From: Candidatus Methylacidiphilales bacterium
GTDB taxonomy: Bacteria; Verrucomicrobiota; Verrucomicrobiia; Methylacidiphilales; CAZTYG01
Length of the DNA: 64,000 nt
Reading direction: 5' to 3'
Assembly (NCBI GenBank): GCA_033875315.1
Contig: JANRJG010000038.1
Coordinates: 186,001 to 250,000, forward strand
Shown: positions 1 through 64,000 of the stretch, one piece after another
How the letters are laid out: each line of letters starts with the position of its first letter
Numbering within the stretch: position 1 is the first letter of the stretch
Program-made: the position numbers and the translations under genes
Notes under the pieces: model-generated
The model's database searches: none
Told to the model about the DNA's origin: nothing
The model's input: only the letters and a program-made list of their open reading frames with translations

Positions 1-2
1 CG

Positions 3-1475
3 GACGGGACGGAAGCACCTTTCCCCCGGCCCTTGGAAAGTTACCAGGACGCGCATCTGGCGGGCATCGGCGAAAAACTGCTCCACCGTGTCAAAGTTGA
101 ACCTTTCAACGCAGTAGCCACCCTCATCTTCCTCTGTGCCATCCTCCACACCTTCGCCGCATCCACCTTCATCCGCATCGCCCACCGCATCGAGGAAAAA
201 CACCACGATGCCCTGCGCCAGAAAGCGACCCAGCCGGAAGCCCACGGGGAGACCACCCCGGTCAGCTTCACGGCCACCCTGTTCCATTTTCTCGGCGAAG
301 TGGAGGCGGCTTTCGGCCTCTGGTTGATCCCGCTCTTTGTCGCCATCGTGGTTTTTTTTGACTGGAACCACGTCCTCCAATACGTCGACCGGGCGAACTT
401 TGCCGAACCGGTTTTCGTGGTGGTCATCATGGCCATCGCTGCAACACGCCCGGTCATCCGCCTGGCTTCGTCGTGGGCCGCCCAGGTTGCCCGCCTGGGG
501 GGGCAATCCGTGGGTGCCTGGTGGTTGGCCATCTGCACGCTCCTGCCGGTTTTGGGCTCATTCATCACCGAACCCGCCGCCATGACCATTGCGGCCACGC
601 TTCTGGGTGTGAAGTTTTGCCACCTCAAGCCTTCGCCCCGGCTCATGTATGCCACCCTGGGGACGCTTTTTGTGGCCGTCTCGGTCGGGGGCACGCTGAC
701 CCATTTTGCCGCCCCGCCGGTCCTGATGGTGGCCGGGAAATGGGACCTGAATACCCCGCTCATGTTGGTGCACTACGGTTGGAAAGCGGTGGCCGGCATC
801 ATCACCACCAACGCGATTGTTTATTTGTGTTTCCGGCGTGAATTTTCCCGCCTGCAATCGAAGGCAGACGAACTCGCCACCCGGCAACCTGCGACCACAG
901 AAACGCCCATTCCTGTCTGGGTCACGGGGGTCCACTTGGCCGCCCTGGCTTGGACCGTGGCCACCCTGCACCACCCGCCTTTTGTCATCGGAGGGTTCCT
1001 CTTCTTCACCGCCTTCACCATCGCCACCGCCCACCACCAGTTCCAGGTCGCCCTGCGAGGCCCGGTCATGGTCGGTTTCTTCCTGGCCGGCTTGGTTCTC
1101 CATGGGGGGTTCCAGGGCTGGTGGATCAGCCCGCTGCTCGGTGGACTCGGGGAGTTTACCCTCTTTGCCGCCGCCACCATTCTGACTTCGTTCAATGACA
1201 ACGCCGCCATCACCTACCTGGCCTCTTTTGTGCCCGAATTGAACACCCACTTGGCCGCCGACCCCCAGCGTGCCCTGGCCCTGCAATACGCCGTCCTGAC
1301 CGGCGCGGTCACCGGCGGCGGATTGACCGTCATCGCCAATGCCCCCAATCCCGCCGGACAATCCATTCTGGCCAAGTATTTCCCGGATGGCATCTCCCCA
1401 CTGGGTCTCTTTCTGGGGGCCCTCGGGCCGACCTTGATCGTTGCCTCCTTTTTCCTGTTCTTCAAAACCATCTGA
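3..1475 (+). CDS. Putative Na+/H+ antiporter, 5' end outside window
   Basis: Polytopic inner-membrane protein whose sequence resembles the putative Na+/H+ antiporter family known from Chlamydiae and Verrucomicrobia (Na_H_antiport_2 type). About 480 residues are visible, with roughly ten hydrophobic segments and a late conserved-looking stretch containing SFNDNAAITYLASF followed by a glycine-rich segment (GAVTGGGLTVIANAPNPAG), as expected of an ion-translocating core. The frame is open to the window edge; a TTG at 33 is the first possible start inside, but the codons before it also lack a stop, so I treat the gene as 5' truncated by the window. The methyltransferase gene follows after 16 bp and may be co-transcribed. 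Ion specificity is inferred from family only. Confidence 0.75.
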   Translation, partial: DGTEAPFPRPLESYQDAHLAGIGEKLLHRVKVEPFNAVATLIFLCAILHTFAASTFIRIAHRIEEKHHDALRQKATQPEAHGETTPVSFTATLFHFLGEVEAAFGLWLIPLFVAIVVFFDWNHVLQYVDRANFAEPVFVVVIMAIAATRPVIRLASSWAAQVARLGGQSVGAWWLAICTLLPVLGSFITEPAAMTIAATLLGVKFCHLKPSPRLMYATLGTLFVAVSVGGTLTHFAAPPVLMVAGKWDLNTPLMLVHYGWKAVAGIITTNAIVYLCFRREFSRLQSKADELATRQPATTETPIPVWVTGVHLAALAWTVATLHHPPFVIGGFLFFTAFTIATAHHQFQVALRGPVMVGFFLAGLVLHGGFQGWWISPLLGGLGEFTLFAAATILTSFNDNAAITYLASFVPELNTHLAADPQRALALQYAVLTGAVTGGGLTVIANAPNPAGQSILAKYFPDGISPLGLFLGALGPTLIVASFFLFFKTI

Positions 1476-1491
1476 TCCTTAACCCCAATCC

Positions 1492-2304
1492 ATGGCCTGG
1501 ATCGATCCCCTTTTTTCCATCAAACCCCTGCGCAAGGCCATCTGGCGTTTGTGGTATCCTTATCTCACCCGACAATTGGCGAAGGAAGAATCCCACCGGA
1601 CGGTCTTTCTCAATTACGCCTACGAAACCGAACCCCCCTGGAATCTCCCCTTGGACCCGGCGGACGAATCCGACCGCGGCTGCATCCAGCTTTACCACCA
1701 CACCGCCACGCTCGGCGGCCGCAGTCTTTCCGGCCTTGATGTGCTGGAAGCCAGTTGCGGCCACGGCGGCGGCGCTTCCTACCTCACCCGCACCTTCCAT
1801 CCCCGCAGCTACACCGGCCTCGACCTCAATCCGGAGGCGGTCCGCTTCTGCCAACGGCACCACTCCCTCCCGGAGCTGCGCTTCCTCACGGGCGATGCCG
1901 AGAACCTCCCTTTTCCCGACAATTCCTTCGATGCCGTGGTCAATGTCGAGGCCTCGCATTGTTACCCGGATTTCCCGCGTTTCCTAACCGGCGTATCCCG
2001 CGTGCTCCGGCCGGGCGGGTATTTCCACTATGCCGATTTTCGCTTCGATGTGGCCATCCCGGAATGGGAACAGGCCCTGCAGGCGGCACCTCTGCGTGTC
2101 TTGGAGTCCCGGGTCATCGATGCAGAAGTCCTGCGTGGCATGGACCTCAACTCCGCACGGTCAGAGGCCCTGATGCAGCGGCACCTCCCCCGCTTCCTCC
2201 ATGGCCTCGGCCGCGACTTTGCCGGGATCAGGGGTTCCCGGATCTACCAGGCCCTGAAGGACGGAACCCTGTCGTATCGTTCCATGCTCTTGCGAAAATC
2301 CTAA
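1492..2304 (+). CDS. Class I SAM-dependent methyltransferase (small-molecule type)
   Basis: A 270-residue soluble methyltransferase. The SAM-binding motif I is visible as VLEASCGHGGG at about residues 84-94, followed by the acidic ribose-binding position in YTGLDLNPEAV and a motif resembling LRPGGYFHYADF near residue 180. This arrangement matches the UbiE/phthiotriol-type methyltransferases that act on lipids, quinones or other small molecules. The substrate cannot be read from sequence. It starts 16 bp after the antiporter stop on the same strand, so the two probably share a transcript. No membrane segment or signal peptide is seen. Confidence 0.75.
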   Translation: MAWIDPLFSIKPLRKAIWRLWYPYLTRQLAKEESHRTVFLNYAYETEPPWNLPLDPADESDRGCIQLYHHTATLGGRSLSGLDVLEASCGHGGGASYLTRTFHPRSYTGLDLNPEAVRFCQRHHSLPELRFLTGDAENLPFPDNSFDAVVNVEASHCYPDFPRFLTGVSRVLRPGGYFHYADFRFDVAIPEWEQALQAAPLRVLESRVIDAEVLRGMDLNSARSEALMQRHLPRFLHGLGRDFAGIRGSRIYQALKDGTLSYRSMLLRKS

Positions 2305-2323
2305 GCCAAAAAAACGCAGCTGC

Positions 2324-2447
2324 ACCACAGAGAGCACAGAGGTCACAGAGAAAATAATGAGTTGGGTATGACCGGAGAAGCTGTTCATGTTCGGGTGACT
2401 GCAGATTTAACGCAATCTACCTCTGTGTTCACTGTGTCCTCTGTGGT
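2324..2447. repeat. Inverted CACAGAG-type repeat pair
   Basis: Left arm 2324-2352 (begins ACCACAGAGAGCACAGAGG) and right arm 2420-2447 (its imperfect reverse complement) enclose 67 bp. The arms are themselves built from a CACAGAG-like unit. It sits between two convergent methyltransferase genes and codes for nothing obvious. A degenerate single arm of the same family lies at about 52768-52788. Confidence 0.7.
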
Positions 2448-2486
2448 CAACCAACTGCATGCTTGCGGCCAAGCGCGGCCTGTCAC

Positions 2487-3338
2487 TCAGACCAGCCACC
2501 AGCCAAAACTACCACTTGGAACAGGGAACACTTCCGCGGCCCCGCTCAGCAGCATTTCGCCGTGTTCAATCCTGCCTCCACTTCCGCCAAACTCCTGCAA
2601 CAGCAGGTGATGCAGGGAAATCGGGGTCAGCTCGGGCGTGTGACAGGACAGCATCACCCCCAATGGCGATTCCGATATCAGCCGGCCGATGGACGACAGT
2701 AGTCCGGGCAAATCGTTTTCAATCTTGAACACCTCACCCCGCGCCCCGCGTCCGTAACTCGGGGGGTCCAGCACGACCAGATCGTAACGACGCCCGCGCC
2801 GGTGCTCGCGCTCGAGGAACTTGGCCACGTCGTCGACAATCCAGCGGACCGGACGATCGGCCAGGCCGTTGAGCGAGGCATTTTCCCTCGCCCAATCGAC
2901 CATTCCCTTGGAGGCATCGACATGACAGACCTCGGCCCCGGCATGTGCGGCGGCTAGGGTGCTGCCGCCGGAGTAGGCGAAGAGGTTGAGCACCTGGGCG
3001 GCCCGTCCCTGTTTCCGGGTGAAGTCGGCACACGATGCACGGATTTTTTTCCAGGTTTCGCGTTGCTCGGGAAAAATCCCCAAGTGACCGAAGTCGGTCG
3101 AGCTCAGCCGGAAGACGGTGCCCTCGACCCCAATCTGCCAGGTGGCGGGCAGTTGATCACGACCCCGCCATTGGTTGCCTCCTTCGCGGGTGAAGGTGGC
3201 GGTGGCCCGCTGCCATTCGGCCGCGGGCAGCCGGCGACGCCACACCGCCTGGGCGCAGGGACGCACGAGGGTGACGGCGCCGAAACGCTCGAACTTTTGG
3301 AATCCGCCGCTGTCGATGAGTTCGTAATCCTGCTTCAC
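2487..3338 (-). CDS. SAM-dependent methyltransferase, RlmI/COG1092-like
   Basis: A 283-residue protein with the catalytic domain of the COG1092 (RlmI/RlmK-like) methyltransferases. Motif I reads VLNLFAYSGGSTLA at about residues 116-129, the next acidic residue is in HVDASKGMVDWA, and the substrate motif is LDPPSYGRG near residue 190. These enzymes commonly methylate rRNA bases. Unlike E. coli RlmI there is no clear N-terminal PUA domain, so the target is uncertain. The VOC gene ends 9 bp upstream on the same strand, which suggests a two-gene operon. Confidence 0.75.
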   Translation of the reverse strand: MKQDYELIDSGGFQKFERFGAVTLVRPCAQAVWRRRLPAAEWQRATATFTREGGNQWRGRDQLPATWQIGVEGTVFRLSSTDFGHLGIFPEQRETWKKIRASCADFTRKQGRAAQVLNLFAYSGGSTLAAAHAGAEVCHVDASKGMVDWARENASLNGLADRPVRWIVDDVAKFLEREHRRGRRYDLVVLDPPSYGRGARGEVFKIENDLPGLLSSIGRLISESPLGVMLSCHTPELTPISLHHLLLQEFGGSGGRIEHGEMLLSGAAEVFPVPSGSFGWWLV

Positions 3339-3347
3339 TCGCGCCTC

Positions 3348-3812
3348 TCAACCGGCGGCCAAACGGCGCATCACTTCCTCGGGGCTGACCTCTTCCACCT
3401 GGGTGCAGATGGCCCAACGGTAGCCGAACGGATCACGGACCATCGAACTCCGTTCCCCCCAGGGGTAGGTCGTGGGTGGACGCAAGACCTCGGCCCCCGC
3501 CGCCACGGCCCGGGCATGGAAGCTGTCGCAGTCCTCGACGTAAAGGTTGAGGCTGAGCGGACAGCCGCCGACGCTTTCCGGGCTGACCGCACCCCACTCG
3601 GGTGTTTCATCGCACAGCATGACGATCGAATCTCCAATCTGGATTTCGCCGTGCATGATCCGGCCGGACCCGTCGGGCGTCGGCATCAGGAACCGCTCCA
3701 CTGCTCCGAAGGCGGCCTTGTAGAATTCCACCGCCCGGGCTGCCCCGCGCAGGTTCAAGGACGCTGTCAGGGTGTGATGACCCTCCGGAATGGGGTTGAC
3801 CTTCGTGCTCAC
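3348..3812 (-). CDS. VOC-family (glyoxalase/PhnB-like) protein
   Basis: A 154-residue protein of the vicinal-oxygen-chelate superfamily, nearest in form to the PhnB/YdcE-like group. It shows the typical opening LTASLNLRGAARAVEFYKAAFGA, a central IMHGEIQIGDSIVMLCDE strand pair and the closing motif MVRDPFGYRWAICT. Proteins of this group often lack a proven enzymatic function, so neither metal binding nor substrate is claimed. It precedes the COG1092-like methyltransferase by 9 bp and probably shares its mRNA. Confidence 0.75.
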   Translation of the reverse strand: MSTKVNPIPEGHHTLTASLNLRGAARAVEFYKAAFGAVERFLMPTPDGSGRIMHGEIQIGDSIVMLCDETPEWGAVSPESVGGCPLSLNLYVEDCDSFHARAVAAGAEVLRPPTTYPWGERSSMVRDPFGYRWAICTQVEEVSPEEVMRRLAAG

Positions 3813-3906
3813 CCCCGTTTCCTAGCCCCATCCCTGGCCAAAGTCATGCCGTAATTACCGGGCTGATTGCCTTGGTCAAAGACCCCGGAAGTTCTACACT
3901 GGAACC

Positions 3907-4386
3907 ATGGGCACGCTTGAATTCTGGGAATTGGCCAGCTACGTGGTCACGGTCATCGGCCTCCCGTTCGGGATCGCCGTCTTCATGATGGAACAACGCA
4001 AGGAACGCCAGGGCGAGCAGGAGGAAATCTACCAGCGGCTCTCGGACGAATACCGCGAATTCCTCAAGCTGGTCTTGGAGAACCCCGACCTGCAGCTCCT
4101 CCGCAAAGGGGCCAAGCCGGCCGAATTGAGCGAAGAACAACAAGAACGGCGCCAGGCCATCTTCGAGATCCTCATCTCTCTTTTCGAACGGGCCTATCTG
4201 CTCGTCTACGAAGACAAAATGGACCCGAACACCCAGCGCCTTTGGATGACGTGGGAGGACTACATGTGGGAATGGTGCCGCCGTGAGGATTTCCGCACCG
4301 CCCTGCCGGAGTTGCTACAGGGGGAGGATCCGGACTTTTGCCGTCACATCCTCCAACTGAGCAGGAAAGATCCCGCTCAGCGGTAA
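3907..4386 (+). CDS. Membrane-anchored protein of unknown function
   Basis: A 159-residue protein that I do not recognise. One hydrophobic segment at about residues 10-30 (SYVVTVIGLPFGIAVFMM) is followed by a charged, Gln/Glu-rich helical region and a Trp-rich patch (LWMTWEDYMWEWCRRED) near residues 120-136. The form is that of a single-span protein with a cytoplasmic helical domain. Its 3' end overlaps the convergent small gene at 4377-4604 by 10 bp. Confidence 0.6.
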   Translation: MGTLEFWELASYVVTVIGLPFGIAVFMMEQRKERQGEQEEIYQRLSDEYREFLKLVLENPDLQLLRKGAKPAELSEEQQERRQAIFEILISLFERAYLLVYEDKMDPNTQRLWMTWEDYMWEWCRREDFRTALPELLQGEDPDFCRHILQLSRKDPAQR

Positions 4387-4604
4387 ACCTTGACGAGCTT
4401 TTCGCCCTTCTTCAACTGCCCGCCGGTGGTCCAGCGGATGCCATTGTAGTTGGAGCGGAAGGTCTCGCTGATGTTGCGCGGCGCCGATCCTTTGCCGTTC
4501 TGGATGGTGCCCCCTTTTGCAGCAGCGGGGGTTTTGGCTTCGGTTTTGGGGGTGGTGCATGCCGCTGACGGCTTGCCACATCCACAGGTTCCTGAATCAC
4601 TCAT
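4377..4604 (-). CDS. Small hypothetical protein with Cys-containing N-terminus
   Basis: A 75-residue ORF beginning MSDSGTCGCGKPSAAC, with three Cys in the first 16 residues, then an Ala/Pro/Lys-rich linker and a basic C-terminus ending in KLVKVYR. The cysteine cluster could bind a metal, but this is only a suggestion. It lies downstream of hsp20 on the same strand (86 bp gap) and overlaps the convergent gene by 10 bp. A natural protein rather than a chance ORF is likely but not certain. Confidence 0.45.
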   Translation of the reverse strand: MSDSGTCGCGKPSAACTTPKTEAKTPAAAKGGTIQNGKGSAPRNISETFRSNYNGIRWTTGGQLKKGEKLVKVYR

Positions 4605-4690
4605 ACGTTCGTCGTGTTGTTAGCAGGAAGCGGGCCGGACTGATTCCGTTTTCCGGCTTTCCGGCCCGCACTGCTGGTTCATTTTTAACC

Positions 4691-5149
4691 TCAATTGATC
4701 TTCACGTCAATCTGGCGCGGCTTGGCTTCTTCGGCTTTCTGCACGCGCACATGCAGGACGCCATCCTTGAACTCGGCCGTGACTCCATTCGGGTTGGCGT
4801 CGTCCGGCAGGCTGAAGCTCCGGACAAACGACCCGTAGGACCGTTCGATCCGGTGGAACTTCTTGCCTTTTTCTTCCTTCTCGGATTTCCGCTCGCCCGC
4901 CAGCGTCAACACGCCGCGTTCCAGCGTCACGCGCACATCGGCCTTTTGCACTTCCGGCAGCTCGGCCTTGATGAGGTATTCCTTTTCATCCTCGACGATG
5001 TCCACCAACGGGGCCCACTCGGCGCGGGTCAGCCACTCGGACGGGTTGTCGTTCGTGGCCGGCACGGTCGAGCGCCCGAAGAGGGTCGCCAACCGGTTCT
5101 GGAATTCATCGAGTTCCCTCACGGGATCCCAACGGGTGATTGCTCTCAT
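4691..5149 (-). CDS. Hsp20 / alpha-crystallin small heat-shock protein
   Basis: A 152-residue ATP-independent chaperone that holds unfolding proteins for refolding by ClpB and DnaK. The alpha-crystallin domain covers most of the C-terminal two thirds, with the family motifs APLVDIVEDEKEYLIKAELP and GVLTLAGERK. The upstream frame stays open to 5269, but the ATG at 5149 (MRAITRWDPVRELDEF) is the usual family start and has AGGAG about 9 nt before it. It is divergent from clpB, so the 398 bp between them probably carries the promoters of both stress genes. Confidence 0.9.
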   Translation of the reverse strand: MRAITRWDPVRELDEFQNRLATLFGRSTVPATNDNPSEWLTRAEWAPLVDIVEDEKEYLIKAELPEVQKADVRVTLERGVLTLAGERKSEKEEKGKKFHRIERSYGSFVRSFSLPDDANPNGVTAEFKDGVLHVRVQKAEEAKPRQIDVKIN

Positions 5150-5547
5150 GGTTCTTGTACTCCTGATTCGGGCAGAAATGGATGTTTCCCAGCGCACGCT
5201 GCCTGATCCGCTTGCCGGGAGTGGCCACACCTGTGAACCACACCCACTGTTCTGCATCAAAAATGCCAAGCCGCTCGCGGCAGCGTCCTTTGTCCTTAGT
5301 CATTGGTCCTTAGTCATTTGTGATTTCTCGTACGTTGTTCACGCCCACCTTTTTTAGAGTCATATTGACGCACTTGGGAGTACTCATTTTTAACGTGTGT
5401 CATTTTTGCTCACTATGCAACCTGAGTCTCTGCACCTCTCTCTTGCTTTTCCTACGCTAATCCTTTGTCCCTGAACAAATTAGAATCTATATTGCCTCCC
5501 CGGATTCCCCGCCTTACTCTGGCATCCCCCATGCAGGAAGGGTATCC
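5150..5547. other. Intergenic region between hsp20 and clpB
   Basis: 398 bp without a convincing gene. It is richer in A+T than the genes on either side. It contains a 14-bp tandem duplication at 5292-5319 (GTCCTTAGTCATTG followed by a one-base variant), the hsp20 leader and the probable clpB promoter at 5465-5493. No CIRCE inverted repeat was seen. Confidence 0.7.
5465..5493 (+). promoter_or_regulatory. Probable sigma-70-type promoter of clpB
   Basis: TTGTCC at 5465-5470 and TATATT at 5488-5493 are separated by exactly 17 bp. Transcription would start near 5500, giving a leader of about 48 nt. A weaker TTGACG at 5365-5370 has no good -10 partner. Confidence 0.45.
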
Positions 5548-8196
<2,649 letters not shown>

Positions 8197-8375
8197 CCGC
8201 GATCGCTGATCATGGTTGCCTTTTCCGCCATTGTGAATTCTCCACACAGGATCTAGGGTAAGTCTCCTGATCCGCAAGTCCCTCGGCCCTGAACGAACTG
8301 CGGGCGATCCCGTACGGCGCCTCGTGCGCCTGCGGCGTGACGCCATCGCCCTCCACGGCCCGGACGCCTTTTCCC

Positions 8376-8456
8376 ATGCACCCCGACGCACCCGATTTCG
8401 TAAAACTCTCGGCCAGGCTCAACCTCCAGCACGTTGACTATCGGGTGATTGGCTAG
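8376..8456 (+). pseudogene. Possible N-terminal remnant of a small nucleotidyltransferase gene
   Basis: A 26-codon frame reads MHPDAPDFVKLSARLNLQ and then HVDYRVIG before a TAG. This resembles the start of minimal-nucleotidyltransferase-like proteins, which commonly open with a helix followed by VDYLVIGG. The stop falls where the glycine pair would be. The rest of the 279-bp gap between clpB and the DoxX-like gene shows nothing recognisable. The match is short, so this may be chance. Confidence 0.25.
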
Positions 8457-8475
8457 GTAGCCGTGGCCTGCCCGG

Positions 8476-8865
8476 TCAGCGATTACCCAGCAGCCCGAGA
8501 AACGCCCGACGTTCGGACCAGAGAAGGAAGGCGGCCAGGAGGCAGATCACGATCAGGACAGGATCGGCGATGGCCGCGCCCTTCAAGACAAAGACGTGGA
8601 AGGCCAGGATGTTGACCAGGATCGGGCCCAGGACCAACAGGCCCCAGTTCCGGGTCTTGGGCACGGCCACTAAAAGGCCGCCGACAATTTCCAGCACCTT
8701 GACGAAGGCCATGTAGCCTGTGGGCCCAAACGCCGCCATGAAGGCCGCCGCGGGAGTGCCTTCGGGCGGTGGGGGCATGGGCACCAGCTTGAGCAGGACG
8801 AGGAGTCCAAAGACGACAAACAACAGGCCCAGCAGGCCCCCGGCGATATTTTGGGCGATTTTCAT
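8476..8865 (-). CDS. DoxX-like small membrane protein
   Basis: A 129-residue integral membrane protein with four hydrophobic segments (about 7-28, 55-72, 78-97, 103-120), fitting the DoxX/DoxX-like family. The pattern LEIVGGLLVAVPKTRNWGLLVLGPILVNILAF is spread over the second and third segments, as in that family. Family members have been linked to thiol and oxidative stress, but the role here is unknown. It is transcribed away from pyk. Confidence 0.7.
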   Translation of the reverse strand: MKIAQNIAGGLLGLLFVVFGLLVLLKLVPMPPPPEGTPAAAFMAAFGPTGYMAFVKVLEIVGGLLVAVPKTRNWGLLVLGPILVNILAFHVFVLKGAAIADPVLIVICLLAAFLLWSERRAFLGLLGNR

Positions 8866-9041
8866 CGGCTCATCTTAGACCACCCAGCGTCCCACAAAAG
8901 ACTAAAACCGCGACGTCCCACGCCTTTAACGATGTCACAATCAGATCCAGCGCATTTGTCACCCATCCGCCATTCGCGATTCGTCATCCACCAACAACGA
9001 TCAGTCTGGCTCGCGTCCTGCTTTGAGTTATAAAACACGCC

Positions 9042-10460
9042 ATGTCCTCGTATTTCCGACAGACCAAAATCATCGCCACCCTCGGACCGGCCACGGAATC
9101 CAAGGAAATGTTGGCCCAACTGATCCTGGCGGGCGTGGACATGCTGCGCCTGAACATGGCCCACGCCTCCCACCCCTGGGTCGACGACGCCATGTGGTTC
9201 ATCCGCGAGGCCTCGACCGAAGTCGGCCGCCACGTGGCGGTGATGATGGACGTCAAGGGGCCCGAGATCCGCACCGGGAAAGTGGAACAAGCCATCGATC
9301 TCAAGACTGGCGACCGCATGGAATTCCACATCGAGGGCGCCGAACCCACCGGCGACATTCCAGCCGTTTCGGTCAATTACCCCGGCCTCCCCGCCGACCT
9401 TGAAGTCGGCGCGACCATCCTGGTCGACAGCGGCCTCATCCGCATGCGCGTGGAGGAAAAGGACGCCTCCCGCGTCCGCTGCACCGTCCTCACCCCCGGC
9501 TCGCTCGGCTCCAAGCGCCACATCAACCTCCCCGGCGTCCATGTCAACCTCCCCTGCCTCACCTCCAAGGACGAGGACGACCTCCGCGCCGGGGTCAAGG
9601 CCGGGATCGACTTTGTCGCCCTCTCCTTTGTCCGCCAGGCCGAGGACGTGCGCGTCCTGCGCCGCTTCCTCGACCACCTCGGCTCGTCGGCCAAGATCAT
9701 CGCCAAAATCGAGGACCAGGCCGGCGTGCGCAACATGGTCGAGATCATCCGCGAGGCCGATGGCATCATGGTGGCCCGGGGCGATCTGGGCATCGAGATC
9801 GACTACCCACGCCTCCCCCTCGTCCAGACCGAGCTGGTCAAGGCCTGCCAGGCCCAGGGCAAGCCGGTCATCATCGCCACCCACTTGTTGGAAACCATGA
9901 TCACCTCCCCCATGCCGACCCGGGCGGAAATTTCCGACGTCTCGAACGCCATCCGCGAGCAGGCCGATGCGGTCATGCTTTCCGGCGAAACCACCGTGGG
10001 CAAATACCCATTGGAATCGGTCCAAGTGTTGAAGAACATCATCGAGAGCATCGAACCCTCGGTCAGCAGCGAACTCAACCACTCGATGCATCTGGCGGCG
10101 GCCAAATCAAAAATGCTCCGCTCCGCCGCCGTGCTGGCACAAGATCTGGGTGATTCCGCCATCGTGGTCTTCACCCGCAGCGGCCTGCTGGCCTACACCC
10201 TCGGCGCCCTGCGCCCGCGCGGCGTGCCGATCTACGCCTTCACCGACATCGAGCCGATCTTCCGCCAACTCCTGTTGCCCTGGGGTGTCGAACCTTTCCT
10301 GATTGATTTCTCCGACGACCCCGAAAAAACCATCCTTCACGCCCTCGCCACCCTCAAGCAAAAGAACTGGTGCCGCACGGGCGACTGGCTGGTGGTCATC
10401 ACCAACGCCCTGGCCAGCGACCAGATCATCGACACCCTCCAGTTGCGCAAAGTGGATTGA
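9042..10460 (+). CDS. pyk: Pyruvate kinase
   Basis: A 472-residue glycolytic enzyme making pyruvate and ATP from phosphoenolpyruvate and ADP. Visible: the opening TKIIATLGPATESKEML, the substrate and metal-binding signature IMVARGDLGIEI at about residues 242-253, the following ATHLLETMI, and a C-terminal regulatory-type domain. Length is normal for the bacterial type. No good ribosome-binding site is seen; TTATAA ends only about 9 nt before the ATG, so the leader may be very short. A hairpin repeat element begins 38 bp after the stop. Confidence 0.95.
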   Translation: MSSYFRQTKIIATLGPATESKEMLAQLILAGVDMLRLNMAHASHPWVDDAMWFIREASTEVGRHVAVMMDVKGPEIRTGKVEQAIDLKTGDRMEFHIEGAEPTGDIPAVSVNYPGLPADLEVGATILVDSGLIRMRVEEKDASRVRCTVLTPGSLGSKRHINLPGVHVNLPCLTSKDEDDLRAGVKAGIDFVALSFVRQAEDVRVLRRFLDHLGSSAKIIAKIEDQAGVRNMVEIIREADGIMVARGDLGIEIDYPRLPLVQTELVKACQAQGKPVIIATHLLETMITSPMPTRAEISDVSNAIREQADAVMLSGETTVGKYPLESVQVLKNIIESIEPSVSSELNHSMHLAAAKSKMLRSAAVLAQDLGDSAIVVFTRSGLLAYTLGALRPRGVPIYAFTDIEPIFRQLLLPWGVEPFLIDFSDDPEKTILHALATLKQKNWCRTGDWLVVITNALASDQIIDTLQLRKVD

Positions 10461-10498
10461 GGGAGGCGGACGGGGGATTTAGAGGGTTTTGCCTTTAT

Positions 10499-10620
10499 TT
10501 GGCACTGGTTCCATCTCGTTTCTCTGACTCGCTCTCTTGCGCGTTCTCTCCCATTCAGAGAGCGCGAGAATGAGAAAGAGAAAAAGTATGAGAACGGGTG
10601 GCTGATCAAATGCAAAATGC
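10499..10620. repeat. Long hairpin repeat element, copy A
   Basis: About 120 bp of interrupted inverted repeat around a central CCCATTCAGAGAG, with arms rich in CTC/GAG units, ending in CAAATGCAAAATGC. A second copy, roughly 80 percent identical by eye and in the same orientation relative to its upstream gene, lies at 47559-47675 behind aroE. It follows the pyk stop by 38 bp and may act as an mRNA 3' structure. Confidence 0.8.
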
Positions 10621-10693
10621 TCTAAGAGGCTCTCCGGATAACCCTCTTGGTTTCTGACTTCACTTTCCCGGATGGCAATCCTAGTTTGCCTGC

Positions 10694-11356
10694 ATGCGTC
10701 TCGGAACTGTTCTATGGTTGTCGATCTTCGGTGCAGCCGGGGTGCTTCCCTCCGCTTGGGCCGCCGATGCCTTCCACGAACCCCAGATCCAGGAAATCCA
10801 GGCGCTTCACCAAAAATCCGAAGGCGGAGACAAAAAAGCCACCCGTGATCTGGTGGAAATGCTGGAAACCCTGCACCAGCAGCAACCCGATAACCGTCTC
10901 ATCCAAGCCTACCTGGGCAGCGCCTACACCCTGGCCAGCCGCGATGCCTTTCCTGGTCCGGGCAAACTCGACTACCTGAGAAACGGCCTGAAAACCATGG
11001 ATGCGGCGGTGGATGCCGACCCGCAGAATATCCCCGTGCGCTTCATCCGTGCGGTCAACAATTTCAATCTCCCCGTGTTCATCAACCGGCGCGACAATGC
11101 CCGGGCCGACTTCGAGGTGCTGCTCGCGCAAATCAAGGAGCGGCCCGACGAACTCGAAGCCACCACCCGGGAAGCCATCTGTTTTTTTGCCGGCCTTTCC
11201 TTCAAACAACTCGGTCGCAAACAAGATGCCCGGGCGACCTGGCAGAGCGGCCTGGATCTGGGTTTGAACTCCGACATCACCCTCCGGATCTCGGAGGAAA
11301 TCAAAAAGCTCACCCCGGACCGTCCTCTCCATGAGCGCAGCTCGATTTCCCGGTAA
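10694..11356 (+). CDS. Exported TPR-like protein of unknown function
   Basis: A 220-residue protein with a Sec signal peptide (residues 1-23, cleavage likely after SAWA). The rest is helical with TPR-like spacing, for example DNRLIQAYLGSAYTLASRD and a later KQLGRKQDARATWQSGLDLG, and is probably periplasmic. It likely mediates a protein contact; the partner is unknown. Its last 26 bp overlap the start of hpt in another frame, so the two genes are probably translationally linked. Confidence 0.65.
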   Translation: MRLGTVLWLSIFGAAGVLPSAWAADAFHEPQIQEIQALHQKSEGGDKKATRDLVEMLETLHQQQPDNRLIQAYLGSAYTLASRDAFPGPGKLDYLRNGLKTMDAAVDADPQNIPVRFIRAVNNFNLPVFINRRDNARADFEVLLAQIKERPDELEATTREAICFFAGLSFKQLGRKQDARATWQSGLDLGLNSDITLRISEEIKKLTPDRPLHERSSISR

Positions 11357-11864
11357 AACCCTCATCCCCGCGAAAAAGATCCAGGCCCGCGTGCGCGCCC
11401 TGGGCCGGGAAATCTCGCAACATTACGGCGACCGCCCCCTGACCGTGGTCGGCCTGATGAATGGTAGTCTGTTTTTTCTGGTCGACCTCCTCCGCCACCT
11501 GCCACCGCAGACCCGGATCGAATGCTGGCGCGTCTCCAGTTACGAAGGAAAAAAATCCACCGGCCGCCTGCGCGGACTCGACGCCGTGCAGGGGGACTAC
11601 CGCGGACGCCATGTCCTGGTGGTCGACGACATCCTCGACACCGGCCTGACCTTCCGCGCGGTCCGCGCCAAACTCCTGGCCCTGCGCGCCGCCGATGTCC
11701 GCTTCTGCGTGCTGCTCGACAAACGCATCCCGCGACCCAAGGCCGTCTCCGCCGACTGGGTGGGTTTCCCCATCGGCAATGAATTTGTCCTCGGCTACGG
11801 CCTCGACCTGGACCACGCCTACCGCACCCTGCCGATGATCCGGGCCGTGCCCCCGGCGGAATAA
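11331..11864 (+). CDS. hpt: Hypoxanthine(-guanine) phosphoribosyltransferase
   Basis: A 177-residue purine-salvage enzyme joining PRPP to hypoxanthine or guanine. The PRPP-binding motif VLVVDDILDTGLT lies at about residues 95-107, the flexible-loop region includes SSYEGKKSTGRL, and the purine-binding WVGFPIGNEFVLGYGLD is near residues 143-159. The chosen ATG lies inside the upstream TPR gene; later starts would cut into the first beta strand. Confidence 0.9.
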   Translation: MSAARFPGKTLIPAKKIQARVRALGREISQHYGDRPLTVVGLMNGSLFFLVDLLRHLPPQTRIECWRVSSYEGKKSTGRLRGLDAVQGDYRGRHVLVVDDILDTGLTFRAVRAKLLALRAADVRFCVLLDKRIPRPKAVSADWVGFPIGNEFVLGYGLDLDHAYRTLPMIRAVPPAE

Positions 11865-11983
11865 AAACCGTTCGCCATCATTTCCGGTGATGGCCCCATC
11901 GTCTGCGCTACTTACCGTCCAATCCGGGCGATAAGGATGTTTTTGCTCTCGCGGCATCGCTCCTGCTTCCCTACTCTCCCGTT

Positions 11984-13066
11984 ATGCCCCAGAAACGAAT
12001 CGCCGTCCTGACCAGTGGGGGCGACTGCCCCGGCCTCAATGCCGTCATCCGCGGAGTGGTCTGCGCCGCCGACAAACTCAATTGGGAAGTCATCGGCTTC
12101 ACCGACGGTTACGAGGGCATGCTCGCCCCCGTCCGTTACCGCATCCTCAACCGATCCTCCACCGACGGCATCATGCACCTCGGCGGCACCATCCTCGGCA
12201 CCACCAACAAGGGCCGCTTCGTGGCCAAGATCGGCCACGGCAACAAGGCCGAACTCGATCCGGCCATCATTTCCGAGGCCCGTTCCACCCTCGACGGACT
12301 CGGCATTGAGGCCCTGGTCTGTATCGGCGGCGACGGCTCCCTCTCCACCGCCCAACAACTCTGGGAAAAAGGCATCAAGACCATCGGCGTGCCCAAAACC
12401 ATCGACAACGACATCGAGGCCACCGCCATCACCTTCGGGTTCGATTCCGCCGTGGCCTGTGTGGCCGACGGCTTGGACCGCCTCTACACCACGGCCAAGA
12501 GCCACAAACGCGTCATGGTCGTCGAGGTCATGGGCCGCTACGCCGGCTGGATCGCCCTCCACGGCGGCATGGCCGGCGGGGCCGATGTCATCCTCATTCC
12601 AGAAATTCCCTTCTCCTACGAGAATGTCTTCCAAGCCATCCGCCAACGCGAAGCCAACGGGCTTTACACCACCATGGTCGTGGTGGCGGAAGGGGCCTGC
12701 GCCAAAAACGCCGAGATCGTCACCAAGGAAACCACCCGCGTCGGCGAGGCCCACCTCGGCGGCATTGGCGAACAGGTGGCCCGGCGGATCACGGAAGGCA
12801 CCGGCAAGGAAACCCGCTGCATGGTTCTGGGCCACCTCCAGCGTGGTGGGGCCCCGACCTCGCTCGACCGCATCCTCGGCACCCGCTTCGGCGTCCATGC
12901 CGTCGACCTCATCCACCGCGGCAAATTCGGCTACATGGTCAGCTACCAGAATTACCTCGTCGACGAGGTGCCGATTGCCCAGGCGGTCAACCAGCTCAAG
13001 CGCGTCAAACCCGACAACCAGATTGTCAAAGCCTGCCGCGAACTCGGCATCAGCTTCGGGGATTGA
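11984..13066 (+). CDS. pfkA: 6-phosphofructokinase, probably ATP-type of group III
   Basis: A 360-residue phosphofructokinase, the committing step of glycolysis. The nucleotide or PPi motif reads GGDGS at residues 115-119 and the catalytic motif PKTIDND at 137-143. In E. coli numbering these correspond to Gly104 and residue 124. Gly104 is typical of ATP-dependent enzymes, whereas lysine at 124 is shared with PPi enzymes; the Gly/Lys pair is known from ATP-dependent actinobacterial PFKs. I therefore call ATP as donor with moderate certainty. The gene stands alone, 119 bp after hpt on the same strand. Confidence 0.92.
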   Translation: MPQKRIAVLTSGGDCPGLNAVIRGVVCAADKLNWEVIGFTDGYEGMLAPVRYRILNRSSTDGIMHLGGTILGTTNKGRFVAKIGHGNKAELDPAIISEARSTLDGLGIEALVCIGGDGSLSTAQQLWEKGIKTIGVPKTIDNDIEATAITFGFDSAVACVADGLDRLYTTAKSHKRVMVVEVMGRYAGWIALHGGMAGGADVILIPEIPFSYENVFQAIRQREANGLYTTMVVVAEGACAKNAEIVTKETTRVGEAHLGGIGEQVARRITEGTGKETRCMVLGHLQRGGAPTSLDRILGTRFGVHAVDLIHRGKFGYMVSYQNYLVDEVPIAQAVNQLKRVKPDNQIVKACRELGISFGD

Positions 13067-13135
13067 TCCGGAATCGGCGGGCGTTGGTAGGGGGATTCCG
13101 ACCAAATCCTATTAAGCGGGCGACCGATTCAGCGG

Positions 13136-13208
13136 TAGGGCGAGGCTCCTGCCGAGCCGGTTTGATGTCTCTATTCCAAGGGCGGCTCAGCAGGAGCTTC
13201 GCCCTCGC
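13136..13208. repeat. Inverted repeat of the AGGGCGAGGCTCCTGC type
   Basis: Left arm 13136-13159 (AGGGCGAGGCTCCTGCCGAG core) and right arm 13183-13208 are imperfect reverse complements with a 23-bp loop. It lies between pfkA and the convergent metal island and could also end transcription, though no T-run follows. Confidence 0.7.
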
Positions 13209-13309
13209 GTAAGAAACTTCATCGCCTGCTGAAGCGATCCGGCATGGGACCCGCCCCGCCGGGGTAACCGAACGAAGCCGGGAAAAATTCCAAGCCCGTG
13301 CGTTTGCCC

Positions 13310-13789
13310 TCAGGGCTTCTTTCGTGCCTCCAAGATCCTTTTTTCTATTTTTAGACCCTCTTTGAGGGCCTCTTTTATGCATTCCTTGCAACACAGCATG
13401 GCCAGCGTGTTGTTGCCCAAAACAACCGGAACCGGTTCCCCATGATCACCCAGTTTCTCCAGGGAAACCGGACAATCTTTGAGGGAATAGCCCGGTTTTT
13501 GTTGCGCTTCCACTGCTGCATCGAGGTGTTTGAGGTGTTTCGCCGGATCAGCCTTGAAATCCTTGACGCATTCCTTGCAACAGAATTGCACTTCACGGCC
13601 TTCGTGCTTGAGCACAAAAGGCTGGCCGTGGTCCCCCAGCTTTTCACCCGACACGATGCACACCTTGAGCGGATACAACCCGACTTCTTTATCAACGATT
13701 GCCGGATCGATTTTTGTTTGTTCTTCCGCCCCCAGCGTGGCCGTCAACGCAGCCACCAAAAACACCATCTGTATCATGTTCTTTTTCAT
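13310..13789 (-). CDS. Exported two-domain Cys-rich protein, TRASH/YHS-like metal binder
   Basis: A 159-residue protein with a signal peptide (start MKKNMIQMVFLVAALTAT, preceded by AAGGAA). Two successive modules share the layout C-x-V-S-x-E-K-L-G-D-H-G ... CCKEC: KVCIVSGEKLGDHGQ with FCCKECVKDF, then KDCPVSLEKLGDHGE with LCCKECIKEA. This resembles TRASH/YHS-type heavy-metal domains. It is the last gene of the metal-efflux island and probably binds metal in the periplasm. The frame is open upstream to 13846, but the signal peptide and RBS favour 13789. Confidence 0.7.
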   Translation of the reverse strand: MKKNMIQMVFLVAALTATLGAEEQTKIDPAIVDKEVGLYPLKVCIVSGEKLGDHGQPFVLKHEGREVQFCCKECVKDFKADPAKHLKHLDAAVEAQQKPGYSLKDCPVSLEKLGDHGEPVPVVLGNNTLAMLCCKECIKEALKEGLKIEKRILEARKKP

Positions 13790-13838
13790 ATATTGATTCC
13801 TTTCGGTTTGTGATTGTCTTTGGATCAATTTGTAAAAC

Positions 13839-13886
13839 TCAATCACTCAATCCCTTAATCACCTCATTACTTCATCCCTCCATCAC
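13839..13886 (-). repeat. Degenerate octamer array at the 3' end of cusA
   Basis: Six 8-bp units on the minus strand: GTGATGGA, GGGATGAA, GTAATGAG, GTGATTAA, GGGATTGA, GTGATTGA. The array covers the last cusA codons and the stop and continues downstream. The same octamer type occurs at 17062-17093 and 17477-17508. Confidence 0.85.
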
Positions 13887-16800
13887 CCGCCCGGCTCCTC
13901 CGCCGGGCCTCCCATTCGCGAAGCGATAAAAAGATCACCGGCGTGACGATGAGGATGTGGATCAGGCTGCTCACCATGCCTCCGATAACCGGAACGGCGA
14001 TCGGTCGCATGATTTCCATCCCGGTGCGCTCGCCGGAAAAAACCGGCAGCATGATGACCATGAGGCTGGCCACCACGGTGGATACCGTCATGACCTTGGG
14101 CCTCAGGCGCAGGGCGGCACCCTCGATCACCGCACTCCGCAACTCTGCCGCGCTCAGGGCGCCCTTCTTTTCCCCCTCGCGGAGTTTCAAGGCCTCTTCC
14201 AGGTAAATCACCATGACCACCCCCGTTTGAACGGCCGTTCCGAACAGGGCGATGTATCCAACCCAGATGGCCACACTGAAATCATATCCCAACAGGGCCT
14301 GGAGGAAGATCCCGCCTGAAAGGGCAAAAGGCACGGCCAGCAGGACGTGGAGCGCCTCCACCACCGACCGGTAAACCATGAACAACAGGATGAAGATGAT
14401 GAATATCACCACCGGCCCGACAACCCACAGGGTGCGGTTGGTCTGCTGGAGTTGTTCATACTGTCCGCCCCAGGAAATATAGACCCCGGGAGGGAGGGTC
14501 ACCCGTTCCGCGATCGTTTTCCGCGCTTCCTGGACAAATCCTGACAAATCCCTCCCGCGCACGTTGGCTTGGACAAAAGACCGCAGCAGGCCATTCTCAC
14601 TTTTGATCTCAGCCGGCCCCGTGGACAACCGGATATCGGCCACCTTGTCCAAGGGGATCATTTCCCCGCCCATCGACTTGACCAGGATGTTGCGGAGCGC
14701 CCCGGGGCTGTCCCGCAATTCACGGGTGTAGCGCACCCGGATGGGAAACCGTTTCCGTCCCTCGATGGTGGTGGTCAGGTTCATGCCTCCCAGGGCCGTC
14801 TCCACCACATCCAGCACGTCCTGCACTGGCACGCCGTAGCGGGCCGCATCCTCCCGGCGGAGGATGATCTCCAGATACTGGGCCCCCAGCACCCGGTCGG
14901 CATAGACATCCGCCGCACCCGGGACATTTTTGAGCACCCCCTCGACTTCCACCGCGACGCGTTCGAGCACCTGCAAATCGCCACCAAAGATCTTCGCGGC
15001 CACTTGGCCCCGAATACCGGTGTTGAGCATCAGGATCCGGTTTTCAATCGGTTGCAGCAGGGCGGGAACAAAGCCGGGAAACTTCATCATTTCCGCCAGG
15101 ATTTCCTCACGCAGCTTCTCTTCGGTCATTCCCTCGCGCCATTGATCCTTGGGTTTGAGCATGATCGTGGTCTCGATCATACTGGTGGGAGCGGGATCGG
15201 TCGGCGTATCGGCCCGGCCGAGTTTCCCCACAACCGATGCCACTTCGGGAAAGGAAGCCAAAACCCGGTCCTGTGCAGCCATGGTCCGGTTGATTTCCGG
15301 GACAGACGCACTGGAGAGGGTCGTGGGCATGAACAGCAGGGCCCGCTCATTCAAGGGGGGCATGAATTGGCGGCCAAAACCCGTGGCCAGCCAGATGGCA
15401 CTTCCCAGAACCCCCACCGCGACAGCCAAAACCACCCGGCGGTGGTCCAGGGCCCAGCGCAGCACGGGCAGGTAAACACGCAACAAGAACCGCATCAGCC
15501 GGTTGTCATTTTCGTCATGCAACCGCCCCCGGATGAAAAAGGAACAAAGCACCGGCACCAAAGTCAAAGCCAGCAACGTCGCCCCGGCCATGGCAAAGGT
15601 TTTGGTGTAGGCCAAGGGGTGGAACAACTTCCCCGACTGGCCACCGAGGGCGAACACCGGCACGAAGGCCAGAATGATGATGGCCATGGCATAGAAGATC
15701 GGCCGGGCCACCAGCCGGGTGGCCCGCAGGATGATTTCCGGCATGTCCTGGGGATAACGCAAACCGGGCAGCTTCCCTTCCTGTGCGGCATGGGCCTCCC
15801 GCATGACCGCCTCCGTGACCACGATCCCGGCATCGACCAACACACCGATGGCGATGGCGATGCCACTGAGTGACATGATGTTCGATGTGATGCCGAACTC
15901 CTTCATGAAGATGAAAGATATCAGGATCGAGAGGGGCAGCGGCACGGTGACCACCAGGATGCTGCGGAAATGCGCCAGGAAGATGATATGGGCCAGTGTC
16001 ACCAGCAACACTTCCTCGATCAGCGTGATGCGAAGGGTGGCCACCGCCCGGTCGATCAATTCGCTTCGGTCATAGAAGGACCGGATCACCACCCCTTCGG
16101 GCAAGCCTTTTTGCAGTTCGGCAATTTTTTCCTTGGTGCGACGGATCACATCGACCGTGCTCTGGCCATAACGCATGACGACGATGCCGCCGACCACTTC
16201 GCGGCCATCCTTGTCGATGACCCCCCGCCTGGGCTCGGGACCGAGGCCGATGCGGGCCACTTCCCGCAAGAGAACCGGATGGTCATGATAGTAGCCCACG
16301 ATGATGTTTTCCAAATCCCGGACCGATTCTACGAGACCCAATCCCCGGACCGTGAGTTCGCGGCCTTCGACCTCAATGGTGCCGCCCCCCACATTGCGGT
16401 TGCTTCCCTTCACCTGGGTGATGACATCGCCGAGCGAGAGTTCATAGGCCCTCAATTGTTGGGGCTGGATATCGATCTGGTATTGGCGGACAAAGCCGCC
16501 AATGCTGGCCACCTCCGCCACCCCGGGAACCGAGTTGAGCTGGTAACGGATGAACCAATCCTGCAGGGCACGCAATTCCCCGAGATCCAGTTCTTTCCCG
16601 GATGCGCGGGCAGCGGAGTCATCCAGGTAATACTGGTAGACCCAACCCAAGCCCGTCGCGTCGGGCCCCAGTTTGGGCACCACCGTTGCCGGAAGCTGGA
16701 AGGGAAGAGAATTCAGCCGCTCCAACACCCGGGTGCGGGCAAAATAAACATCCACCTTGTCCTCGAAGATGACCGTCAGCATGGAGAATCCGAAGGCGGA

Positions 16801-17055
16801 TTGCGCCCGCACCGTCTTCACCCCGGGAAGGCCCTGCAGGCTGGCAGACAGGGGATAGGTGATCTGGTCCTCGACTTCCTGGGCCGAACGCCCCGGCCAG
16901 TCGGCAAAGACAATGACCTGGTTTTCACTGAGGTCGGGAATGGCATCGATGGGCGTGTCGTAGACCGCCTTGATCCCCCACCCACAAACGAACAGATAGG
17001 CCGTGAGGACGAGGAACCGGTTGTTCAAACACCAGCGGACGAGCGTATTGATCAT
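13867..17055 (-). CDS. cusA: Heavy-metal RND pump, CusA-like (Cu/Ag type)
   Basis: A 1062-residue inner-membrane proton-driven pump. The TM4 motif reads AIAIGVLVDAGIVVTEAV, the form seen in Cu(I)/Ag(I) HME4 pumps, unlike the DFGxxVDG form of Czc pumps. Two of the three CusA methionine-cluster positions appear present (LLFMPTTL and RILMLNTGI); the third, in AARYGVPVQDV, seems to be valine instead of methionine, so specificity may be shifted. The adaptor cusB lies upstream with a four-helix-bundle gene between. Octamer repeats border both ends of the gene. Confidence 0.88.
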   Translation of the reverse strand: MINTLVRWCLNNRFLVLTAYLFVCGWGIKAVYDTPIDAIPDLSENQVIVFADWPGRSAQEVEDQITYPLSASLQGLPGVKTVRAQSAFGFSMLTVIFEDKVDVYFARTRVLERLNSLPFQLPATVVPKLGPDATGLGWVYQYYLDDSAARASGKELDLGELRALQDWFIRYQLNSVPGVAEVASIGGFVRQYQIDIQPQQLRAYELSLGDVITQVKGSNRNVGGGTIEVEGRELTVRGLGLVESVRDLENIIVGYYHDHPVLLREVARIGLGPEPRRGVIDKDGREVVGGIVVMRYGQSTVDVIRRTKEKIAELQKGLPEGVVIRSFYDRSELIDRAVATLRITLIEEVLLVTLAHIIFLAHFRSILVVTVPLPLSILISFIFMKEFGITSNIMSLSGIAIAIGVLVDAGIVVTEAVMREAHAAQEGKLPGLRYPQDMPEIILRATRLVARPIFYAMAIIILAFVPVFALGGQSGKLFHPLAYTKTFAMAGATLLALTLVPVLCSFFIRGRLHDENDNRLMRFLLRVYLPVLRWALDHRRVVLAVAVGVLGSAIWLATGFGRQFMPPLNERALLFMPTTLSSASVPEINRTMAAQDRVLASFPEVASVVGKLGRADTPTDPAPTSMIETTIMLKPKDQWREGMTEEKLREEILAEMMKFPGFVPALLQPIENRILMLNTGIRGQVAAKIFGGDLQVLERVAVEVEGVLKNVPGAADVYADRVLGAQYLEIILRREDAARYGVPVQDVLDVVETALGGMNLTTTIEGRKRFPIRVRYTRELRDSPGALRNILVKSMGGEMIPLDKVADIRLSTGPAEIKSENGLLRSFVQANVRGRDLSGFVQEARKTIAERVTLPPGVYISWGGQYEQLQQTNRTLWVVGPVVIFIIFILLFMVYRSVVEALHVLLAVPFALSGGIFLQALLGYDFSVAIWVGYIALFGTAVQTGVVMVIYLEEALKLREGEKKGALSAAELRSAVIEGAALRLRPKVMTVSTVVASLMVIMLPVFSGERTGMEIMRPIAVPVIGGMVSSLIHILIVTPVIFLSLREWEARRRSRAGDGGMK

Positions 17056-17061
17056 AGGACT

Positions 17062-17093
17062 GTGATGAGGTGATGGGGTGATGGAGTGATGAA
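17062..17093 (+). repeat. Octamer array upstream of cusA
   Basis: Four plus-strand units: GTGATGAG, GTGATGGG, GTGATGGA, GTGATGAA. It lies between the four-helix-bundle stop (17099) and the cusA start (17055), in inverted orientation to the array at 17477-17508. Confidence 0.9.
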
Positions 17094-17098
17094 GCGGG

Positions 17099-17464
17099 TC
17101 AGATACCGGGCTCCAAGGATCGGATCAGGCCGTGGAGAAGTGCAGCGACTTCTTCGATCAATGGTTGAATTCTCTTGTGGTCCGATTCCTGGATTAACTG
17201 GACGCGAAATGCCGCTTCAAGCTGTGTATCAAGCTCACTAAGCGATCCTTCTGCATCACTGAGGTGTCGCAAAAATTCTTTGGGATAATGTCTCGCCGCG
17301 CCCTCAGAAATATTGGAAGGGATAGAGAGCGCCGCTCGCCTCATTTGCGACGTGATTCCATAAATCTCCTCTCGGGGAAAATCCCGGGTCAACCGGTAGA
17401 CATCCACATAGAGATCCATCGATCTTTGCCAAACTTTGAGCTTTTTGTGCGGTCTTTCCTTCAT
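17099..17464 (-). CDS. Four-helix-bundle protein (S23/IVS-type)
   Basis: A 121-residue protein of the four-helix-bundle family first known from ORFs in 23S rRNA intervening sequences. Family marks are the opening KLKVWQRSMDLYVDVYRLTR, YGITSQMRRAALSIPSNISEGAA near residues 40-60, and FLRHLSDAEGSLSELDTQLE. An AAAGGA site precedes the ATG. Function is unknown, and no rRNA lies nearby. It separates cusB from cusA and is bordered on both sides by inverted octamer arrays, which suggests it came in as a cassette. It has no evident link to metals. Confidence 0.9.
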   Translation of the reverse strand: MKERPHKKLKVWQRSMDLYVDVYRLTRDFPREEIYGITSQMRRAALSIPSNISEGAARHYPKEFLRHLSDAEGSLSELDTQLEAAFRVQLIQESDHKRIQPLIEEVAALLHGLIRSLEPGI

Positions 17465-17476
17465 CGTTTTCCTTTC

Positions 17477-17508
17477 TACATCACCCCATCACTCCATCAC
17501 CTCATCAC
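17477..17508 (-). repeat. Octamer array at the 3' end of cusB
   Basis: Four minus-strand units: GTGATGAG, GTGATGGA, GTGATGGG, GTGATGTA. The cusB stop codon TGA (17505-17507) is inside the first unit. With the array at 17062-17093 it forms inverted borders of the four-helix-bundle gene. Confidence 0.9.
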
Positions 17509-18800
17509 TCGTGCTTGTGTTCCGCAGCCCCACCCTGCAGTTGCGCTTCGGCGTCGACCAGGAACGCCCCTCGGGCAACCACAGCCTCCCCCGCGGCAAT
17601 GCCCCGGAGGATTTCCACCGCGTCCTCGCTTTCGGCACCGGTTTCGACCAGACGTTGCTCGAAAACACCGGGTCCGGTTTTGACATAAGCGACCTTGCGC
17701 TTCCCGGTGTCGATCACCGCAGACTTGGGCACGGCGACAAGGACATCCCGCAAGGGAACCGACAGCGTGCCCACGGCGGACAGACCCGGAAGCAGTTTGC
17801 GCCCCGGATTGGCGGCCAGGAACCGCGCATTGACCGTCCGGGTCTCGGGACGGACGGTGCGGTCGATGAATACCAGTTTCCCCTGATGGCCCGAATCGGC
17901 CCCCGACTTGGTTTCAATACGGATCGATTGACCGAGCTTGAGGTATCCCAGGTCGGATTCGTAAACCTGGGCGCTGAACCAAACCTCATCCAATGGAACC
18001 ACATGGAACAACGTGGCATTGGCCTCGAATTGTTCCCCACGATGCAACAGTTTGCCCACGATGGACCCTCTGACCGGAGAACGCAGGGTGAATGTGCTGC
18101 GGACCAACTTGTCTTTCTCCAGGGCGCGAAGGTCCCCCTCACTGAATCCGGCTTGCAGCAATTTACCCCGGATGGCCCCGACTTTTGCGCTCAGCACTTT
18201 GCGTTCGTAAAAAGTGGACAGCCAACGCTCACGCAGCGCGTCCAGGTAGGCCTCTTGGTCGGCGATCGCCGCTTCGGAGTAAACCTGATAAATGGGCTGC
18301 CCTTTTTCTACTTCGGTGGTGTTGAAGTCGATCAACACATCCTGGATGCGACCCGCATAATACCAACTGTAGTCGTAATGCCGGTCGCTGATGTATTCCA
18401 CTTCGCCAAAGAGCTGGATTTTTTTCAACATGGCCCGCGGACCGGCCTTTTCCGTAGCGATGCTGGCCACGGCCTCACGGGCTTCACCCAGATGAACCAC
18501 GGGCCGGCCGGCCGGGGGGCCCGGATCAGCCGTCTTGGCCATGGCGTGTTGTTCAGGTGTGTGGCTTGCGTGCGGATCAGCGGATGGCGATACGGCGGAT
18601 GATGCCACCACCGGAACCAGTTTCATGCCGCAAATCGGGCAATCGCCGGGGTGGTCTTGCCGGATCTGCGGATGCATGGAACAGGTGTAGATTTTGCCTG
18701 CGGTAGGCGCTTGTTTCTGCGAGCAGCCGCCGGCTCCGATCAGCACCATTGCGGACAACAAGAGAAGGGTGATGCTGTTTTTAATATTTAATTTATTCAT
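17505..18800 (-). CDS. cusB: RND periplasmic adaptor, CusB-like lipoprotein
   Basis: A 431-residue membrane-fusion protein linking an RND pump to an outer-membrane channel. A signal sequence with a probable lipobox Cys at residue 26 is followed by a heavy-metal-binding domain (YTCSMHPQI ... CPICGMKLVPV, residues 38-64). A Met/His-bearing linker, the adaptor hairpin (about 190-260) and beta-barrel and membrane-proximal domains follow. The C-terminus is AEHKHE. The stop is within an octamer repeat. It follows the DUF2490-like gene by 3 bp. Confidence 0.88.
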   Translation of the reverse strand: MNKLNIKNSITLLLLSAMVLIGAGGCSQKQAPTAGKIYTCSMHPQIRQDHPGDCPICGMKLVPVVASSAVSPSADPHASHTPEQHAMAKTADPGPPAGRPVVHLGEAREAVASIATEKAGPRAMLKKIQLFGEVEYISDRHYDYSWYYAGRIQDVLIDFNTTEVEKGQPIYQVYSEAAIADQEAYLDALRERWLSTFYERKVLSAKVGAIRGKLLQAGFSEGDLRALEKDKLVRSTFTLRSPVRGSIVGKLLHRGEQFEANATLFHVVPLDEVWFSAQVYESDLGYLKLGQSIRIETKSGADSGHQGKLVFIDRTVRPETRTVNARFLAANPGRKLLPGLSAVGTLSVPLRDVLVAVPKSAVIDTGKRKVAYVKTGPGVFEQRLVETGAESEDAVEILRGIAAGEAVVARGAFLVDAEAQLQGGAAEHKHE

Positions 18801-18803
18801 AAG

Positions 18804-19496
18804 TTAGAATTTCAGGTTGAGAGAGACCCCGGCCACCGGGATGACCTCTTCGTGGGGAAGGGTGAAATCATCCACCCGCATGCCGAAAAGCTCCACTTCG
18901 ACCGCCCGGTTGACGCGGTAACGCAGACCGCCCCAGAAACGGTTTTCCGTGACATCGCCCGCAAGGAGATCGAAATACCATTCATTGGCGATGAACGGCA
19001 TGATCTTGAATGGCAACCGCTCCCCTTCGTAAGCCACTTGGATGCGATGACGGAAGTTCCCGGTGGCTTCGGCTTCTTCCGCGCCAAACTGGAACCGTTG
19101 GCGGCTAGAGAATTTCCAATCCCTCAAGGGGAGAAGAATGGTGCCAAAAATCAATCCCTCGTCGGAAGAGGTGTGCATCCCGTCCATATCCCATTCATCC
19201 ATCCGTTCATACCCGAGTCCGAAGTCGTAACGGGGGGAGTAATGCCAGACCAACTGCGGCGTGAGTTCATTGCTCCTGAAGACCTGGTGGTGCCCGTCAT
19301 CCACGGCGACGTGCTGTTCGGACTCAAGGAGTGCCTCCAAGCCGTAGTCCATCCGCTGGGACACAGTCTGCATGGTCCAGACCTGGAGCCCGTCATCCTC
19401 CGCGTGGAGAGGGAGGATGGCGACAAACAATGCGCAGCCAACCACCCCCGCAAGGGAATGTGGAACGGGCAAACGAAATGATGGGATGGGATACAT
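18804..19496 (-). CDS. DUF2490-like outer-membrane beta-barrel protein
   Basis: A 230-residue exported protein with a signal peptide ending near residue 32 (LPLHA-E). The mature part alternates aromatic and polar residues in short strands (LVWHYSPRYDFGLGYERM, FWGGLRYRVNRAVEVELFGM) and ends in LNLKF, a typical barrel C-terminus with terminal Phe. It fits DUF2490. It ends 3 bp before cusB, so it belongs to the same transcript. Its link to metal export is by position only. Confidence 0.65.
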   Translation of the reverse strand: MYPIPSFRLPVPHSLAGVVGCALFVAILPLHAEDDGLQVWTMQTVSQRMDYGLEALLESEQHVAVDDGHHQVFRSNELTPQLVWHYSPRYDFGLGYERMDEWDMDGMHTSSDEGLIFGTILLPLRDWKFSSRQRFQFGAEEAEATGNFRHRIQVAYEGERLPFKIMPFIANEWYFDLLAGDVTENRFWGGLRYRVNRAVEVELFGMRVDDFTLPHEEVIPVAGVSLNLKF

Positions 19497-19569
19497 GATG
19501 CTTCGCGGCGGATTCCAGGGTGAGCCATCCCTTCATGAGGGACGGACCGACAGGATCAACGGGGAAGCA

Positions 19570-19944
19570 TCAGCAAATCAGGGAACAATGGAGGAGATAC
19601 GTCGGCGCCCGGCCCGGAGGCGCGTGCGCTCCAACTTGGATCTGGGAAACAAACGAAACAAAACAGGGAGGAAGGTTGTTGGATTCAACGTAAGCCGGCA
19701 GTTCGAGCAGGGTCTGGGAAAATACCGACTGGGTTTCCTTCGGTTGGTCCTGTTGCGTCTTGAATTCAGCTTTGCAGTGGTTGCAGCCCTTACCGCAGCC
19801 ATCTTTTTCCACAGGCGCGGGAGACTCCTTTTTCTGGGAACAACAACTGTGCGTTGCCGGTTCCTTCGCAACGGAATGAAGCGTGCACAGGCACGCCGGG
19901 GCGAATATCGCCAGAGCCAGAACCGCTCCAATTCCGCACTTCAC
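19570..19944 (-). CDS. Small exported Cys-rich protein in the metal island
   Basis: A 124-residue ORF that I do not recognise. A hydrophobic leader (GIGAVLALAIFAPACLCTL) is followed by CCSQKKES and CGKGCNHCKAEF, giving several thiol pairs suited to soft metals. The C-terminal half has mixed composition and no motif. Small Cys-rich exported proteins are common in metal-resistance operons. It sits between the 154-residue exported protein and the DUF2490 gene on the same strand. Confidence 0.55.
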   Translation of the reverse strand: MKCGIGAVLALAIFAPACLCTLHSVAKEPATHSCCSQKKESPAPVEKDGCGKGCNHCKAEFKTQQDQPKETQSVFSQTLLELPAYVESNNLPPCFVSFVSQIQVGAHAPPGRAPTYLLHCSLIC

Positions 19945-20003
19945 GCAGATAACCTAGCAGGGGGGGTTTGATTTGTCCATACTCGAAAGGCCAAACGAAT
20001 CCC

Positions 20004-20468
20004 TCATTGACCATGTCCTTCACAAATGCAGGCGTACTCGGAACGCTTGCATCCTTCACACTTTGCCAGATCCAGTTTGATGCGGGTGTTGACCGGTTTG
20101 GCGTCTGCCTTCGCCCTGATCTGGAGCACCAATTGGTAGCCCTCCCCCGCAGGCAGGGGCGACTTCGAAACAAACCCGTCGGCGGATTTGTCGAAATCCA
20201 GTTTGACCTGTTCCGATGGGGTCTGCGCGATGACCGTGATGACCTGATCGCCGGGGACCTGTGGTTTCAAGTCGTCACTGTAAAAAGTGAGGGAAATTTT
20301 GCGGTCCTGCCGGATCAAGAACTCTGCATGTCCGCCCTCAACTTCGATAACCCTGCCCCCATTTGGGCCGGGAATGGTTTTGTGTTCATGTTGGGGATTG
20401 CCGTCTGCGGCTAGGATCAGCGACTGGCTTAACAGGTAGAGGACCAAGGCGGGTAGGATGGTTTTCAT
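20004..20468 (-). CDS. Exported protein of unknown function, Czc-associated
   Basis: A 154-residue protein with a clean signal peptide (1-20, LILA-A) and His near the new N-terminus (QHEHK). Its core, GPNGGRVIEVEGGHAEFLI, resembles small periplasmic proteins found beside CzcA pumps; the C-terminus carries CEGCKRSEYACICEGHGQ with four Cys and a His. ATG overlaps the TGA of the czcA-like gene (ATGA), showing tight translational coupling. Likely a periplasmic metal carrier or assembly factor; the exact role is unknown. Confidence 0.65.
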   Translation of the reverse strand: MKTILPALVLYLLSQSLILAADGNPQHEHKTIPGPNGGRVIEVEGGHAEFLIRQDRKISLTFYSDDLKPQVPGDQVITVIAQTPSEQVKLDFDKSADGFVSKSPLPAGEGYQLVLQIRAKADAKPVNTRIKLDLAKCEGCKRSEYACICEGHGQ

Positions 20469-23400
20469 GATTCTTCAATGTTGTTGGGGTTTGCGAGGCT
20501 TGACTCCAGCCAGTCGTAGAGAACCGGCAGGATGATCAGGGTGAGAAAACTGGAGGTGAGGATGCCGCCGATGACCACCGTGGCCAGGGGACGCTGGACT
20601 TCGGCCCCGGGTCCGGTGGCCAGCGCCATGGGGACAAAACCCAGACTGGCCACCAGGGCGGTCATGAGTTTGGGGCGAAGCCGGGTCAGGGTGCCTTCGA
20701 CCACCGCTTGGCGGAGGCCGCGTCCCTCCCCGCGCAGTTGGTTGATGAAGCTGATGAGCATGATCCCGTTCAGGGTGGCGATCCCGCTCAGGGCGATGAA
20801 GCCCACGGCGGCCGAGATGCTGAATGGCAAGCCCCGGACCCAGAGGGCCAGAATCCCCCCCGTCACGGCCAACGGCACACAGAGCAAAATGAGCAAGGTC
20901 TGGCGCAAACTGCCAAAGCTCATGAAAATGAGGAAACTTATCAAAATCAAAGCGAGTGGCACCACCACCAGCAGCCGCTCCCGGGCTTTCTGGAGATTTT
21001 CAAACTGGCCCCCAAATTCATAGTAATACCCATCGGGGAAGGTCATTCCCTCCTTGAGCTTCTTTTTGGATTCGAGAACAAAGCTTTCCAGGTCGCGGCC
21101 CCGCGGATTGATGAGGATGGCGACCCGGCGCTGGGTGGACTCGCGGGTGATGGTGCCGATTTGGTCCACCACTTGGACTTCCGCAACCTGCCCCAGCATC
21201 AGCATACCGCCGTCATCTGTGCGCAAGGGCAGCCTGCGGATGGCGTCCAGATCCTGGCGCTGGTTTTCGGGAAGCCGCACGACGATGTCGTAGCGCCGGT
21301 TGCCCTCGATGAGGCTTCCAACTTCCGCTCCGGCCAGGGCCTGTTCCACCACCCGGTTGATTTCCTCCGTGTGTACGTTGAATTGCTGCAGTACCTCCCG
21401 CTTCGGTTTGATTTCCACCAGGGGGGTCCGTCCGAGGGCGTCGAATTCCACGTCACCGGCGCCGGGAACCGTCCGGATCAGATCGCGGGCCTGGGTGGCC
21501 AGCTTTTCCAGGGTTTCATAGCTGTCGCCAAAAATCTTCAGGGAAACATCGGAACGCGACCCCGCCATGATTTCGTTGAAGCGGAGCTGGATGGGCTGGG
21601 TGAAGAGGTAGCTTTGCTGGGGGAAATGCTCCGTCAGATCCTCGCGCATGAGGCCGATCAACAGGGCCTTGTCCACCCGCTTCCCGTCGATTTTCCGCCA
21701 GGTGGATTTGGGGTGGAAAAAGACGTAAGTGTCGGCCACGTTCGGTCCCATGGGGTCGGTGGCCACTTCGGCGGTCCCGATGCGGGAAAAGAGGTGGCTG
21801 ATCTCGGGATAATTTTTCAGGAGCAGGCGTTCGGACTTTTGCTGCAAATCGACCGATGCCCCCAGACCCACGCTGTTGCTGCGGATCATCTGGATGGAGA
21901 GGGATCCCTCATCGAGCTGCGGGATGAATTCCGCCCCCAGCCGGGTGAAGAGAACCAGGGAGAGGACGAAGAGTCCGATGGCCCCACCGACAAACATCCA
22001 GCGGAAACGGAAGGCGGTTTGCAGCAGGGGCGCATAGACCCATTTGAGGAATTCCACCGCAGCATTGTCTTTTTCCTGGATCTTGCCGCTCAAGAAATAG
22101 GAGCAGAGCACGGGCATCAGGGTGAGGGCCAGAATGAGCGAGCCTACCAGCGCCATGATCACGGTCAGGGCCATGGGGTGGAACATTTTCCCTTCAATGC
22201 CGGTCAGGGCCAGGATGGGGATGTAAACCACGGTCACGATCATGACACCGAAGAACATCGGACTGGCGACTTGTCTGGCGGAGACGAGGACTTCATGGAC
22301 CCGTTCGCGCGGGGTCAGCATGCGCCCGAGTTGGGCCTGTTTGTGGGCCAGGTGGCGGATGATGTTTTCCACCATCACCACCGAGCCGTCCACGATCAAT
22401 CCGAAATCGATGGCACCCAAACTCATGAGGTTGCCGGAGATCCGGCATTGCACCATGCCGGTGATGGCGAAGAGCATGGAGAGGGGGATGGCCAAAGCGA
22501 CGATCAGTGCGGCGCGGATGTTGCCCAAAAGCAGGAACAAGACGACCACGACCAGGATGGCTCCTTCGAAGAGGTTGGTCTGCACCGTGCGGATGGTTTG
22601 GTTGACCAGATCCGAGCGGTCATAGACGGTCTTCAATTCCACCCCCTCGGGCAGCTTTTCCTGGATGTCCCGGATTTTTTTCAGGACCTCTCGGGCCACG
22701 AGACGGCTGTTCTCGCCACTGAGCATGATGGCTCCGCCGAGAAGGGCTTCATCCCCGTCTTCGGTGGAGGCTCCGGTGCGGAAACGGGTTCCGATGCCGA
22801 CGTCGGCCACGTCTTTGACCTGCATGGGCAGGGTGCCCGCGCGGAATTTCAGCGGAATACCGGCGATCTCCTCAACGGTCCGGACACGTCCATCGGAGCG
22901 GATGGCCAGTTGCTCCCCGCTGATTTCCAGCAGGCCGCCTCCGGCATTTTCCGTGTTGGCTTTGATCTTTTCTGAGAGATCTTCAACGGTCATGCCCGCG
23001 GCGGTCAGCCTGGCCGGATCGGGAGAGACGACGATCTGGCGCTCGTAACCGCCGGAAGTATTGACCTCGGCCACTCCCTTGGTGGCGCGAAGCAACGGTT
23101 TGATGAGGTATTCCTGGATTTGCTTGAGCTCTTGGAGCTGGGCCTGACGGGTGACCGGCTTTGTTTTGGCGTCTTTTTTGTAATCCAACGTGTAAAAGAA
23201 GATGTCGCCCAGGCCCGTGCTGATCGGGGCGAGTTGAGGGGTGATGCCATCGGGCAACTCTCCTTTTGCATTGATCAAGCGTTCGGACACCAATTGCCTC
23301 ATGCGGTAGACATCGGTCCCATCCCGGAAAACCATCGTGATCTGGGAAAATCCGAAGCGTGAAAGGGATCGCAGCTCAGTCATGTCGGGCAATCCGGCCA

Positions 23401-23617
23401 TCTCGCTTTCGATGGGGAAGGTCACGAGCTTTTCCACTTCCTCGGCGGCCAGGGCTCCGGCCAGGGAATTGATCTGCACCTGTGGACTGGTGATGTCAGG
23501 GACGGCATCGATGGTCAGATGGACCGCCGACCAGAGACCCACCCCCACCAATACCAGGCTGGCGAGAACGACCAAGAGCCTTTGCCGGAGGCTGAATTCG
23601 ATGAGTTCAGTGACCAT
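20465..23617 (-). CDS. czcA: Heavy-metal RND pump, CzcA-like (divalent cation type)
   Basis: A protein of about 1050 residues with the RND architecture of two periplasmic loops and 12 membrane segments. The TM4 motif reads AIDFGLIVDGSVVMVEN, the HME1/2-type signature of Co/Zn/Cd/Ni pumps and clearly different from the CusA-type gene downstream. I chose ATG 23617 (MVTELIEFSLRQRL), which aligns with the usual start; a start at 23638 is possible. It overlaps the adaptor stop by 11 bp and the next gene by 4 bp, so pump, adaptor and small protein are made together. Confidence 0.9.
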   Translation of the reverse strand: MVTELIEFSLRQRLLVVLASLVLVGVGLWSAVHLTIDAVPDITSPQVQINSLAGALAAEEVEKLVTFPIESEMAGLPDMTELRSLSRFGFSQITMVFRDGTDVYRMRQLVSERLINAKGELPDGITPQLAPISTGLGDIFFYTLDYKKDAKTKPVTRQAQLQELKQIQEYLIKPLLRATKGVAEVNTSGGYERQIVVSPDPARLTAAGMTVEDLSEKIKANTENAGGGLLEISGEQLAIRSDGRVRTVEEIAGIPLKFRAGTLPMQVKDVADVGIGTRFRTGASTEDGDEALLGGAIMLSGENSRLVAREVLKKIRDIQEKLPEGVELKTVYDRSDLVNQTIRTVQTNLFEGAILVVVVLFLLLGNIRAALIVALAIPLSMLFAITGMVQCRISGNLMSLGAIDFGLIVDGSVVMVENIIRHLAHKQAQLGRMLTPRERVHEVLVSARQVASPMFFGVMIVTVVYIPILALTGIEGKMFHPMALTVIMALVGSLILALTLMPVLCSYFLSGKIQEKDNAAVEFLKWVYAPLLQTAFRFRWMFVGGAIGLFVLSLVLFTRLGAEFIPQLDEGSLSIQMIRSNSVGLGASVDLQQKSERLLLKNYPEISHLFSRIGTAEVATDPMGPNVADTYVFFHPKSTWRKIDGKRVDKALLIGLMREDLTEHFPQQSYLFTQPIQLRFNEIMAGSRSDVSLKIFGDSYETLEKLATQARDLIRTVPGAGDVEFDALGRTPLVEIKPKREVLQQFNVHTEEINRVVEQALAGAEVGSLIEGNRRYDIVVRLPENQRQDLDAIRRLPLRTDDGGMLMLGQVAEVQVVDQIGTITRESTQRRVAILINPRGRDLESFVLESKKKLKEGMTFPDGYYYEFGGQFENLQKARERLLVVVPLALILISFLIFMSFGSLRQTLLILLCVPLAVTGGILALWVRGLPFSISAAVGFIALSGIATLNGIMLISFINQLRGEGRGLRQAVVEGTLTRLRPKLMTALVASLGFVPMALATGPGAEVQRPLATVVIGGILTSSFLTLIILPVLYDWLESSLANPNNIEES

Positions 23618-24401
23618 GGGTGCACCCGGTTCCGGCATTCACCGCTTGAAGTTCGGTCAGATACAGTTCCTGCGCGCCCCGAACCACCACGACATCGCCC
23701 TCGTAAAGACCATCGAGGACCTGGATTTTTTCCCCGTTGACGGCCCCGGTCCGGACCGGTGTCCGGAGATAATACCCGGCGTTTTCCACGTAGGCAAAGG
23801 AGCCCTTGGCGGTTTTCAGGACGGCCTCTTGCGGGATGATGACGGTTTCTTCCGATTGTTCGGCAGGTTGGCTCAACAGCAGGGTCAGGGAGGAACCGAC
23901 GGGCAGGGGCTCATCGCCGGGATTGATTTCTAGGATCAGCTCGGTCTGGCCGTTCAGTTCCTGGAGTTGGGTATCGAGGCGCGAGATCGTGCCGATCAGA
24001 TCCGTGCTGCTGCCGGTTGACAACCGCACGGTCTGCCCGGCTTGCACCCAGCGATGATCTTCAGACGGGATCAGGGCCGTGGCGTAGGCGTGACCCAGGC
24101 GATAGCGTCCCTCCACGCTTTGTTCACCAGCTTGGCGGAAAACCTGTGCCGTGAGGGTTCGTTGGGGGGCGACTTTCCCCGTGCCGACTTCTTCCGCAGC
24201 CACACCGAGCCCGGCCAGGGCGACCGGGCTAACTTTGAGACCCTTACCGGGAATGAATGCCCGCTCTTCGGCCCGGGTTTCCGGGCCATGATCGCGCGAG
24301 GATTCCCCGGCTCTTTGTTTATCCCCGGAGGGTCCACAACCGACCAAAGCCTGGAACAGGATCACCAAAGTCAGCCATCGGCAGTTTGTTTTCATATGCA
24401 T
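23607..24401 (-). CDS. Short RND adaptor, apparently without hairpin
   Basis: A 264-residue lipoprotein-like adaptor (FQALVGCGPSGDK, Cys near residue 22). Ordinary CzcB/CusB adaptors have about 380-520 residues. Here the lipoyl half-motifs and the long alpha-hairpin are not visible; what remains is the beta-barrel part (ATALIPSEDHRWVQAGQTVRL) and the membrane-proximal part (VIIPQEAVLKTAKGSFAYVEN). The C-terminus is GTGCTHGH, a possible metal site. It lies 0 bp from the TolC stop and overlaps czcA. Two adjacent starts (MHM) are possible. Confidence 0.75.
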   Translation of the reverse strand: MHMKTNCRWLTLVILFQALVGCGPSGDKQRAGESSRDHGPETRAEERAFIPGKGLKVSPVALAGLGVAAEEVGTGKVAPQRTLTAQVFRQAGEQSVEGRYRLGHAYATALIPSEDHRWVQAGQTVRLSTGSSTDLIGTISRLDTQLQELNGQTELILEINPGDEPLPVGSSLTLLLSQPAEQSEETVIIPQEAVLKTAKGSFAYVENAGYYLRTPVRTGAVNGEKIQVLDGLYEGDVVVVRGAQELYLTELQAVNAGTGCTHGH

Positions 24402-25706
24402 TTATCGGTCTGTGAGGGTTTCACCGGTGAGGAGTTCGAGGTCGAGGAGGTTTTGCCATGTTTCCAACAAGGCCTTTTCACGAAGGTGCTGGGTATTGAG
24501 AAAGGCCTGTTGCGTTTCCAGGTAAAGTTGGACATGGATCGCGCCAAGCCGGTATTGCCGGTCGGCCAGGTCGGAAGACTCCCGCATTCTGGATACGGCT
24601 TCGGGAGGGATTTCATCCAGGAATTTTCGGGACAGATGATAGGCGCGGGTGCGACGGGCGATTTCGGTTTCCACTTTGCGGCGGGCGTCCAGCAGCAGTG
24701 CATCGGCCTGGGCCCGCCGGGCTTCGGCCGTGGTGATGTTGCCCTGGTTCCAGTTCCACAGGGGAAAGGTGGTGGAGAAAAGGATGCCGATGTTTTCTTC
24801 CCGCTCACCGGCCTGTTCCTGGCTGAAGAAGGGGCCGACGGCAAAATCGGGGGCGGTCTCCATTTTCGCGGCTGTCACCTCACGCAGGGCTTTTTCCCAT
24901 TCGAGAATGCGGACTTTCAGCGCGAGGTTCTGGTTCAGTCCTTTGAGGATCAGCTTGTGGTTGTCCAGATCCGGGAATGCAGAGGACGGACTCCTGGATA
25001 TCCAAAGATCGGAACTGCCGGGCAGTCCCAGCAGGGAGACCAGTTCCAAGCGGGTTTCTTCCTTTTCCAGGCTGGCTTCCTTGGCTTCCTTTTTGAGTCC
25101 AAAGAGGGAGGCTTCGATGGTGCGGAGTTCAAGCAATTGAACGGCTCCGGTGCCGGGCCGCTTTTTGAGCAAATCAACCAGTCCGGAACTGCGCTCGCTG
25201 ACTTCTTCGGCCGCCGCGGCACGGGCAGCGGCCAAGAGATGGCGGTAGGCGAGATTTCTGACCTGGCCGGACAAGGCGAGCCGGAATTGCTTCAATGCCA
25301 GCTGGGCGATCTCAACATCTTTGTTGGCGATGGCCTTGCGGAGCGATCCCTTGCCGGGAAATTCGAAGGATTGGGTGATGGAGAAACGGCGCGCGCTTCC
25401 CTCATCCTGGAGTTGGCCCGAGGAGTTTTTGATCCGGCGTTCACCGTACTCTCCTTCAAACTCCGGATTCCTCCAAAGTCCCGCCTGGGTTCGGAGTCCT
25501 TTGGCGGCAAGCACCGCTTGTTCATAGAAACGGAGTTCGGCATTGTTTTGTAAGGCATACCCCACCAAGTCTTCCACCCGCCATTTTTCCTCGGGTTTCC
25601 CACTCCCATTCCGTTCCTCTGCCTTCAATAAGGGCAGGGGTAAAGGGAATGTGAGTAAAATCACACCCAGGGCCGGGGCAACCAGATGAAAACAACCTCG
25701 AGACAT
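24402..25706 (-). CDS. TolC-family outer-membrane efflux channel, CzcC-like
   Basis: A 434-residue exported protein with a hydrophobic leader ending near residue 29 (PLLKA-E) and the two repeated helical halves of outer-membrane efflux proteins, for example WRNPEFEGEYGER and RFSITQSFEFPGKGSLRKAIAN in the first half and FSTTFPLWNWNQGNI in the second. It provides the outer-membrane exit for the adjacent Czc-type pump. No second TolC gene is present in the island, so the Cus-like pump may use it too. Confidence 0.88.
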   Translation of the reverse strand: MSRGCFHLVAPALGVILLTFPLPLPLLKAEERNGSGKPEEKWRVEDLVGYALQNNAELRFYEQAVLAAKGLRTQAGLWRNPEFEGEYGERRIKNSSGQLQDEGSARRFSITQSFEFPGKGSLRKAIANKDVEIAQLALKQFRLALSGQVRNLAYRHLLAAARAAAAEEVSERSSGLVDLLKKRPGTGAVQLLELRTIEASLFGLKKEAKEASLEKEETRLELVSLLGLPGSSDLWISRSPSSAFPDLDNHKLILKGLNQNLALKVRILEWEKALREVTAAKMETAPDFAVGPFFSQEQAGEREENIGILFSTTFPLWNWNQGNITTAEARRAQADALLLDARRKVETEIARRTRAYHLSRKFLDEIPPEAVSRMRESSDLADRQYRLGAIHVQLYLETQQAFLNTQHLREKALLETWQNLLDLELLTGETLTDR

Positions 25707-25816
25707 AAATCCTCCAACGCATTCCGGGTGGATGACCCGCCGGATCGGGTGTTGATGAACAGGAGCGCACCCGGCCTGGGCCGGGGCTTGTCACAGCAGG
25801 CGGACCAACCGCCGGG

Positions 25817-26137
25817 TCAACTCTGTTGGGGGGGGATTTCGATCTCAAAAACCGGGCCATCGGGCCGCAGGTTTGAGAAGGGAGGATACTGGATCTGGGA
25901 AAAGACGGGCGAAGCCATCCCGACGAGTCCCGCGGATACGAGCAATACGTGCTGGCAGCATCCGCCATGGGTAGTATGGGGATCAACGGGGGACTCCGCA
26001 TTATCCTGGCGACACTCCGTCGAAGCCCCACAGCAAATCCAGCCCGCCTGTTCCGCGGCATGCACCGCCATCTGCCCCACGAAAGCCACGAACAGCACGA
26101 GGCTGATCGTGGTTAGTCGGTGACGGATGCAGGACAT
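25817..26137 (-). CDS. Small exported Cys/His protein, first gene of the metal island
   Basis: A 106-residue protein with a signal-like N-terminus (LTTISLVLFVAFVGQMAVHAA) and paired cysteines (ICCGASTEC; HGGCCQHVLLV). The tail PPFSNLRPDGPVFEIEIPPQ resembles the ends of small proteins that often precede czcCBA-like genes. It may be a metal-binding leader or sensor, which is speculative. It is 110 bp upstream of the TolC gene. Confidence 0.55.
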   Translation of the reverse strand: MSCIRHRLTTISLVLFVAFVGQMAVHAAEQAGWICCGASTECRQDNAESPVDPHTTHGGCCQHVLLVSAGLVGMASPVFSQIQYPPFSNLRPDGPVFEIEIPPQQS

Positions 26138-26215
26138 GCGTTCTAGGTAGCGTTGGGTTTTGGTTCTGTCAAGTGGCAGCGGATTGGCATCCGACCGGCT
26201 GCTGATGAGCCCATT

Positions 26216-26638
26216 CTACTTGCGCGAGATCCACAAAAGACCGGCCACGATCAAGACCCCGCCGCCAAGGGTGTTCCATGTCACCCGTTCCTTGAGGATG
26301 AACACGGCCAACACCACCGCCACCAGGATGCTTCCCTTGTCGATCAGTGCCACCGTGGCCACATCGCCCTGCTTCAGGGCCTTGTAGTAAAAAATCCAGG
26401 ATAGCGTCGTGGTCAAACCGGAGAGTGCCAGCCAGAGGCCGCTGCGCCAGCCCAACCGCGACCACTCCTCCACCGGGACAAAGACCAGGGCAAAGCCGGC
26501 CACCAACACCGTGATGACCGCGGTTCGCACCACCAGACCGAGTTCTCCCGAAATGCCAGCCAGACCCAACTTGGCGATCACCGAGGTGAGTCCGGCGAAG
26601 AACATCGACATGAGGGCGAATCCCACCCAGGGCTTCAT
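26216..26638 (-). CDS. Half-size EamA/DMT transporter
   Basis: A 140-residue protein with five hydrophobic segments, equal to one EamA domain (for example SGLTTTLSWIFYYKALKQGD followed by VALIDKGSILVAVVLAVF). Full drug/metabolite transporters have two such domains; half-size members (COG2510-like) are thought to work as dimers. The substrate is unknown. The ATG overlaps the stop of the ATP-grasp-like gene (ATGA), so it is the last gene of the mfd-surA-pdxA operon. Confidence 0.8.
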   Translation of the reverse strand: MKPWVGFALMSMFFAGLTSVIAKLGLAGISGELGLVVRTAVITVLVAGFALVFVPVEEWSRLGWRSGLWLALSGLTTTLSWIFYYKALKQGDVATVALIDKGSILVAVVLAVFILKERVTWNTLGGGVLIVAGLLWISRK

Positions 26639-27903
26639 GTCGCTTCATTCCCCGCCATGCGGGCGGGCACGAGGATGGCGTCGCTCATCCCGTGGATGAT
26701 TTTTTTGTCCGCGGGCACGATGGTCACCAGCACCCCCCGCAGATGGGCGCGGTCGTTCTCCACCACGTAATAGGGACAGATCCGGGCCCGGCCACGCTGG
26801 ACCCGCACTTCATTCTTGTCCGCATCCCAATACGGATGTTCGACGACCCGGGCCTTGTGGAAACGCTGGAGGATGAAGGGCGAACGGTCGAAACCGTCCA
26901 AGGCCGCGCGGAGGGAGCCGGCCCACTCCTCCTGGCTGACGTCCGAACCAATCGTCACGCCTCGCGAGCCCCAGGCCAGGGCGGAGAAGCCGGAAATCTT
27001 CAGCACCAGGTCGCGTTGTTTCTGGGAGAACCGCATCACTTCCTCCCAGCTCTGCACTTCCAGTCCGGGCAGGACGGCATGCGGGGGCAGCGGGGTCGGG
27101 TCCACCACCCAGCCTCGCGGGATGATGGCATCCAGGTCCTTTTGATAGCGCTCGCCCAATTCCTTGCGCCAAAATTCCCGCAACGGATTCATCCAATAAA
27201 GAGCCAACCAAAGCTTTTCCTCCAGGAAGGGCTTCAAGGGCGGGGTCAAGCGTGCCTCCGGCGACCAACTCCCGCGCACCGTCGGCAGGTTGGGCCAGTC
27301 AAAGGCCTCGAAAAACCGGTAAACCGGCTGCCCATCGAAGGAGTAGGTTTCCGCCGCCTTCACCCGGTCGACGCCAAACAACCACTCGAATTCCGGGCGA
27401 TAGGTCGCCGCCTCCTGCGCCACCACCACCGGCCCCACGGGATGCAGGCGGTGCATGGCATCGCGCAGGCCCTGCGGACCACCGATCACGTCGTCACCAA
27501 GGGCGGCGTAAGTTTGGTTCAACCAAGCAGTCAGGCCAATGCCCCCGGGCAGCGAATCCAACTCCGACATCGCCCACCCGTCGTCGGTCAGCAACAGGTC
27601 GGGCCGGAGCACGCGGGGCAGCTCGTTCTTCAAAGCCCGGCTGCGGGAAATCTCCACCAGATCGGCGGGCTTGCCCGCGTCCATCCATCGCGCGATCCAT
27701 TCCGGGGCGTCCCCTGTCACGCTGCGGCGGTAGAGCAGATTGCAGGCCTTGAGGAAAACCCAAAGGCGTTGGCCCAATTGCTCCAGATCCTCCACCTGTC
27801 CGGCATCCAGGGGAAAGGCTTCGGGTGAAACCTTCCAGGTCTTGGCATCGAAGAGACCGCCGGGCGGCGCGGCGTCTGTGACTTGTTGTACCCGGGGGTT
27901 CAT
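26635..27903 (-). CDS. Uncharacterised protein, possibly ATP-grasp-like
   Basis: A 422-residue soluble protein that I cannot assign firmly. ATG 27903 overlaps the pdxA stop (ATGA) and is preferred to the earlier in-frame start at 27978. Conserved-looking parts are RPDLLLTDDGWAMSELDSLP near residues 125-145, LVLKISGFSALAWGSRGVTIG near 315-335, FILQRFHKARVVEHPYWD, and CPYYVVENDRAHLRGVLVTI near the C-terminus. The spacing of lysine, acidic and glycine-rich elements suggests an ATP-grasp ligase of the circularly permuted kind, but this is inference. Coupled to pdxA and to a transporter. Confidence 0.6.
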   Translation of the reverse strand: MNPRVQQVTDAAPPGGLFDAKTWKVSPEAFPLDAGQVEDLEQLGQRLWVFLKACNLLYRRSVTGDAPEWIARWMDAGKPADLVEISRSRALKNELPRVLRPDLLLTDDGWAMSELDSLPGGIGLTAWLNQTYAALGDDVIGGPQGLRDAMHRLHPVGPVVVAQEAATYRPEFEWLFGVDRVKAAETYSFDGQPVYRFFEAFDWPNLPTVRGSWSPEARLTPPLKPFLEEKLWLALYWMNPLREFWRKELGERYQKDLDAIIPRGWVVDPTPLPPHAVLPGLEVQSWEEVMRFSQKQRDLVLKISGFSALAWGSRGVTIGSDVSQEEWAGSLRAALDGFDRSPFILQRFHKARVVEHPYWDADKNEVRVQRGRARICPYYVVENDRAHLRGVLVTIVPADKKIIHGMSDAILVPARMAGNEAT

Positions 27904-28835
27904 GGGCGGCTTTGGGATCGGCGGAACAGTGTATCCGACTTCCGTCCACGGTCCACCGTCCGCTGGTTTCCCAGCCACCGTCCGGCCAACCGGAGAGCGG
28001 ACAAGAGGCTGGCCGGGGAGGCCAGGCCCTTGCCGGCGATGTCATGGCCGGTGCCGTGGTCGGGGGCGCAGCGGAGAAAAGGAAGACCGAGGGTGACATT
28101 CACGCCGTCTTCGAAACTGGCCAGTTTGAACGGAATCAATCCCTGGTCGTGATAGAGTGCCACCACCGCGTCGTAACGGCCTTGGAGCGCCGAGCGGAAA
28201 ACCGCATCCGGCACGGCCGGTCCCTCGATGCGGAGCCAGCGGATTTTTTTCAACGACCGCAGTGCCGGAGCGATCACGGTGCGTTCTTCATCGCCGAAGG
28301 CCCCTTCCTCTCCCGCATGAGGGTTCAATCCGCAGACGGCCAGGCGGGGCCGGGCCACGCCTGCCTCACGCAAGAATAACGCCACACGGCGGGCGGCATC
28401 GGTGATCATCACCGACCGCAATCCGGCCACCGCGCGCCGCAGGGGAAGATGGGTCGTGGCCAGGGCGACATTCAAGCGCGGCGAAGCCATGAGCATGGTC
28501 ACGTCCGAAGGCTTCAGCCCGGCGCGGGCGGCATAGAATTCGGTCTGGCCGGGGAAACGGAATCCGACGCGCATGAGCCAGGCTTTGTGTACCGGGCCAT
28601 TGACCACGGCGGCGATTTCGCCGGTGCGCAGCAGACGGACCGATTCATCCAGCGCACCGAGTGCCAGCCGAGCCGATCGGAGGGTTGGTCGGCCGGGGCG
28701 GACCCCGGAGGCCGAGCCGATGAGACGCACGCGGATGCCGGCGAACTCGCGCTCAAACTCCGGCAGGGCCCGGTCGATGATCTCCGGCCCGATGCCCGAG
28801 GGATCACCGAGGGTGAGGCCGAGGGTGGGTGTCAT
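27900..28835 (-). CDS. pdxA: 4-hydroxythreonine-4-phosphate dehydrogenase
   Basis: A 311-residue enzyme of the DXP-dependent vitamin B6 pathway, oxidising 4-phosphohydroxythreonine before ring closure by PdxJ. Seen: LTLGDPSGIGPEI at the start, PVHKAWL, RFPGQTEF, LNPHAGEEGAFG, YHDQGLIPFK and HGTGHDIAGKG, containing the family metal ligands and phosphate-binding residues. I prefer ATG 28835; the ORF extends to 28880 only by reading into a hairpin. It follows surA, as in the surA-pdxA order of E. coli. Confidence 0.93.
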   Translation of the reverse strand: MTPTLGLTLGDPSGIGPEIIDRALPEFEREFAGIRVRLIGSASGVRPGRPTLRSARLALGALDESVRLLRTGEIAAVVNGPVHKAWLMRVGFRFPGQTEFYAARAGLKPSDVTMLMASPRLNVALATTHLPLRRAVAGLRSVMITDAARRVALFLREAGVARPRLAVCGLNPHAGEEGAFGDEERTVIAPALRSLKKIRWLRIEGPAVPDAVFRSALQGRYDAVVALYHDQGLIPFKLASFEDGVNVTLGLPFLRCAPDHGTGHDIAGKGLASPASLLSALRLAGRWLGNQRTVDRGRKSDTLFRRSQSRP

Positions 28836-28851
28836 GGGAAGGTGTCGGTTC

Positions 28852-28915
28852 TCTGTCGGGCGGCAGTCCCTTGCCGCCACCCTGTTTCGGCGTTAAGGGA
28901 CTGCCGCCCGACAGA
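28852..28915. repeat. Perfect 21-bp inverted repeat between surA and pdxA
   Basis: Arms at 28852-28872 (TCTGTCGGGCGGCAGTCCCT plus T) and 28895-28915 are exact reverse complements with a 22-nt loop. No T-run follows on the minus strand. It could be an attenuator, an mRNA-processing site or a mobile palindromic repeat. Confidence 0.85.
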
Positions 28916-28939
28916 AACGAAGAGACGAAGGGGATTCAA

Positions 28940-29944
28940 TCAGAAGAACATCTTGATGAAGGCCTTCGAGCGGAGGCCATCAAGCCAGTCCTGCTGGAGG
29001 CGCTCCCGCTCCTGTTGCAGGAGTGTGTTCTCGATGCGCTCACGGACATCGTTCAGGGCAATCACCGTTGATTTGCGGATTTCCTCGACTTGGAGAAGGT
29101 AATAGCCGTCTTCGGTTTCAATGATCGGGCTGTTCTGGCCGGGCATGAGGTTGAAGGCCACCTTGGTCAGCTCCGAACGCAGACTGCTTTCAGACACCCA
29201 CCCGAGGTCGCCGCCGTTCTGGCGCTGGGGCCCGTCCGTGTAGCCGCGGGCCAGGCTGCCGAAATCGGAACCGGTTTTCACCTTGGCCAGGATGTCCTCC
29301 ATGATCAAACGCTGGGGATCGACCTCGCGGGTCTGGCCCTTGGCGTCGGTGCGCTTCTCCTTGAAGAGCCCCTTGCGCAGGAAGATCATGCGCAGCTTGG
29401 CCTGGTCGGGCTGGACAAACTGGCGGACATTGTCCTGATAATACTGTTCGATTTGATAGGGTGAGACAATGACCGACGAGGAGACATTCCGCGAGCGCAT
29501 GGCCTGGACAATGATCTGGTTGCGGATCTGTTCCTTGAAACTGGTCACCGACATGCCATTGGCCTGGAGGGTGCGGATGAGGGCGGTGCGGTCGCCTTCG
29601 TACTGGTCCTTGACGATCTTGCGGATGCGTTCCTCGATGACGTTCTCGGGGATGAAGAAGCCCTTGGTGTTGAATTCCTGGATGATCAGCTCCCGTTCGA
29701 TGAGCGACTTGAGAGAACTCAGCCGCGCTTCTTTGACTTTTTCGACCAATTCCACGCCAGAGTAAAGATCCCGGTACTGGGCCTCGGTCGGGTCGACTTC
29801 CTTGCGCACCTGGGAGAAGGTGATGACCTTGTCATTGACGACCGCGGCAACGCCGTCGACCACCTGGGCCCGGAGGGAAGGGACCGGTGCGGTCAGGACA
29901 ACGAGGACGATCACGCCAGCGGCGCGCTGAATGACTTTAACCAT
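28940..29944 (-). CDS. surA: SurA-like periplasmic peptidyl-prolyl isomerase
   Basis: A 334-residue exported foldase for outer-membrane proteins. A signal peptide (about 1-26, SLRA-Q) is followed by the SurA N-domain (VVDGVAAVVNDKVITFSQV) and a single parvulin domain (AKLRMIFLRKGLF to YYLLQVEEIR, including GGDLGWVSESSL). E. coli SurA has two parvulin domains, so this is a shorter version. The start lies inside mfd and overlaps it by 34 bp; pdxA follows. Confidence 0.88.
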   Translation of the reverse strand: MVKVIQRAAGVIVLVVLTAPVPSLRAQVVDGVAAVVNDKVITFSQVRKEVDPTEAQYRDLYSGVELVEKVKEARLSSLKSLIERELIIQEFNTKGFFIPENVIEERIRKIVKDQYEGDRTALIRTLQANGMSVTSFKEQIRNQIIVQAMRSRNVSSSVIVSPYQIEQYYQDNVRQFVQPDQAKLRMIFLRKGLFKEKRTDAKGQTREVDPQRLIMEDILAKVKTGSDFGSLARGYTDGPQRQNGGDLGWVSESSLRSELTKVAFNLMPGQNSPIIETEDGYYLLQVEEIRKSTVIALNDVRERIENTLLQQERERLQQDWLDGLRSKAFIKMFF

Positions 29945-32900
29945 TTTTCGATTTCCAACAATCTGGCCTTGGCGGACTGGGTGGTCAACCGGGGAAACTT
30001 GCCCCCGACCATGACGAAATCACCGTTCCGCGTCAGCATGAGCTTGTCGCCCTGGGTTTCCACCCGGGTGAAGTTACCGTTTAAACCGTTGATCTTTGCA
30101 CGGTTATGGAGGAGAAGCAACTCCACAGATTCAGGCCATTTGCCGTAGCGGTCTTTCCACCGGGCCCGCAAGCGGGTCCATTCGTCGAGCGATTGCAGCT
30201 CGGCCAGCTCCCGATAAGCGCTGATCCGCCACCCGGTATCGGGGATGTAGGCGGCCGGAATCAAAGCCGATTCGACGCCTGGGGCGACGGTTCCCTCGCC
30301 CACATGGAGAAAATCCAGGCGGAATTGGATCTCGCGGTCGGCGACCTCTTTTCCGCCCTTGATCCGGGACACCGCGCGCTTGAGCAGGCGGCAATACAAA
30401 TCAAATCCGATGGCGCTGATATGGCCGCTCTGGGCGGTGCCCAACAGGTTGCCCGCGCCGCGGATCTCCAGATCGCGCATGGCGATCTTGAAGCCCGCGC
30501 CAAGCTGGCTGTACTGGCGGATGGCCTGGACCCGCTTGCCCGCGTCGCCCTTGATCAGGTCGCGCGGCAGCATCAGGATGGCGTAGGCCCGGTTCTGGGC
30601 CCGGCCCACCCGGCCGCGCAGCTGGTAAAGATCGGCCAATCCGAACCGGTCCGCCCGGTCGATGATGATGGTGTTGGCGTTGGGGATGTCGATCCCGCTT
30701 TCGATGATCGTGGTCGAGACCAGCACGTCCGTTTTACCAGCGACGAAGCGGGACATGACGTCCTCCAGTTCGTCCTCTTCCATCTGGCCGTGGCCCACTT
30801 CCACCCGCGCGCCCGGCACCAGGAAACGGATGCGGTCGGCCACCTGCGTGATGCTGTGGATCCGGTTGTGGAGAAAAAAGACCTGCCCGCCCCGTGCCAG
30901 TTCCCGCTGCACCGCCTCGCGGATGATCCGCTCATCGTAGGCGCAGACACTGGTCTCCACGGACAGGCGGTTTTTGGGCGGGGTTTCGATGGTCGACATG
31001 TCGCGCGCGCCCATCAGGGACATGTAGAGGGTGCGCGGAATGGGGGTGGCGGAAAGCGTGAGGACATCGACCAATTGGAACCGCTCCTTGAAGGCCTCTT
31101 TTTGGCGGACACCGAAGCGTTGTTCTTCATCGACCACCACCAGGCCCAGGTCCTTGAATTGGATATCGGCGGAAATGACCCGGTGGGTGCCCACAACGAT
31201 GTCGACCCCGCCCTCGCGCAGGGCCCGGATGGTTTCGTTCTGCTGCTTTTTCGGGACAAAGCGGCTTAGCAGCGCCACCTTGATGGGATAATCGGCCATG
31301 CGCTCGCAGAGGTTCTGGTAATGTTGTTGCGCCAACACGGTGGTCGGCACGAGGAAGGCCACCTGCTTGCCGCCCATGACCGCCTTGAAGCAGGCCCGGA
31401 TGGCCACCTCGGTTTTGCCGAAGCCGACATCCCCGCAGATCAGGCGGTCCATCGGGCGAGGGCTTTCCATGTCCTCCTTCGTTTCCTCGATGGCCGTCAC
31501 CTGGTCGGTGGTCGGCTCATAGAGGAACGACCCCTCGAATTCCTTCTGCCAGGCGTTGTCGGCGGGGAAGGTGTGACCCCGGGTCAACTGCCGTTCGGCC
31601 TGCACCTTGAGCAGGCGGGCGGCGTAATCCATGATCGCCTTCTCCGCCTGCGCCTTGGCCCGGTCCCAGCGCCCTCCTCCCAACGCGTCCAAGGTGGGGT
31701 GCTTGCGACCCACCCCAACGTAACGCGACACCAGGAAGGCCTGTTCGATCGGCACGTAGAGTTTGGCCTCATCGGCAAACTGCAGGACCATGACCTGCCG
31801 TGTCCCCTCCCCGCTTTCCGCCGGGATTTCCGACATCCCCACGTAAAGACCCACGCCGTACTCCACATGCACCACGTAGTCGCCCTCGGCCAGATCGCTG
31901 AAGTCCATGGCCTGCTTGCGTGATCGCACCGCGGCCAATCGGTCCTGGCGCCGCATGGAACGCAGGTTCTGGTAACGGCCGAAGATCTCGGCATCGCAGA
32001 GCACCACCATCCCCCCGGCCGGCCAGACGAAGCCGCGCAGGAGGGGCGAAAGGACAAAGCGGACCGCACCGTCGAGCCAGTCCCGTCCGCGCGGAAAGGA
32101 CTCGGTGATCCATTCGCGCAACCGCTGTTGCTCCCCTTCATTGTTGCAACTCAACCAGACGGACCACCCCTCGGACACCCAGTCTTCCATGTGTCCGGCC
32201 AGCAACTGGCGTCGATTTTCCTGCAACACCGGGTCGGGGGAAAACGACTGGAGAAACCCATGTTCCAGGAAGAGTTCCCAGACCGCGCCCCCGCCCCGCT
32301 TCACGGCCGCCGCTTCTGGTTGTTCCCCGTTATCTTTTTCTTCTTCCGGCTCCTCCCAGACCACCCGAAGGCCATCCGGCGGCAGGTAATCCTCCAGGGT
32401 CGAATCTCCATGGACTTGCGAGGGATCGGCCAGTTGGATTTCCGCGGATTCGAGGGACCGGACCGATTGCTGCTCCGCCGGATCGAATTCCCGCAAACCA
32501 TCGACCTCGTCGCCGAACCATTCGACCCGCAGCGGGAGGGCGGCGTGCCAGGAAAAAACGTCCATGATGCCGCCGCGTCGGGCGAACTGGCCGCGCTGGG
32601 CCACCAAGCGTTCCTCGATGTATCCAGCGGCAATGAGTTCCCCGGCCAGAAGATCCATCGGAACCCCTTTCCCCTTGGTGATCCGTCGCATGGACCCGGC
32701 CAGCGACTGCGGATCGGGAACAGGCTGCCCCACCGCCGACTCGGTGGTCAGGACCCAAGCGGAAGACTCGCCCCGGAGTTTGCGCAAGACGGCCATCCGT
32801 TCAGCGGCCAGATCGGGGTCGGGCTGGCTATCGGCGGCCGATTCGGTCAGTTCGGGAAAAAACAACACCGGACAGCCCCAGGCCTCCAGGTCATGGGCCA

Positions 32901-33114
32901 GCTCTTCCTGGTGGCGGATGTCGGGCGCGGTGAGACAGAAGGCGCGGTCAGGATGCAGAGCCCGGAGTCCCGCAAGGACAAACGCGCGGGCGGGGGCCGG
33001 GAATTGCCCCACGGAACACACCCCCTCCGGGCAGAAGGCTTCCAGCGCCTTCCGCCATCCCGGACGCGCCAACGCCGCATCCAAACAGGCTTTCAAACCA
33101 TTTCCGTGAACCAA
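29911..33114 (-). CDS. mfd: Transcription-repair coupling factor
   Basis: A 1067-residue DNA translocase that removes stalled RNA polymerase and recruits UvrA. Order: UvrB-like N-terminal part, RNA-polymerase-interaction domain (YVVHVEYGVGLYVGM, about residues 415-430), RecG-like helicase with Walker A GDVGFGKTE (about 560) and DEEQRFGV, then the C-terminal TRCF domain. It is somewhat shorter than E. coli Mfd (1148). It heads the operon with surA, pdxA, an ATP-grasp-like gene and an EamA half-transporter. Confidence 0.95.
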   Translation of the reverse strand: MVHGNGLKACLDAALARPGWRKALEAFCPEGVCSVGQFPAPARAFVLAGLRALHPDRAFCLTAPDIRHQEELAHDLEAWGCPVLFFPELTESAADSQPDPDLAAERMAVLRKLRGESSAWVLTTESAVGQPVPDPQSLAGSMRRITKGKGVPMDLLAGELIAAGYIEERLVAQRGQFARRGGIMDVFSWHAALPLRVEWFGDEVDGLREFDPAEQQSVRSLESAEIQLADPSQVHGDSTLEDYLPPDGLRVVWEEPEEEKDNGEQPEAAAVKRGGGAVWELFLEHGFLQSFSPDPVLQENRRQLLAGHMEDWVSEGWSVWLSCNNEGEQQRLREWITESFPRGRDWLDGAVRFVLSPLLRGFVWPAGGMVVLCDAEIFGRYQNLRSMRRQDRLAAVRSRKQAMDFSDLAEGDYVVHVEYGVGLYVGMSEIPAESGEGTRQVMVLQFADEAKLYVPIEQAFLVSRYVGVGRKHPTLDALGGGRWDRAKAQAEKAIMDYAARLLKVQAERQLTRGHTFPADNAWQKEFEGSFLYEPTTDQVTAIEETKEDMESPRPMDRLICGDVGFGKTEVAIRACFKAVMGGKQVAFLVPTTVLAQQHYQNLCERMADYPIKVALLSRFVPKKQQNETIRALREGGVDIVVGTHRVISADIQFKDLGLVVVDEEQRFGVRQKEAFKERFQLVDVLTLSATPIPRTLYMSLMGARDMSTIETPPKNRLSVETSVCAYDERIIREAVQRELARGGQVFFLHNRIHSITQVADRIRFLVPGARVEVGHGQMEEDELEDVMSRFVAGKTDVLVSTTIIESGIDIPNANTIIIDRADRFGLADLYQLRGRVGRAQNRAYAILMLPRDLIKGDAGKRVQAIRQYSQLGAGFKIAMRDLEIRGAGNLLGTAQSGHISAIGFDLYCRLLKRAVSRIKGGKEVADREIQFRLDFLHVGEGTVAPGVESALIPAAYIPDTGWRISAYRELAELQSLDEWTRLRARWKDRYGKWPESVELLLLHNRAKINGLNGNFTRVETQGDKLMLTRNGDFVMVGGKFPRLTTQSAKARLLEIEKWLKSFSAPLA

Positions 33115-33170
33115 AGGACGACCAGCCTACCATGGACTTCACCTCGAAGCGACTAGAAGGGGGGAAATTT

Positions 33171-33257
33171 TCCTTCGTGCGCGTGCTTCGGGGGTCAGGC
33201 AGGGAGGGGTTTACCCCGATCGAGTTGGGGTGGTGGATTTTGGCTTCGCTTAACTCG
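33171..33257. repeat. Direct repeat L flanking the GIY-YIG gene
   Basis: 87 bp starting TCCTTCGTGCGCGTGCTTCG and containing GGCAGGGAGGGG, then GGTGGTGG and TGGCTTCGCTT. It is about three-quarters identical by eye to 33561-33651. It includes the stop codon of the GIY-YIG gene. The GCAGGGAGGG core looks like the 3' end of the nearby tRNA-Ser. Confidence 0.7.
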
Positions 33258-33495
33258 TAAAATGTCGTTTTCGAAAGGCAAAGCCCGAGCCGGTTTTGAG
33301 GTAGCGCTCAAAATCGAGTGCCAGGGTTTTTGAGCGAAAGGCACCATACCATTCGATTACCCAGGGCATGTAAGGTTTGCTGCTGCGACAAAGGCCTCGG
33401 TTGTGTTCTGCAAGACGGCTTTTCAAGTCAGCAGAACTTCCAATGTATATCTGCTTAGGATCTGACTCCGATCTCAAGATGTAAACATAGTGCAT
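33250..33495 (-). CDS. GIY-YIG endonuclease domain protein (UPF0213-like)
   Basis: An 81-residue single-domain protein of the GIY-YIG nuclease superfamily. The first strands read HYVYILRSESDPKQIYIGSS, giving a degenerate VYI...IYIG motif, followed by DLKSRLAEHNRG with the conserved Arg and the usual Glu candidate in ALDFERYLKTGSG. ATG 33495 (MHYVYIL) is chosen; the longer frame to 33588 runs into repeat. Such small proteins have largely unknown roles. Flanking direct repeats and the neighbouring tRNA-Ser fragments suggest a mobile history. Confidence 0.88.
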   Translation of the reverse strand: MHYVYILRSESDPKQIYIGSSADLKSRLAEHNRGLCRSSKPYMPWVIEWYGAFRSKTLALDFERYLKTGSGFAFRKRHFTS

Positions 33496-33560
33496 ACACG
33501 CCCCCTTCGATTCAAGAGGTGGGCTAGCCACCCGAAGCCTTGGCGAAGGGTGGCGGATCC

Positions 33561-33651
33561 TCCTTCGTCCGAGCACTTCGGAGGACATGCAGGGAGGGAT
33601 TTACCACGCTTTGCCGTGGTGGTGGGTGATGGCTTCGCTTTCTTTGACTCG
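33561..33651. repeat. Direct repeat R flanking the GIY-YIG gene
   Basis: 91-bp partner of the repeat at 33171-33257, starting TCCTTCGTCCGAGCACTTCG, with ATGCAGGGAGGGATTTACC, GGTGGTGGG and TGGCTTCGCTT at the same places. Confidence 0.7.
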
Positions 33652-33693
33652 TCCTGGCGGACGCACCGCTGAACCAAGGTTCGACTCAATGTT

Positions 33694-33742
33694 ATACGCT
33701 CGCTTCGCGAGGGCCGCGCCTTGAGCGCGGACAGGGAGGGAT
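33694..33742. repeat. 49-bp direct repeat, copy 1 (tRNA-Ser 3' end plus flank)
   Basis: Begins ATACGCTCGCTTCGCGAGGG and ends GGACAGGGAGGGAT. It is identical over 49 bp to 33841-33889. The last 15 bp equal the 3' end of tRNA-Ser, and the remainder its downstream flank. Confidence 0.93.
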
Positions 33743-33840
33743 GGGCCACCTAGCCGGTTCTGTTTGCACCCTCCGGGCTGTTTGATGGACGGCACCGAAC
33801 CCTTCGGTGCTGGAGCTCGAACTTCGTTCGAATCGTTTAT

Positions 33841-33889
33841 ATACGCTCGCTTCGCGAGGGCCGCGCCTTGAGCGCGGACAGGGAGGGAT
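33841..33889. repeat. 49-bp direct repeat, copy 2 (overlaps tRNA-Ser)
   Basis: Identical to 33694-33742, 147 bp away. Here the final 15 bp are the true 3' end of the intact tRNA-Ser gene. The arrangement resembles the duplicated attachment site left by tRNA-directed insertion. Confidence 0.93.
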
Positions 33890-33959
33890 TCGAACCCTCG
33901 TTACCTTGCGGTAAACACGCTTTCCAAGCGTGCGCATTCGACCACTCTGCCACCTGTCC
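33875..33959 (-). tRNA. tRNA-Ser (GGA)
   Basis: 85-nt type II tRNA. Acceptor arms GGACAGG and CCTGTCC pair perfectly, discriminator G73 is as expected for serine, the anticodon loop is TTGGAAA between CACGC and GCGTG, and the T-loop is GTTCGAATC. The long variable arm TTACCGCAAGGTAA is typical for serine. CCA is not encoded. Confidence 0.96.
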
Positions 33960-34057
33960 CGGGTCGGGTATGAAGGGAGAAGGTAACCCGCTCCCTCCCC
34001 GGGCGTCGAGCCGAAAAGGTTGGCCGCCCAAAGGCCTTTCCGGCAGGTTGGACCGCC

Positions 34058-36148
34058 ATGAGATGGCCCCGCATTTTCGTCGCCGTCCTGGCCACCCTGG
34101 CCGTCCTGCTTTTGGTGGCCCTGATTTCCCTGCCCCTGGCCCTCCGTTTGGGGAAAACCCCCCTGGAAAACTGGACCCGATCCCCGGGCTTCCAGGAACT
34201 GATCTCGCGTGAGGTTTCCAAATCCATGAAGGTCGACGGGACTTTCGGGCCCATCATGGTCACAGGCATGGAAGCCCGGACGCCTTCCTACACCAGCACC
34301 GGTTGGCCCGGCGAGGCCATCGGATCGCTGGATGCCTCGGGAATCCACGCGGTCTTCAATCCCTGGGCCATCCTCCGCCGGGTCTGGCAAGTGGACCGGA
34401 TCACCATCGATCATGGCACCTTCGTGCTGCGCCCGCCGGTTGACGCGCTCAAGCGGCCCCGGGTCGCCGGTCCCAAACCCTGGTATGCCCTCTTCATGCC
34501 GGTGCGCTTTTATTGCCCGGAAATCATCTGCCCCATGGCGCGGGTGGAATTTCCCTTCCAGGGCCAGACCGGTGTGCTCGAGGACCTCAACCTCCGGGCC
34601 CGCATGATCGGTCGCGATTTCGAATACCGCGCCGATGCCGGGCGGGTCCGGTTTCCGCTTTTTCCAGTCATGCGCGTCGAGGACCTCGACCTGTTCCTCA
34701 CGCGGGAAAAGGTCGACATCCGCAAGGCACGTCTGGCCGGCTTGGACGGGGATCCCGGCCGGGTATTCCTCTCGGGCCGGATCGGGATGAGGGAGGACCG
34801 CTCGATCCGGGCCCGGGTGGAGGTGGACCAACTGCCCTTCGGCCAGGCCCTACCCACCGAGTGGCTTCAAAAACTGGACGGACGCCTGACGGGCAAACTG
34901 GCCTGGGACACCGATGCCGGCGGGTTGAAAACCTCCAGCGACGGCGAAGTAAAACTGGAGAACGTCGAAATCCGTGGTTGGAGTTGGCTGGAGAACCTGG
35001 CCCGCGTGCATGACAACGAGGACTTGAAGACCATCCGGGTGTCGCGGGCGAAGTGCTCGTTCGCCTTCGACGGCAAGACGTTCCGCATCCGGCATCTGGA
35101 TGCGGACGCAGGCGAATTACTGGGATTGAGCGGTGAGGTGGACCACGAGGCACAAACCAAGCAGACACGGGCCAACCTCACCCTGGACCACTTCGATCTC
35201 AAACGCTGGTTGCCCTCGGATTTCAAACCCCGGGTCGACGCGCGCGGGACCGGGAGCGTTTTTTGGGAAGGTTCCTGGAAGGAGCCCCTGGAATCGCGGG
35301 CTTCCGGCAGCCTGCACCTGCCGGCCTGCCGCTACCGCCTCCGTCCTTTTGTCATGGCGCTTTTGCAGCGCTACGATGTCCATCTGCCCCCGCAGATTGA
35401 CTGGGAAACGGTGGATCTGAATTTCACCCAGGCGGGCAGGCGATTCGATGTGACCCACCTCGGCCTTAAGGCCCAGCATGGGTTGACGGTCGAAGCGTAT
35501 GGCCACTGGGTCATGGACCAGGCTTGGGAACTGAATCTCGACCTCCAGGGGTTGGACGCCGGTTATTGGCGTCCACGCAAGGGCGACGGACGGGTGGCAG
35601 GCAGGGTTTCCCTCACCGGCCAGTGGAGTTCCGCCAGCGCAAGGCTGGAAGACGGCAGTGGGACGGCCCGGGTCCGCCTTGAAGGCGCCCGCTTCCAGGA
35701 ATTCGCCTTCCAAAAAACCCTGGCCCGTTTCCTCAAGCGCAAAGAGGTGCGCGATCTGCGCTTCGAGCAATTCGAGTTCGCCGGCACGGGCGATACCAAG
35801 CGGTTGAAAATCGAACGGCTGCGGTTGTTTTCGCCGGGAAAGATCGGACTGGAGGGAAACCTGGATGTGGCGGCGGAAGGACCCTTGTCCGGAACGGTCT
35901 GGGTCGGCTTGCCCGCATCCTGGTTGGGCTGGTTGCCGGAAGCGGAAACCACGGTCTTCACCCGGAAGAAGGAAGGCCTCTGCTGGGCCCGGGTAAGGAT
36001 CAGCGGCACGATGGAAAAAATGGAACAGGACCTGACCGGCCAGATTCTAAAAACCCTGCGGCGTCACCCTCTGGCCCTGGCCGACCTGGGTGTGCGGGCC
36101 CTGAGCTGGTGGCTGGGTGATGCGCTGGGACTTTATTCGGAGCCGTGA
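34058..36148 (+). CDS. AsmA-like envelope protein
   Basis: A 696-residue protein with a single N-terminal membrane anchor (about residues 5-27, VAVLATLAVLLLVALISLPLA) and a long periplasmic part of repeating beta strands with phrases such as GRLTGKLAWDTDAGG, LDHFDLKRWLPSDFKP and GRVAGRVSLTGQW. This is the layout of AsmA/TamB-type proteins, which move lipids between membranes or assist outer-membrane biogenesis. Assignment to this superfamily is by architecture. It starts 98 bp after the tRNA-Ser, on the opposite strand. Confidence 0.6.
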   Translation: MRWPRIFVAVLATLAVLLLVALISLPLALRLGKTPLENWTRSPGFQELISREVSKSMKVDGTFGPIMVTGMEARTPSYTSTGWPGEAIGSLDASGIHAVFNPWAILRRVWQVDRITIDHGTFVLRPPVDALKRPRVAGPKPWYALFMPVRFYCPEIICPMARVEFPFQGQTGVLEDLNLRARMIGRDFEYRADAGRVRFPLFPVMRVEDLDLFLTREKVDIRKARLAGLDGDPGRVFLSGRIGMREDRSIRARVEVDQLPFGQALPTEWLQKLDGRLTGKLAWDTDAGGLKTSSDGEVKLENVEIRGWSWLENLARVHDNEDLKTIRVSRAKCSFAFDGKTFRIRHLDADAGELLGLSGEVDHEAQTKQTRANLTLDHFDLKRWLPSDFKPRVDARGTGSVFWEGSWKEPLESRASGSLHLPACRYRLRPFVMALLQRYDVHLPPQIDWETVDLNFTQAGRRFDVTHLGLKAQHGLTVEAYGHWVMDQAWELNLDLQGLDAGYWRPRKGDGRVAGRVSLTGQWSSASARLEDGSGTARVRLEGARFQEFAFQKTLARFLKRKEVRDLRFEQFEFAGTGDTKRLKIERLRLFSPGKIGLEGNLDVAAEGPLSGTVWVGLPASWLGWLPEAETTVFTRKKEGLCWARVRISGTMEKMEQDLTGQILKTLRRHPLALADLGVRALSWWLGDALGLYSEP

Positions 36149-36174
36149 CCGGCCAGCCGGGGAAGAACCGTCGT

Positions 36175-37119
36175 TCAGAATTTGCCCTTGAGACCGAGTT
36201 GGGCGTAGGGGGCGGAACCCCCATCGTAGTTCAATCCGTCTTCGTTGCGGAATCTGAGGGAACGCTCGAGGGTGTATCCCAGTTCGGCTTCCAGTGTCAC
36301 CGCGGGATGCACGCGATAACGCGCCCCGACACCGGCCCGCACTTCCTGGTAACTGACCACGTCATTGTTGAAGTCCTGGCGTCCGACATCACTGCCATGG
36401 TGCTCACTGACACGGTAGCTTCCCCCTTTGATGCGTCCGCCGGCGAAGAGCTGGATCTGGTCGCTGAAGTCATACTGGATTTCCGGCTCGGGCAGGATGG
36501 CGTTGAGCGTCCACTTGTCGGCAAACTGCCAGCGGACCCCGACACCGGGGAAGGCCGGGCTGTCCATCAGCCCGTTGATCTTGGTGGAAAAAAGCGGATC
36601 GACGGCCAAGCCGAAGACAATTTGCAATTTGCTGTCCACCAAATAGCTGAACCCGAGGATGATCGGGGCGTTGAAATCCGAGGTGGAAATGTCCTGGAAG
36701 TCGCTGTACAGGCCCGGGGATACTTCGAAGCGCATGAGCCAGTGCTCGGAGAGTTCCACATCGGCCCCAAGGGTCACGGCCACACTTTGGAGGGTGTTCG
36801 GGAGGAGGGTGTTATCCGGGATGTCGAGGGAGTAACGGCCGTAATCGACTCCGGTGCGGAGGGCGACTTTTTCAGCCACGGGTGTGGTCATGACGTAAAA
36901 GAACTTGGACGCCTGCGAACCGAGTTTGCCGACTTCTTTGTCGCCCTGGTCGATCTCGCCTCGGTCGGTGTAACTGTGGCTCAGGCCGAACTCATGGCCA
37001 ATGGCCGAACGTTTGGGGCCCTCTTCCACCTTCAGCCAATCGGCGTCTTCGGCCACCACAGGCAGGCAGGCGGCTCCCAGACAGAGGGAGAGGGTCAAGG
37101 TGAAGGCGGACGTTTTCAT
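36175..37119 (-). CDS. DUF6268-like outer-membrane beta-barrel protein
   Basis: A 314-residue exported protein: signal peptide from ATG 37119 (MKTSAFTLTLSLCLGAACLP, ending near VVA-ED), then amphipathic beta strands throughout and a terminal GLKGKF with C-terminal Phe. The layout and motifs such as LPEPEIQYDFSDQIQLFAGG suggest DUF6268. An in-frame extension to 37248 overlaps the divergent hydrolase and is unlikely. Function is unknown; it is convergent with the AsmA-like gene. Confidence 0.65.
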   Translation of the reverse strand: MKTSAFTLTLSLCLGAACLPVVAEDADWLKVEEGPKRSAIGHEFGLSHSYTDRGEIDQGDKEVGKLGSQASKFFYVMTTPVAEKVALRTGVDYGRYSLDIPDNTLLPNTLQSVAVTLGADVELSEHWLMRFEVSPGLYSDFQDISTSDFNAPIILGFSYLVDSKLQIVFGLAVDPLFSTKINGLMDSPAFPGVGVRWQFADKWTLNAILPEPEIQYDFSDQIQLFAGGRIKGGSYRVSEHHGSDVGRQDFNNDVVSYQEVRAGVGARYRVHPAVTLEAELGYTLERSLRFRNEDGLNYDGGSAPYAQLGLKGKF

Positions 37120-37196
37120 CGACTGGAAACTGCCACAATGCTCCGGGAAATCCACTTTTTTGTACAATCCGGGCGACACCCCGGCATCATCACCGG

Positions 37197-38108
37197 ATGG
37201 ACACAAAAACCGCCCGCCGCCGTCTGCCCGGATGGGCAAAAATGGCAATACTGCTGATGGTCTTGCTCGCGGCCGGACTTTGGTTGATCACCGGCTTGTT
37301 GGCCGACCTGGCCACCCGTGTCCCGCCGACCTCCCGTCCGTCTTTCCAGCCCGGCCTGCTGCACATCGACGCCGAACGGGTCCGATTCCGTTCCCTCGAC
37401 GGTTTGTCGCTGGTCGCTTGGTGGATGGATGCCCCCGGAAACGGAAAACCGGTGGTGGTGATCCTGCACGGCTTTGGAGCGAGCAAGGAACACATGCTCA
37501 ACTACCTTCTGCTGGCCCATCAGGCGGGCTGCCCGGCCCTGGCCATCGATTTTCGCGGCCACGGGGAAAGCGACCCCAGCCTGACCAGTCTCGGTTACCA
37601 CGAACAAAAGGACGCCGCCGCTGCCGTGGCCTGGGTCCGGCAGCGCCGGCCCGGTTCCCCGGTGGTGCTTTGGGGTACCTCGATGGGGGCGGTCACCGCC
37701 CTCCACACCGCCGCCCACCACCCGGAGGGCATCAGCGGGGTCATTGCCGACGCCCCCTTCGACAGCCTGCACCACACCATGGTCCGGCACGCGGATTTGT
37801 TTTTTGGCCTGCCGGAATTCCCCCTGCTGACCCTGACCGAACCCCGGATCGAGGCCCGGGCCGGTTTCCGCATCCGCGATGTCGACACGGTGGAAGCCCT
37901 GAAACTGGTCAGGGTTCCCGTCCTGTTCATCGCCGGGGAAAATGACGTGCGCATGCCGGTGGCGTTGGTCCGGTCGCTGCACGACGGCTACCGGGGCCCC
38001 AAGGCCTGGTATGTCATCCCGGGCACCGGCCACGAATACCGCCCGTTCGAGAAGGAATTCCAGGAAATCGTGACCGGATTCCTCCTGCGGCCGCCGGCCG
38101 ATCCCTAA
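37197..38108 (+). CDS. Membrane-anchored alpha/beta hydrolase
   Basis: A 303-residue serine hydrolase with an N-terminal transmembrane anchor (about 15-38). The nucleophile elbow is GTSMGA at 160-165 (Ser162), the oxyanion region HGFGAS, the acid probably Asp in GENDVRMP and the base His in GTGHEYRP. The closest broad group is COG1073-like hydrolases. Natural substrate is not evident. It is divergent from the barrel gene by 77 bp, and its stop overlaps the ppc stop from the other strand. Confidence 0.85.
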   Translation: MDTKTARRRLPGWAKMAILLMVLLAAGLWLITGLLADLATRVPPTSRPSFQPGLLHIDAERVRFRSLDGLSLVAWWMDAPGNGKPVVVILHGFGASKEHMLNYLLLAHQAGCPALAIDFRGHGESDPSLTSLGYHEQKDAAAAVAWVRQRRPGSPVVLWGTSMGAVTALHTAAHHPEGISGVIADAPFDSLHHTMVRHADLFFGLPEFPLLTLTEPRIEARAGFRIRDVDTVEALKLVRVPVLFIAGENDVRMPVALVRSLHDGYRGPKAWYVIPGTGHEYRPFEKEFQEIVTGFLLRPPADP

Positions 38109-40873
38109 CCCGTTGTCCGCAATCCACTGGCGATGGCGTTGATGGAAAGCAGGATTTGCGGCAACAATGCGGCGGCCTCGCGCGCCTGGTCCCGGTCGCG
38201 CAATTTCCTCCAGTGCCGCAAGAGGTCAACCTGTTGGCGGTGGAGCGACCGGAGGGGGGCATCGCGGAGTTCGAGGGTCTTGAGCATGCGCGGGCGGCGT
38301 TGCTCCAACGGACGGCCGCCAAAGATGCGGTCGAGCATTTTGCGCGAGCGGCGGTATTCGCCACGGATGTCGTCGAGGAAGGCCCGGCGCAAGGCCGCCG
38401 CAGGTACCAGGCCGGCGTAATCGGCCATGATCACCGGATCCGCGCTGGCGAGGTTGGTTTCGACATTGGTCAGGACGTAGCGCAGGAACGGCCACTTGCC
38501 GATCCGCGAACACAGGACCTTGAAGAGGTCCGGTTCTTCTTTTTCCAGGCGTTCCAATGCCGTCCCAACGCCATACCAGCCGGGCAGGTAGAAACGGGAC
38601 TGGGTCCAACTGAAGACCCAGGGAATGGCGCGAAGATCGGCCAGGGTGCGGGCTCCGGTCCGGCGGCTCGGGCGTGAACCGATGCGGCTTTGCTCCAAGG
38701 CGTCCAGCGGGGTGGCCTGGGTGTAGAAATCCATGAAACCCTCCCGGTGCAACAAGGCCCGGTAGGCCTCGCTGCTGAATCGGGACAATGAGGAGGCAAT
38801 GGCCTCATCGGAGCTGTGCGGCACCGAGCGCTTGCGGTGATGCAGGGTGACGCCGGTGACCCCGGCCAGGAGGACCTCCAGATTGAAGGCGGCCGTGATC
38901 TGGTTGGCGTATTTTTGGGCGATGGTTTCCCCTTGTTCGGTGACGCGGAGATCGCCCAGGAGCGACCCGTGGGGCAGGGCCTCGAGGAAGCGGTGGGTGG
39001 GTCCGGCTCCGCGGCTGATGGTGCCACCGCGACCATGGAAGAAACGGATCTCGGTCCCGCATTCCGAGGCCACGGTGGCCAGTTCGGCCTGGCCCCGGTG
39101 CAGAGCCCATTGACTGGCGAGGATGCCGACGTCCTTGTTGCTGTCGCTGTAGCCGATCATCACCTGCTGGACCGGGCATTTGACCCGGGGTTGCTGGCGC
39201 TTGAGCGAGGCCCGGGTGACGGGATGGTCGAGGAACTTGCGCATGATGCCGGGCGCGGCCTCCAGATCCTCCAGGGTCTCGAACAACGGCACCACCGGCA
39301 GGTCGCAGACCAGTTGTCCCGAGTGCGCGGTCGCCAGTCCGGCTTCGCGGGCCAGCACATAAACCACGAGAAGATCCGAATAGCGCCGGGTCATGCTGGT
39401 GATCAATGCCCCCAATCCGTCCGCGCCGTGGCGGGCCAGATGGCGGGCCAGCACACGGTAACAGTCCAGAACCGCGGTGGCCTCGGGCCCCACCGGGGCC
39501 TCGGCGTGGAGGAAGGGACGGGGAGAACGCAGTTCTTTCTCCAGGAAGCTCACCCGCTCGCTCTCGCTCCATTCGGAAAAATCCGCACCATCGAGCCCGG
39601 CGGCCACCATGAGCTGGGAAAGGGCCTTGTCGTGGAAGGCGCTGTTCTGGCGCACATCCAATGCCGCCAGATGGAATCCGAAAACCGAGGCGGCGCGGAT
39701 GATCGGATCCACCACGGAGGCAGCGACCCGGCCGGCCCCGATTTTTTGCAGGGACTGGCGCAGGAGCTTGAGGTCGCCGATCATGTCGTCAGGACCTGGA
39801 TAGGCCCCGTCGTGTTCAAGGATCTCCACCCGTCCGAGTTCGTTGAGGGCCGCCGGCATACGGGCCATGATGAGGCTGGCGAATTGACGCCAGGGCTCGA
39901 GGGGGTTGCGGGCCACGGCTTTCTCCCCCCGGGCTCCGAGGAGGCGGATATTGCGGCGGATGGCTTTGTCCAGAAGGGCCGGGGCGGCATGGTCGGCGGC
40001 GTTGATGCTGAGGTGGCGGGGAAGTTTCTCCACCATGCGGAAGAGGACCAGCAGGGCCTGTTCGCGCAGTTCCCGCAGGGATTCCTCCGTGACTTTGGCG
40101 GTGACCAGCGGGTGTCCGTCCCGGTCGCCGCCCACCCACGAACCAAAACGCAGACGGGGCAGTTTTTGCGGGTCGGCCAGCAACCGCTTGTCCCAGCCCA
40201 CGGCCTCCCAAGCCTGCCGCAGTTGCAGGTCCAACCGGGGCAGGACGGCGGGGAAGACCTCGCGCAGGTAATACATGATGGTCTGGCGTTCCTTGGAAAC
40301 ACCCGGCTTCTCCAGGAGGACCTCGCCGGTGCGCCAGAGCTGCTCCAGCACCACCTTGATCTGGGCCCGGTTGGCCCCGAGTTCGAGCGGCGTCCACATC
40401 TGGTTCTCGCGCTGCACCAACAACACATAGAGTTCCCGGTGCAATTCCAACACGGTGGAACGCTTGGCCTCGGTCGGGTGGGCGGTCAGGACCGGCTCGA
40501 CCCGGATGCCGGGAAGGGCGGCTGCCACCGCCTCCGGCTTCCATCCCGCCGCCTTGAGATCGCGCAGGTGGTCGGCCCATAGACCCGGCTCCACCTGGGG
40601 GGGTTCGGTGCTGGCCCGGGCCCGGCGCATCTGCGCGGCCACATTTTCTTCCACCAGGTTCAGCAGATGAAAACCGATGGAACAGGCCTGCCCCAGCTTG
40701 GTCGTGAAGGGGGCCGCCTTGGACGGTGCCTTGGTCCCGGACGACCAGGGAAGCTGGGCCGCCACCTCGCTTTCTCCCAATTCCACCAAGACCTCCCGGA
40801 AGGCCCCGATGAGAAAGGAGAGATCCTGGTCCAGCTTGGAAAAACCCACTTCGCGAAAATCCTGTGCAGTCAC
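38105..40873 (-). CDS. ppc: Phosphoenolpyruvate carboxylase
   Basis: A 922-residue enzyme adding bicarbonate to PEP to make oxaloacetate. The catalytic motifs VLTAHPTEAKRST, GYSDSNKDVG and FHGRGGTISRGAGPT are all present, and the C-terminus ends GLRTTG in place of the common RNTG. Length fits the bacterial type. The window also carries pyruvate carboxylase, so the cell has two routes to oxaloacetate. It is convergent with the hydrolase, with stops overlapping by 4 bp. Confidence 0.97.
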   Translation of the reverse strand: MTAQDFREVGFSKLDQDLSFLIGAFREVLVELGESEVAAQLPWSSGTKAPSKAAPFTTKLGQACSIGFHLLNLVEENVAAQMRRARASTEPPQVEPGLWADHLRDLKAAGWKPEAVAAALPGIRVEPVLTAHPTEAKRSTVLELHRELYVLLVQRENQMWTPLELGANRAQIKVVLEQLWRTGEVLLEKPGVSKERQTIMYYLREVFPAVLPRLDLQLRQAWEAVGWDKRLLADPQKLPRLRFGSWVGGDRDGHPLVTAKVTEESLRELREQALLVLFRMVEKLPRHLSINAADHAAPALLDKAIRRNIRLLGARGEKAVARNPLEPWRQFASLIMARMPAALNELGRVEILEHDGAYPGPDDMIGDLKLLRQSLQKIGAGRVAASVVDPIIRAASVFGFHLAALDVRQNSAFHDKALSQLMVAAGLDGADFSEWSESERVSFLEKELRSPRPFLHAEAPVGPEATAVLDCYRVLARHLARHGADGLGALITSMTRRYSDLLVVYVLAREAGLATAHSGQLVCDLPVVPLFETLEDLEAAPGIMRKFLDHPVTRASLKRQQPRVKCPVQQVMIGYSDSNKDVGILASQWALHRGQAELATVASECGTEIRFFHGRGGTISRGAGPTHRFLEALPHGSLLGDLRVTEQGETIAQKYANQITAAFNLEVLLAGVTGVTLHHRKRSVPHSSDEAIASSLSRFSSEAYRALLHREGFMDFYTQATPLDALEQSRIGSRPSRRTGARTLADLRAIPWVFSWTQSRFYLPGWYGVGTALERLEKEEPDLFKVLCSRIGKWPFLRYVLTNVETNLASADPVIMADYAGLVPAAALRRAFLDDIRGEYRRSRKMLDRIFGGRPLEQRRPRMLKTLELRDAPLRSLHRQQVDLLRHWRKLRDRDQAREAAALLPQILLSINAIASGLRTTG

Positions 40874-41025
40874 GGCGGGGGAGGATGAGCAAAATCCGTG
40901 CTCAGGGCAAACCGGAAGCTTTCGGGGAGAATAAATTTTTCTGGCACAAGCCTTTGTAAAAAATCGACCGGTTGCCCTTGCCTTGCCGGTCGCACTCAGT
41001 AATTTGTCGCACCAAAGGAGTTAAA

Positions 41026-41712
41026 ATGCTGTTCATCATCTTCATCGTCACCATGGTGATTTCGCTCGTGGCCGCCGCCCGGGTGAAGTCCACCTACCAC
41101 AAATACGCCCAAGTCCCGGCCGGCTCCGGCCTCACCGGGGCCACCGCCGCCGCCCGCATCCTCGCCGCCGCCGGGATCGACGACGTCGAAATCGTCGAAC
41201 ACCAGGGTTTCCTCGGCGACCACTACAACCCCATGAACAAGCAGCTGGTGCTCTGTTCGGAAAACTTCCATGGCGACAACGCCGCCGCCCTCGGCGTGGC
41301 CGCGCACGAATGCGGTCACGCCATCCAGCACAAGATCGCCTATGCCCCCCTGCAATGGCGCATGGCCTCGGTCGGCGTCACCACCTACGCCAACCAGGTC
41401 GTCACGTGGCTGCCGATCATCGGTTTGTTCATGGGCCTGATCTCGACTCCCCAGATGTTCCTCATCATGGCCATCGCCTGGGGCGTGATCATGCTCTTCA
41501 ACCTTGTCACCCTGCCGGTCGAATTCGATGCCTCGCGCCGCGCGGTGGTCATCTTGAACAAGATGCGACTGGTCACGACCGAGGAAGCCGATATCGGCGT
41601 CCGCAAAGTCCTGAACGCCGCCGGTTGGACCTATGTGGCCGCCTTCATTACCTCGCTGGCCTACATGCTCTACTACCTCCTGCCCCTCCTCATGGGCCGA
41701 CGGAGCGACTGA
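41026..41712 (+). CDS. YugP-like neutral zinc metallopeptidase
   Basis: A 228-residue membrane protein of the Zn_peptidase_2 family. An N-terminal membrane segment from ATG 41026 (MLFIIFIVTMVISLVAA) is followed by the zinc motif HECGH at residues 94-98 and two or three further membrane segments. AGGAG lies about 8 nt before this ATG, which decides the start against 40972. Physiological substrate is unknown; the family is widespread but barely studied. A strong terminator follows. Confidence 0.9.
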   Translation: MLFIIFIVTMVISLVAAARVKSTYHKYAQVPAGSGLTGATAAARILAAAGIDDVEIVEHQGFLGDHYNPMNKQLVLCSENFHGDNAAALGVAAHECGHAIQHKIAYAPLQWRMASVGVTTYANQVVTWLPIIGLFMGLISTPQMFLIMAIAWGVIMLFNLVTLPVEFDASRRAVVILNKMRLVTTEEADIGVRKVLNAAGWTYVAAFITSLAYMLYYLLPLLMGRRSD

Positions 41713-41727
41713 ACCGGACCTCTCCCC

Positions 41728-41764
41728 AAAGGCGGGCCCCACCAAAAGGGCCCGCCTTTTTTGT
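41728..41764 (+). terminator. Rho-independent terminator after the zinc peptidase gene
   Basis: AAAGGCGGGCCC (41728-41739) and GGGCCCGCCTTT (41748-41759) form a perfect 12-bp stem with an 8-nt loop, followed by a T-run to about 41762. Confidence 0.93.
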
Positions 41765-41813
41765 GCCCTCCCTTTACCCTCGCCAATCTAAAATCGGAAA
41801 TCTAATTTCATTC

Positions 41814-43061
41814 ATGTCTTCCGTTCCCGTCCGACGGCGAGAGATTTTCGGGTGGGCCTGTTACGACTTCGCCAACTCCTCCTTCACCACGGTCATCATC
41901 ACCGTGGTTTACAGCATCTACTTTGTCGAATCGGTCAATGGCGGGAAACCCGGCGGCTACGGACTCTGGTCGCTCGTCCTCGCCCTTTCCCAAATCGTGG
42001 TCATCGCCACCGCGCCCTGGCTGGGTGCCGTCGGCGACGTGACCGCACGCAAGAAAACCTTCCTCGCCCTCTCCGCCTGGGTCTGCAGCCTGGCCACAGC
42101 GTCGCTTTTCTGGACCGGACCCGGCACCCTCCTCCTGGCCTGTGCCCTCGTCTTCCTGGCCAACATCGCTTTTTCCATCGGGGAAAATTTCTGCGCCAGC
42201 TTCCTTCCGGAGATCAGCACGCGCGAGAACGTCGGACGCATCTCGGCCTACGGCTGGGGCTTTGGTTACTGCGGCGGCCTGCTCAGCCTGGGGTTGGCGC
42301 TATTCCTGATCAAGGGAACAGCGCTGGCCGACCCCGTCCGCTGGACCTTCGCCATGACCGGCGCCTTCTTTTTCCTGGCCAGTCTCCCCACCCTCCTCCT
42401 CTTGCGCGAACGCGCGGTCCCACAGCCCGGTATTTCCGCCGCCGGGGCGGCCCGGGCGGCCTGGGGCAAACTGGTCGAAACCTTCCACGAAATCCGCCAC
42501 CACCGCACCCTGGCCTGGTTCTTCGTCTCCTTCTTTTTCTATATCACCGGCCTGTCCGCCGTCTTCGCCTTCGCCGCCATCGTGGCCCGCGACCTTTACG
42601 GATTCACCCAGGAGGAGGTGATCATCCTTTTTGCCGCACTCCAGGTCACCAGCACCCTCGGAGCCCTGGGCTTTGGCTGGCTCCAAGACCGCTGGGGTGC
42701 CCGCCCCGTCTTGATCGCCTCCCTCCTTGGTTGGGTGGTGGTGTCGTTTTCCGCCGGTTGGTGCACGGACAAGACTTCCTTCTGGATCATCGGGGCCTGT
42801 GCCGGCCTGGTCATGGGCTCGACCCAGTCGGCCAGTCGCGCCGTCGTTTCCAGCCTCACCCCGGCCGGCCGATCCGGGGAATACTTCGGGTTCTGGGGAT
42901 TGTTCGGCAAACTCGCCGCGGTCGTCGGCCCGCTGGCCCTGGGCCAAGGGGCCGAGATTTGGAGCCTCCGCACCGCCACCATGGTGAACACGGTATTTTT
43001 CATCGTCGGTCTGGGGGTGTTTATCGCCATTCGTTGGAAACCCAAAGCGCAGGCGGCCTGA
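41814..43061 (+). CDS. MFS transporter, UMF1 (Atg22-like) family
   Basis: A 415-residue transporter with 12 predicted membrane segments. The opening FGWACYDFANSSFTTVIITV is the characteristic start of the UMF1/Atg22-like group, and GRISAYGWGFGYCGGLLSL follows in the expected place. The open frame extends upstream to 41310 inside the peptidase gene, but ATG 41814 gives the family N-terminus. Atg22 exports amino acids from vacuoles; the bacterial substrate is unknown. Confidence 0.88.
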   Translation: MSSVPVRRREIFGWACYDFANSSFTTVIITVVYSIYFVESVNGGKPGGYGLWSLVLALSQIVVIATAPWLGAVGDVTARKKTFLALSAWVCSLATASLFWTGPGTLLLACALVFLANIAFSIGENFCASFLPEISTRENVGRISAYGWGFGYCGGLLSLGLALFLIKGTALADPVRWTFAMTGAFFFLASLPTLLLLRERAVPQPGISAAGAARAAWGKLVETFHEIRHHRTLAWFFVSFFFYITGLSAVFAFAAIVARDLYGFTQEEVIILFAALQVTSTLGALGFGWLQDRWGARPVLIASLLGWVVVSFSAGWCTDKTSFWIIGACAGLVMGSTQSASRAVVSSLTPAGRSGEYFGFWGLFGKLAAVVGPLALGQGAEIWSLRTATMVNTVFFIVGLGVFIAIRWKPKAQAA

Positions 43062-43124
43062 GTCCCCACCGCCCGTTCCCTTTTTTCTGCGTGCCCGGGA
43101 CGGTGGGCCGTGTTTTTATACCGC

Positions 43125-44399
43125 ATGGACCGGACACGGCAACTGGGGTGGGCGGCGGTAACGGCCCTCGTGGCCGTTGCCATTTGGATTTCGCTCATCA
43201 TGGGCACCGCCAATGGGCTGGATGTGGCTCGTTGGCCGGCCCTGCCCTTCGGCCATCTTCCCTGGCTGGCACAACCCAATTTTTATGACGAAATGGCCTT
43301 GCTGCACATGGCAGATGCCGTCCGCGATGGCAGGGACCCCTACGGGGATGCCCGGGGGCAAAGCGGGCCCTACCTCAATAATTACCCTTCTATCTGGGCC
43401 GGGATCCGTCATCTGGGCCTGGGCGTGGAGGATGCGCGCCCTTTCGGGCTGGCTCTGGCCGCACTCTACCTGGTCGCTTGGATGGTTTGCTTCCGGCCGT
43501 TTCAAGCCGCACAGACCGTCTGGTGTCTGGCCTTTCTGCTCTCCCCGCCCTCCCTCAACGCCATGGCCTCGGCTAACAATGAAATCGTCATTTTTGCCCT
43601 GATGGTGGCCGCAGGCCACTTCGCCGCCCGAAGCCGGGGGGCCTCCACCGCTCTAGTGGTCCTGGCCGCCCTGCTCAAGATCATCCCTTTCGCCGCCCTA
43701 CCCGTCCTCGTGGACGGAAAGCGCCGGACCCTCCTCTGGGTGGCCGCAGGGTTGGTCATTTGCACAGCCTGGTTCGCCTGCCACAAGGGTGAATTGCAGC
43801 AACTGAACCGGTCCACCCCCCGGCCCAATATCTGCGCCTTCGGCAGCGGAGTGCTCGGCTCCCGCCTCAGTCAGTCCCTTTCGGCCAACCCGGAAGAGTC
43901 CAACGCACTTCCGCGCCACGGCCATTTTCAATCCCCATCCTGGTGCCATGGGCTTTATCAATTTTTGCTCGTCGCCGGCTTCCTCGGCCCTTTGCTTTTC
44001 GGTCTGCAAGGGCTCCGCCGCGGATGGAACGCCCCCCCCACCCCCGATGATCCCAACCGGGTCCTCTTCCGTATGGGAACCATGCTTTATCTGACAGCCT
44101 TCGCGCTCGGCCACAACTGGCCCCACCGCCTGATTCTCCTCTATCTCGCGGTTCCCTGGTTGGCCTCGCATAAATCGCTCCGCTGGCTGGCCGCTCTGGT
44201 CTTGGCGGTCGGCTATCTGGTCAACTCGATGGAGGGCCAGGTGTTCCTCGCCGTCCAAGTTGCCACCTGGATGCTGGCCCTGCGCCTGGCCTTCGAACTC
44301 GGACGTAGCCTGGCTCCGGACATCGCGGCCTCATACAGGGCCCTGGGCCTCGCTCCGGCATGGAAAGCACAAACCCCACCCCACACCCCCGCGGTTTGA
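43125..44399 (+). CDS. Polytopic membrane protein, GT87-like
   Basis: A 424-residue protein with about ten hydrophobic segments. After the first membrane span is a loop with NFYDEMALLHMADAVRDGRDPY and YLNNYPSIW, the kind of acidic/aromatic loop seen in GT-C fold polyprenol-phosphate mannosyltransferases (GT87). I take this as a likely membrane glycosyltransferase; acceptor and sugar are unknown. ATG 43125 is preferred to GTG 43110. The DUF721 gene follows after 64 bp. Confidence 0.6.
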   Translation: MDRTRQLGWAAVTALVAVAIWISLIMGTANGLDVARWPALPFGHLPWLAQPNFYDEMALLHMADAVRDGRDPYGDARGQSGPYLNNYPSIWAGIRHLGLGVEDARPFGLALAALYLVAWMVCFRPFQAAQTVWCLAFLLSPPSLNAMASANNEIVIFALMVAAGHFAARSRGASTALVVLAALLKIIPFAALPVLVDGKRRTLLWVAAGLVICTAWFACHKGELQQLNRSTPRPNICAFGSGVLGSRLSQSLSANPEESNALPRHGHFQSPSWCHGLYQFLLVAGFLGPLLFGLQGLRRGWNAPPTPDDPNRVLFRMGTMLYLTAFALGHNWPHRLILLYLAVPWLASHKSLRWLAALVLAVGYLVNSMEGQVFLAVQVATWMLALRLAFELGRSLAPDIAASYRALGLAPAWKAQTPPHTPAV

Positions 44400-44463
44400 T
44401 CCTCCCCCGCTTCTTTGTACAGTTTCGCGTGTTTCGCGCGTCCCTTCGTGGTTGAATCCCCCC

Positions 44464-45159
44464 ATGGAAGCCGAGAAAAAACGCGAGTGGGCCACCTACC
44501 GCAAGCTCGACCTCCAGCGCCAGCACAAGTCGCGGGCCAAGCGCGACGCCCTCGCCTCCGGTGGCCTGCATCTTTTCATCGGCGGCAGCGACCCCGACCG
44601 CCCGTGGTTGAAAGTCGCCCGGGCCGATTACGTCCGGGTCTGGAAGGAAGTCGATGCCGAACTCGCCCGCGACCAACCCGATCCCGCCGCGCGCGAACTC
44701 CTGCGCGTGCGCCACGAGCAGATGGTATACGACCGCCTCCTGGCCCAGTCCTCGGAGATGCGCGGTGTGGGCGACACCTTCCAGAAATCCCATGGGCGGG
44801 CCATGACCACGCACGAGCGCGAGCTTTACGCCCGCATCAGCCGCGACCGCGACCACAGCCCGCTCACCCCCCAGGAACGGGCCAAACGCGTGCGTTCCCT
44901 CTGGATGCACGGGTTGATGGACAAGATCCGTCGCAACCAATCGGGCAATCCCCAGCGCATGCAACAAATCTGGGCCGAAGTGGTCGGACCCGAGGCCGCG
45001 CAGGATTCCACCCTGGATTACGTCGATGCCGTGCGTGGTCTGGCCGTCTGCCGCACCACCAGTTCCATCCGTGCCCAACAACTCAAGCGCGAGCCCGGTC
45101 TGGCCGCCAAACTGGGACAGGCCCTTGGCCAAAAAATCACCCGCATCGCCTTCCGCTGA
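44464..45159 (+). CDS. DUF721 (DciA-like) protein with long N-terminal extension
   Basis: A 231-residue protein. The last third (about 160-231, IWAEVVGPEAAQDST followed by YVDAVRGLAVCRTTSSIRAQQL and LGQALGQKITRIAF) matches the DUF721/DciA fold, which in many bacteria loads the replicative helicase. The first 150 residues are charged and helical and are not usual for DciA. ATG 44464 (MEAEKKREW) is preferred; the frame is open farther upstream only in shadow of the GT87-like gene. It ends 6 bp before the flavoprotein gene. Confidence 0.7.
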   Translation: MEAEKKREWATYRKLDLQRQHKSRAKRDALASGGLHLFIGGSDPDRPWLKVARADYVRVWKEVDAELARDQPDPAARELLRVRHEQMVYDRLLAQSSEMRGVGDTFQKSHGRAMTTHERELYARISRDRDHSPLTPQERAKRVRSLWMHGLMDKIRRNQSGNPQRMQQIWAEVVGPEAAQDSTLDYVDAVRGLAVCRTTSSIRAQQLKREPGLAAKLGQALGQKITRIAFR

Positions 45160-45165
45160 TTTTCC

Positions 45166-46440
45166 ATGCCGTCCTCCGTCCCCCGTCCTTCCGCCTCCGC
45201 CCGGCCCGCGGTGGACAAGCCGTCTCCTGATGGCTGGGACCTGATCGTCATCGGAGGCGGGGCCGCCGGATTCTTCGGCGCCCTGTCTTTTGCCGCCACC
45301 CGCCAAGACAAGCAGGCCCGCACCCTCATCCTGGAAAAAAGCCCGCGCACCCTGGCCAAGGTGGCCGTCTCCGGCGGCGGGCGCTGCAACGTCACCCACC
45401 ACTGCTTCGAACCCCGCGAACTCGTGAAGCACTACCCGCGCGGCGGCCGGGCCCTCATCGGGGCCTTCACCCGCTGGCAACCCCGCGACACCGTCGACTG
45501 GTTCGAGGCCCGCGGCGTCCGCCTCAAGACCGAGGACGACGGGCGGATGTTTCCCCTCACCGACCACTCACAAACCATCATCGATTGCCTGGAGGGCGAG
45601 GCCCGCCGTCTGGGGGTCGAAGTCCGGACCGGCTGCGGGGCGGAGCGACTGGAACAGACCGGCGGCGGTTTTGCCGTGCACACCCCGGCCGGCATCCTGC
45701 ACGCCGCCCGGGTGTTGGTGGCCAGCGGCGGAACGCGCAGTGGCGAGACCCTGGCCTCCGCCCTCGGACACGTGATCATCCCTCCGGCGCCCTCGCTCTT
45801 CAGCTTCCACATCCGCAATCCGCTCTTGGAAGGCCTGGCCGGTCTGAGCATGGCCCGGGTGGCGGCCTCGGTTCCGGAAACCGGGCTGCGCCAACAGGGC
45901 GCCCTGCTGGTCACCCACAACGGCCTCAGCGGACCGGCCATCCTCCGGCTCTCGGCCTGGGGCGCGCGTTGGATGCAGGAACAGAACTACCACTTCCCCG
46001 TGAAGATCGACTGGCTGCCCGACCACGGGCCCGATGCCCTGGCCGAGCGCTTCCGCCAAGTGCGGGCGGAATGGAACCGCAAGCAGGTCGGCACCCTGAG
46101 CCCCTTCCCGGAAATCCCCCAGCGCCTCTGGGAACGTCTGGCCGCCTGTTCCCTCAATTGGTCGGAATGGAGCCGCGAGTCCGAAAAAATCCTCACTGAC
46201 CGCTTGAAACAAACCACCCTCTCCGTGGCCGGTAAAAGCATGAACAAGGAGGAATTCGTCACCGCCGGGGGCGTCGACCTGGCCGGGGTCGACCTCCGGA
46301 CCATGGAAAGCCGGACCGTGCCGGGGCTTTACTTCGCCGGCGAGGCCCTGGACATCGACGGGGTCACGGGCGGATTCAATTTCCAAGCCGCCTGGACCAC
46401 CGGTTATCTGGCCGGGACGGCGGCCGCCCGGGCTGGTTGA
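45166..46440 (+). CDS. HI0933/YhiN-family FAD-dependent oxidoreductase
   Basis: A 424-residue flavoprotein. The dinucleotide-binding motif LIVIGGGAAGFFGA covers residues 27-40, followed by the family signature AVSGGGRCNVTHH near 64-76, a middle TMARVAASV-like region and the C-terminal FAGEALDIDGVTGGFNFQAAWTTG close to the end. The biochemical reaction of this family is unclear; a role in tRNA or thiol redox has been suggested elsewhere. It is tightly linked with the DUF721 gene. Confidence 0.88.
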   Translation: MPSSVPRPSASARPAVDKPSPDGWDLIVIGGGAAGFFGALSFAATRQDKQARTLILEKSPRTLAKVAVSGGGRCNVTHHCFEPRELVKHYPRGGRALIGAFTRWQPRDTVDWFEARGVRLKTEDDGRMFPLTDHSQTIIDCLEGEARRLGVEVRTGCGAERLEQTGGGFAVHTPAGILHAARVLVASGGTRSGETLASALGHVIIPPAPSLFSFHIRNPLLEGLAGLSMARVAASVPETGLRQQGALLVTHNGLSGPAILRLSAWGARWMQEQNYHFPVKIDWLPDHGPDALAERFRQVRAEWNRKQVGTLSPFPEIPQRLWERLAACSLNWSEWSRESEKILTDRLKQTTLSVAGKSMNKEEFVTAGGVDLAGVDLRTMESRTVPGLYFAGEALDIDGVTGGFNFQAAWTTGYLAGTAAARAG

Positions 46441-46667
46441 TCCTTGTCCGCAACTTTTGGCAGATTGCCCGCGAAACACTCGTAAGCCGGATCTATAAAA
46501 GCCTCAAGGGGGAGGCCGAAGATTGAAGATTGTGTCACGGAATACTGGACCACGTATGTTCGCCTTGTTTGGCCTGTTCCAACATTTTTTCGCGCTTTCA
46601 CGCGTGTTTAGCGGGCAGCGCCGCTTTGCACTTCCTTGAGCCGCAGGGCGGGCTATCGTTCTGGATC

Positions 46668-47558
46668 ATGTCCGAGGTGATCACCGCACAGAGTTTGGGA
46701 AACCTCCGGGGCGATGTGCCTCTCTACGGGGTCATCGGCTGGCCGGTTGCGCACTCGCTTTCCCCAGCCATGCAGGAGGCCGCCTTCCGCGCCTGCGGCC
46801 TTTCCGCCCGCTACCTGAAGATCGCCCTGGCCCCCGAGGAATTGGCCGCCGGTGTGGAAGCCATGCGACGCCTTCCCTTTGCCGGTTGGAACTGCACCAT
46901 TCCGCACAAGAATGCCCTTTTCCCGTTGATGGACCGGGTGGAGGCCAGCGCGGAAGCGATCGGTGGCGTCAACACGGTCGTCAACAGGGATGGAACGCTT
47001 GAAGGGCACAGCACTGACGGCGCGGGTTGGTCGCGGGCCATCCGGGAGGATTTCGGCGTCGAGGTCCGGGACCAGCGCATCTTGCTGCTCGGCGCCGGCG
47101 GCGCGGGCCGGGCCATTGCCCACCAAGCGGTGAGGGAAGGATGCCGGTCGTTGGTTCTGGTCAATCGCACACTTGAAACCGCCCACGAGCTGGCGAGGGA
47201 ACTGGACCAAGCGGAGCGTGTCCGTGTGGTGGCGTGGGAAAACGGCCCACTGGCCGGGGCCTTGGATGCGACCGACCTGATTGTCAATGCCAGCTCGGTG
47301 GGGTTGAAAGCGGAAGATCCCCCGGCCCTGGCGGGCTCCCTGCTCCGACCTGACCATCTGGTCTACGACACCATCTACAACCCCTCACCGACCGGTCTGT
47401 TGCGGGAAGCCGCCCGGGCCGGGGCCCGGACCGCCAACGGCCTTTCCATGCTGCTCCACCAGGGCGCCTTGTCGTTTGAAATCTGGACCGGAAAAGAAGC
47501 GCCCGTTGAGGAAATGCGGCAGGCGCTGGCGGCAGAGGCTAAAGCGCACCGCGTTTGA
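46668..47558 (+). CDS. aroE: Shikimate dehydrogenase
   Basis: A 296-residue NADPH-dependent enzyme reducing 3-dehydroshikimate. Substrate residues appear in AHSLSPAMQ (29-36), the catalytic lysine in TIPHKNAL (Lys81) and its partner aspartate in HSTDGAG (Asp117). The nucleotide motif is GAGGAGRA at 142-149. The in-frame stretch back to 46530 does not look coding, so ATG 46668 is chosen. A hairpin repeat element begins directly after the stop. aroC and aroK lie 6-8 kb downstream. Confidence 0.95.
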   Translation: MSEVITAQSLGNLRGDVPLYGVIGWPVAHSLSPAMQEAAFRACGLSARYLKIALAPEELAAGVEAMRRLPFAGWNCTIPHKNALFPLMDRVEASAEAIGGVNTVVNRDGTLEGHSTDGAGWSRAIREDFGVEVRDQRILLLGAGGAGRAIAHQAVREGCRSLVLVNRTLETAHELARELDQAERVRVVAWENGPLAGALDATDLIVNASSVGLKAEDPPALAGSLLRPDHLVYDTIYNPSPTGLLREAARAGARTANGLSMLLHQGALSFEIWTGKEAPVEEMRQALAAEAKAHRV

Positions 47559-47675
47559 TTGGCAGTGGTTTCCACTGGTTTCTCTTACTCGCACTCGTGC
47601 TCGTTCTCTCCCATTCAGAGAGCACGAGAACGAGTAAGAGTATGAGAACGAGTGGTAGATTAGATGCAAAATGCC
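47559..47675. repeat. Long hairpin repeat element, copy B
   Basis: Second copy of the element at 10499-10620, with the same central CCCATTCAGAGAG and the same end ATGCAAAATGC, 6 bp shorter in the right arm. It abuts the aroE stop. The remaining 217 bp to 47892 are A+T-rich near 47780-47850 and show no gene. Confidence 0.8.
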
Positions 47676-47892
47676 CCAATCTTCTCAACTTGCACTCAAA
47701 ACGTCCTGCCCGGGCGACGGCAAAGACCGGGGTTTTCGATTGTTTCCCGGGCCATGCCCCGCCCTCACACAAAAACACTGAATCTTTTTATTATTTGTAT
47801 GGTTGTTCCATACAATTTTGTTCCTTTTGCATGCTAGTGTATGGGTTTTGATTGAAAGCTATCCTGTCGCCAGGGAGACCGTCCCAACCCGT

Positions 47893-49002
47893 TCACTCCC
47901 GCAACCAGAATTTCCCCAAAGACTGCGGCCGTCCATTCAAAAGAACCTCAACGCGGTGAATCCCGGGATAGGGTCTCCGGGTGGTCTGCACGGCCACACT
48001 GATTTTTTTGCCCAATTCCACGCTATCCCCCGGCCCCAATTCCAGTTGCTTCAATTTGAATACCTTGGGCGAGGTTTTCCCGTTGGCCTTGACGAAGTGG
48101 ATGCGCAGGTCGGCCATGATTCGCTGGGCCTTTTTCCCGGGATTGCGCAGCGAAAATCCCACCCGGACCGCACCGCCAATGGACGGACGGCCCGGCGAGA
48201 TGACCACATCGCCGATCCCCACCTTCACCGGCCGGTCGCAACCCAGCACCCGCAGAGCCCCGGGCTCTCCGCGCTTCACCGCCGAACGCAGTGCATGGCC
48301 CACGATCCAACGCCGTTCCGGCGAGGCTCCCTTCAGCCAGCGGGCCGCCGTGCGGGCCAGCAAATCGGGATGATCTTTTCCGATGTCGTTCAAGTTGTTG
48401 GCCACCGAACGGCGGACGTAGAGCTCGGGATCGTCCCGGAGTTTTTCCAGGAGGGCCAGCACCGGTGAGGGATCGCGCTGGAAATGCTTCAGGCGCATTC
48501 CCCAGGGCAAGCGCGGACGGGTGCCCTCGGAAACCAGGCGACGGACATGCACATCCGGGTCCTCGCACCATTCATGCAGCCGGGCCAGGGTTTCTTTGGG
48601 ATAACGCACCAGAAACGGCCGGATACTGAACTCGGCCGTGAACCGCTTGGTCAATTCGTATTGCGCCTTGAGTGAAACCGCCAGGTGCTCGAGGCCGAAC
48701 TCCGAAACAAACTGGGTGTGTGGCAGATAGAAGAAGGAGGCCAGGGCATTGCCCGTCGAATCCGGGCGCGAACCGAGCGATTCCTGAAGAATGCCGACGG
48801 CCTTGGGATACTCGGCAGGCAAGTGCTTCTTGAGTGCGTGGGCGATGTGGCGGCCACGGGCCATCAGGTTGAGCGCATGGTAGCCCTTCCGGACATCGCG
48901 CAGGAAAGGTTGGATAGGAAAAGCTCGATGGACCCGAAGAATCTGCCGGGCAATCCCCGCGGCAACTTCCGGCCCGAAGGCGTTTTTCAGGGGTTCTGCC
49001 AT
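47893..49002 (-). CDS. AlkC-like DNA alkylation repair protein with C-terminal Ig-like domain
   Basis: A 369-residue HEAT-like-repeat protein. Repeats are visible through residues 90-250, for example VHVRRLVSEGTRPRLPWG and LYVRRSVANNLNDIGKDHPD, phrases typical of the AlkC/AlkD glycosylase superfamily, which excises N-alkylated bases without base flipping. The last 110 residues form beta strands (VRVGFSLRNPGKKAQRIMADL, followed by IHRVEVLLNG), matching the Ig-like domain of AlkC. Exact lesion range is unknown. It is the last native-looking gene before the lower-GC methylase/PIN insert. Confidence 0.8.
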   Translation of the reverse strand: MAEPLKNAFGPEVAAGIARQILRVHRAFPIQPFLRDVRKGYHALNLMARGRHIAHALKKHLPAEYPKAVGILQESLGSRPDSTGNALASFFYLPHTQFVSEFGLEHLAVSLKAQYELTKRFTAEFSIRPFLVRYPKETLARLHEWCEDPDVHVRRLVSEGTRPRLPWGMRLKHFQRDPSPVLALLEKLRDDPELYVRRSVANNLNDIGKDHPDLLARTAARWLKGASPERRWIVGHALRSAVKRGEPGALRVLGCDRPVKVGIGDVVISPGRPSIGGAVRVGFSLRNPGKKAQRIMADLRIHFVKANGKTSPKVFKLKQLELGPGDSVELGKKISVAVQTTRRPYPGIHRVEVLLNGRPQSLGKFWLRE

Positions 49003-49072
49003 GGGTCTCTTATTTTTTCAGCTGATAAAAGTGACCACAAGCAGGGCCGATACTTTGCGCATGCGCAAGAAG

Positions 49073-49615
49073 TTAGGCTGATGACCAGTTTTCAATTCTC
49101 AGTCGAACCGGAAACTTACCGTCATGGAAAACATTTTCAGCCGCTTCTTTTACACGGTTCATTCCTAATTTGGCATCGCTGGTAACGAGAATCAAATTCA
49201 TCGCCATCGCAATGCTGGCGATGATGAGGTCGGGTTCATCAATGCCGAGTTCTTTTCCGGTGATTTTTTCGGCCAGATCTTCGGGATGTTTTTCAATAAA
49301 TTTCGAGCGCTTCCCATCCGGCGTTCCGTGCATCTTGAAAAGCTCCGCACGGACAATTGCGTAAGGCTCTACACAATCCTTGTCGAACGGCACTTGGTCA
49401 AAGCGAGCAATGAAAGTGTTAATCGTTGCGCGTTTGTCAGGACGGAGATTGGGCGCTTTGGCGAAGCCGAAGCGGATTTCGCCAACAGCCATACTGGGTA
49501 GAAGCACCTGGTCCTGGACGGACGCGAAACGGGCGTTGAGCGAGGCATGCCCCGTGCGTGTCTCGTCCGTGAGATCGGAGATAACGTTGGTATCAAGGAG
49601 GTAGACGTCGCTCAT
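49073..49615 (-). CDS. PIN-domain ribonuclease, VapC-like, coupled to a DNA methylase
   Basis: A 180-residue nuclease of the PIN superfamily. Likely metal ligands are Asp8 (YLLDTNVISD), Glu46 (AVGEIRFG), Asp129 (DEPDLIIASIA) and Asp147 (LVTSDAKL). It is longer than the usual VapC (about 130-150) because of an inserted stretch at about 90-125. No VapB-like antitoxin ORF lies next to it. Instead the DNA methylase gene ends 3 bp before its ATG (TAACCGATG), so the two are almost certainly translated together. Confidence 0.85.
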   Translation of the reverse strand: MSDVYLLDTNVISDLTDETRTGHASLNARFASVQDQVLLPSMAVGEIRFGFAKAPNLRPDKRATINTFIARFDQVPFDKDCVEPYAIVRAELFKMHGTPDGKRSKFIEKHPEDLAEKITGKELGIDEPDLIIASIAMAMNLILVTSDAKLGMNRVKEAAENVFHDGKFPVRLRIENWSSA

Positions 49616-49618
49616 CGG

Positions 49619-52165
49619 TTAGAACTCCTCCAATGCCTCGGTCACAGCCGGGTCGTTGAACTTCGGGATGAACGGACGAATCAAGTCCGTGCGGCTGGAT
49701 TGGAATGCAGATGAGACGTAGCGCCAGAGAGGGATGTTCGCGGTGAAGTCTGCCGGAAAATAATCACCGAAGTCGAAAGGCACGGGTCGCCGTTCACTAC
49801 GGAAGAAATCCAGCAGCCGACGCTCCAGCCATGGCGGAAGACTGTAGCCTTTGAGGATGAGTGCATCCATCTGGAGCAGTATCTTTTTCGCTCGTTGCTC
49901 CCAGCTTCCGCCGCCCCATAGTTCAAAACGGGCTTCAGGCTTGTCGTTGAGCGCGGCCATATAATCGTCCACAAGTCCTTCGAGGACAATCATGTCGTTT
50001 TGGTCAAGTTGGGGAACAGGGCACTCCAACAAAGTAACTATGCGAACGTCACGTTTGTTCTCGCGCGATGCAATAAATGCAGATGCGACTGGTGAATTGA
50101 GCAAAGCAGCCAATGCGTTTACGCTCCATCCATTCAGCGGCCACAGGCAGTGATATCTTTGTGTGCAAACCAATTCCGACGTGTCAGGTGCTGCTGCAAG
50201 CCGCCAACTTGTCCTAGATTTAGTCGCTGCATTAGCAATGACTTTTGCTTTTTCCCAAGAAAGAGACCAAGCGCCACCTCGTTGGTGCTTCGGATTTGGG
50301 TTCAGCCAGCAAGCTTTTGGAGGAGAAAACGCTTCAAGCCCCTGTTCTACATTGAGCAAACCACGCAGCCAACCCGGACGTTCTTTTTCCGAAATGTATT
50401 TTGTCTGGTCAAACGGGGGCTGCCACTCCACGCCACGATGAATCTCCGCGATTGAGCCTAACTTTGGCAAATGTGCCAGCCGCTCCCAAATCTCCTGCAT
50501 TACTGGAACGTGAAGACCTTTGATTTCTGCTGCCGCCGCATCGAATGAAGTCGTGTCTATTCGACTAACTTCACCAGTTTCTAGAAAATGATTGCGCTGG
50601 CGTTGCAATACTTCGCTGAAATTGACGCGAGTACGGTCATGCGGTTCGGGCGAATGTGCTAACAGCAAGACTGTCTCGACTTCGGCATGGCGAAAAACTT
50701 TGTCGGGCAATGCAACTAAATCGATAGCTGAAAACCGCTCTAACAGCTCCCGACGGATTTGCCGGTAACTCTGTCCATCTATAAAAGCACGGGGCAAAAC
50801 AAATCCGAGGCAAGCATCCTTGTGGCAGTAACGCAGCGTGCGCTGCAAAACATCGTGCGGTTTGGATGTGCCGACGAATGAACCGTATCGAGCTTTTTCT
50901 TTCGGCTTAAAGTTTTCGAAAGGTGGATTGCAGAGCACCACGCGAGCTTCAGCGAGCGCATCGACAAACTTGCGAGACGTGAACACGTCCGCTGGATGCA
51001 CATTCCATCCGTTTGGATTAGGGAAGTCTGCCAGCGTGAGACTCAACTTGCAAACTTCGCGTGCAAACGCGTCTTGCTCGTAGCCATGGAGATTTTTGAT
51101 GAAGTAGCAGTGACGTTCCTGCTCCGTCCAATCTGGTCCAAGCAGATCGCGCAATCGCTTGAGCGCGGCAACCAAAAAAACTCCGTGGCCCGAGCAGGGC
51201 TCAACGATGCGGCGCTCATCTTCCACGATGTCACTGATGGGCAGGTGCTCAACAATATAGCGGGCGATGCTGCGCGGTGTGCTATGGATACCATGTTGCC
51301 TCCGCAGATCGCCATCCACCAGAGTGTCCTCGGCGATAAGCGCGAGCGCGTCCACGGAGAGATTTTGAAAACCAAGCTTCGTCCATAGCGCAGCGGCGAC
51401 GGCTTCCTGTGTGGCTTGGTCAGTGACATGGTTGTTTGGCTCTTTGTAAAAGCTGCACACGGATTGAAGCACGTGCCGGGCATTTTCATTCGCATCCAAC
51501 TGAATGAACCCTGGCACACGCCGGTCATGAAACACTTTTGCCGCGACGAATCGGAAGACGAGCCGATAAAGCGCCTCAATTTCCACAGCCTGCCCGGTGC
51601 TCCTACGGTATGCCTTCTGCCCTGCGGTCAATGCCTCGCGCAACAGACGGTCGAGCTTGCCGCTGATTTCCTTTTCCAGTGCGGGAATCAGACCATGATC
51701 CACCCAGTCAATTTCTGTCGGGCCGACTGGCTTGCCAATGTTCTTCGCTCGCATCACCTCCGCTGGACTCCATTTCTGTGCGACATCGCTGAAGAAACGG
51801 TCCACTGCATCAGGGGGAATTCGTTTAGCTGCCTGTCTTGTGCTGTCTGTACCATGCCCGATGAACCATGGGACAATTCCGCTTTCCTGAACTTCAATCG
51901 CAAATGGCGCTCCAAGAGCACGGTAACGGAGTGGCGGGCTTTCGCCGTTTTGAAAAAACACCGCAATGCATGCCGAGTCATAGTCCACAGGCGTTCGACC
52001 AAACGCCGCCGCCGGAATCGTGGATTGTTCCGCAGTCGAGCAGAACCAGTCGGTGAACTGGTAATCGCGCTTTAGCAGCGACCCGCGATAGCCAAGCCGT
52101 CCGATGCTGCTTAAAACATCATTGAACAATCGCTGATGGCGTTCGCTGGTGATAGAGTCGTGCAT
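49619..52165 (-). CDS. N6-adenine DNA methyltransferase (gamma-class, stand-alone)
   Basis: An 848-residue protein with the order of gamma-class adenine methylases: HSTP at residues 294-297, SAM motif I EPCSGHGVF at 322-330 and catalytic NPPF at 413-416. The C-terminal 350 residues look like a target-recognition domain (start near IAEIHRGVEWQPPFD). The N-terminal 200 residues (YDSACIAVFFQNGE, LGAPFAIEVQES) resemble those of Eco57I-like fused enzymes, but no clear PD-(D/E)XK motif was found. Lower GC than the surroundings suggests transfer. No restriction or specificity gene adjoins it, only the PIN nuclease. Confidence 0.85.
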   Translation of the reverse strand: MHDSITSERHQRLFNDVLSSIGRLGYRGSLLKRDYQFTDWFCSTAEQSTIPAAAFGRTPVDYDSACIAVFFQNGESPPLRYRALGAPFAIEVQESGIVPWFIGHGTDSTRQAAKRIPPDAVDRFFSDVAQKWSPAEVMRAKNIGKPVGPTEIDWVDHGLIPALEKEISGKLDRLLREALTAGQKAYRRSTGQAVEIEALYRLVFRFVAAKVFHDRRVPGFIQLDANENARHVLQSVCSFYKEPNNHVTDQATQEAVAAALWTKLGFQNLSVDALALIAEDTLVDGDLRRQHGIHSTPRSIARYIVEHLPISDIVEDERRIVEPCSGHGVFLVAALKRLRDLLGPDWTEQERHCYFIKNLHGYEQDAFAREVCKLSLTLADFPNPNGWNVHPADVFTSRKFVDALAEARVVLCNPPFENFKPKEKARYGSFVGTSKPHDVLQRTLRYCHKDACLGFVLPRAFIDGQSYRQIRRELLERFSAIDLVALPDKVFRHAEVETVLLLAHSPEPHDRTRVNFSEVLQRQRNHFLETGEVSRIDTTSFDAAAAEIKGLHVPVMQEIWERLAHLPKLGSIAEIHRGVEWQPPFDQTKYISEKERPGWLRGLLNVEQGLEAFSPPKACWLNPNPKHQRGGAWSLSWEKAKVIANAATKSRTSWRLAAAPDTSELVCTQRYHCLWPLNGWSVNALAALLNSPVASAFIASRENKRDVRIVTLLECPVPQLDQNDMIVLEGLVDDYMAALNDKPEARFELWGGGSWEQRAKKILLQMDALILKGYSLPPWLERRLLDFFRSERRPVPFDFGDYFPADFTANIPLWRYVSSAFQSSRTDLIRPFIPKFNDPAVTEALEEF

Positions 52166-52876
52166 TTTGACACCAAAGTTAATACAGAAATAGATTCATT
52201 GCGGCAATGCCGCATGGAATATATTTCGGTATGTTCAGTTGAATCATCCAAACACTTAGTTTTCAGCCTGCGTCTAACTTCATCGCGGCGGGGTGCAAAT
52301 CATACCGAGGATTCGCTCGAAAAGGTTTCCTGATATCGGACCAAAATGCACATTGCCGCAATATGGTTCCCCGAACCATTCGAGGCGGTGTCAATGGCTC
52401 ACAGGGTCTACACCTGAAATTTTGACAGATTTCGATACTTTCAAATCCATTCCATTCCTCCACCCGCCAGCCCCTTTTGCTTCGCAAGTCCCATGCTGAT
52501 TTTCGTTCTAGCATACCCGGCAATCCCGCACAGCTTTTTGGGGAGATCGTCTTTCCACAAGAGAAGGGGTGTTTTTGGTTTCTGGTTTCCTGTTTCTGAT
52601 TTCTAGTTGGGAGAGGCGGATGACTTAATGGCCTGGGACGCGGCCCGCTTCCCCTACAGGGTGAAGATAGCAGAAGTCGCCGCGCGGTTCCCTGGCGCTT
52701 CGGCCCTCTGGGAAGCCTAAAGCTGATGGCTGACAGCCGATAGCCCTCCACTCATTTCCCTCTTATGCCTGTGTGCTCTCTGTGATTCGACTGCATTTCT
52801 AAGACTTACACAGAGGGGGTCTTGCTGATTTTGCTTGGGGTTTGCGGAAGCTCGTTTTGAATGGCGACTTACTCCT
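52166..52876. other. 711-bp gene-free region with scattered repeat fragments
   Basis: No ORF in it looks coding. The 5' part (52166-52330) is A+T-rich and is the likely promoter region of the methylase. Beyond are an approximately 10-bp periodic TTTCTGGTTTCTGG-type stretch (about 52576-52612), a GCTGATGGCTGACAGCCGAT stretch near 52722-52741, and a CACAGAG-family remnant at 52768-52788. The right end adjoins the prepilin peptidase gene. Confidence 0.6.
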
Positions 52877-53683
52877 ATGTCCGGATTTCTCCCCTTCGTT
52901 TTTGTCATTGCCGTCGGCCTCTGCATCGGGTCGTTTCTCAATGTCTGCATCTTCCGCATGCCGTTGGGGCGGTCCATCACGCTGCCTGCTTCACGGTGTT
53001 TCGCCTGCGGGATCGTCCTTCCCTGGTGGCGCAACCTCCCCGTCCTGAGCTGGCTGGCCCAGCGGGGCCGTTGCGGCTGCGGACTGGTCAAGCTTTCCGC
53101 CCGCTACCCCATTGTGGAACTGCTGACCGCGGGCTGGTTCGCCGCCGTCTGGCGCGTGCAGGGGGCCGATCCCCTGCAGGCCCTCCTCCTGACCGCTTTC
53201 GGCTGCTCTCTTTTGGTGGCGGCCTTCATCGACCTCGACCACTTCATCATCCCGGATGAAATCTCGCTGGGCGGGTGTGTGGCGGGTCTGCTGGCCAGCG
53301 CGCTGTGCCCCGCGCTCCAGGGCGCGCGCTTTTGGTGGGGCGGGCTGGGGCTTTCGTTCTTCGGCCTGCTCATCGGCGCGGGCGGCCTTCTGCTCATCGC
53401 CATGATCGGCACGGCGGTGATGAAGAAGGATGCCATGGGCATGGGCGATGTGAAATTGCTTGGGGCGATGGGCGCCTTCCTCGGTTGGGAGGCGGTGTTG
53501 TTCATCGTCGCCGTCTCCTCGATGCTGGGGGCCTCCTTCGGCCTGGCCATGATCCTGGCCCGGCGGGGCCGGTGGGGCGTTCCCATCCCCTTCGGGCCCT
53601 ACCTGGTGGCGGCGGCGATGATTTGGATGCTGGGCGGATCGACCTGGATGGACGCCTATTGGGCAGTGATCAAATCGCCTTGA
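52877..53683 (+). CDS. pilD: Prepilin peptidase / N-methylase (A24 family)
   Basis: A 268-residue integral membrane aspartic peptidase that cuts type IV pilins or type II secretion pseudopilins. The N-methylase zinc region shows CFACG and CGCG (pairs near residues 37-40 and 61-64). Catalytic aspartates are in AAFIDLDHFIIPDE and GMGDVKLLGAMG, the GxGD motif. ATG 52877 (MSGFLPFVFVIA) starts the first membrane segment; the frame extends a further 14 codons. No pilin genes are in the window. Confidence 0.9.
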   Translation: MSGFLPFVFVIAVGLCIGSFLNVCIFRMPLGRSITLPASRCFACGIVLPWWRNLPVLSWLAQRGRCGCGLVKLSARYPIVELLTAGWFAAVWRVQGADPLQALLLTAFGCSLLVAAFIDLDHFIIPDEISLGGCVAGLLASALCPALQGARFWWGGLGLSFFGLLIGAGGLLLIAMIGTAVMKKDAMGMGDVKLLGAMGAFLGWEAVLFIVAVSSMLGASFGLAMILARRGRWGVPIPFGPYLVAAAMIWMLGGSTWMDAYWAVIKSP

Positions 53684-53697
53684 GCCGGGAAATGCGT

Positions 53698-53865
53698 TTC
53701 ACCGCAAAGGGCGCGAAGAACGCGAAGTCATTGGACTTTTAACAGGTAACATATCGTCTCACCGGTCAGTCAATCCCCATTCATCTGCAATGCGGTTGAA
53801 CTGCTATCTAAAACCCTCAACGCCAAAAGTTTCAGCTTCGCGTTCTTAGCGCCCCTTGCGGTGAA
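53698..53865. repeat. Inverted ACCGCAAAGG-type repeat pair
   Basis: Left arm 53698-53727 (TTCACCGCAAAGGGCGCGAA core) and right arm 53836-53865 are reverse complements with 28 of 30 bases matching. They enclose 108 bp that look non-coding. The element starts 15 bp after the pilD stop. Confidence 0.85.
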
Positions 53866-53879
53866 GTGCTTTTCTCCGG

Positions 53880-53907
53880 CTTAGAGCCTATCCGGATAGG
53901 CTCTAAG
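53880..53907. repeat. Perfect 28-bp palindrome over the aroC stop
   Basis: CTTAGAGCCTATCC followed by its exact reverse complement, no spacer. The aroC stop codon TAG is inside the right half (53903-53905). It may act as a terminator for convergent pilD and aroC, though no T-run is seen. Confidence 0.9.
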
Positions 53908-54997
53908 CATTCTGGGCCCGCTGGCGGAGGAAGTGGTCGACCAGGACGAGGTGGGTCATGGCCTCGACCATGGGCACGGCCCGGGGGAGGACGCAGGGAT
54001 CATGGCGGCCGCGGGCCTTGAGCACCCCGGCCTTGCCGGCCACCGAGACGGTTTGCTGGGCTTGGGCGATGGTGGCCACCGGCTTGAAGGCCACGCGGAA
54101 AACGATGTCCTCACCGTTGCTGATCCCGCCCTGAACGCCGCCGCTGCGGTTGGTCAAGGTGCGGACCCGCCCGCCCCGTTTGACGAAGGCATCGTTGTGC
54201 TCGGAACCGGTCTGGGTGGCGCAGGCGAAGCCGGAACCGATCTCGAAGCCCTTGGTGGCGGGCAGGCTCAGCATGGCCTTGGCCAGATCGGCCTCGAGGC
54301 GGTCAAAGACGGGTTCGCCCAGGCCCGCCGGGCATTTGCGGACGACGCACTCGATGATGCCCCCGAGGGAATCCCCGCGGGCGCGGGCGCGCTGGATCAG
54401 CTTCACCACGCGTTCGGCATCCCGGGCGTCCGGCCAGCGGACGATGTTGGATTCGACCTCGGCGAAGGATACGGCGCCGGGATCGACCTTGGCGGTGAGT
54501 TTGTGCACTTGGCGGACGTAGGCCACGACTTCCAATTTGGGCAGGAACTTGCGGAAAACCTGTTTGGCCACAGCGGCCCCGGCGACACGGCCGATGGTCT
54601 CGCGGGCGGAGGAGCGGCCCCCGCCTTCGTGGTTGCGGATGCCGAATTTGGCCTGGTAGGTGAAATCGGCGTGCGAGGGACGAAAGAGGGTTTCCATTTC
54701 GCGGTAAGCTTCGGGACGGGCATCCTCGTTGCGCACGAGGACGGCGATGGGGGTGCCGGTGGTTTTGCCCTGGAAGACACCGGAGAGGATTTCGCAGCGG
54801 TCGGCCTCCTTGCGCGGGGTGGTGATGGCGCTCTGGCCGGGGCGCCGGCGGTCGAGATCGGTTTGGATCTGTTCGGGCTTGAGGGGGATGCGGGGTGGGC
54901 AGCCGTCGACCACCACGCCGACTCCACCTCCGTGCGATTCCCCGAAGGTGGTGATGCGGAAGAGATGACCGAATGAATTGGGCACGGGGATGGTCAT
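53903..54997 (-). CDS. aroC: Chorismate synthase
   Basis: A 364-residue FMN-dependent enzyme of the last common aromatic step, making chorismate from EPSP. Family motifs are seen at the start ([15 protein letters not shown]), in [14 protein letters not shown] and [10 protein letters not shown], and in [19 protein letters not shown] and [16 protein letters not shown] 54997 is chosen; the frame to 55150 crosses into the divergent aroK gene. The aroK start lies 94 bp away on the other strand. Confidence 0.97.
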
Positions 54998-55091
54998 GCC
55001 ACAGGGCGGGGGGTGTGGCGAACGAAAAAAACGCCGGCACGGTTTCGGGAAATCCTTTTCCTGCCACAAATTTGGCGCGACAGTTTCCCCC

Positions 55092-55676
55092 ATGCCACAA
55101 TCCAGGACAACGCGGCACTTGGTGCTGGTCGGCATGATGGGGTCGGGCAAGAGCAGCGTGGGCCGCGCCCTGGCCGCCCGCAGCGGTGCCCCCTACATCG
55201 ACACCGACGCCGCCATCGAAGGGCGTATGCGGAAGACCGTTTCCGCCCTCTTCGCCGAATGGGGCGAGGCGCGCTTCCGTGAATTCGAACGCGAGGTCTT
55301 GGCCGGGGTTCTGGCCGACGAAAGACCGGCCATCCTTTCCACAGGCGGGGGTGTGGTGGTCCTGCCGGAGAACCGGGCCGCATTGCGTGCGTCCGGATAC
55401 ATCGTCTACCTGCGTGCCTCACCCGAAGTGCTCTACCAACGCTTGAAGCGGGACACCTCGCGGCCGCTCTTGCAAAAGCCAGACCCCCTGCAGGTTTTGC
55501 GCGACCTGGAGACAGCACGGAAGGCCTACTATGAAGAAGCCGACACCATCGTCGACGTGTCCACCATGCGTCCGCGGGTGGTGGCCGAAGAAATCTGGAA
55601 ACGGATTCCGGAGTCGGTGCGGTGCGGCTTGGAAAGCAGGCTGGAGCGTGAACCCGGGCGGACAAGTCCGCCATAG
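55092..55676 (+). CDS. aroK: Shikimate kinase
   Basis: A 194-residue kinase phosphorylating shikimate. P-loop GMMGSGKSS at 14-22 (Lys20), shikimate-binding Asp in [14 protein letters not shown] and the GGGVV motif (LSTGGGVVV). The last codons, GRTSPP and the stop, are read from a 41-bp repeat (55656-55696), so the C-terminal tail is probably altered from the ancestral one. Start ATG 55092 gives a normal family N-terminus. Confidence 0.93.
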
Positions 55677-55696
55677 TGGGCGTCCGCTCACGAAGG
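55656..55696. repeat. 41-bp repeat, copy 1, covering the aroK stop
   Basis: Starts GGGCGGACAAGTCCGCC, itself partly palindromic, and continues TAGTGGGCGTCCGCTCACGA to AGG. Copy 2, with three substitutions, is at 55826-55866 and touches the tRNA-Cys 3' end. Confidence 0.85.
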
Positions 55697-55825
55697 TTCG
55701 TGGTGCGGTCTCCGTTTCCTTTCAGAAGGGAACCTACCAAACCAAGTCGCAGATCACTCCTCCCCTGCGCGGCTGGACCCACCTCCCGCCTACGCCAAGG
55801 CTACGGCGGGCGCCTTCGGTATTCA

Positions 55826-55866
55826 GGGCGGACGTGTCCGCCGTAGTGGGCGTCCGCTCACGAAGG
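55826..55866. repeat. 41-bp repeat, copy 2, next to tRNA-Cys
   Basis: Partner of 55656-55696, 170 bp away. Its last bases (GAAGG) run into the 3' end of the tRNA-Cys gene. Confidence 0.85.
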
Positions 55867-55935
55867 CGGAGGGCGGAATCGAACCGCCGAATGGGGCTTT
55901 TGCAGAGCCCTGCCTTACCACTTGGCTACTCCGCC
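55864..55935 (-). tRNA. tRNA-Cys (GCA)
   Basis: 72 nt. Acceptor arms GGCGGAG and CTCCGCC pair perfectly, U73 is the cysteine identity base, the anticodon loop CTGCAAA has GCA, and the T-loop is GTTCGATTC. CCA is not encoded. Confidence 0.96.
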
Positions 55936-56017
55936 GTCGTGCCGAGCCGATCCCCGGACCGGGGATGGTGATGGCGAAGGGGAAAATATCTCCAAAGAGG
56001 GGGTCTTTGGCAATGCG

Positions 56018-56680
56018 TTATTTGCCGGGCTTGGGCCAGGTGACGTTCTTGCGCAGGAAGAGGAAATCGGGCTCGTAGCTGAAAAAGACCTCATTTCCGT
56101 AAATGGTGCGCGCCTGGGCCAGCGCGTCGGCAGCCTCCTTTTCCTTGCCCGAGGCCAAGGCCAGGGCGGCCCGGGCGAAGTAATAACCCGGTTCGTATTC
56201 GTCGGAAGGATCCAGGCCGAGGATGAACTGGGCCGCCTGGGTCAGTTGGTCGGAAGCGATCTGGCAGTAGACCACCTTGAGGAGGGTGGCTTTGGCACCA
56301 GGGACTTTCTTCAAATGCACCAGGTAATATTGCAGGGCGTCGCTCCATTCCTTGCGACGGAAGGCGGCCTCGCCCAGATGAAAATGGGCCGAAACCAATT
56401 CGGGATCACGCTCCAAAGCCATGAAGAAAAAGCCCTCGGCTTTGTCCGGCGAACCCATCCGGTGCAAGATCCGGCCTTTCAATTCCAAGACCCGTGCCGG
56501 GGGCGGGGCTTTCAGCAACAACGCATCCACCCGGTGCAAGGCTTCGTCGAAATGGCCCGACTTGAAGGCGACGAATGCTTCTTGGTAGGCGTCGTCGTTT
56601 CCCACCGCAGGTTCGGCGGCCGGGACGGGTGTCGCGGCCAGAACCAGCCAGCTTGCCGCCATGCAAAGGGCTTGATTCAC
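56018..56680 (-). CDS. Exported TPR protein of unknown function (TPR1)
   Basis: A 220-residue protein with a signal peptide (about 1-22, PVPA-A) and at least three TPR-like units, for example DAYQEAFVAFKSGHFDEALHR and VSAHFHLGEAAFRRKEWSDALQ. Probably a periplasmic scaffold. A similar protein is encoded divergently 92 bp away (56773-57621); both share the FYYFAQAA/GYYFARAA-like phrase and the same size of repeats, so they may be paralogues. Function is unknown. Confidence 0.75.
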   Translation of the reverse strand: MNQALCMAASWLVLAATPVPAAEPAVGNDDAYQEAFVAFKSGHFDEALHRVDALLLKAPPPARVLELKGRILHRMGSPDKAEGFFFMALERDPELVSAHFHLGEAAFRRKEWSDALQYYLVHLKKVPGAKATLLKVVYCQIASDQLTQAAQFILGLDPSDEYEPGYYFARAALALASGKEKEAADALAQARTIYGNEVFFSYEPDFLFLRKNVTWPKPGK

Positions 56681-56772
56681 GCCCCACCCATAACCACCCC
56701 GGGCCCCTTTGGCAAGCGGGGATCGGGGGGATTAGCCATTGTCTCAAATCCCGGATATGATAAGTTCCGTCC

Positions 56773-57621
56773 ATGCCCTTGAAGCCCTTCCTGACCGCAC
56801 TGATCCTCGGTCCCTTCCTCATGCTCCCCCCACTCACGCTATGGGGACAGAATCCCGAAGCCACCCCATCGCCCACTGAAATCCTCTATGCCGAGGCGAT
56901 CAATCTGATGAACCAGGCCGATCTCGACGGGGCCCTGCAAAAAATCAACGAGCTTCTGGCCAAAGATCCCGACAATGCCCCCGCCCTCAACATCCAGGGA
57001 GCGGTCAATGTGCGGAAGAAGAACTTCGACGGGGCCGAGGCTTCCTTTGCCCGCATCCTCCAGAAAGACCCGAGCAATGCCATCGCGACTTTCAATTCCG
57101 CCGAGGTCAGCTTCCTCCGCAAGGACTACGGCAAATCCCGCGACACTTTCCGCAAATTTCTCCAATTGCCAGGCAACGAAAACAACGCCCTCGGCCGCTA
57201 CAAAGTCTTTCTCTGTGAACTCCTCGGGGCCGACCCCGGATCCGCGCGCAAAACGGTTGAGAACCTCCAGCCAACCATCTCGAATCCTTTTTATTACTTC
57301 GCCCAAGCCGCCGTCGAATTCAAGGAAGGCCGCGAGAGCAAAGGCCGTGAGCTGATCCAATCGGCATTCAGCATCTATCCAGGCGGGATGAATGCGGCCT
57401 TTGCCGACAGCATGGTCGAACTCGGCTGGGTCAAAAAAGAGGAGATCGCCTCGATCGGAGCCATCGATGCCTCCGCCCTCAACAGCATGTCGCAGGAATT
57501 CCAGCCGGAAAAAGCCGCGCCCGCACCCGACCCCCTGTCGTTGGAAAGCCTTCTGCCGAATCTGACCCCGGGCAAAAAGAAGGAAGACAGCAAGACAGGG
57601 ACCCAGCCGGCCCAACCCTGA
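56773..57621 (+). CDS. Exported TPR protein of unknown function (TPR2)
   Basis: A 282-residue protein with a hydrophobic signal segment (about 5-25, TLWG-Q), TPR-like units through residues 36-150 (AINLMNQADLDGALQKINEL, APALNIQGAVNVRKKNFDGA) and a Pro/Lys-rich C-terminal tail (from about residue 245). Divergent from TPR1 and probably its paralogue. A regulatory protein gene follows 70 bp later. Confidence 0.75.
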   Translation: MPLKPFLTALILGPFLMLPPLTLWGQNPEATPSPTEILYAEAINLMNQADLDGALQKINELLAKDPDNAPALNIQGAVNVRKKNFDGAEASFARILQKDPSNAIATFNSAEVSFLRKDYGKSRDTFRKFLQLPGNENNALGRYKVFLCELLGADPGSARKTVENLQPTISNPFYYFAQAAVEFKEGRESKGRELIQSAFSIYPGGMNAAFADSMVELGWVKKEEIASIGAIDASALNSMSQEFQPEKAAPAPDPLSLESLLPNLTPGKKKEDSKTGTQPAQP

Positions 57622-57691
57622 CCACCGCAGCCCTTTCTGCCTAGAAACTTGCTTGCGCCCCGGGCATCTCCAACTTTAGTATCGAGTCGCA

Positions 57692-58078
57692 GTGGATTCA
57701 CACGCGACCAAAAAACGAAGGGTGCTCATCATCGACGATGACCACTACGTGGTCAGTTTCCTGAGCATGTATTTCAAGGGAAAGGGATTCGACGTCGACA
57801 CGGCCTCGGACGCCCTGCAAGCGGAAAAACACCTGACCCACCATCCTCTGGATGTGGTCGTGCTTGATATCCGGCTCAAGGACACGGATGGCACCCGTCT
57901 GGTGCCCATCATCCACCAACTTTCTCCCAAGGTGCCCGTGGTCATGCTCACCGGGCTGGGCTATGACGAGAAGTTGATGCAAAAGTCCCTCGAGGCCGGG
58001 GCCAAGGGATATGTCAGCAAGAGCCTGCCGCCTGAGGAATTGTTTGCCGCGGTGCTCCGGGCCATGGAAGAAAGCTGA
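57692..58078 (+). CDS. Stand-alone response-regulator receiver protein
   Basis: A 128-residue CheY-like receiver without output domain, started by GTG. Acid pocket Asp15-17, phosphoacceptor Asp59 (VVVLDIRL), switch Thr87 (VVMLTGLG) and Lys110 (GYVSKSLPPEE). No histidine kinase is near, so the partner is encoded elsewhere. It is convergent with pyruvate carboxylase, with 13 bp between. Confidence 0.85.
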   Translation: MDSHATKKRRVLIIDDDHYVVSFLSMYFKGKGFDVDTASDALQAEKHLTHHPLDVVVLDIRLKDTDGTRLVPIIHQLSPKVPVVMLTGLGYDEKLMQKSLEAGAKGYVSKSLPPEELFAAVLRAMEES

Positions 58079-58091
58079 AACGCCCCCCAAC

Positions 58092-61000
58092 TCAGCCCTT
58101 GCGGAGTTGGATGACCAGGTCTTTGCTCTCCACGGTTTCCCCGACCTTCACGCAGACCGCATCGACGACCCCTTCGGCGGAGGCGTTGAGCGTGGTCACC
58201 ATCTTCATCGCTTCCAGGGTCAGGAGCTTGTCCCCCACGGAAACCTTGGTGCCCACACCCACCGCCATCGAAGTGACCATGCCGGGAATCGGTGCGGCCA
58301 CCTGCAAGGGGTCGGAGGGATCGGCCTTGCGGCGGGCCTGCGTCTTGGGTTTGATCGTCCGGTCGACGACGCTGGTGCCCCGGGCCAGCCCATTCAACTC
58401 AAAAGACACCAACCGCCGGCCCTCGGCGTCGGGGTCGCTGACATTGGCCAGACTGATGAAGAGGGTCTTGCCCTCCTCGAGTTCGAGGTTGATTTCCTCC
58501 TTCGGGAATAATCCGTAGAAGAAGGCCGGGGTGGGCAGGACCGAAACGTCCCCGAAATCCCTGGTGAATTTGGCGAACTCGAGGAACACCGCCGGATACA
58601 TCAGGTAGCTGTAAAGTTCGTCGTCGCTGGGCTCGTGACGCAACTTGCCCGCGAGTTCTTCGCGCACTTCCTTGAGGTTCACCGCCTTGGTCCGGCTGCC
58701 CGGGCGTCCGGTAAGGGGCTTCTGTTTACCCAAAACCAGTCGCTGGAGATGCTTGGGCCATCCGCCCACGGGCTGGCCCAGGCCGCCCGCCAACATGTCG
58801 ATGACCGATTCCGGGAAGGCCGTGCCCGGGGGCAGGTTGGGGATATCGGAAGCCCTGATCCCGCGTGTGATGAGGAACATGGTCATGTCTCCTACCACTT
58901 TGCTGGAGGGAGTGACCTTGACGATGTCGCCAAAAAGCTGGTTCACTTCGGCGTAAGTCTGGGCGATCTCCGGCCAGCGGTGGCCGATTTCCATGCTGGC
59001 GGCCTGTTCCTTGAGATTGGTGTATTGCCCGCCGGGCATCTCATGGAGGTAAACTTCCGCCGATCCGGTCTTGGGGGCGGTGTCAAAAGGCCGGTAATAC
59101 TCCCGCACGGTTTCCCAGTAATCGGCGTATTCATTGAGCGCGGCCAGGTCCAGCCCGGTGTCACGCCGCGTGCGTTGGAGCGCGGCCACCACGGAATTCA
59201 AGTTGGGCTGGCTGGTCGAACCGGACATGGAGGCGATCGCCAGGTCGACCACGTCCACGCCGGCATCACTGGCCTGGAGGACGGAGGCGGCATTGATCCC
59301 ACTGGTGTCGTGGGTATGGAAGTGCACCGGCAGGCCGATTTCCTCTTTCAGGGCCTTGACCAGGGCATGGGCGGCGTAGGGGCGGCACAGACCGGCCATG
59401 TCCTTGATGGCAATCATGTGCGCCCCCATCTTTTGCAGTTCGCGGGCCAGATTGAGGTAATACTTGAGCGAATACTTGGTCCGCCGGGGATCCAGGATGT
59501 CGCCGGTGTAGCAGATCGTTCCCTCGCAGACGCCGTGGGTGCCGCGGACCGCCTCCATGGCCGGGGCCAGATTGGGCAGGTAGTTCAGTGAGTCGAAGAT
59601 GCGGAAGATGTCCATGCCGGCGGCGGCGGCATGCTTGACAAATCCGCGGACCACGTTGTCAGGGTAATTGGAATAACCCACCGCGTTGCTGCCGCGGAAA
59701 AGCATTTGGAAGCAAATGTTGGGCACACGTTCGCGCAACTGGCGCAGCCGATCCCACGGATCTTCGCGCAGGAACCGCATGGCGGTGTCAAAGGTCGCCC
59801 CGCCCCACATTTCCAGGCTGAAGAGATCGGGGGTGCGGCGCGCCATGGCAGCGGCCACCACCAGCATGTCCCGGCTGCGCACCCTCGTGGCCATCAACGA
59901 TTGGTGGGCGTCCCGGAAGGTGGTGTCGGTCACCAGGAGCTTCTTTTGTTCCAGAACCCATTGGGCAAAACCCTCCGCGCCGCGCTCCAGCAGGATCTGC
60001 CGTGTGCCGGGAAGGGGTGCCTGGCGGTGATTCCATGCAGGCAGCGGCGGCGCGGGCAGCGGCCCAGAGGGGCGGTATCCCTTGGCATGAGGATTGCCGT
60101 TGACGATGACATCGCCGAGGAATGACAGCAGCTTGCTCGCCCGGTCCTTGCGTGGACGGAAGTGGAACAACTCCGGGGTGGTATCGATCAACCGGGTCGT
60201 CGCCTCGCCACGGCGGAACTGTTCGTTGGCCAGGACATTTTCCAGGAAGGGGATGTTCGTTTTGACGCCACGGATGCGGAATTCACGCAGGGCCCGCTCC
60301 AGGCGGCCTAGGGCCTGGTGGTAGGTCCGGCCCCGCCCGGTCACCTTGACCAGCAGGGAGTCGTAGAAAGGTGTGATCACCGTGCCCGCGCTGCCCATCC
60401 CACCGTCCAGGCGGATGCCGAAGCCTGCCGATGAGCGGTAGGTGAGGATTTCCCCGTAGTCGGGGGTGAAACCGTTCTCGGGGTCCTCCGTGGTCACGCG
60501 GCACTGCACCGCATGGCCGAAACAGGGGATCTGGTCCTGTTGGGGCAGGGATACCTCCGGCCCATGCAGGGCATGCCCCTGGGCCACCAGGATCTGCGAA
60601 CGCACGATATCGATGTTGGTGATCTCCTCGGTCACCGTGTGCTCGACCTGGATGCGCGGATTCATCTCGATGAAGAACCATTCCTTGGAATCGACATCGT
60701 AAAGGAACTCAATCGTTCCGGCGTTATCGTAGCGGGTTTCCCGGGCGATGCGCACCGAGGCGTCCCAAAGCTCGCGCCGCACGGACTCATCCACACCCAC
60801 CGATGGCGCCATCTCGATCACCTTCTGGTGTCGGCGCTGCACCGAGCAATCCCGCTCATAAAGATGCACCACCTGGCCGTGCCGGTCGCCCAGGATCTGG
60901 ACCTCGATGTGTTTGGCCTTGGGAATGAACTTTTCCAGGAAAACCGCCGCGTTCCCGAATGCGCGCTCGGCTTCATTGCAGGCCTCATCCAACAATCGGG

Positions 61001-61574
61001 AGAGATCGACCGCCTTGTGAACCACGCGCATGCCGCGCCCGCCCCCACCAAAGGCCGCCTTGATGATCAAAGGAAAGCCGATCTCCTTGGCCAGTTTAAG
61101 CGCCTTGGCCCGATCGGAAACCGGTTCATCAGTGCCGGGTAGGGTCGGCACGCCGAGCTTCTTGACCAAGGCCCGCGCCGCCACCTTGTCGCCCATCAAT
61201 TCCAGAAGTTCCGGCCGCGGGCCGACGAAGGTGATCCCGGCTTCGGCGCAGGCGCGGGCGAAGGCGGCATTCTCGGAGAGAAAGCCATAACCCGGATGGA
61301 TGGCGTCCACCCCGTGGTCCTTGGCCACCTGCACGATGCCGGGGATGTCCAGGTAGGCGCCGACAGGTCCTTTGTGGGCATCGAGAAGATAGGCCTCGTC
61401 CGCCTTGAACCGGTGGATGGAAAAGCGGTCCTCCTGGGCATAAACCGCGACCGTGCGCAGACCCAATTCTGTGGCCGAACGGAAGATACGGATCGCGATT
61501 TCGTTCCGGTTCGCCGCCAGAAGTTTTTGGATGGGACGGACGGGGGATACAGGAGGTTTTTTGGCGGAGCGCAT
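58092..61574 (-). CDS. pyc: Pyruvate carboxylase
   Basis: A 1160-residue single-chain enzyme making oxaloacetate from pyruvate, bicarbonate and ATP. Order: biotin carboxylase domain (start [32 protein letters not shown]), carboxyltransferase domain ([24 protein letters not shown]), and C-terminal biotinyl domain with the target lysine in LEAMKMVT. The frame is open back to 61778, but ATG 61574 gives the family N-terminus. It follows the PHP-phosphatase gene by 58 bp on the same strand. Confidence 0.96.
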
Positions 61575-61632
61575 ACAGGAGTTTCCGTTTATAAGCGGCC
61601 CCGAACCGGGATGCAAGCGGGGCCAACCCCAG

Positions 61633-62481
61633 TCAGGCGGCCTGCAGGGAGAGGCGGGCCTCGGTGATCGCCAGAGACTGCTTCTGCCGGCCAATGAAGT
61701 GGTGCACCCGGTCGTATCCCGCCGCTTCCAGGTGGTCGTAGGCCCGGGCATAGCCGTCACCCACCCTTTCCGGCACATGGGCGTCAGCCCCCACCACCAC
61801 CGGGATTCCGCGCAGGTACATCTCCCGCAGGATCTGCGGTGCCGGGTTCATTTCCGGCACCACTTTGTTCACTCCGGAGGTGTTGAGTTCCATCGCGATA
61901 CCGGTGGCCGCAATCCGGTCCAACGCCCGCCGGATGTCGGACATCAACGCATCGATATCCCATTCCGCCGGACCCAGGTTTTTCACGATGTCGGGGTGGG
62001 CCAGACAATCAAACAGACCCGTCTCGGCTGCATCCGCCAGATGCCCAAAGTAGCCCCGGTGAAAATCCGCCCAGCCGGAAGAATAATACCGCTCCCGGTA
62101 TTCCCGGATGTGCGGATGGACCGACCCCAGGACGTAATGGAAATCCGCCCGCTTGTGCAGCGCTTCAATCCAATCTTCCAATCCCGGAAGGTAGTCACTC
62201 TCCAAACCGAGGAGGACATCCACCCGTCCCGCCCAAACTTCGCGCGCCCCAGCCACCAAATCGAGGTATTGGGGGAACTGCTCAGGGGTCATCCGCACCG
62301 ATGCCGACAAATCGTCAGGGAGCGGGCCGTGACAGGTGATGGTCAACCCCTTCATACCCCGCTCCCAGGCCCGGCGGGCATAATCCTCCGGTTCGCCCTC
62401 GGCATGCTTGCACAGGGGGGTGTGGCTGTGCGTTTCGTAAACCAGGCGAGGGGGACATTCGGAAGCAGGCTCCATGGGCAT
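61633..62481 (-). CDS. PHP-family phosphatase, HisJ (histidinol-phosphatase)-like
   Basis: A 282-residue metal-dependent phosphoesterase. The PHP metal residues begin with [11 protein letters not shown]; further ligands are in [24 protein letters not shown] and the last in [11 protein letters not shown]. Closest to HisJ-type histidinol phosphatases, though other phosphoesterase roles are possible. No histidine-biosynthesis genes are near. It is divergent from sodA by about 96 bp. Confidence 0.8.
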
Positions 62482-62577
62482 CCCACGCTAGCGCCCGTTC
62501 CAGAGATTCCAACCCAGGACTTGCCAGACTTCCTGCGTGGACTAGCTTGTCCATCCAACCCACAAACAGGAGAACCC

Positions 62578-63192
62578 ATGGCTTATACCCTTCCCGAACT
62601 CGGCTTTGCCACAAACGCCCTCGAGCCCCACATCGACACCCAGACGATGGAAATCCATCACGGCAAACACCATGCCGCCTACGTCAACAACCTCAACAAA
62701 GCACTGGAATCGGCCCCCGAACTGGCTTCCAAGTCCATCGAGGATCTGATCCGCAACCTCAACTCGGTTCCCGAAGCCATCCGCGGCGCCGTCCGCAACA
62801 ACGGTGGCGGTCACGCCAACCACACCCTCTTCTGGAATATCCTCACCCCCGGCGGCTCCAAGGAACCCACGGGCAAACTCGCCGATGACATCAAGGCCGC
62901 TTTCGGCAGCCTCGACGACTTGAAGGCCAAAATCGAGGACGCCGGCATCAAGCGCTTCGGCAGCGGCTGGTCTTGGTTGATCGTCGATGCCACGGGCAAA
63001 CTCGCGGTCGTCTCCACCCCCAACCAGGACAGCCCGGTCATGGACGGCCTCACCCCCATCCTCGGGATCGATGTCTGGGAGCACGCCTATTACCTCAAAT
63101 ACCAGAACAAGCGCCCGGACTACCTCAAGGCCGTCTGGAACGTGCTGAATTGGGACGAAGTTGGAAAGCTTTACGCTGGAGCTAAAAAGTAA
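62578..63192 (+). CDS. sodA: Superoxide dismutase, Mn-type
   Basis: A 204-residue Fe/Mn-family enzyme. Metal ligands His27 (MEIHHGKHH), His82 (NHTLFW), Asp165 and His169 (DVWEHAYY). The residue used to tell metals apart is Gln150 in TPNQDSP, as in Mn enzymes. ATG 62578 has AGGAG 7 nt before it, and the frame upstream is only an open shadow of the PHP gene. A strong terminator lies 34 bp after the stop. Confidence 0.96.
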
Positions 63193-63226
63193 TCCTCCCG
63201 CCGCATCCGCCTCGCTCGCCTCTTCC

Positions 63227-63256
63227 AGGGCCGCCCATCAGGGCGGCCCTTTTTTT
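63227..63256 (+). terminator. Rho-independent terminator after sodA
   Basis: AGGGCCGCCC (63227-63236) and GGGCGGCCCT (63241-63250) form a perfect 10-bp stem with a 4-nt loop ATCA and a T7 tail. Confidence 0.95.
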
Positions 63257-63271
63257 GCCAAGATCCCCGGC

Positions 63272-64000
63272 TCAGGTGGTTGTTGACCACCGCTTGAACA
63301 ACAAAAAAACCCCGGCGGCGGCAAAGTAAGACAGGGCAAAATCGGGCGCCACCCAGACACCAAAATGGTTTTCCACACCCACGGGACCGATTTTGTAGGC
63401 ATGGATGAGACCGAGGGACGACAACACCCCCGCTGCCGTGCACCAGACCGCCGCCAGAATGAACCGCCGTTCGATCACATGCACCAGAATGCTGGCCAGC
63501 AGCATGGATGTGAGCAGGAATCCCTGGCTCAACGACAACACCCCCTTGATGTAAAGTTCCGCCCCGAATCGATCAATCGTCGCCGTCAACGTGGTCCCCG
63601 CCGTCCTCAGGGTGGTTTCAATCAAAAGCAAAGCCCAGGCGGCGAGGGCGGGCAGCAAACCCAGCCCCACGGCCAGGGCGTGCCGGGCCGGTGTTTCTTG
63701 GAAAGCCTGTGCCAGAATGATCAAACCGATCCAAAGCACGATCCCCAGGGTGGCCTCCAGCGGCACCACCTGCAACACCCAGCCAACCCCTCCCGCCAGA
63801 CACAGTGCGGTGATGACCAGACCGTTCAGGATCGAGTAGCCCGATCTTGCGCCCATGTTCTTCCAACCCGGATGGCCGATATAGATGGTGGTCGGGAAAG
63901 CGCTGCCAAACAGACAGGCCGCCAGGGTTCCCAGCCCGTTCACCGCCAGCGAGGATCGCGTGGGGAACCGGTCGCCTGCGGCCTCCGCACTTTCCAAACA
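63272..64000 (-). CDS. NCS2-family permease, 5' end outside window
   Basis: At least 242 residues of a polytopic nucleobase-type permease are visible. The early part, SAEAAGDRFPTRSSLAVNG followed by LFGSAFPTTIYIGHPGWK, resembles the NCS2 (AzgA/xanthine-uracil) signature in the second half of these proteins; six or seven membrane segments follow. The frame continues past the window edge, so the Met at 63997 is likely internal. Substrate is probably a purine or pyrimidine base, by family. Confidence 0.75.
   Translation of the reverse strand, partial: CLESAEAAGDRFPTRSSLAVNGLGTLAACLFGSAFPTTIYIGHPGWKNMGARSGYSILNGLVITALCLAGGVGWVLQVVPLEATLGIVLWIGLIILAQAFQETPARHALAVGLGLLPALAAWALLLIETTLRTAGTTLTATIDRFGAELYIKGVLSLSQGFLLTSMLLASILVHVIERRFILAAVWCTAAGVLSSLGLIHAYKIGPVGVENHFGVWVAPDFALSYFAAAGVFLLFKRWSTTT

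Follow-up and report, generated by a model that had tools for sequence, protein, structure and literature searches.

The closest described systems to the locus analyzed here, both already known, are phage enzymes of the SegB type and tDNA islands driven by an integrase. SegB of phage T6, a member of the GIY-YIG enzymes, cleaves within tRNA genes and leads to tandem amplification by recombination; it prefers the motif RAWTSGAAC, which on the complementary strand reads as the T-loop sequence GTTCSAWTY (PMC13096335). Tyrosine-integrase tDNA islands use T-loop/acceptor and anticodon sub-sites, and the tRNA/tmRNA islands (Islander) possess a regenerated gene together with a displaced fragment (PMC4383910). 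Single features are also shared by UPF0213/Slx1-type proteins (YhbQ, YazA, BH0048), which have the same minimal GIY-YIG fold as the nuclease considered here, and by group I intron endonucleases (I-TevI type), which offer homing logic and GIY-YIG catalysis. The anticodon loop is a known group I intron site.

Here, we have analyzed a 64,000-nucleotide stretch of the genome of a Candidatus Methylacidiphilales bacterium (the window) and related loci in other genomes. As with the Seg homing endonucleases of T-even phages, a GIY-YIG gene lies beside tRNA genes; however, the elements described here are chromosomal, are not found in phage records, encode only the catalytic domain, contain and restore part of the tRNA, have a hairpin leader and also occur at tmRNA. 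They share target, regenerated gene and displaced fragment with the tRNA/tmRNA islands but lack an integrase, the units of the window being only 140-390 bp long and containing a GIY-YIG gene or none. No intron is present and the tRNA beside the gene is intact, unlike in the group I intron systems, and TIGR01453 gave only a weak match far below the cut-off.

Organization of the tRNA-Ser(GGA) locus

The initial annotation had described an intact tRNA-Ser(GGA) gene followed by a perfect duplicate of its 3′ end and flank and then by two decayed versions enclosing a GIY-YIG gene, and each of these features was recovered. The intact gene, regarded as the invaded one, is located at 33874-33959 on the minus strand (ARAGORN, Infernal), as are all features of the locus listed below, and its last 15 nt, the T-loop/acceptor 3′ end, occupy 33875-33889. 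The tRNA 3′ end from the T-loop and its flank (33840-33889) recur as an exact 50-bp copy at 33693-33742; a repeat search extended this match to 64 nt at 92%. Decayed T-loop-to-3′-end pieces open further copies at 33576-33602 and 33169-33212, which match each other over 48 nt at 81% and enclose a GIY-YIG ORF (33250-33588).

Three units can be delineated. Unit 1 (33743-33889, approximately 147 bp) has no GIY-YIG gene and is made up of the T-loop-to-end part of the tRNA, hairpins (CCGCGCTCAAGGCGCGG at 33861-33877 and CTCGCGAAGCGAG at 33846-33858) and a spacer reaching to the next T-loop copy. Unit 2 (33603-33742, approximately 140 bp), likewise without the gene, contains the exact copy at 33693-33742 and a terminal hairpin, CCACCACGGCAAAGCGTGGT, at 33603-33622. 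The nuclease gene is found in unit 3 (33213-33602, approximately 390 bp), which starts with the decayed 3′ end at 33576-33602, continues with leader hairpins at 33558-33585 and 33528-33553 and finishes with a terminal hairpin ending at 33213. Outermost lies the most decayed displaced tRNA-Ser 3′ end with a leader remnant (33169-33212). The observation of stacked repeats is correct, as each unit has its start inside the T-loop and stops immediately ahead of the following T-loop copy. Searches of the same genome with the leader sequence returned only this locus and one weak match, at another tRNA-Ser/GIY-YIG locus, which ruled out a general intergenic repeat family.

The other tRNA of the window, tRNA-Cys (55864-55935), is followed by a remnant without a GIY-YIG gene (55674-55866, minus strand), which has a leader hairpin, GCCCGCCGTAGCCTTGGCGTAGGCGGG (55785-55811), and a 23-bp repeat, CCTTCGTGAGCGGACGCCCACTA (55844-55866 and 55674-55696).

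Breakpoints and leader hairpins

Across genomes, the duplicated tRNA part begins at T-loop positions 57-61 in class T and at positions 43-47, just behind the anticodon arm, in class A. At the initiator tRNA, class-A ORFs terminate at a TAA codon within the anticodon loop of the duplicate (GGC TCA TAA), the remaining anticodon arm being replaced by a short palindrome. For example, the stop codon of the ORF at 1459-1752 of locus L080, and of its relatives, is the TAA of CTCATAA, the initiator anticodon loop. A mirrored order also exists, in which a tRNA 5′ fragment is followed by a palindrome, the GIY-YIG gene and a complete tRNA of the same type. This arrangement was seen at L313, L320, L324, L330 and L088, the last of which has additionally retained a tRNA end reaching as far as ...GGTTC. 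In five of six mirrored loci, the 5′ fragment stops within the anticodon loop (nt 34, 34, 35, 35 and 37), and in the sixth (L317) it stops at nt 21.

A displaced piece is detectable downstream in 14 of 79 loci of both classes, and in merely 5 of 43 class-T loci, even though the gene lies at the tRNA, which is a point against the reading proposed below. The island trait of a regenerated tDNA with a displaced fragment is met, although the fragment is undetectable in most class-T loci, probably owing to decay. Because tyrosine integrases also use T-loop and anticodon sub-sites (PMC4383910), anatomy alone cannot name the enzyme.

In class T, the leader contains a stem that starts from the first nucleotide after the encoded CCA and whose 3′ strand is followed by TG, able to pair with the CA of CCA; next comes a hairpin of the type CCCTCCGAAGC-loop-GCGAAGGAGGGC. 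The leader sequence varies among loci while the pairing is kept. A stem match of at least 7/8 was observed in 35 of 57 distinct leaders, versus 12.7 (maximum 22) with a 5′ strand borrowed from a different locus and 3.4 (maximum 10) upon shuffling. The P1 set showing kept pairing had been chosen for pairing, so we rely only on the borrowed-strand and shuffling control. Class-A units do not have this type of leader. Rfam searches of the locus and the leader detected tRNA only and no leader family, and a group I intron or a known RNA leader was rejected on this ground.

The GIY-YIG nuclease

Two starts are possible for the nuclease of unit 3. As the 112-aa version, from the ATG at 33588, begins within the tRNA-derived repeat, the internal ATG at 33495 is the better start, and the predicted product is most likely an 81-aa protein (33250-33495) comprising the catalytic domain only (PF01541, E 2.5e-13). 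The invariant residues Y5, Y17, R27, H31 and E63 are consistent with an active enzyme. An AlphaFold (AF2) model (pLDDT 94.8) represents a bare GIY-YIG domain of the Slx1/UPF0213 fold, its closest folds being Slx1 (Foldseek, 6sei, TM 0.70) and UPF0213 BH0048 (1zg2, E 0.023, TMq 0.53); Slx1, unlike this protein, has a zinc finger and the partner Slx4. The homing-endonuclease trait of a nuclease fold with catalytic residues is therefore met by the PF01541 and AF2/Foldseek results, whereas cleavage of an element-free allele is inferred only. The ORF is under purifying selection, with dN/dS values of 0.05-0.13 in class T and 0.11-0.33 in class A.

A tree of 86 GIY-YIG rows has few columns and many unresolved forks, and was used only for counting changes of RNA type. 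At least 42 changes are needed, compared to 55-65 with shuffled labels, which suggests, within the limits of such a weakly resolved tree, that the elements stay with a given RNA type for some time and change it frequently. A single clade holds enzymes located at Ala, Val, Pro and Met tRNAs and at tmRNA.

Distribution in the same genome

The GIY-YIG protein has seven matches in this genome, each of them directly downstream of a tRNA on the same strand, at five tRNAs: tRNA-Ser(GGA), tRNA-Gly(GCC), initiator tRNA-Met, tRNA-Met and tRNA-Ser(TGA). Two tandem copies are present at tRNA-Gly(GCC) and two different types at the initiator tRNA-Met. Given the 44 tRNA genes of this genome, a random gene start would fall within 500 bp downstream of one of them, on the same strand, with a chance of only approximately 0.4%. 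Units without a GIY-YIG gene but with a T-loop-to-end duplicate were also found behind other tRNAs that have no GIY-YIG gene, including L264 (17 nt at +131), L260 (15 nt at +128) and L244 (C23:21424-21497), where two such units are arranged in tandem with a period of approximately 142 bp, each starting at the T-loop and ending in a hairpin CCCCGCG..CGGGGATC. Phage_integrase has three matches in this genome, none of which is beside the GIY-YIG-bearing tRNAs, and hence the island trait of an integrase gene in the element is not met.

Two further arrangements in this genome may be mentioned. At the initiator tRNA (L003/L006, C38:76.7-77.6 kb), a class-T unit lies inside class-A sequence, the order being class-A gene, tRNA 3′ half, class-T gene and class-A C-terminal fragment. 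In addition, a near-identical palindromic MITE-like repeat, GGGAGGGCGAGGCTCC..GCCGAGCCG, is inserted in second, decayed GIY-YIG copies at two different tRNAs (L002, approximately 2040-2160, and L007, approximately 1825-2000).

Linkage to tRNA and tmRNA in other genomes

A protein search yielded 80 distinct non-flavobacterial relatives, each with more than 600 bp of upstream sequence, from Verrucomicrobiota, Planctomycetota, Patescibacteria, Pseudomonadota and other phyla; the genomes examined are mostly MAGs. A tRNA-only search left many relatives unexplained, most of which were resolved once a tmRNA search was added. In total, 71 of the 80 lie behind a tRNA or a tmRNA in the same orientation (62 and 9, respectively), and none has a tRNA or tmRNA next to it on the opposite strand. 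The other nine include L018, which has a tRNA-Ser 3′ remnant, and L088, which lies inside a duplicated tRNA-Asn. The hosts comprise 17 tRNA isotypes and tmRNA, and the Seg-like trait of linkage to many tRNA isotypes is thus met. Among relatives in Flavobacteriia, 10 of 12 follow tmRNA. In these loci (L054-L065), which occur in cultured genera such as Winogradskyella and Salinimicrobium, tmRNA is followed by a hairpin leader of the same type and the GIY-YIG gene.

An unrelated protein in the relatives served as a control and had a tRNA in the corresponding flank at none of 15 loci. Even among 40 weaker family members from 27 genomes, including distant ones, 23 have a tRNA or tmRNA upstream, and another five are flanked by a tRNA 5′ fragment on the upstream side and the complete tRNA on the downstream side. 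In contrast, UPF0213-type 'LYTGIT' members in those same genomes revealed no tRNA/tmRNA linkage, implying that the linkage is a property of this GIY-YIG subfamily, which does not meet the UPF0213/YhbQ trait of a tRNA-independent location.

No match was detected by tblastn at E 1e-3 in 50,697 phage records, and accordingly no sequence kinship with phage GIY-YIG homing endonucleases was found there; PHROG gave no match either. The GIY-YIG ORF had no match in 72,556 plasmid records, and one match to the protein was obtained in viral contigs. Phage or plasmid cargo was rejected on the basis of these searches.

Empty, single and double occupancy at orthologous tRNAs

Presence/absence polymorphism at orthologous sites was met at the initiator tRNA and tRNA-Pro loci of one genus. 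At the initiator tRNA, GIY-YIG is absent from G022, G043 and G060, present once in G040, G034 and G046, and present as two tandem copies in G011 and G026 (near-identical and identical units, respectively), and G059 has a class-T gene instead. Empty G022 and occupied G034 can be aligned on both flanks, and the right flank resumes only after the second 3′ half. The tail of the G026 element, ATTCCTTTTGG, differs from the host flank, ACCAAACTTGC, which indicates that the element carried its own 3′ half. G043, G022, G061 and G011 share an identical 50-bp sequence upstream of tRNA-Pro(TGG); G043 has a GIY-YIG unit and the other three a different unit without the gene. The tRNA-Ala(GGC) loci of a third genus include empty and occupied sites as well as sites with the leader alone. 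Stacks of two unrelated GIY-YIG types occur at one tmRNA (L198) and one initiator tRNA (L003/L006). For the tRNA-Ser of the window itself, no empty-site comparison was available in relatives of the same order, in which no tRNA lies next to the neighbouring gene.

At the initiator tRNA of genus g4 (L084, L086, L085, L124, L127), inverted initiator 5′ halves with their own promoter lie downstream and the flanks are exchanged from one species to another, apparently as a result of local inversions driven by the tRNA copies.

The proposal of repeated insertions at a tRNA gene, made from the window alone, is therefore supported in two respects: homologues are mostly located at tRNA or tmRNA rather than far away, and gene-free orthologous loci have matching flanks.

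Proposed mechanism and alternative explanations

We consider it probable that the locus is an insertion stack of a minimal homing-type mobile element that targets tRNA and tmRNA genes, restores the gene and leaves a scar. The position of the units, their loop boundaries, the restored tRNA, the displaced piece, the stacking, the empty, single and double occupancy and the purifying selection on the ORF are all observed. Each unit would begin with a tRNA end that serves as the replacement, followed by a hairpin leader, in most cases a single GIY-YIG gene of approximately 80 aa (or none) and a terminal hairpin. The nuclease may cut the resident tRNA or tmRNA gene, at the T-loop in class T or in the anticodon region in class A, after which the break would be repaired from an element-bearing copy, with the tRNA's own sequence providing homology on both sides. 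In such a cycle, the tRNA would stay intact because the incoming unit supplies the missing part; the old part would be pushed downstream and remain as a scar, and a new event at the same loop would shift the older unit outward, producing the strata seen in the window. Units without the gene might have moved in trans or lost it. Cutting by the nuclease, the cut site, the repair route and the origin of these units are inferred in the absence of biochemistry, with SegB as a strong precedent for the proposed nuclease role.

An integrase island in the strict sense was rejected, as no integrase is nearby. The main rival is a tyrosine recombinase acting in trans, which would insert the units as tDNA mini-islands with GIY-YIG as a passenger, because tDNA islands share the sub-sites and also restore the gene; a restored tRNA plus displaced fragment, at both tRNA and tmRNA and with T-loop and anticodon sub-sites, is indeed the classic island signature (PMC4383910). 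We nevertheless regard it as unlikely, since the few integrase matches of the genome lie elsewhere, GIY-YIG is the sole gene in the small units examined across many phyla, and viral contigs gave a single match and the phage and plasmid records none. The initial annotation had left it undecided whether the nuclease is cargo or agent; neither is proven, but an agent is favoured over a passenger given that in many phyla the units have no other gene, that the nuclease is under purifying selection and that no integrase is found nearby.

The nuclease could also be a long-term resident that only duplicates locally in tandem, as SegB does in phage T6, without jumping between loci. The tandem units of G026 and G011 would fit such segmental amplification, which is however difficult to reconcile with related enzymes at different RNAs within one clade, unrelated GIY-YIG types stacked at the same tmRNA or initiator tRNA, and empty orthologous sites; moreover, the tRNAs are repeated only in part, so that tRNA dosage does not rise, and we give this explanation little credence. 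Hardly plausible, in our opinion, is a housekeeping role in which nuclease and leader act in 3′ trailer processing of tRNA/tmRNA or in tDNA repair and have for this reason stayed next to their substrate. Purifying selection and a leader stem that starts right after CCA and keeps its pairing would be expected of it, but the patchy occurrence among sister species at the same tRNA, the freedom of any tRNA to be a host, the decayed and stacked copies and the absence of the leader from class-A units are not.

Implications

In the open-access full-text literature (subscription papers and preprints not included), we found work on SegB and Islander and no account of chromosomal, GIY-YIG-only elements that restore tRNA or tmRNA, and there is a real chance that these elements deserve a kind of their own. 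It is conceivable, albeit rather doubtful at present, that a bare Slx1-like, structure-selective GIY-YIG nuclease reads the hairpin loops of tRNA genes by shape instead of via a sequence-reading domain and also moves hairpin elements without the gene in trans, in which case tRNA tails across bacteria would be insertion strata and the elements a new mobile-element class. An 80-aa domain without an obvious DNA-binding part that is yet tied to tRNA genes raises the question of specificity.

If the insertion-stack reading is true, the very common annotation 'GIY-YIG nuclease family protein' would gain a role, namely that of a selfish element specialized, outside phages and plasmids, on those loops of tRNA and tmRNA genes that are most conserved, and an origin would be found for many of the tRNA fragments and hairpin repeats scattered behind tRNAs. 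It would also link phage SegB biology to bacterial chromosomes and offer a mobile element in which the mending of the broken target gene can be put to the test.

What the first reader, a model, noticed from the sequence alone, without database searches (positions are those of the whole stretch)
49073..52165. DNA adenine methylase translationally coupled to a PIN nuclease, no restriction enzyme or antitoxin
The 848-residue N6-adenine methylase (HSTP, EPCSGHGVF, NPPF) ends 3 bp before an extra-long PIN nuclease. PIN proteins normally pair with a small VapB-type antitoxin, and methylases normally pair with a restriction enzyme; here each lacks its usual partner. The segment has lower GC than its neighbours and a large gene-free flank, as expected for a transferred defence module. 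One model is that DNA modification or methylase binding restrains an RNase that is released when DNA is unmodified or the methylase is blocked. I do not know it as a named system.
Basis: partly seen in the sequence, partly recalled or inferred. Interest (0 to 1): 0.75.

Follow-up and report, generated by a model that had tools for sequence, protein, structure and literature searches.

The report
DNA methylase that guards a toxin
A bacterial DNA-marking enzyme is almost always found directly in front of a toxin gene (usually an RNA-cutting enzyme, sometimes an NAD-destroying one), and because its tail end changes together with the toxin it is probably the toxin's restraint, which would make this an undescribed DNA-sensing suicide or defence module.

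Summary
In detail: an intact 848-aa N6-adenine methylase ends 3 bp before a 180-aa PIN nuclease. A scan of 84,980 genomes keyed only to the methylase gave 80 relatives in at least ten phyla; with the window and three plasmids, 82 of 84 could be read downstream. 76 have the PIN gene (72 intact, 2 cut by contig ends, 2 broken), 4 a RES toxin, 1 a HEPN-like and 1 an HNH-like gene; none lacks a candidate effector. In 351 genomes of one family, methylase and PIN profiles each hit the same 5. RES entered the PIN-type methylase tree twice, and each time the methylase's C-terminal tail changed too, to a segment resembling the toxin-binding end of Xre/MbcA/ParS antitoxins. So the 'missing antitoxin' is probably the methylase tail. 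The methylase N-terminus looks like a restriction-endonuclease fold without the E-x-K catalytic motif: apparently a type IIG-like enzyme that lost its nuclease and now controls a detachable toxin. Methylase and PIN catalytic residues are invariant. Best model: the methylase tail restrains the toxin until the methylase is blocked or engages foreign DNA, as PrrC is held by EcoprrI. Tail-toxin contact, neutralisation and trigger are inferred. I found no named system.

The parts
49619..52165 (-). N6-adenine DNA methylase (848 aa), candidate antitoxin/sensor
   Evidence: Pfam N6_Mtase E=1e-14; NPP 79/79 and SAM motif conserved in the family
51692..52165 (-). Methylase N-terminal domain (residues 1-158): restriction-endonuclease-like fold without the E-x-K motif
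   Evidence: AF2 pLDDT 87.8; Foldseek ranks 1, 2, 6 and 8 are REase-fold proteins (prob 0.80-0.98) but no hit reaches E<=0.001; no E-x-K in beta strand 65-71 across 79 sequences
50636..51319 (-). Catalytic methyltransferase domain (residues 283-510: HSTP, EPCSGHGVF, NPPF)
49796..50635 (-). Probable target-recognition region (residues 511-790), faster-diverging between otherwise similar copies
   Evidence: TaqI_C-like specificity hit in relatives
49622..49789 (-). C-terminal tail (residues 793-848), proposed PIN-neutralising antitoxin segment
   Evidence: tail type changes with toxin type; contact itself inferred
49625..49631 (-). GGAGGAG ribosome-binding sequence for the PIN gene, inside methylase codons
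49073..49615 (-). PIN nuclease (180 aa), VapC-related toxin with an extra segment before the third catalytic acid
   Evidence: Pfam PIN E=1.5e-9; NCBIfam VapC tRNA(fMet) endonuclease E=3e-13, below its cut-off; D8, E46, D129, D147 in 72/72

Best explanation
The two genes are one module: a sequence-specific DNA methylase, probably descended from a type IIG-like restriction enzyme whose own nuclease domain has lost its active site, carries at its C-terminus a short tail that binds and silences the toxin encoded directly downstream (here a VapC-like PIN RNase). While the methylase is intact and free, the toxin is held. When the methylase is inhibited (for instance by a phage anti-restriction protein), degraded, lost, or engaged on unmodified foreign DNA, the toxin is released and stops the cell's translation, as PrrC is released from EcoprrI. 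Shown: conserved pairing, catalytic residues, toxin exchange, tail-toxin co-exchange. Inferred: tail-toxin contact, neutralisation, trigger, defence role and RNA target.
For: The methylase-keyed scan gave 76 PIN, 4 RES, 1 HEPN-like, 1 HNH-like and 0 without an effector among 82 readable loci, at gaps of -20 to +20 bp. In 351 genomes of one family, PIN and methylase profiles hit the same 5 genomes, adjacent. In 45 host genomes the PIN profile is bimodal: linked copies at E<=1e-21, other VapC-like proteins at E>=7e-13. RES was acquired at two places in the methylase tree, and both times the tail was replaced: Pfam Xre/MbcA/ParS hits in L004 and L077, a PDB profile match to the ParS antitoxin E=0.02 and MbcA E=0.2, while an HMM of all PIN-locus tails finds all 69 PIN tails and the RES tails only at E>=0.03. 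[quoted passage not shown] Methylase and PIN distances correlate at r=0.935 over 58 non-redundant loci. In pairs such as L047/L058 the recognition region diverges (52%) while the tail (79%) and PIN (85%) stay similar. In L048 and L075 the toxin is broken beside an intact methylase.
Against: Tail-PIN binding was not shown: the AF2 model gave no coordinates, and most of residues 831-850 are at or below pLDDT 50. Tail-PIN co-variation beyond the methylase core is weak (partial r=0.19) and not larger than for other segments. The Pfam antitoxin hits are below curated cut-offs. Most proteobacterial and desulfobacterial loci also have an upstream MerR-like gene that could contribute to control; the window lacks it. 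No anti-phage or toxicity data exist. Mobility on plasmids would also fit plain addiction.
Confidence: 0.6

Rival explanations
1. Restriction-modification with an unusual nuclease: PIN is a DNase that cuts DNA lacking the methylase's mark, and the methylase only protects the host.
For: R-M-like gene order; methylase with a variable recognition region; one relative has an HNH nuclease in the same place; PIN-like folds include DNases (general knowledge).
Against: The closest characterised relatives of PIN are VapC ribonucleases. RES, an NAD+ phosphorylase (PMC11535050), occupies the same slot in two independent lineages and cannot act as a restriction enzyme. Tail exchange with toxin type is unexplained by R-M.
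Confidence: 0.15
2. Methylation-gated toxin (a special case of the best explanation): the methylase senses unmethylated target sites and releases or activates PIN on foreign DNA, so that self/non-self discrimination is by methylation and the response is abortive.
For: Methylase catalytic residues are invariant (79/79) and the recognition region diversifies, which a mere protein antitoxin would not need; descent from a type IIG-like sensor-nuclease is suggested by the fold.
Against: No direct evidence that DNA state affects the toxin; methylation could be kept for other reasons.
Confidence: 0.3
3. Plain plasmid or island addiction (type II toxin-antitoxin) in which the methylase domain replaces the usual DNA-binding half of the antitoxin and only serves autoregulation and stability.
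For: Tail on the methylase in place of the usual antitoxin architecture; three plasmid-borne copies; sporadic distribution; many loci have a MerR-like regulator.
Against: Invariant methyltransferase motifs are not needed for addiction; several copies lie beside other defence genes (type IIG, Shedu, PDC-S28, PDC-S02).
Confidence: 0.2
4. Accidental neighbours: methylase and PIN are functionally unrelated.
For: Nothing beyond the lack of experiments.
Against: 76 of 82 loci across at least ten phyla, no orphan of either in 351 genomes, distance correlation 0.935.
Confidence: 0.01

Closest known systems
PrrC / EcoprrI (anticodon nuclease guarded by a type Ic R-M enzyme)
   Same: An RNA-cutting suicide enzyme encoded with, and (here: proposed to be) silenced by, a DNA-modifying enzyme.
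   Different: PrrC is an ABC-ATPase anticodon nuclease inside a type I hsd locus; here a single methylase with a PIN or RES partner and no restriction subunit.
VapBC type II toxin-antitoxin (PIN toxin)
   Same: PIN toxin of the VapC/FitB branch with the conserved acidic residues, translationally coupled to an upstream gene.
   Different: No small VapB; an 848-aa methylase stands in its place. PIN is about 50 aa longer, with an insertion before the third acid.
RES-Xre toxin-antitoxin (ParST, MbcTA, NatRT)
   Same: RES variants of the family carry a ParS/MbcA-like C-terminal segment on the upstream protein.
   Different: The antitoxin's N-terminal HTH part is replaced by a DNA methylase.
Type IIG restriction-modification enzymes (BpuSI, DrdV)
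   Same: Best Foldseek match of the whole model is BpuSI; REase-like domain, helical connector, methylase and recognition region in one chain.
   Different: The N-terminal domain lacks the E-x-K motif; a separate toxin gene follows.
MADS (mad1 HTH, mad2 methylase)
   Same: Distant methylase similarity, and one upstream HTH resembles mad1.
   Different: Far below the curated MAD2 cut-off (29 against 720 bits); two or three genes with a toxin directly behind the methylase.

Membership tests
VapBC toxin-antitoxin | PIN-domain toxin with conserved acidic active site | tested here: met
   Pfam PIN; D8/E46/D129/D147 in 72/72
VapBC toxin-antitoxin | Adjacent small VapB-type antitoxin (about 70-90 aa) with a DNA-binding N-terminus | tested here: not met
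   Only the 848-aa methylase is upstream; no conserved small ORF in the window
VapBC toxin-antitoxin | Toxicity of PIN alone, relieved by the partner | not testable with these tools
   Needs expression experiments
Type II restriction-modification | Methyltransferase with intact motifs | tested here: met
   NPP 79/79, EPxxGxG motif
Type II restriction-modification | Cognate restriction endonuclease, adjacent | tested here: not met
   Downstream gene is PIN or RES in 80 of 82 readable loci; one HNH-like exception, L038
Type IIG restriction-modification | Active PD-(D/E)XK nuclease in the same chain | tested here: not met
   Restriction-like fold by weak Foldseek matches, but no E-x-K in the strand concerned in 79 sequences
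RES-Xre toxin-antitoxin (for the RES variants only) | Xre/MbcA/ParS C-terminal toxin-binding domain on the partner | tested here: inconclusive
   Pfam E=1.5e-4 and 8e-5, below curated cut-offs; PDB profile matches ParS 0.02 and MbcA 0.2
PrrC / EcoprrI | PrrC-type ABC-ATPase nuclease embedded in an hsd locus | tested here: not met
   No ABC ATPase or hsdRS; the nuclease is PIN. The working principle may still be alike
MADS | MAD2 above the curated cut-off | tested here: not met
   29 bits against a cut-off of 720

The most novel reading that the evidence does not exclude
A toxin-antitoxin system whose antitoxin is a DNA methylase that reads methylation state: a former type IIG enzyme that has lost its nuclease senses unmethylated foreign DNA (or its own inhibition) and lets go of an exchangeable suicide effector (PIN RNase, RES NADase, HEPN- or HNH-like), so that self/non-self discrimination by DNA methylation is coupled to abortive infection instead of DNA cutting.
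Probability: 0.35. Interest if true: 0.88.

Novelty: new variant of a known kind. Interest (0 to 1): 0.72.

Why it matters
Restriction-modification and toxin-antitoxin systems are usually treated as separate kinds that merely resemble each other. Here the DNA-modifying enzyme itself appears to be the antitoxin, with a tail that is exchanged together with its toxin. That would give a compact two-gene way to link recognition of DNA methylation, or of anti-restriction attack, to cell shutdown. It would also place RES toxins in a likely immunity setting, which a 2024 paper says had not been shown (PMC11535050), and explain a class of apparently 'orphan' methylases.

Tried and rejected
Searches for the methylase in phage records and viral contigs found no relatives, so it is not evidently phage-borne. 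A sequence-profile search of the N-terminal domain against the PDB and against Pfam found nothing useful; only the fold comparison was informative. A hidden antitoxin ORF was looked for and not found. I tested whether the tail co-varies with PIN more than other methylase segments do: it does not stand out. I tried to find an empty insertion site using the AlkD-like flank gene; relatives hold only divergent copies, without the other flank. Literature searches found no named methylase-PIN or methylase-RES system, though only open-licence papers were held. The L033 HEPN-like and L038 HNH-like calls rest on weak matches.

Full report
What is there. The window holds an 848-aa N6-adenine DNA methylase (49619-52165, minus strand) whose stop codon is three bases before the start of a 180-aa PIN-domain protein (49073-49615). 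Pfam calls are N6_Mtase at E=1e-14 and PIN at E=1.5e-9. The PIN gene has a GGAGGAG ribosome-binding sequence inside the last methylase codons, nine bases before its ATG. GC falls to 51-55% against mostly 60-67% around it, and 670 bp upstream are gene-poor. The genome carries one copy, and none of 387 other genomes drawn from the phylum has the methylase at E<=1e-20.

Is the pair a unit? A scan of 84,980 species genomes keyed only to the methylase returned 80 loci with 30-69% identity, in at least ten phyla; three more came from plasmids. Of the 84 loci including the window, 82 can be read downstream. The next gene, at -20 to +20 bp on the same strand, is PIN in 76 (72 intact, 2 cut by the contig end, 2 broken), RES in 4, HEPN-like in 1 and HNH-like in 1. 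None lacks a candidate effector. In 351 genomes of one alphaproteobacterial family, the PIN profile and the methylase profile hit the same five genomes at adjacent positions and no others. In 45 host genomes the PIN profile separates linked copies (E<=1e-21) from ordinary VapC-like proteins (E>=7e-13) with a clear gap. Over 58 non-redundant loci, methylase and PIN distances correlate at 0.935.

Where is the antitoxin? The methylases align up to about residue 790; after that comes a tail. All 69 PIN-type loci with a complete methylase share a 44-64 residue tail that one profile HMM recovers in every case; the same HMM does not convincingly match the tails of the RES, HEPN-like or HNH-like loci (RES E>=0.03). 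In the four RES loci the tail is about 150-170 residues and resembles the middle and C-terminal toxin-binding parts of Xre/MbcA/ParS antitoxins: Pfam E=1.5e-4 (L004) and 8e-5 (L077), and a PDB profile search whose second and fourth hits are ParS (E=0.02) and MbcA (E=0.2), the antitoxins of two characterised RES toxins. On a tree of the methylase bodies without tails, the RES loci fall at two separate, well-supported places inside PIN-type branches. The tail therefore travels with the toxin and not with the methylase body. Within PIN-type pairs such as L047/L058, the recognition region has diverged (52%) while tail (79%) and PIN (85%) remain alike. These are the main reasons for proposing that the tail is the antitoxin. 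They are each indirect: the Pfam hits are under the curated cut-offs, and a partial correlation of tail with PIN beyond the methylase core is small and not exceptional (0.19).

Are the enzymes intact? The methylase NPP motif is present in 79 of 79 sequences and the SAM motif is conserved; the PIN acidic quartet D8, E46, D129, D147 is present in 72 of 72. PIN is most like VapC/FitB toxins in the PDB and NCBIfam, including the tRNA(fMet)-cutting VapC group, below the NCBIfam cut-off. Its extra length comes mostly from an insertion before the third acid.

What is the methylase? A structure prediction of the read-through chain (methylase, two linker residues, PIN) on 33 paired sequences has mean pLDDT 83.7. 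Foldseek ranks the type IIG enzyme BpuSI first, followed by CamA, DrdV, the BREX methylase and M.BseCI. The N-terminal 158 residues, predicted alone at pLDDT 87.8, resemble restriction-endonuclease folds (two PDB chains of one entry at probability 0.98, BpuSI at 0.93, TT1808 at 0.80), though no match reaches E<=0.001. The E-x-K half of a PD-(D/E)XK active site is absent from the corresponding strand in the 79 sequences. My reading is that the protein is a relative of type IIG enzymes whose nuclease has died and whose effector is now a separate, exchangeable gene. The coordinates of the model were not available, so a tail-PIN contact could not be inspected.

A third gene. In about 55 loci, mostly Proteobacteria and Thermodesulfobacteriota and including all four RES loci, a MerR-like helix-turn-helix gene of about 160 aa overlaps or abuts the methylase start. 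It is missing from the window, so it is not needed for the basic pair.

How it probably works. The methylase marks host sites and, through its tail, holds the toxin. Inhibition, loss or diversion of the methylase frees the toxin, which halts translation (PIN) or drains NAD (RES, an NAD+ phosphorylase; PMC11535050). This is the working principle of PrrC, silenced by a linked type I R-M enzyme and activated by a phage anti-restriction factor (PMC2610378, PMC12707154). The two plausible triggers, blocked methylase and unmethylated foreign DNA, cannot be separated here. Invariant catalytic motifs and a diversifying recognition region favour methylation mattering. Plain addiction and classical restriction with a PIN nuclease are weaker rivals; RES in the same slot is hard to reconcile with restriction.

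Surroundings. Individual copies lie beside type IIG enzymes, a Shedu gene, a PDC-S28 helicase, PDC-S02 and MADS-like genes, consistent with defence islands, but enrichment was not tested against a background. No relatives were found in phages or viral contigs.

Novelty. No held paper describes it, and PADLOC has only generic methylase models for it. [quoted passage not shown] I file it as a new variant: a methylase-based toxin-antitoxin or guard module that belongs to neither VapBC nor type II R-M by their defining features.

Noticed in passing
L042:6510-6992, L003:5465-5962, L004:5522-6010, L018:6531-7013 and about 50 more: A MerR-like HTH gene of about 160 aa overlaps the methylase start (ATGA-type) in most proteobacterial and Thermodesulfobacteriota copies; absent in the window. 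The L018 copy resembles mad1 of MADS.
   Followed up: partly
L033:5041-5424 and L038:3285-3599: Two single loci where the toxin slot holds a HEPN-like 127-aa or an HNH-like 104-aa protein, each with yet another methylase tail; weak family matches.
   Followed up: partly
window 47893-49002 (-): HEAT-repeat/AlkD-like protein 70 bp downstream of PIN on the same strand; in the relatives searched it occurs only as divergent copies without the other flank, so it is probably not part of the module.
   Followed up: partly
L048 after 9469; L075 after 9466: PIN gene broken (L048 after residue 35, L075 frameshifted near residue 79) beside an intact methylase; the L048 methylase core is identical to that of L047. 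Sequencing or assembly error not excluded.
   Followed up: partly
methylase residues 511-790 (window 49796-50635): The recognition region diverges faster than its neighbours between close copies, suggesting exchange of target specificity.
   Followed up: partly
L003:2496-14283: Agrobacterium plasmid copy sits between a PDC-S28 candidate defence helicase and a Shedu gene, near Tn7-like transposition genes (TniB, TniQ).
   Followed up: no
PIN proteins, A6 columns about 105-145: Family-specific insertion (W.E.W.D..TG..L.IDENDLW) before the third catalytic acid, longer than in ordinary VapC; might be the methylase-binding surface.
   Followed up: no
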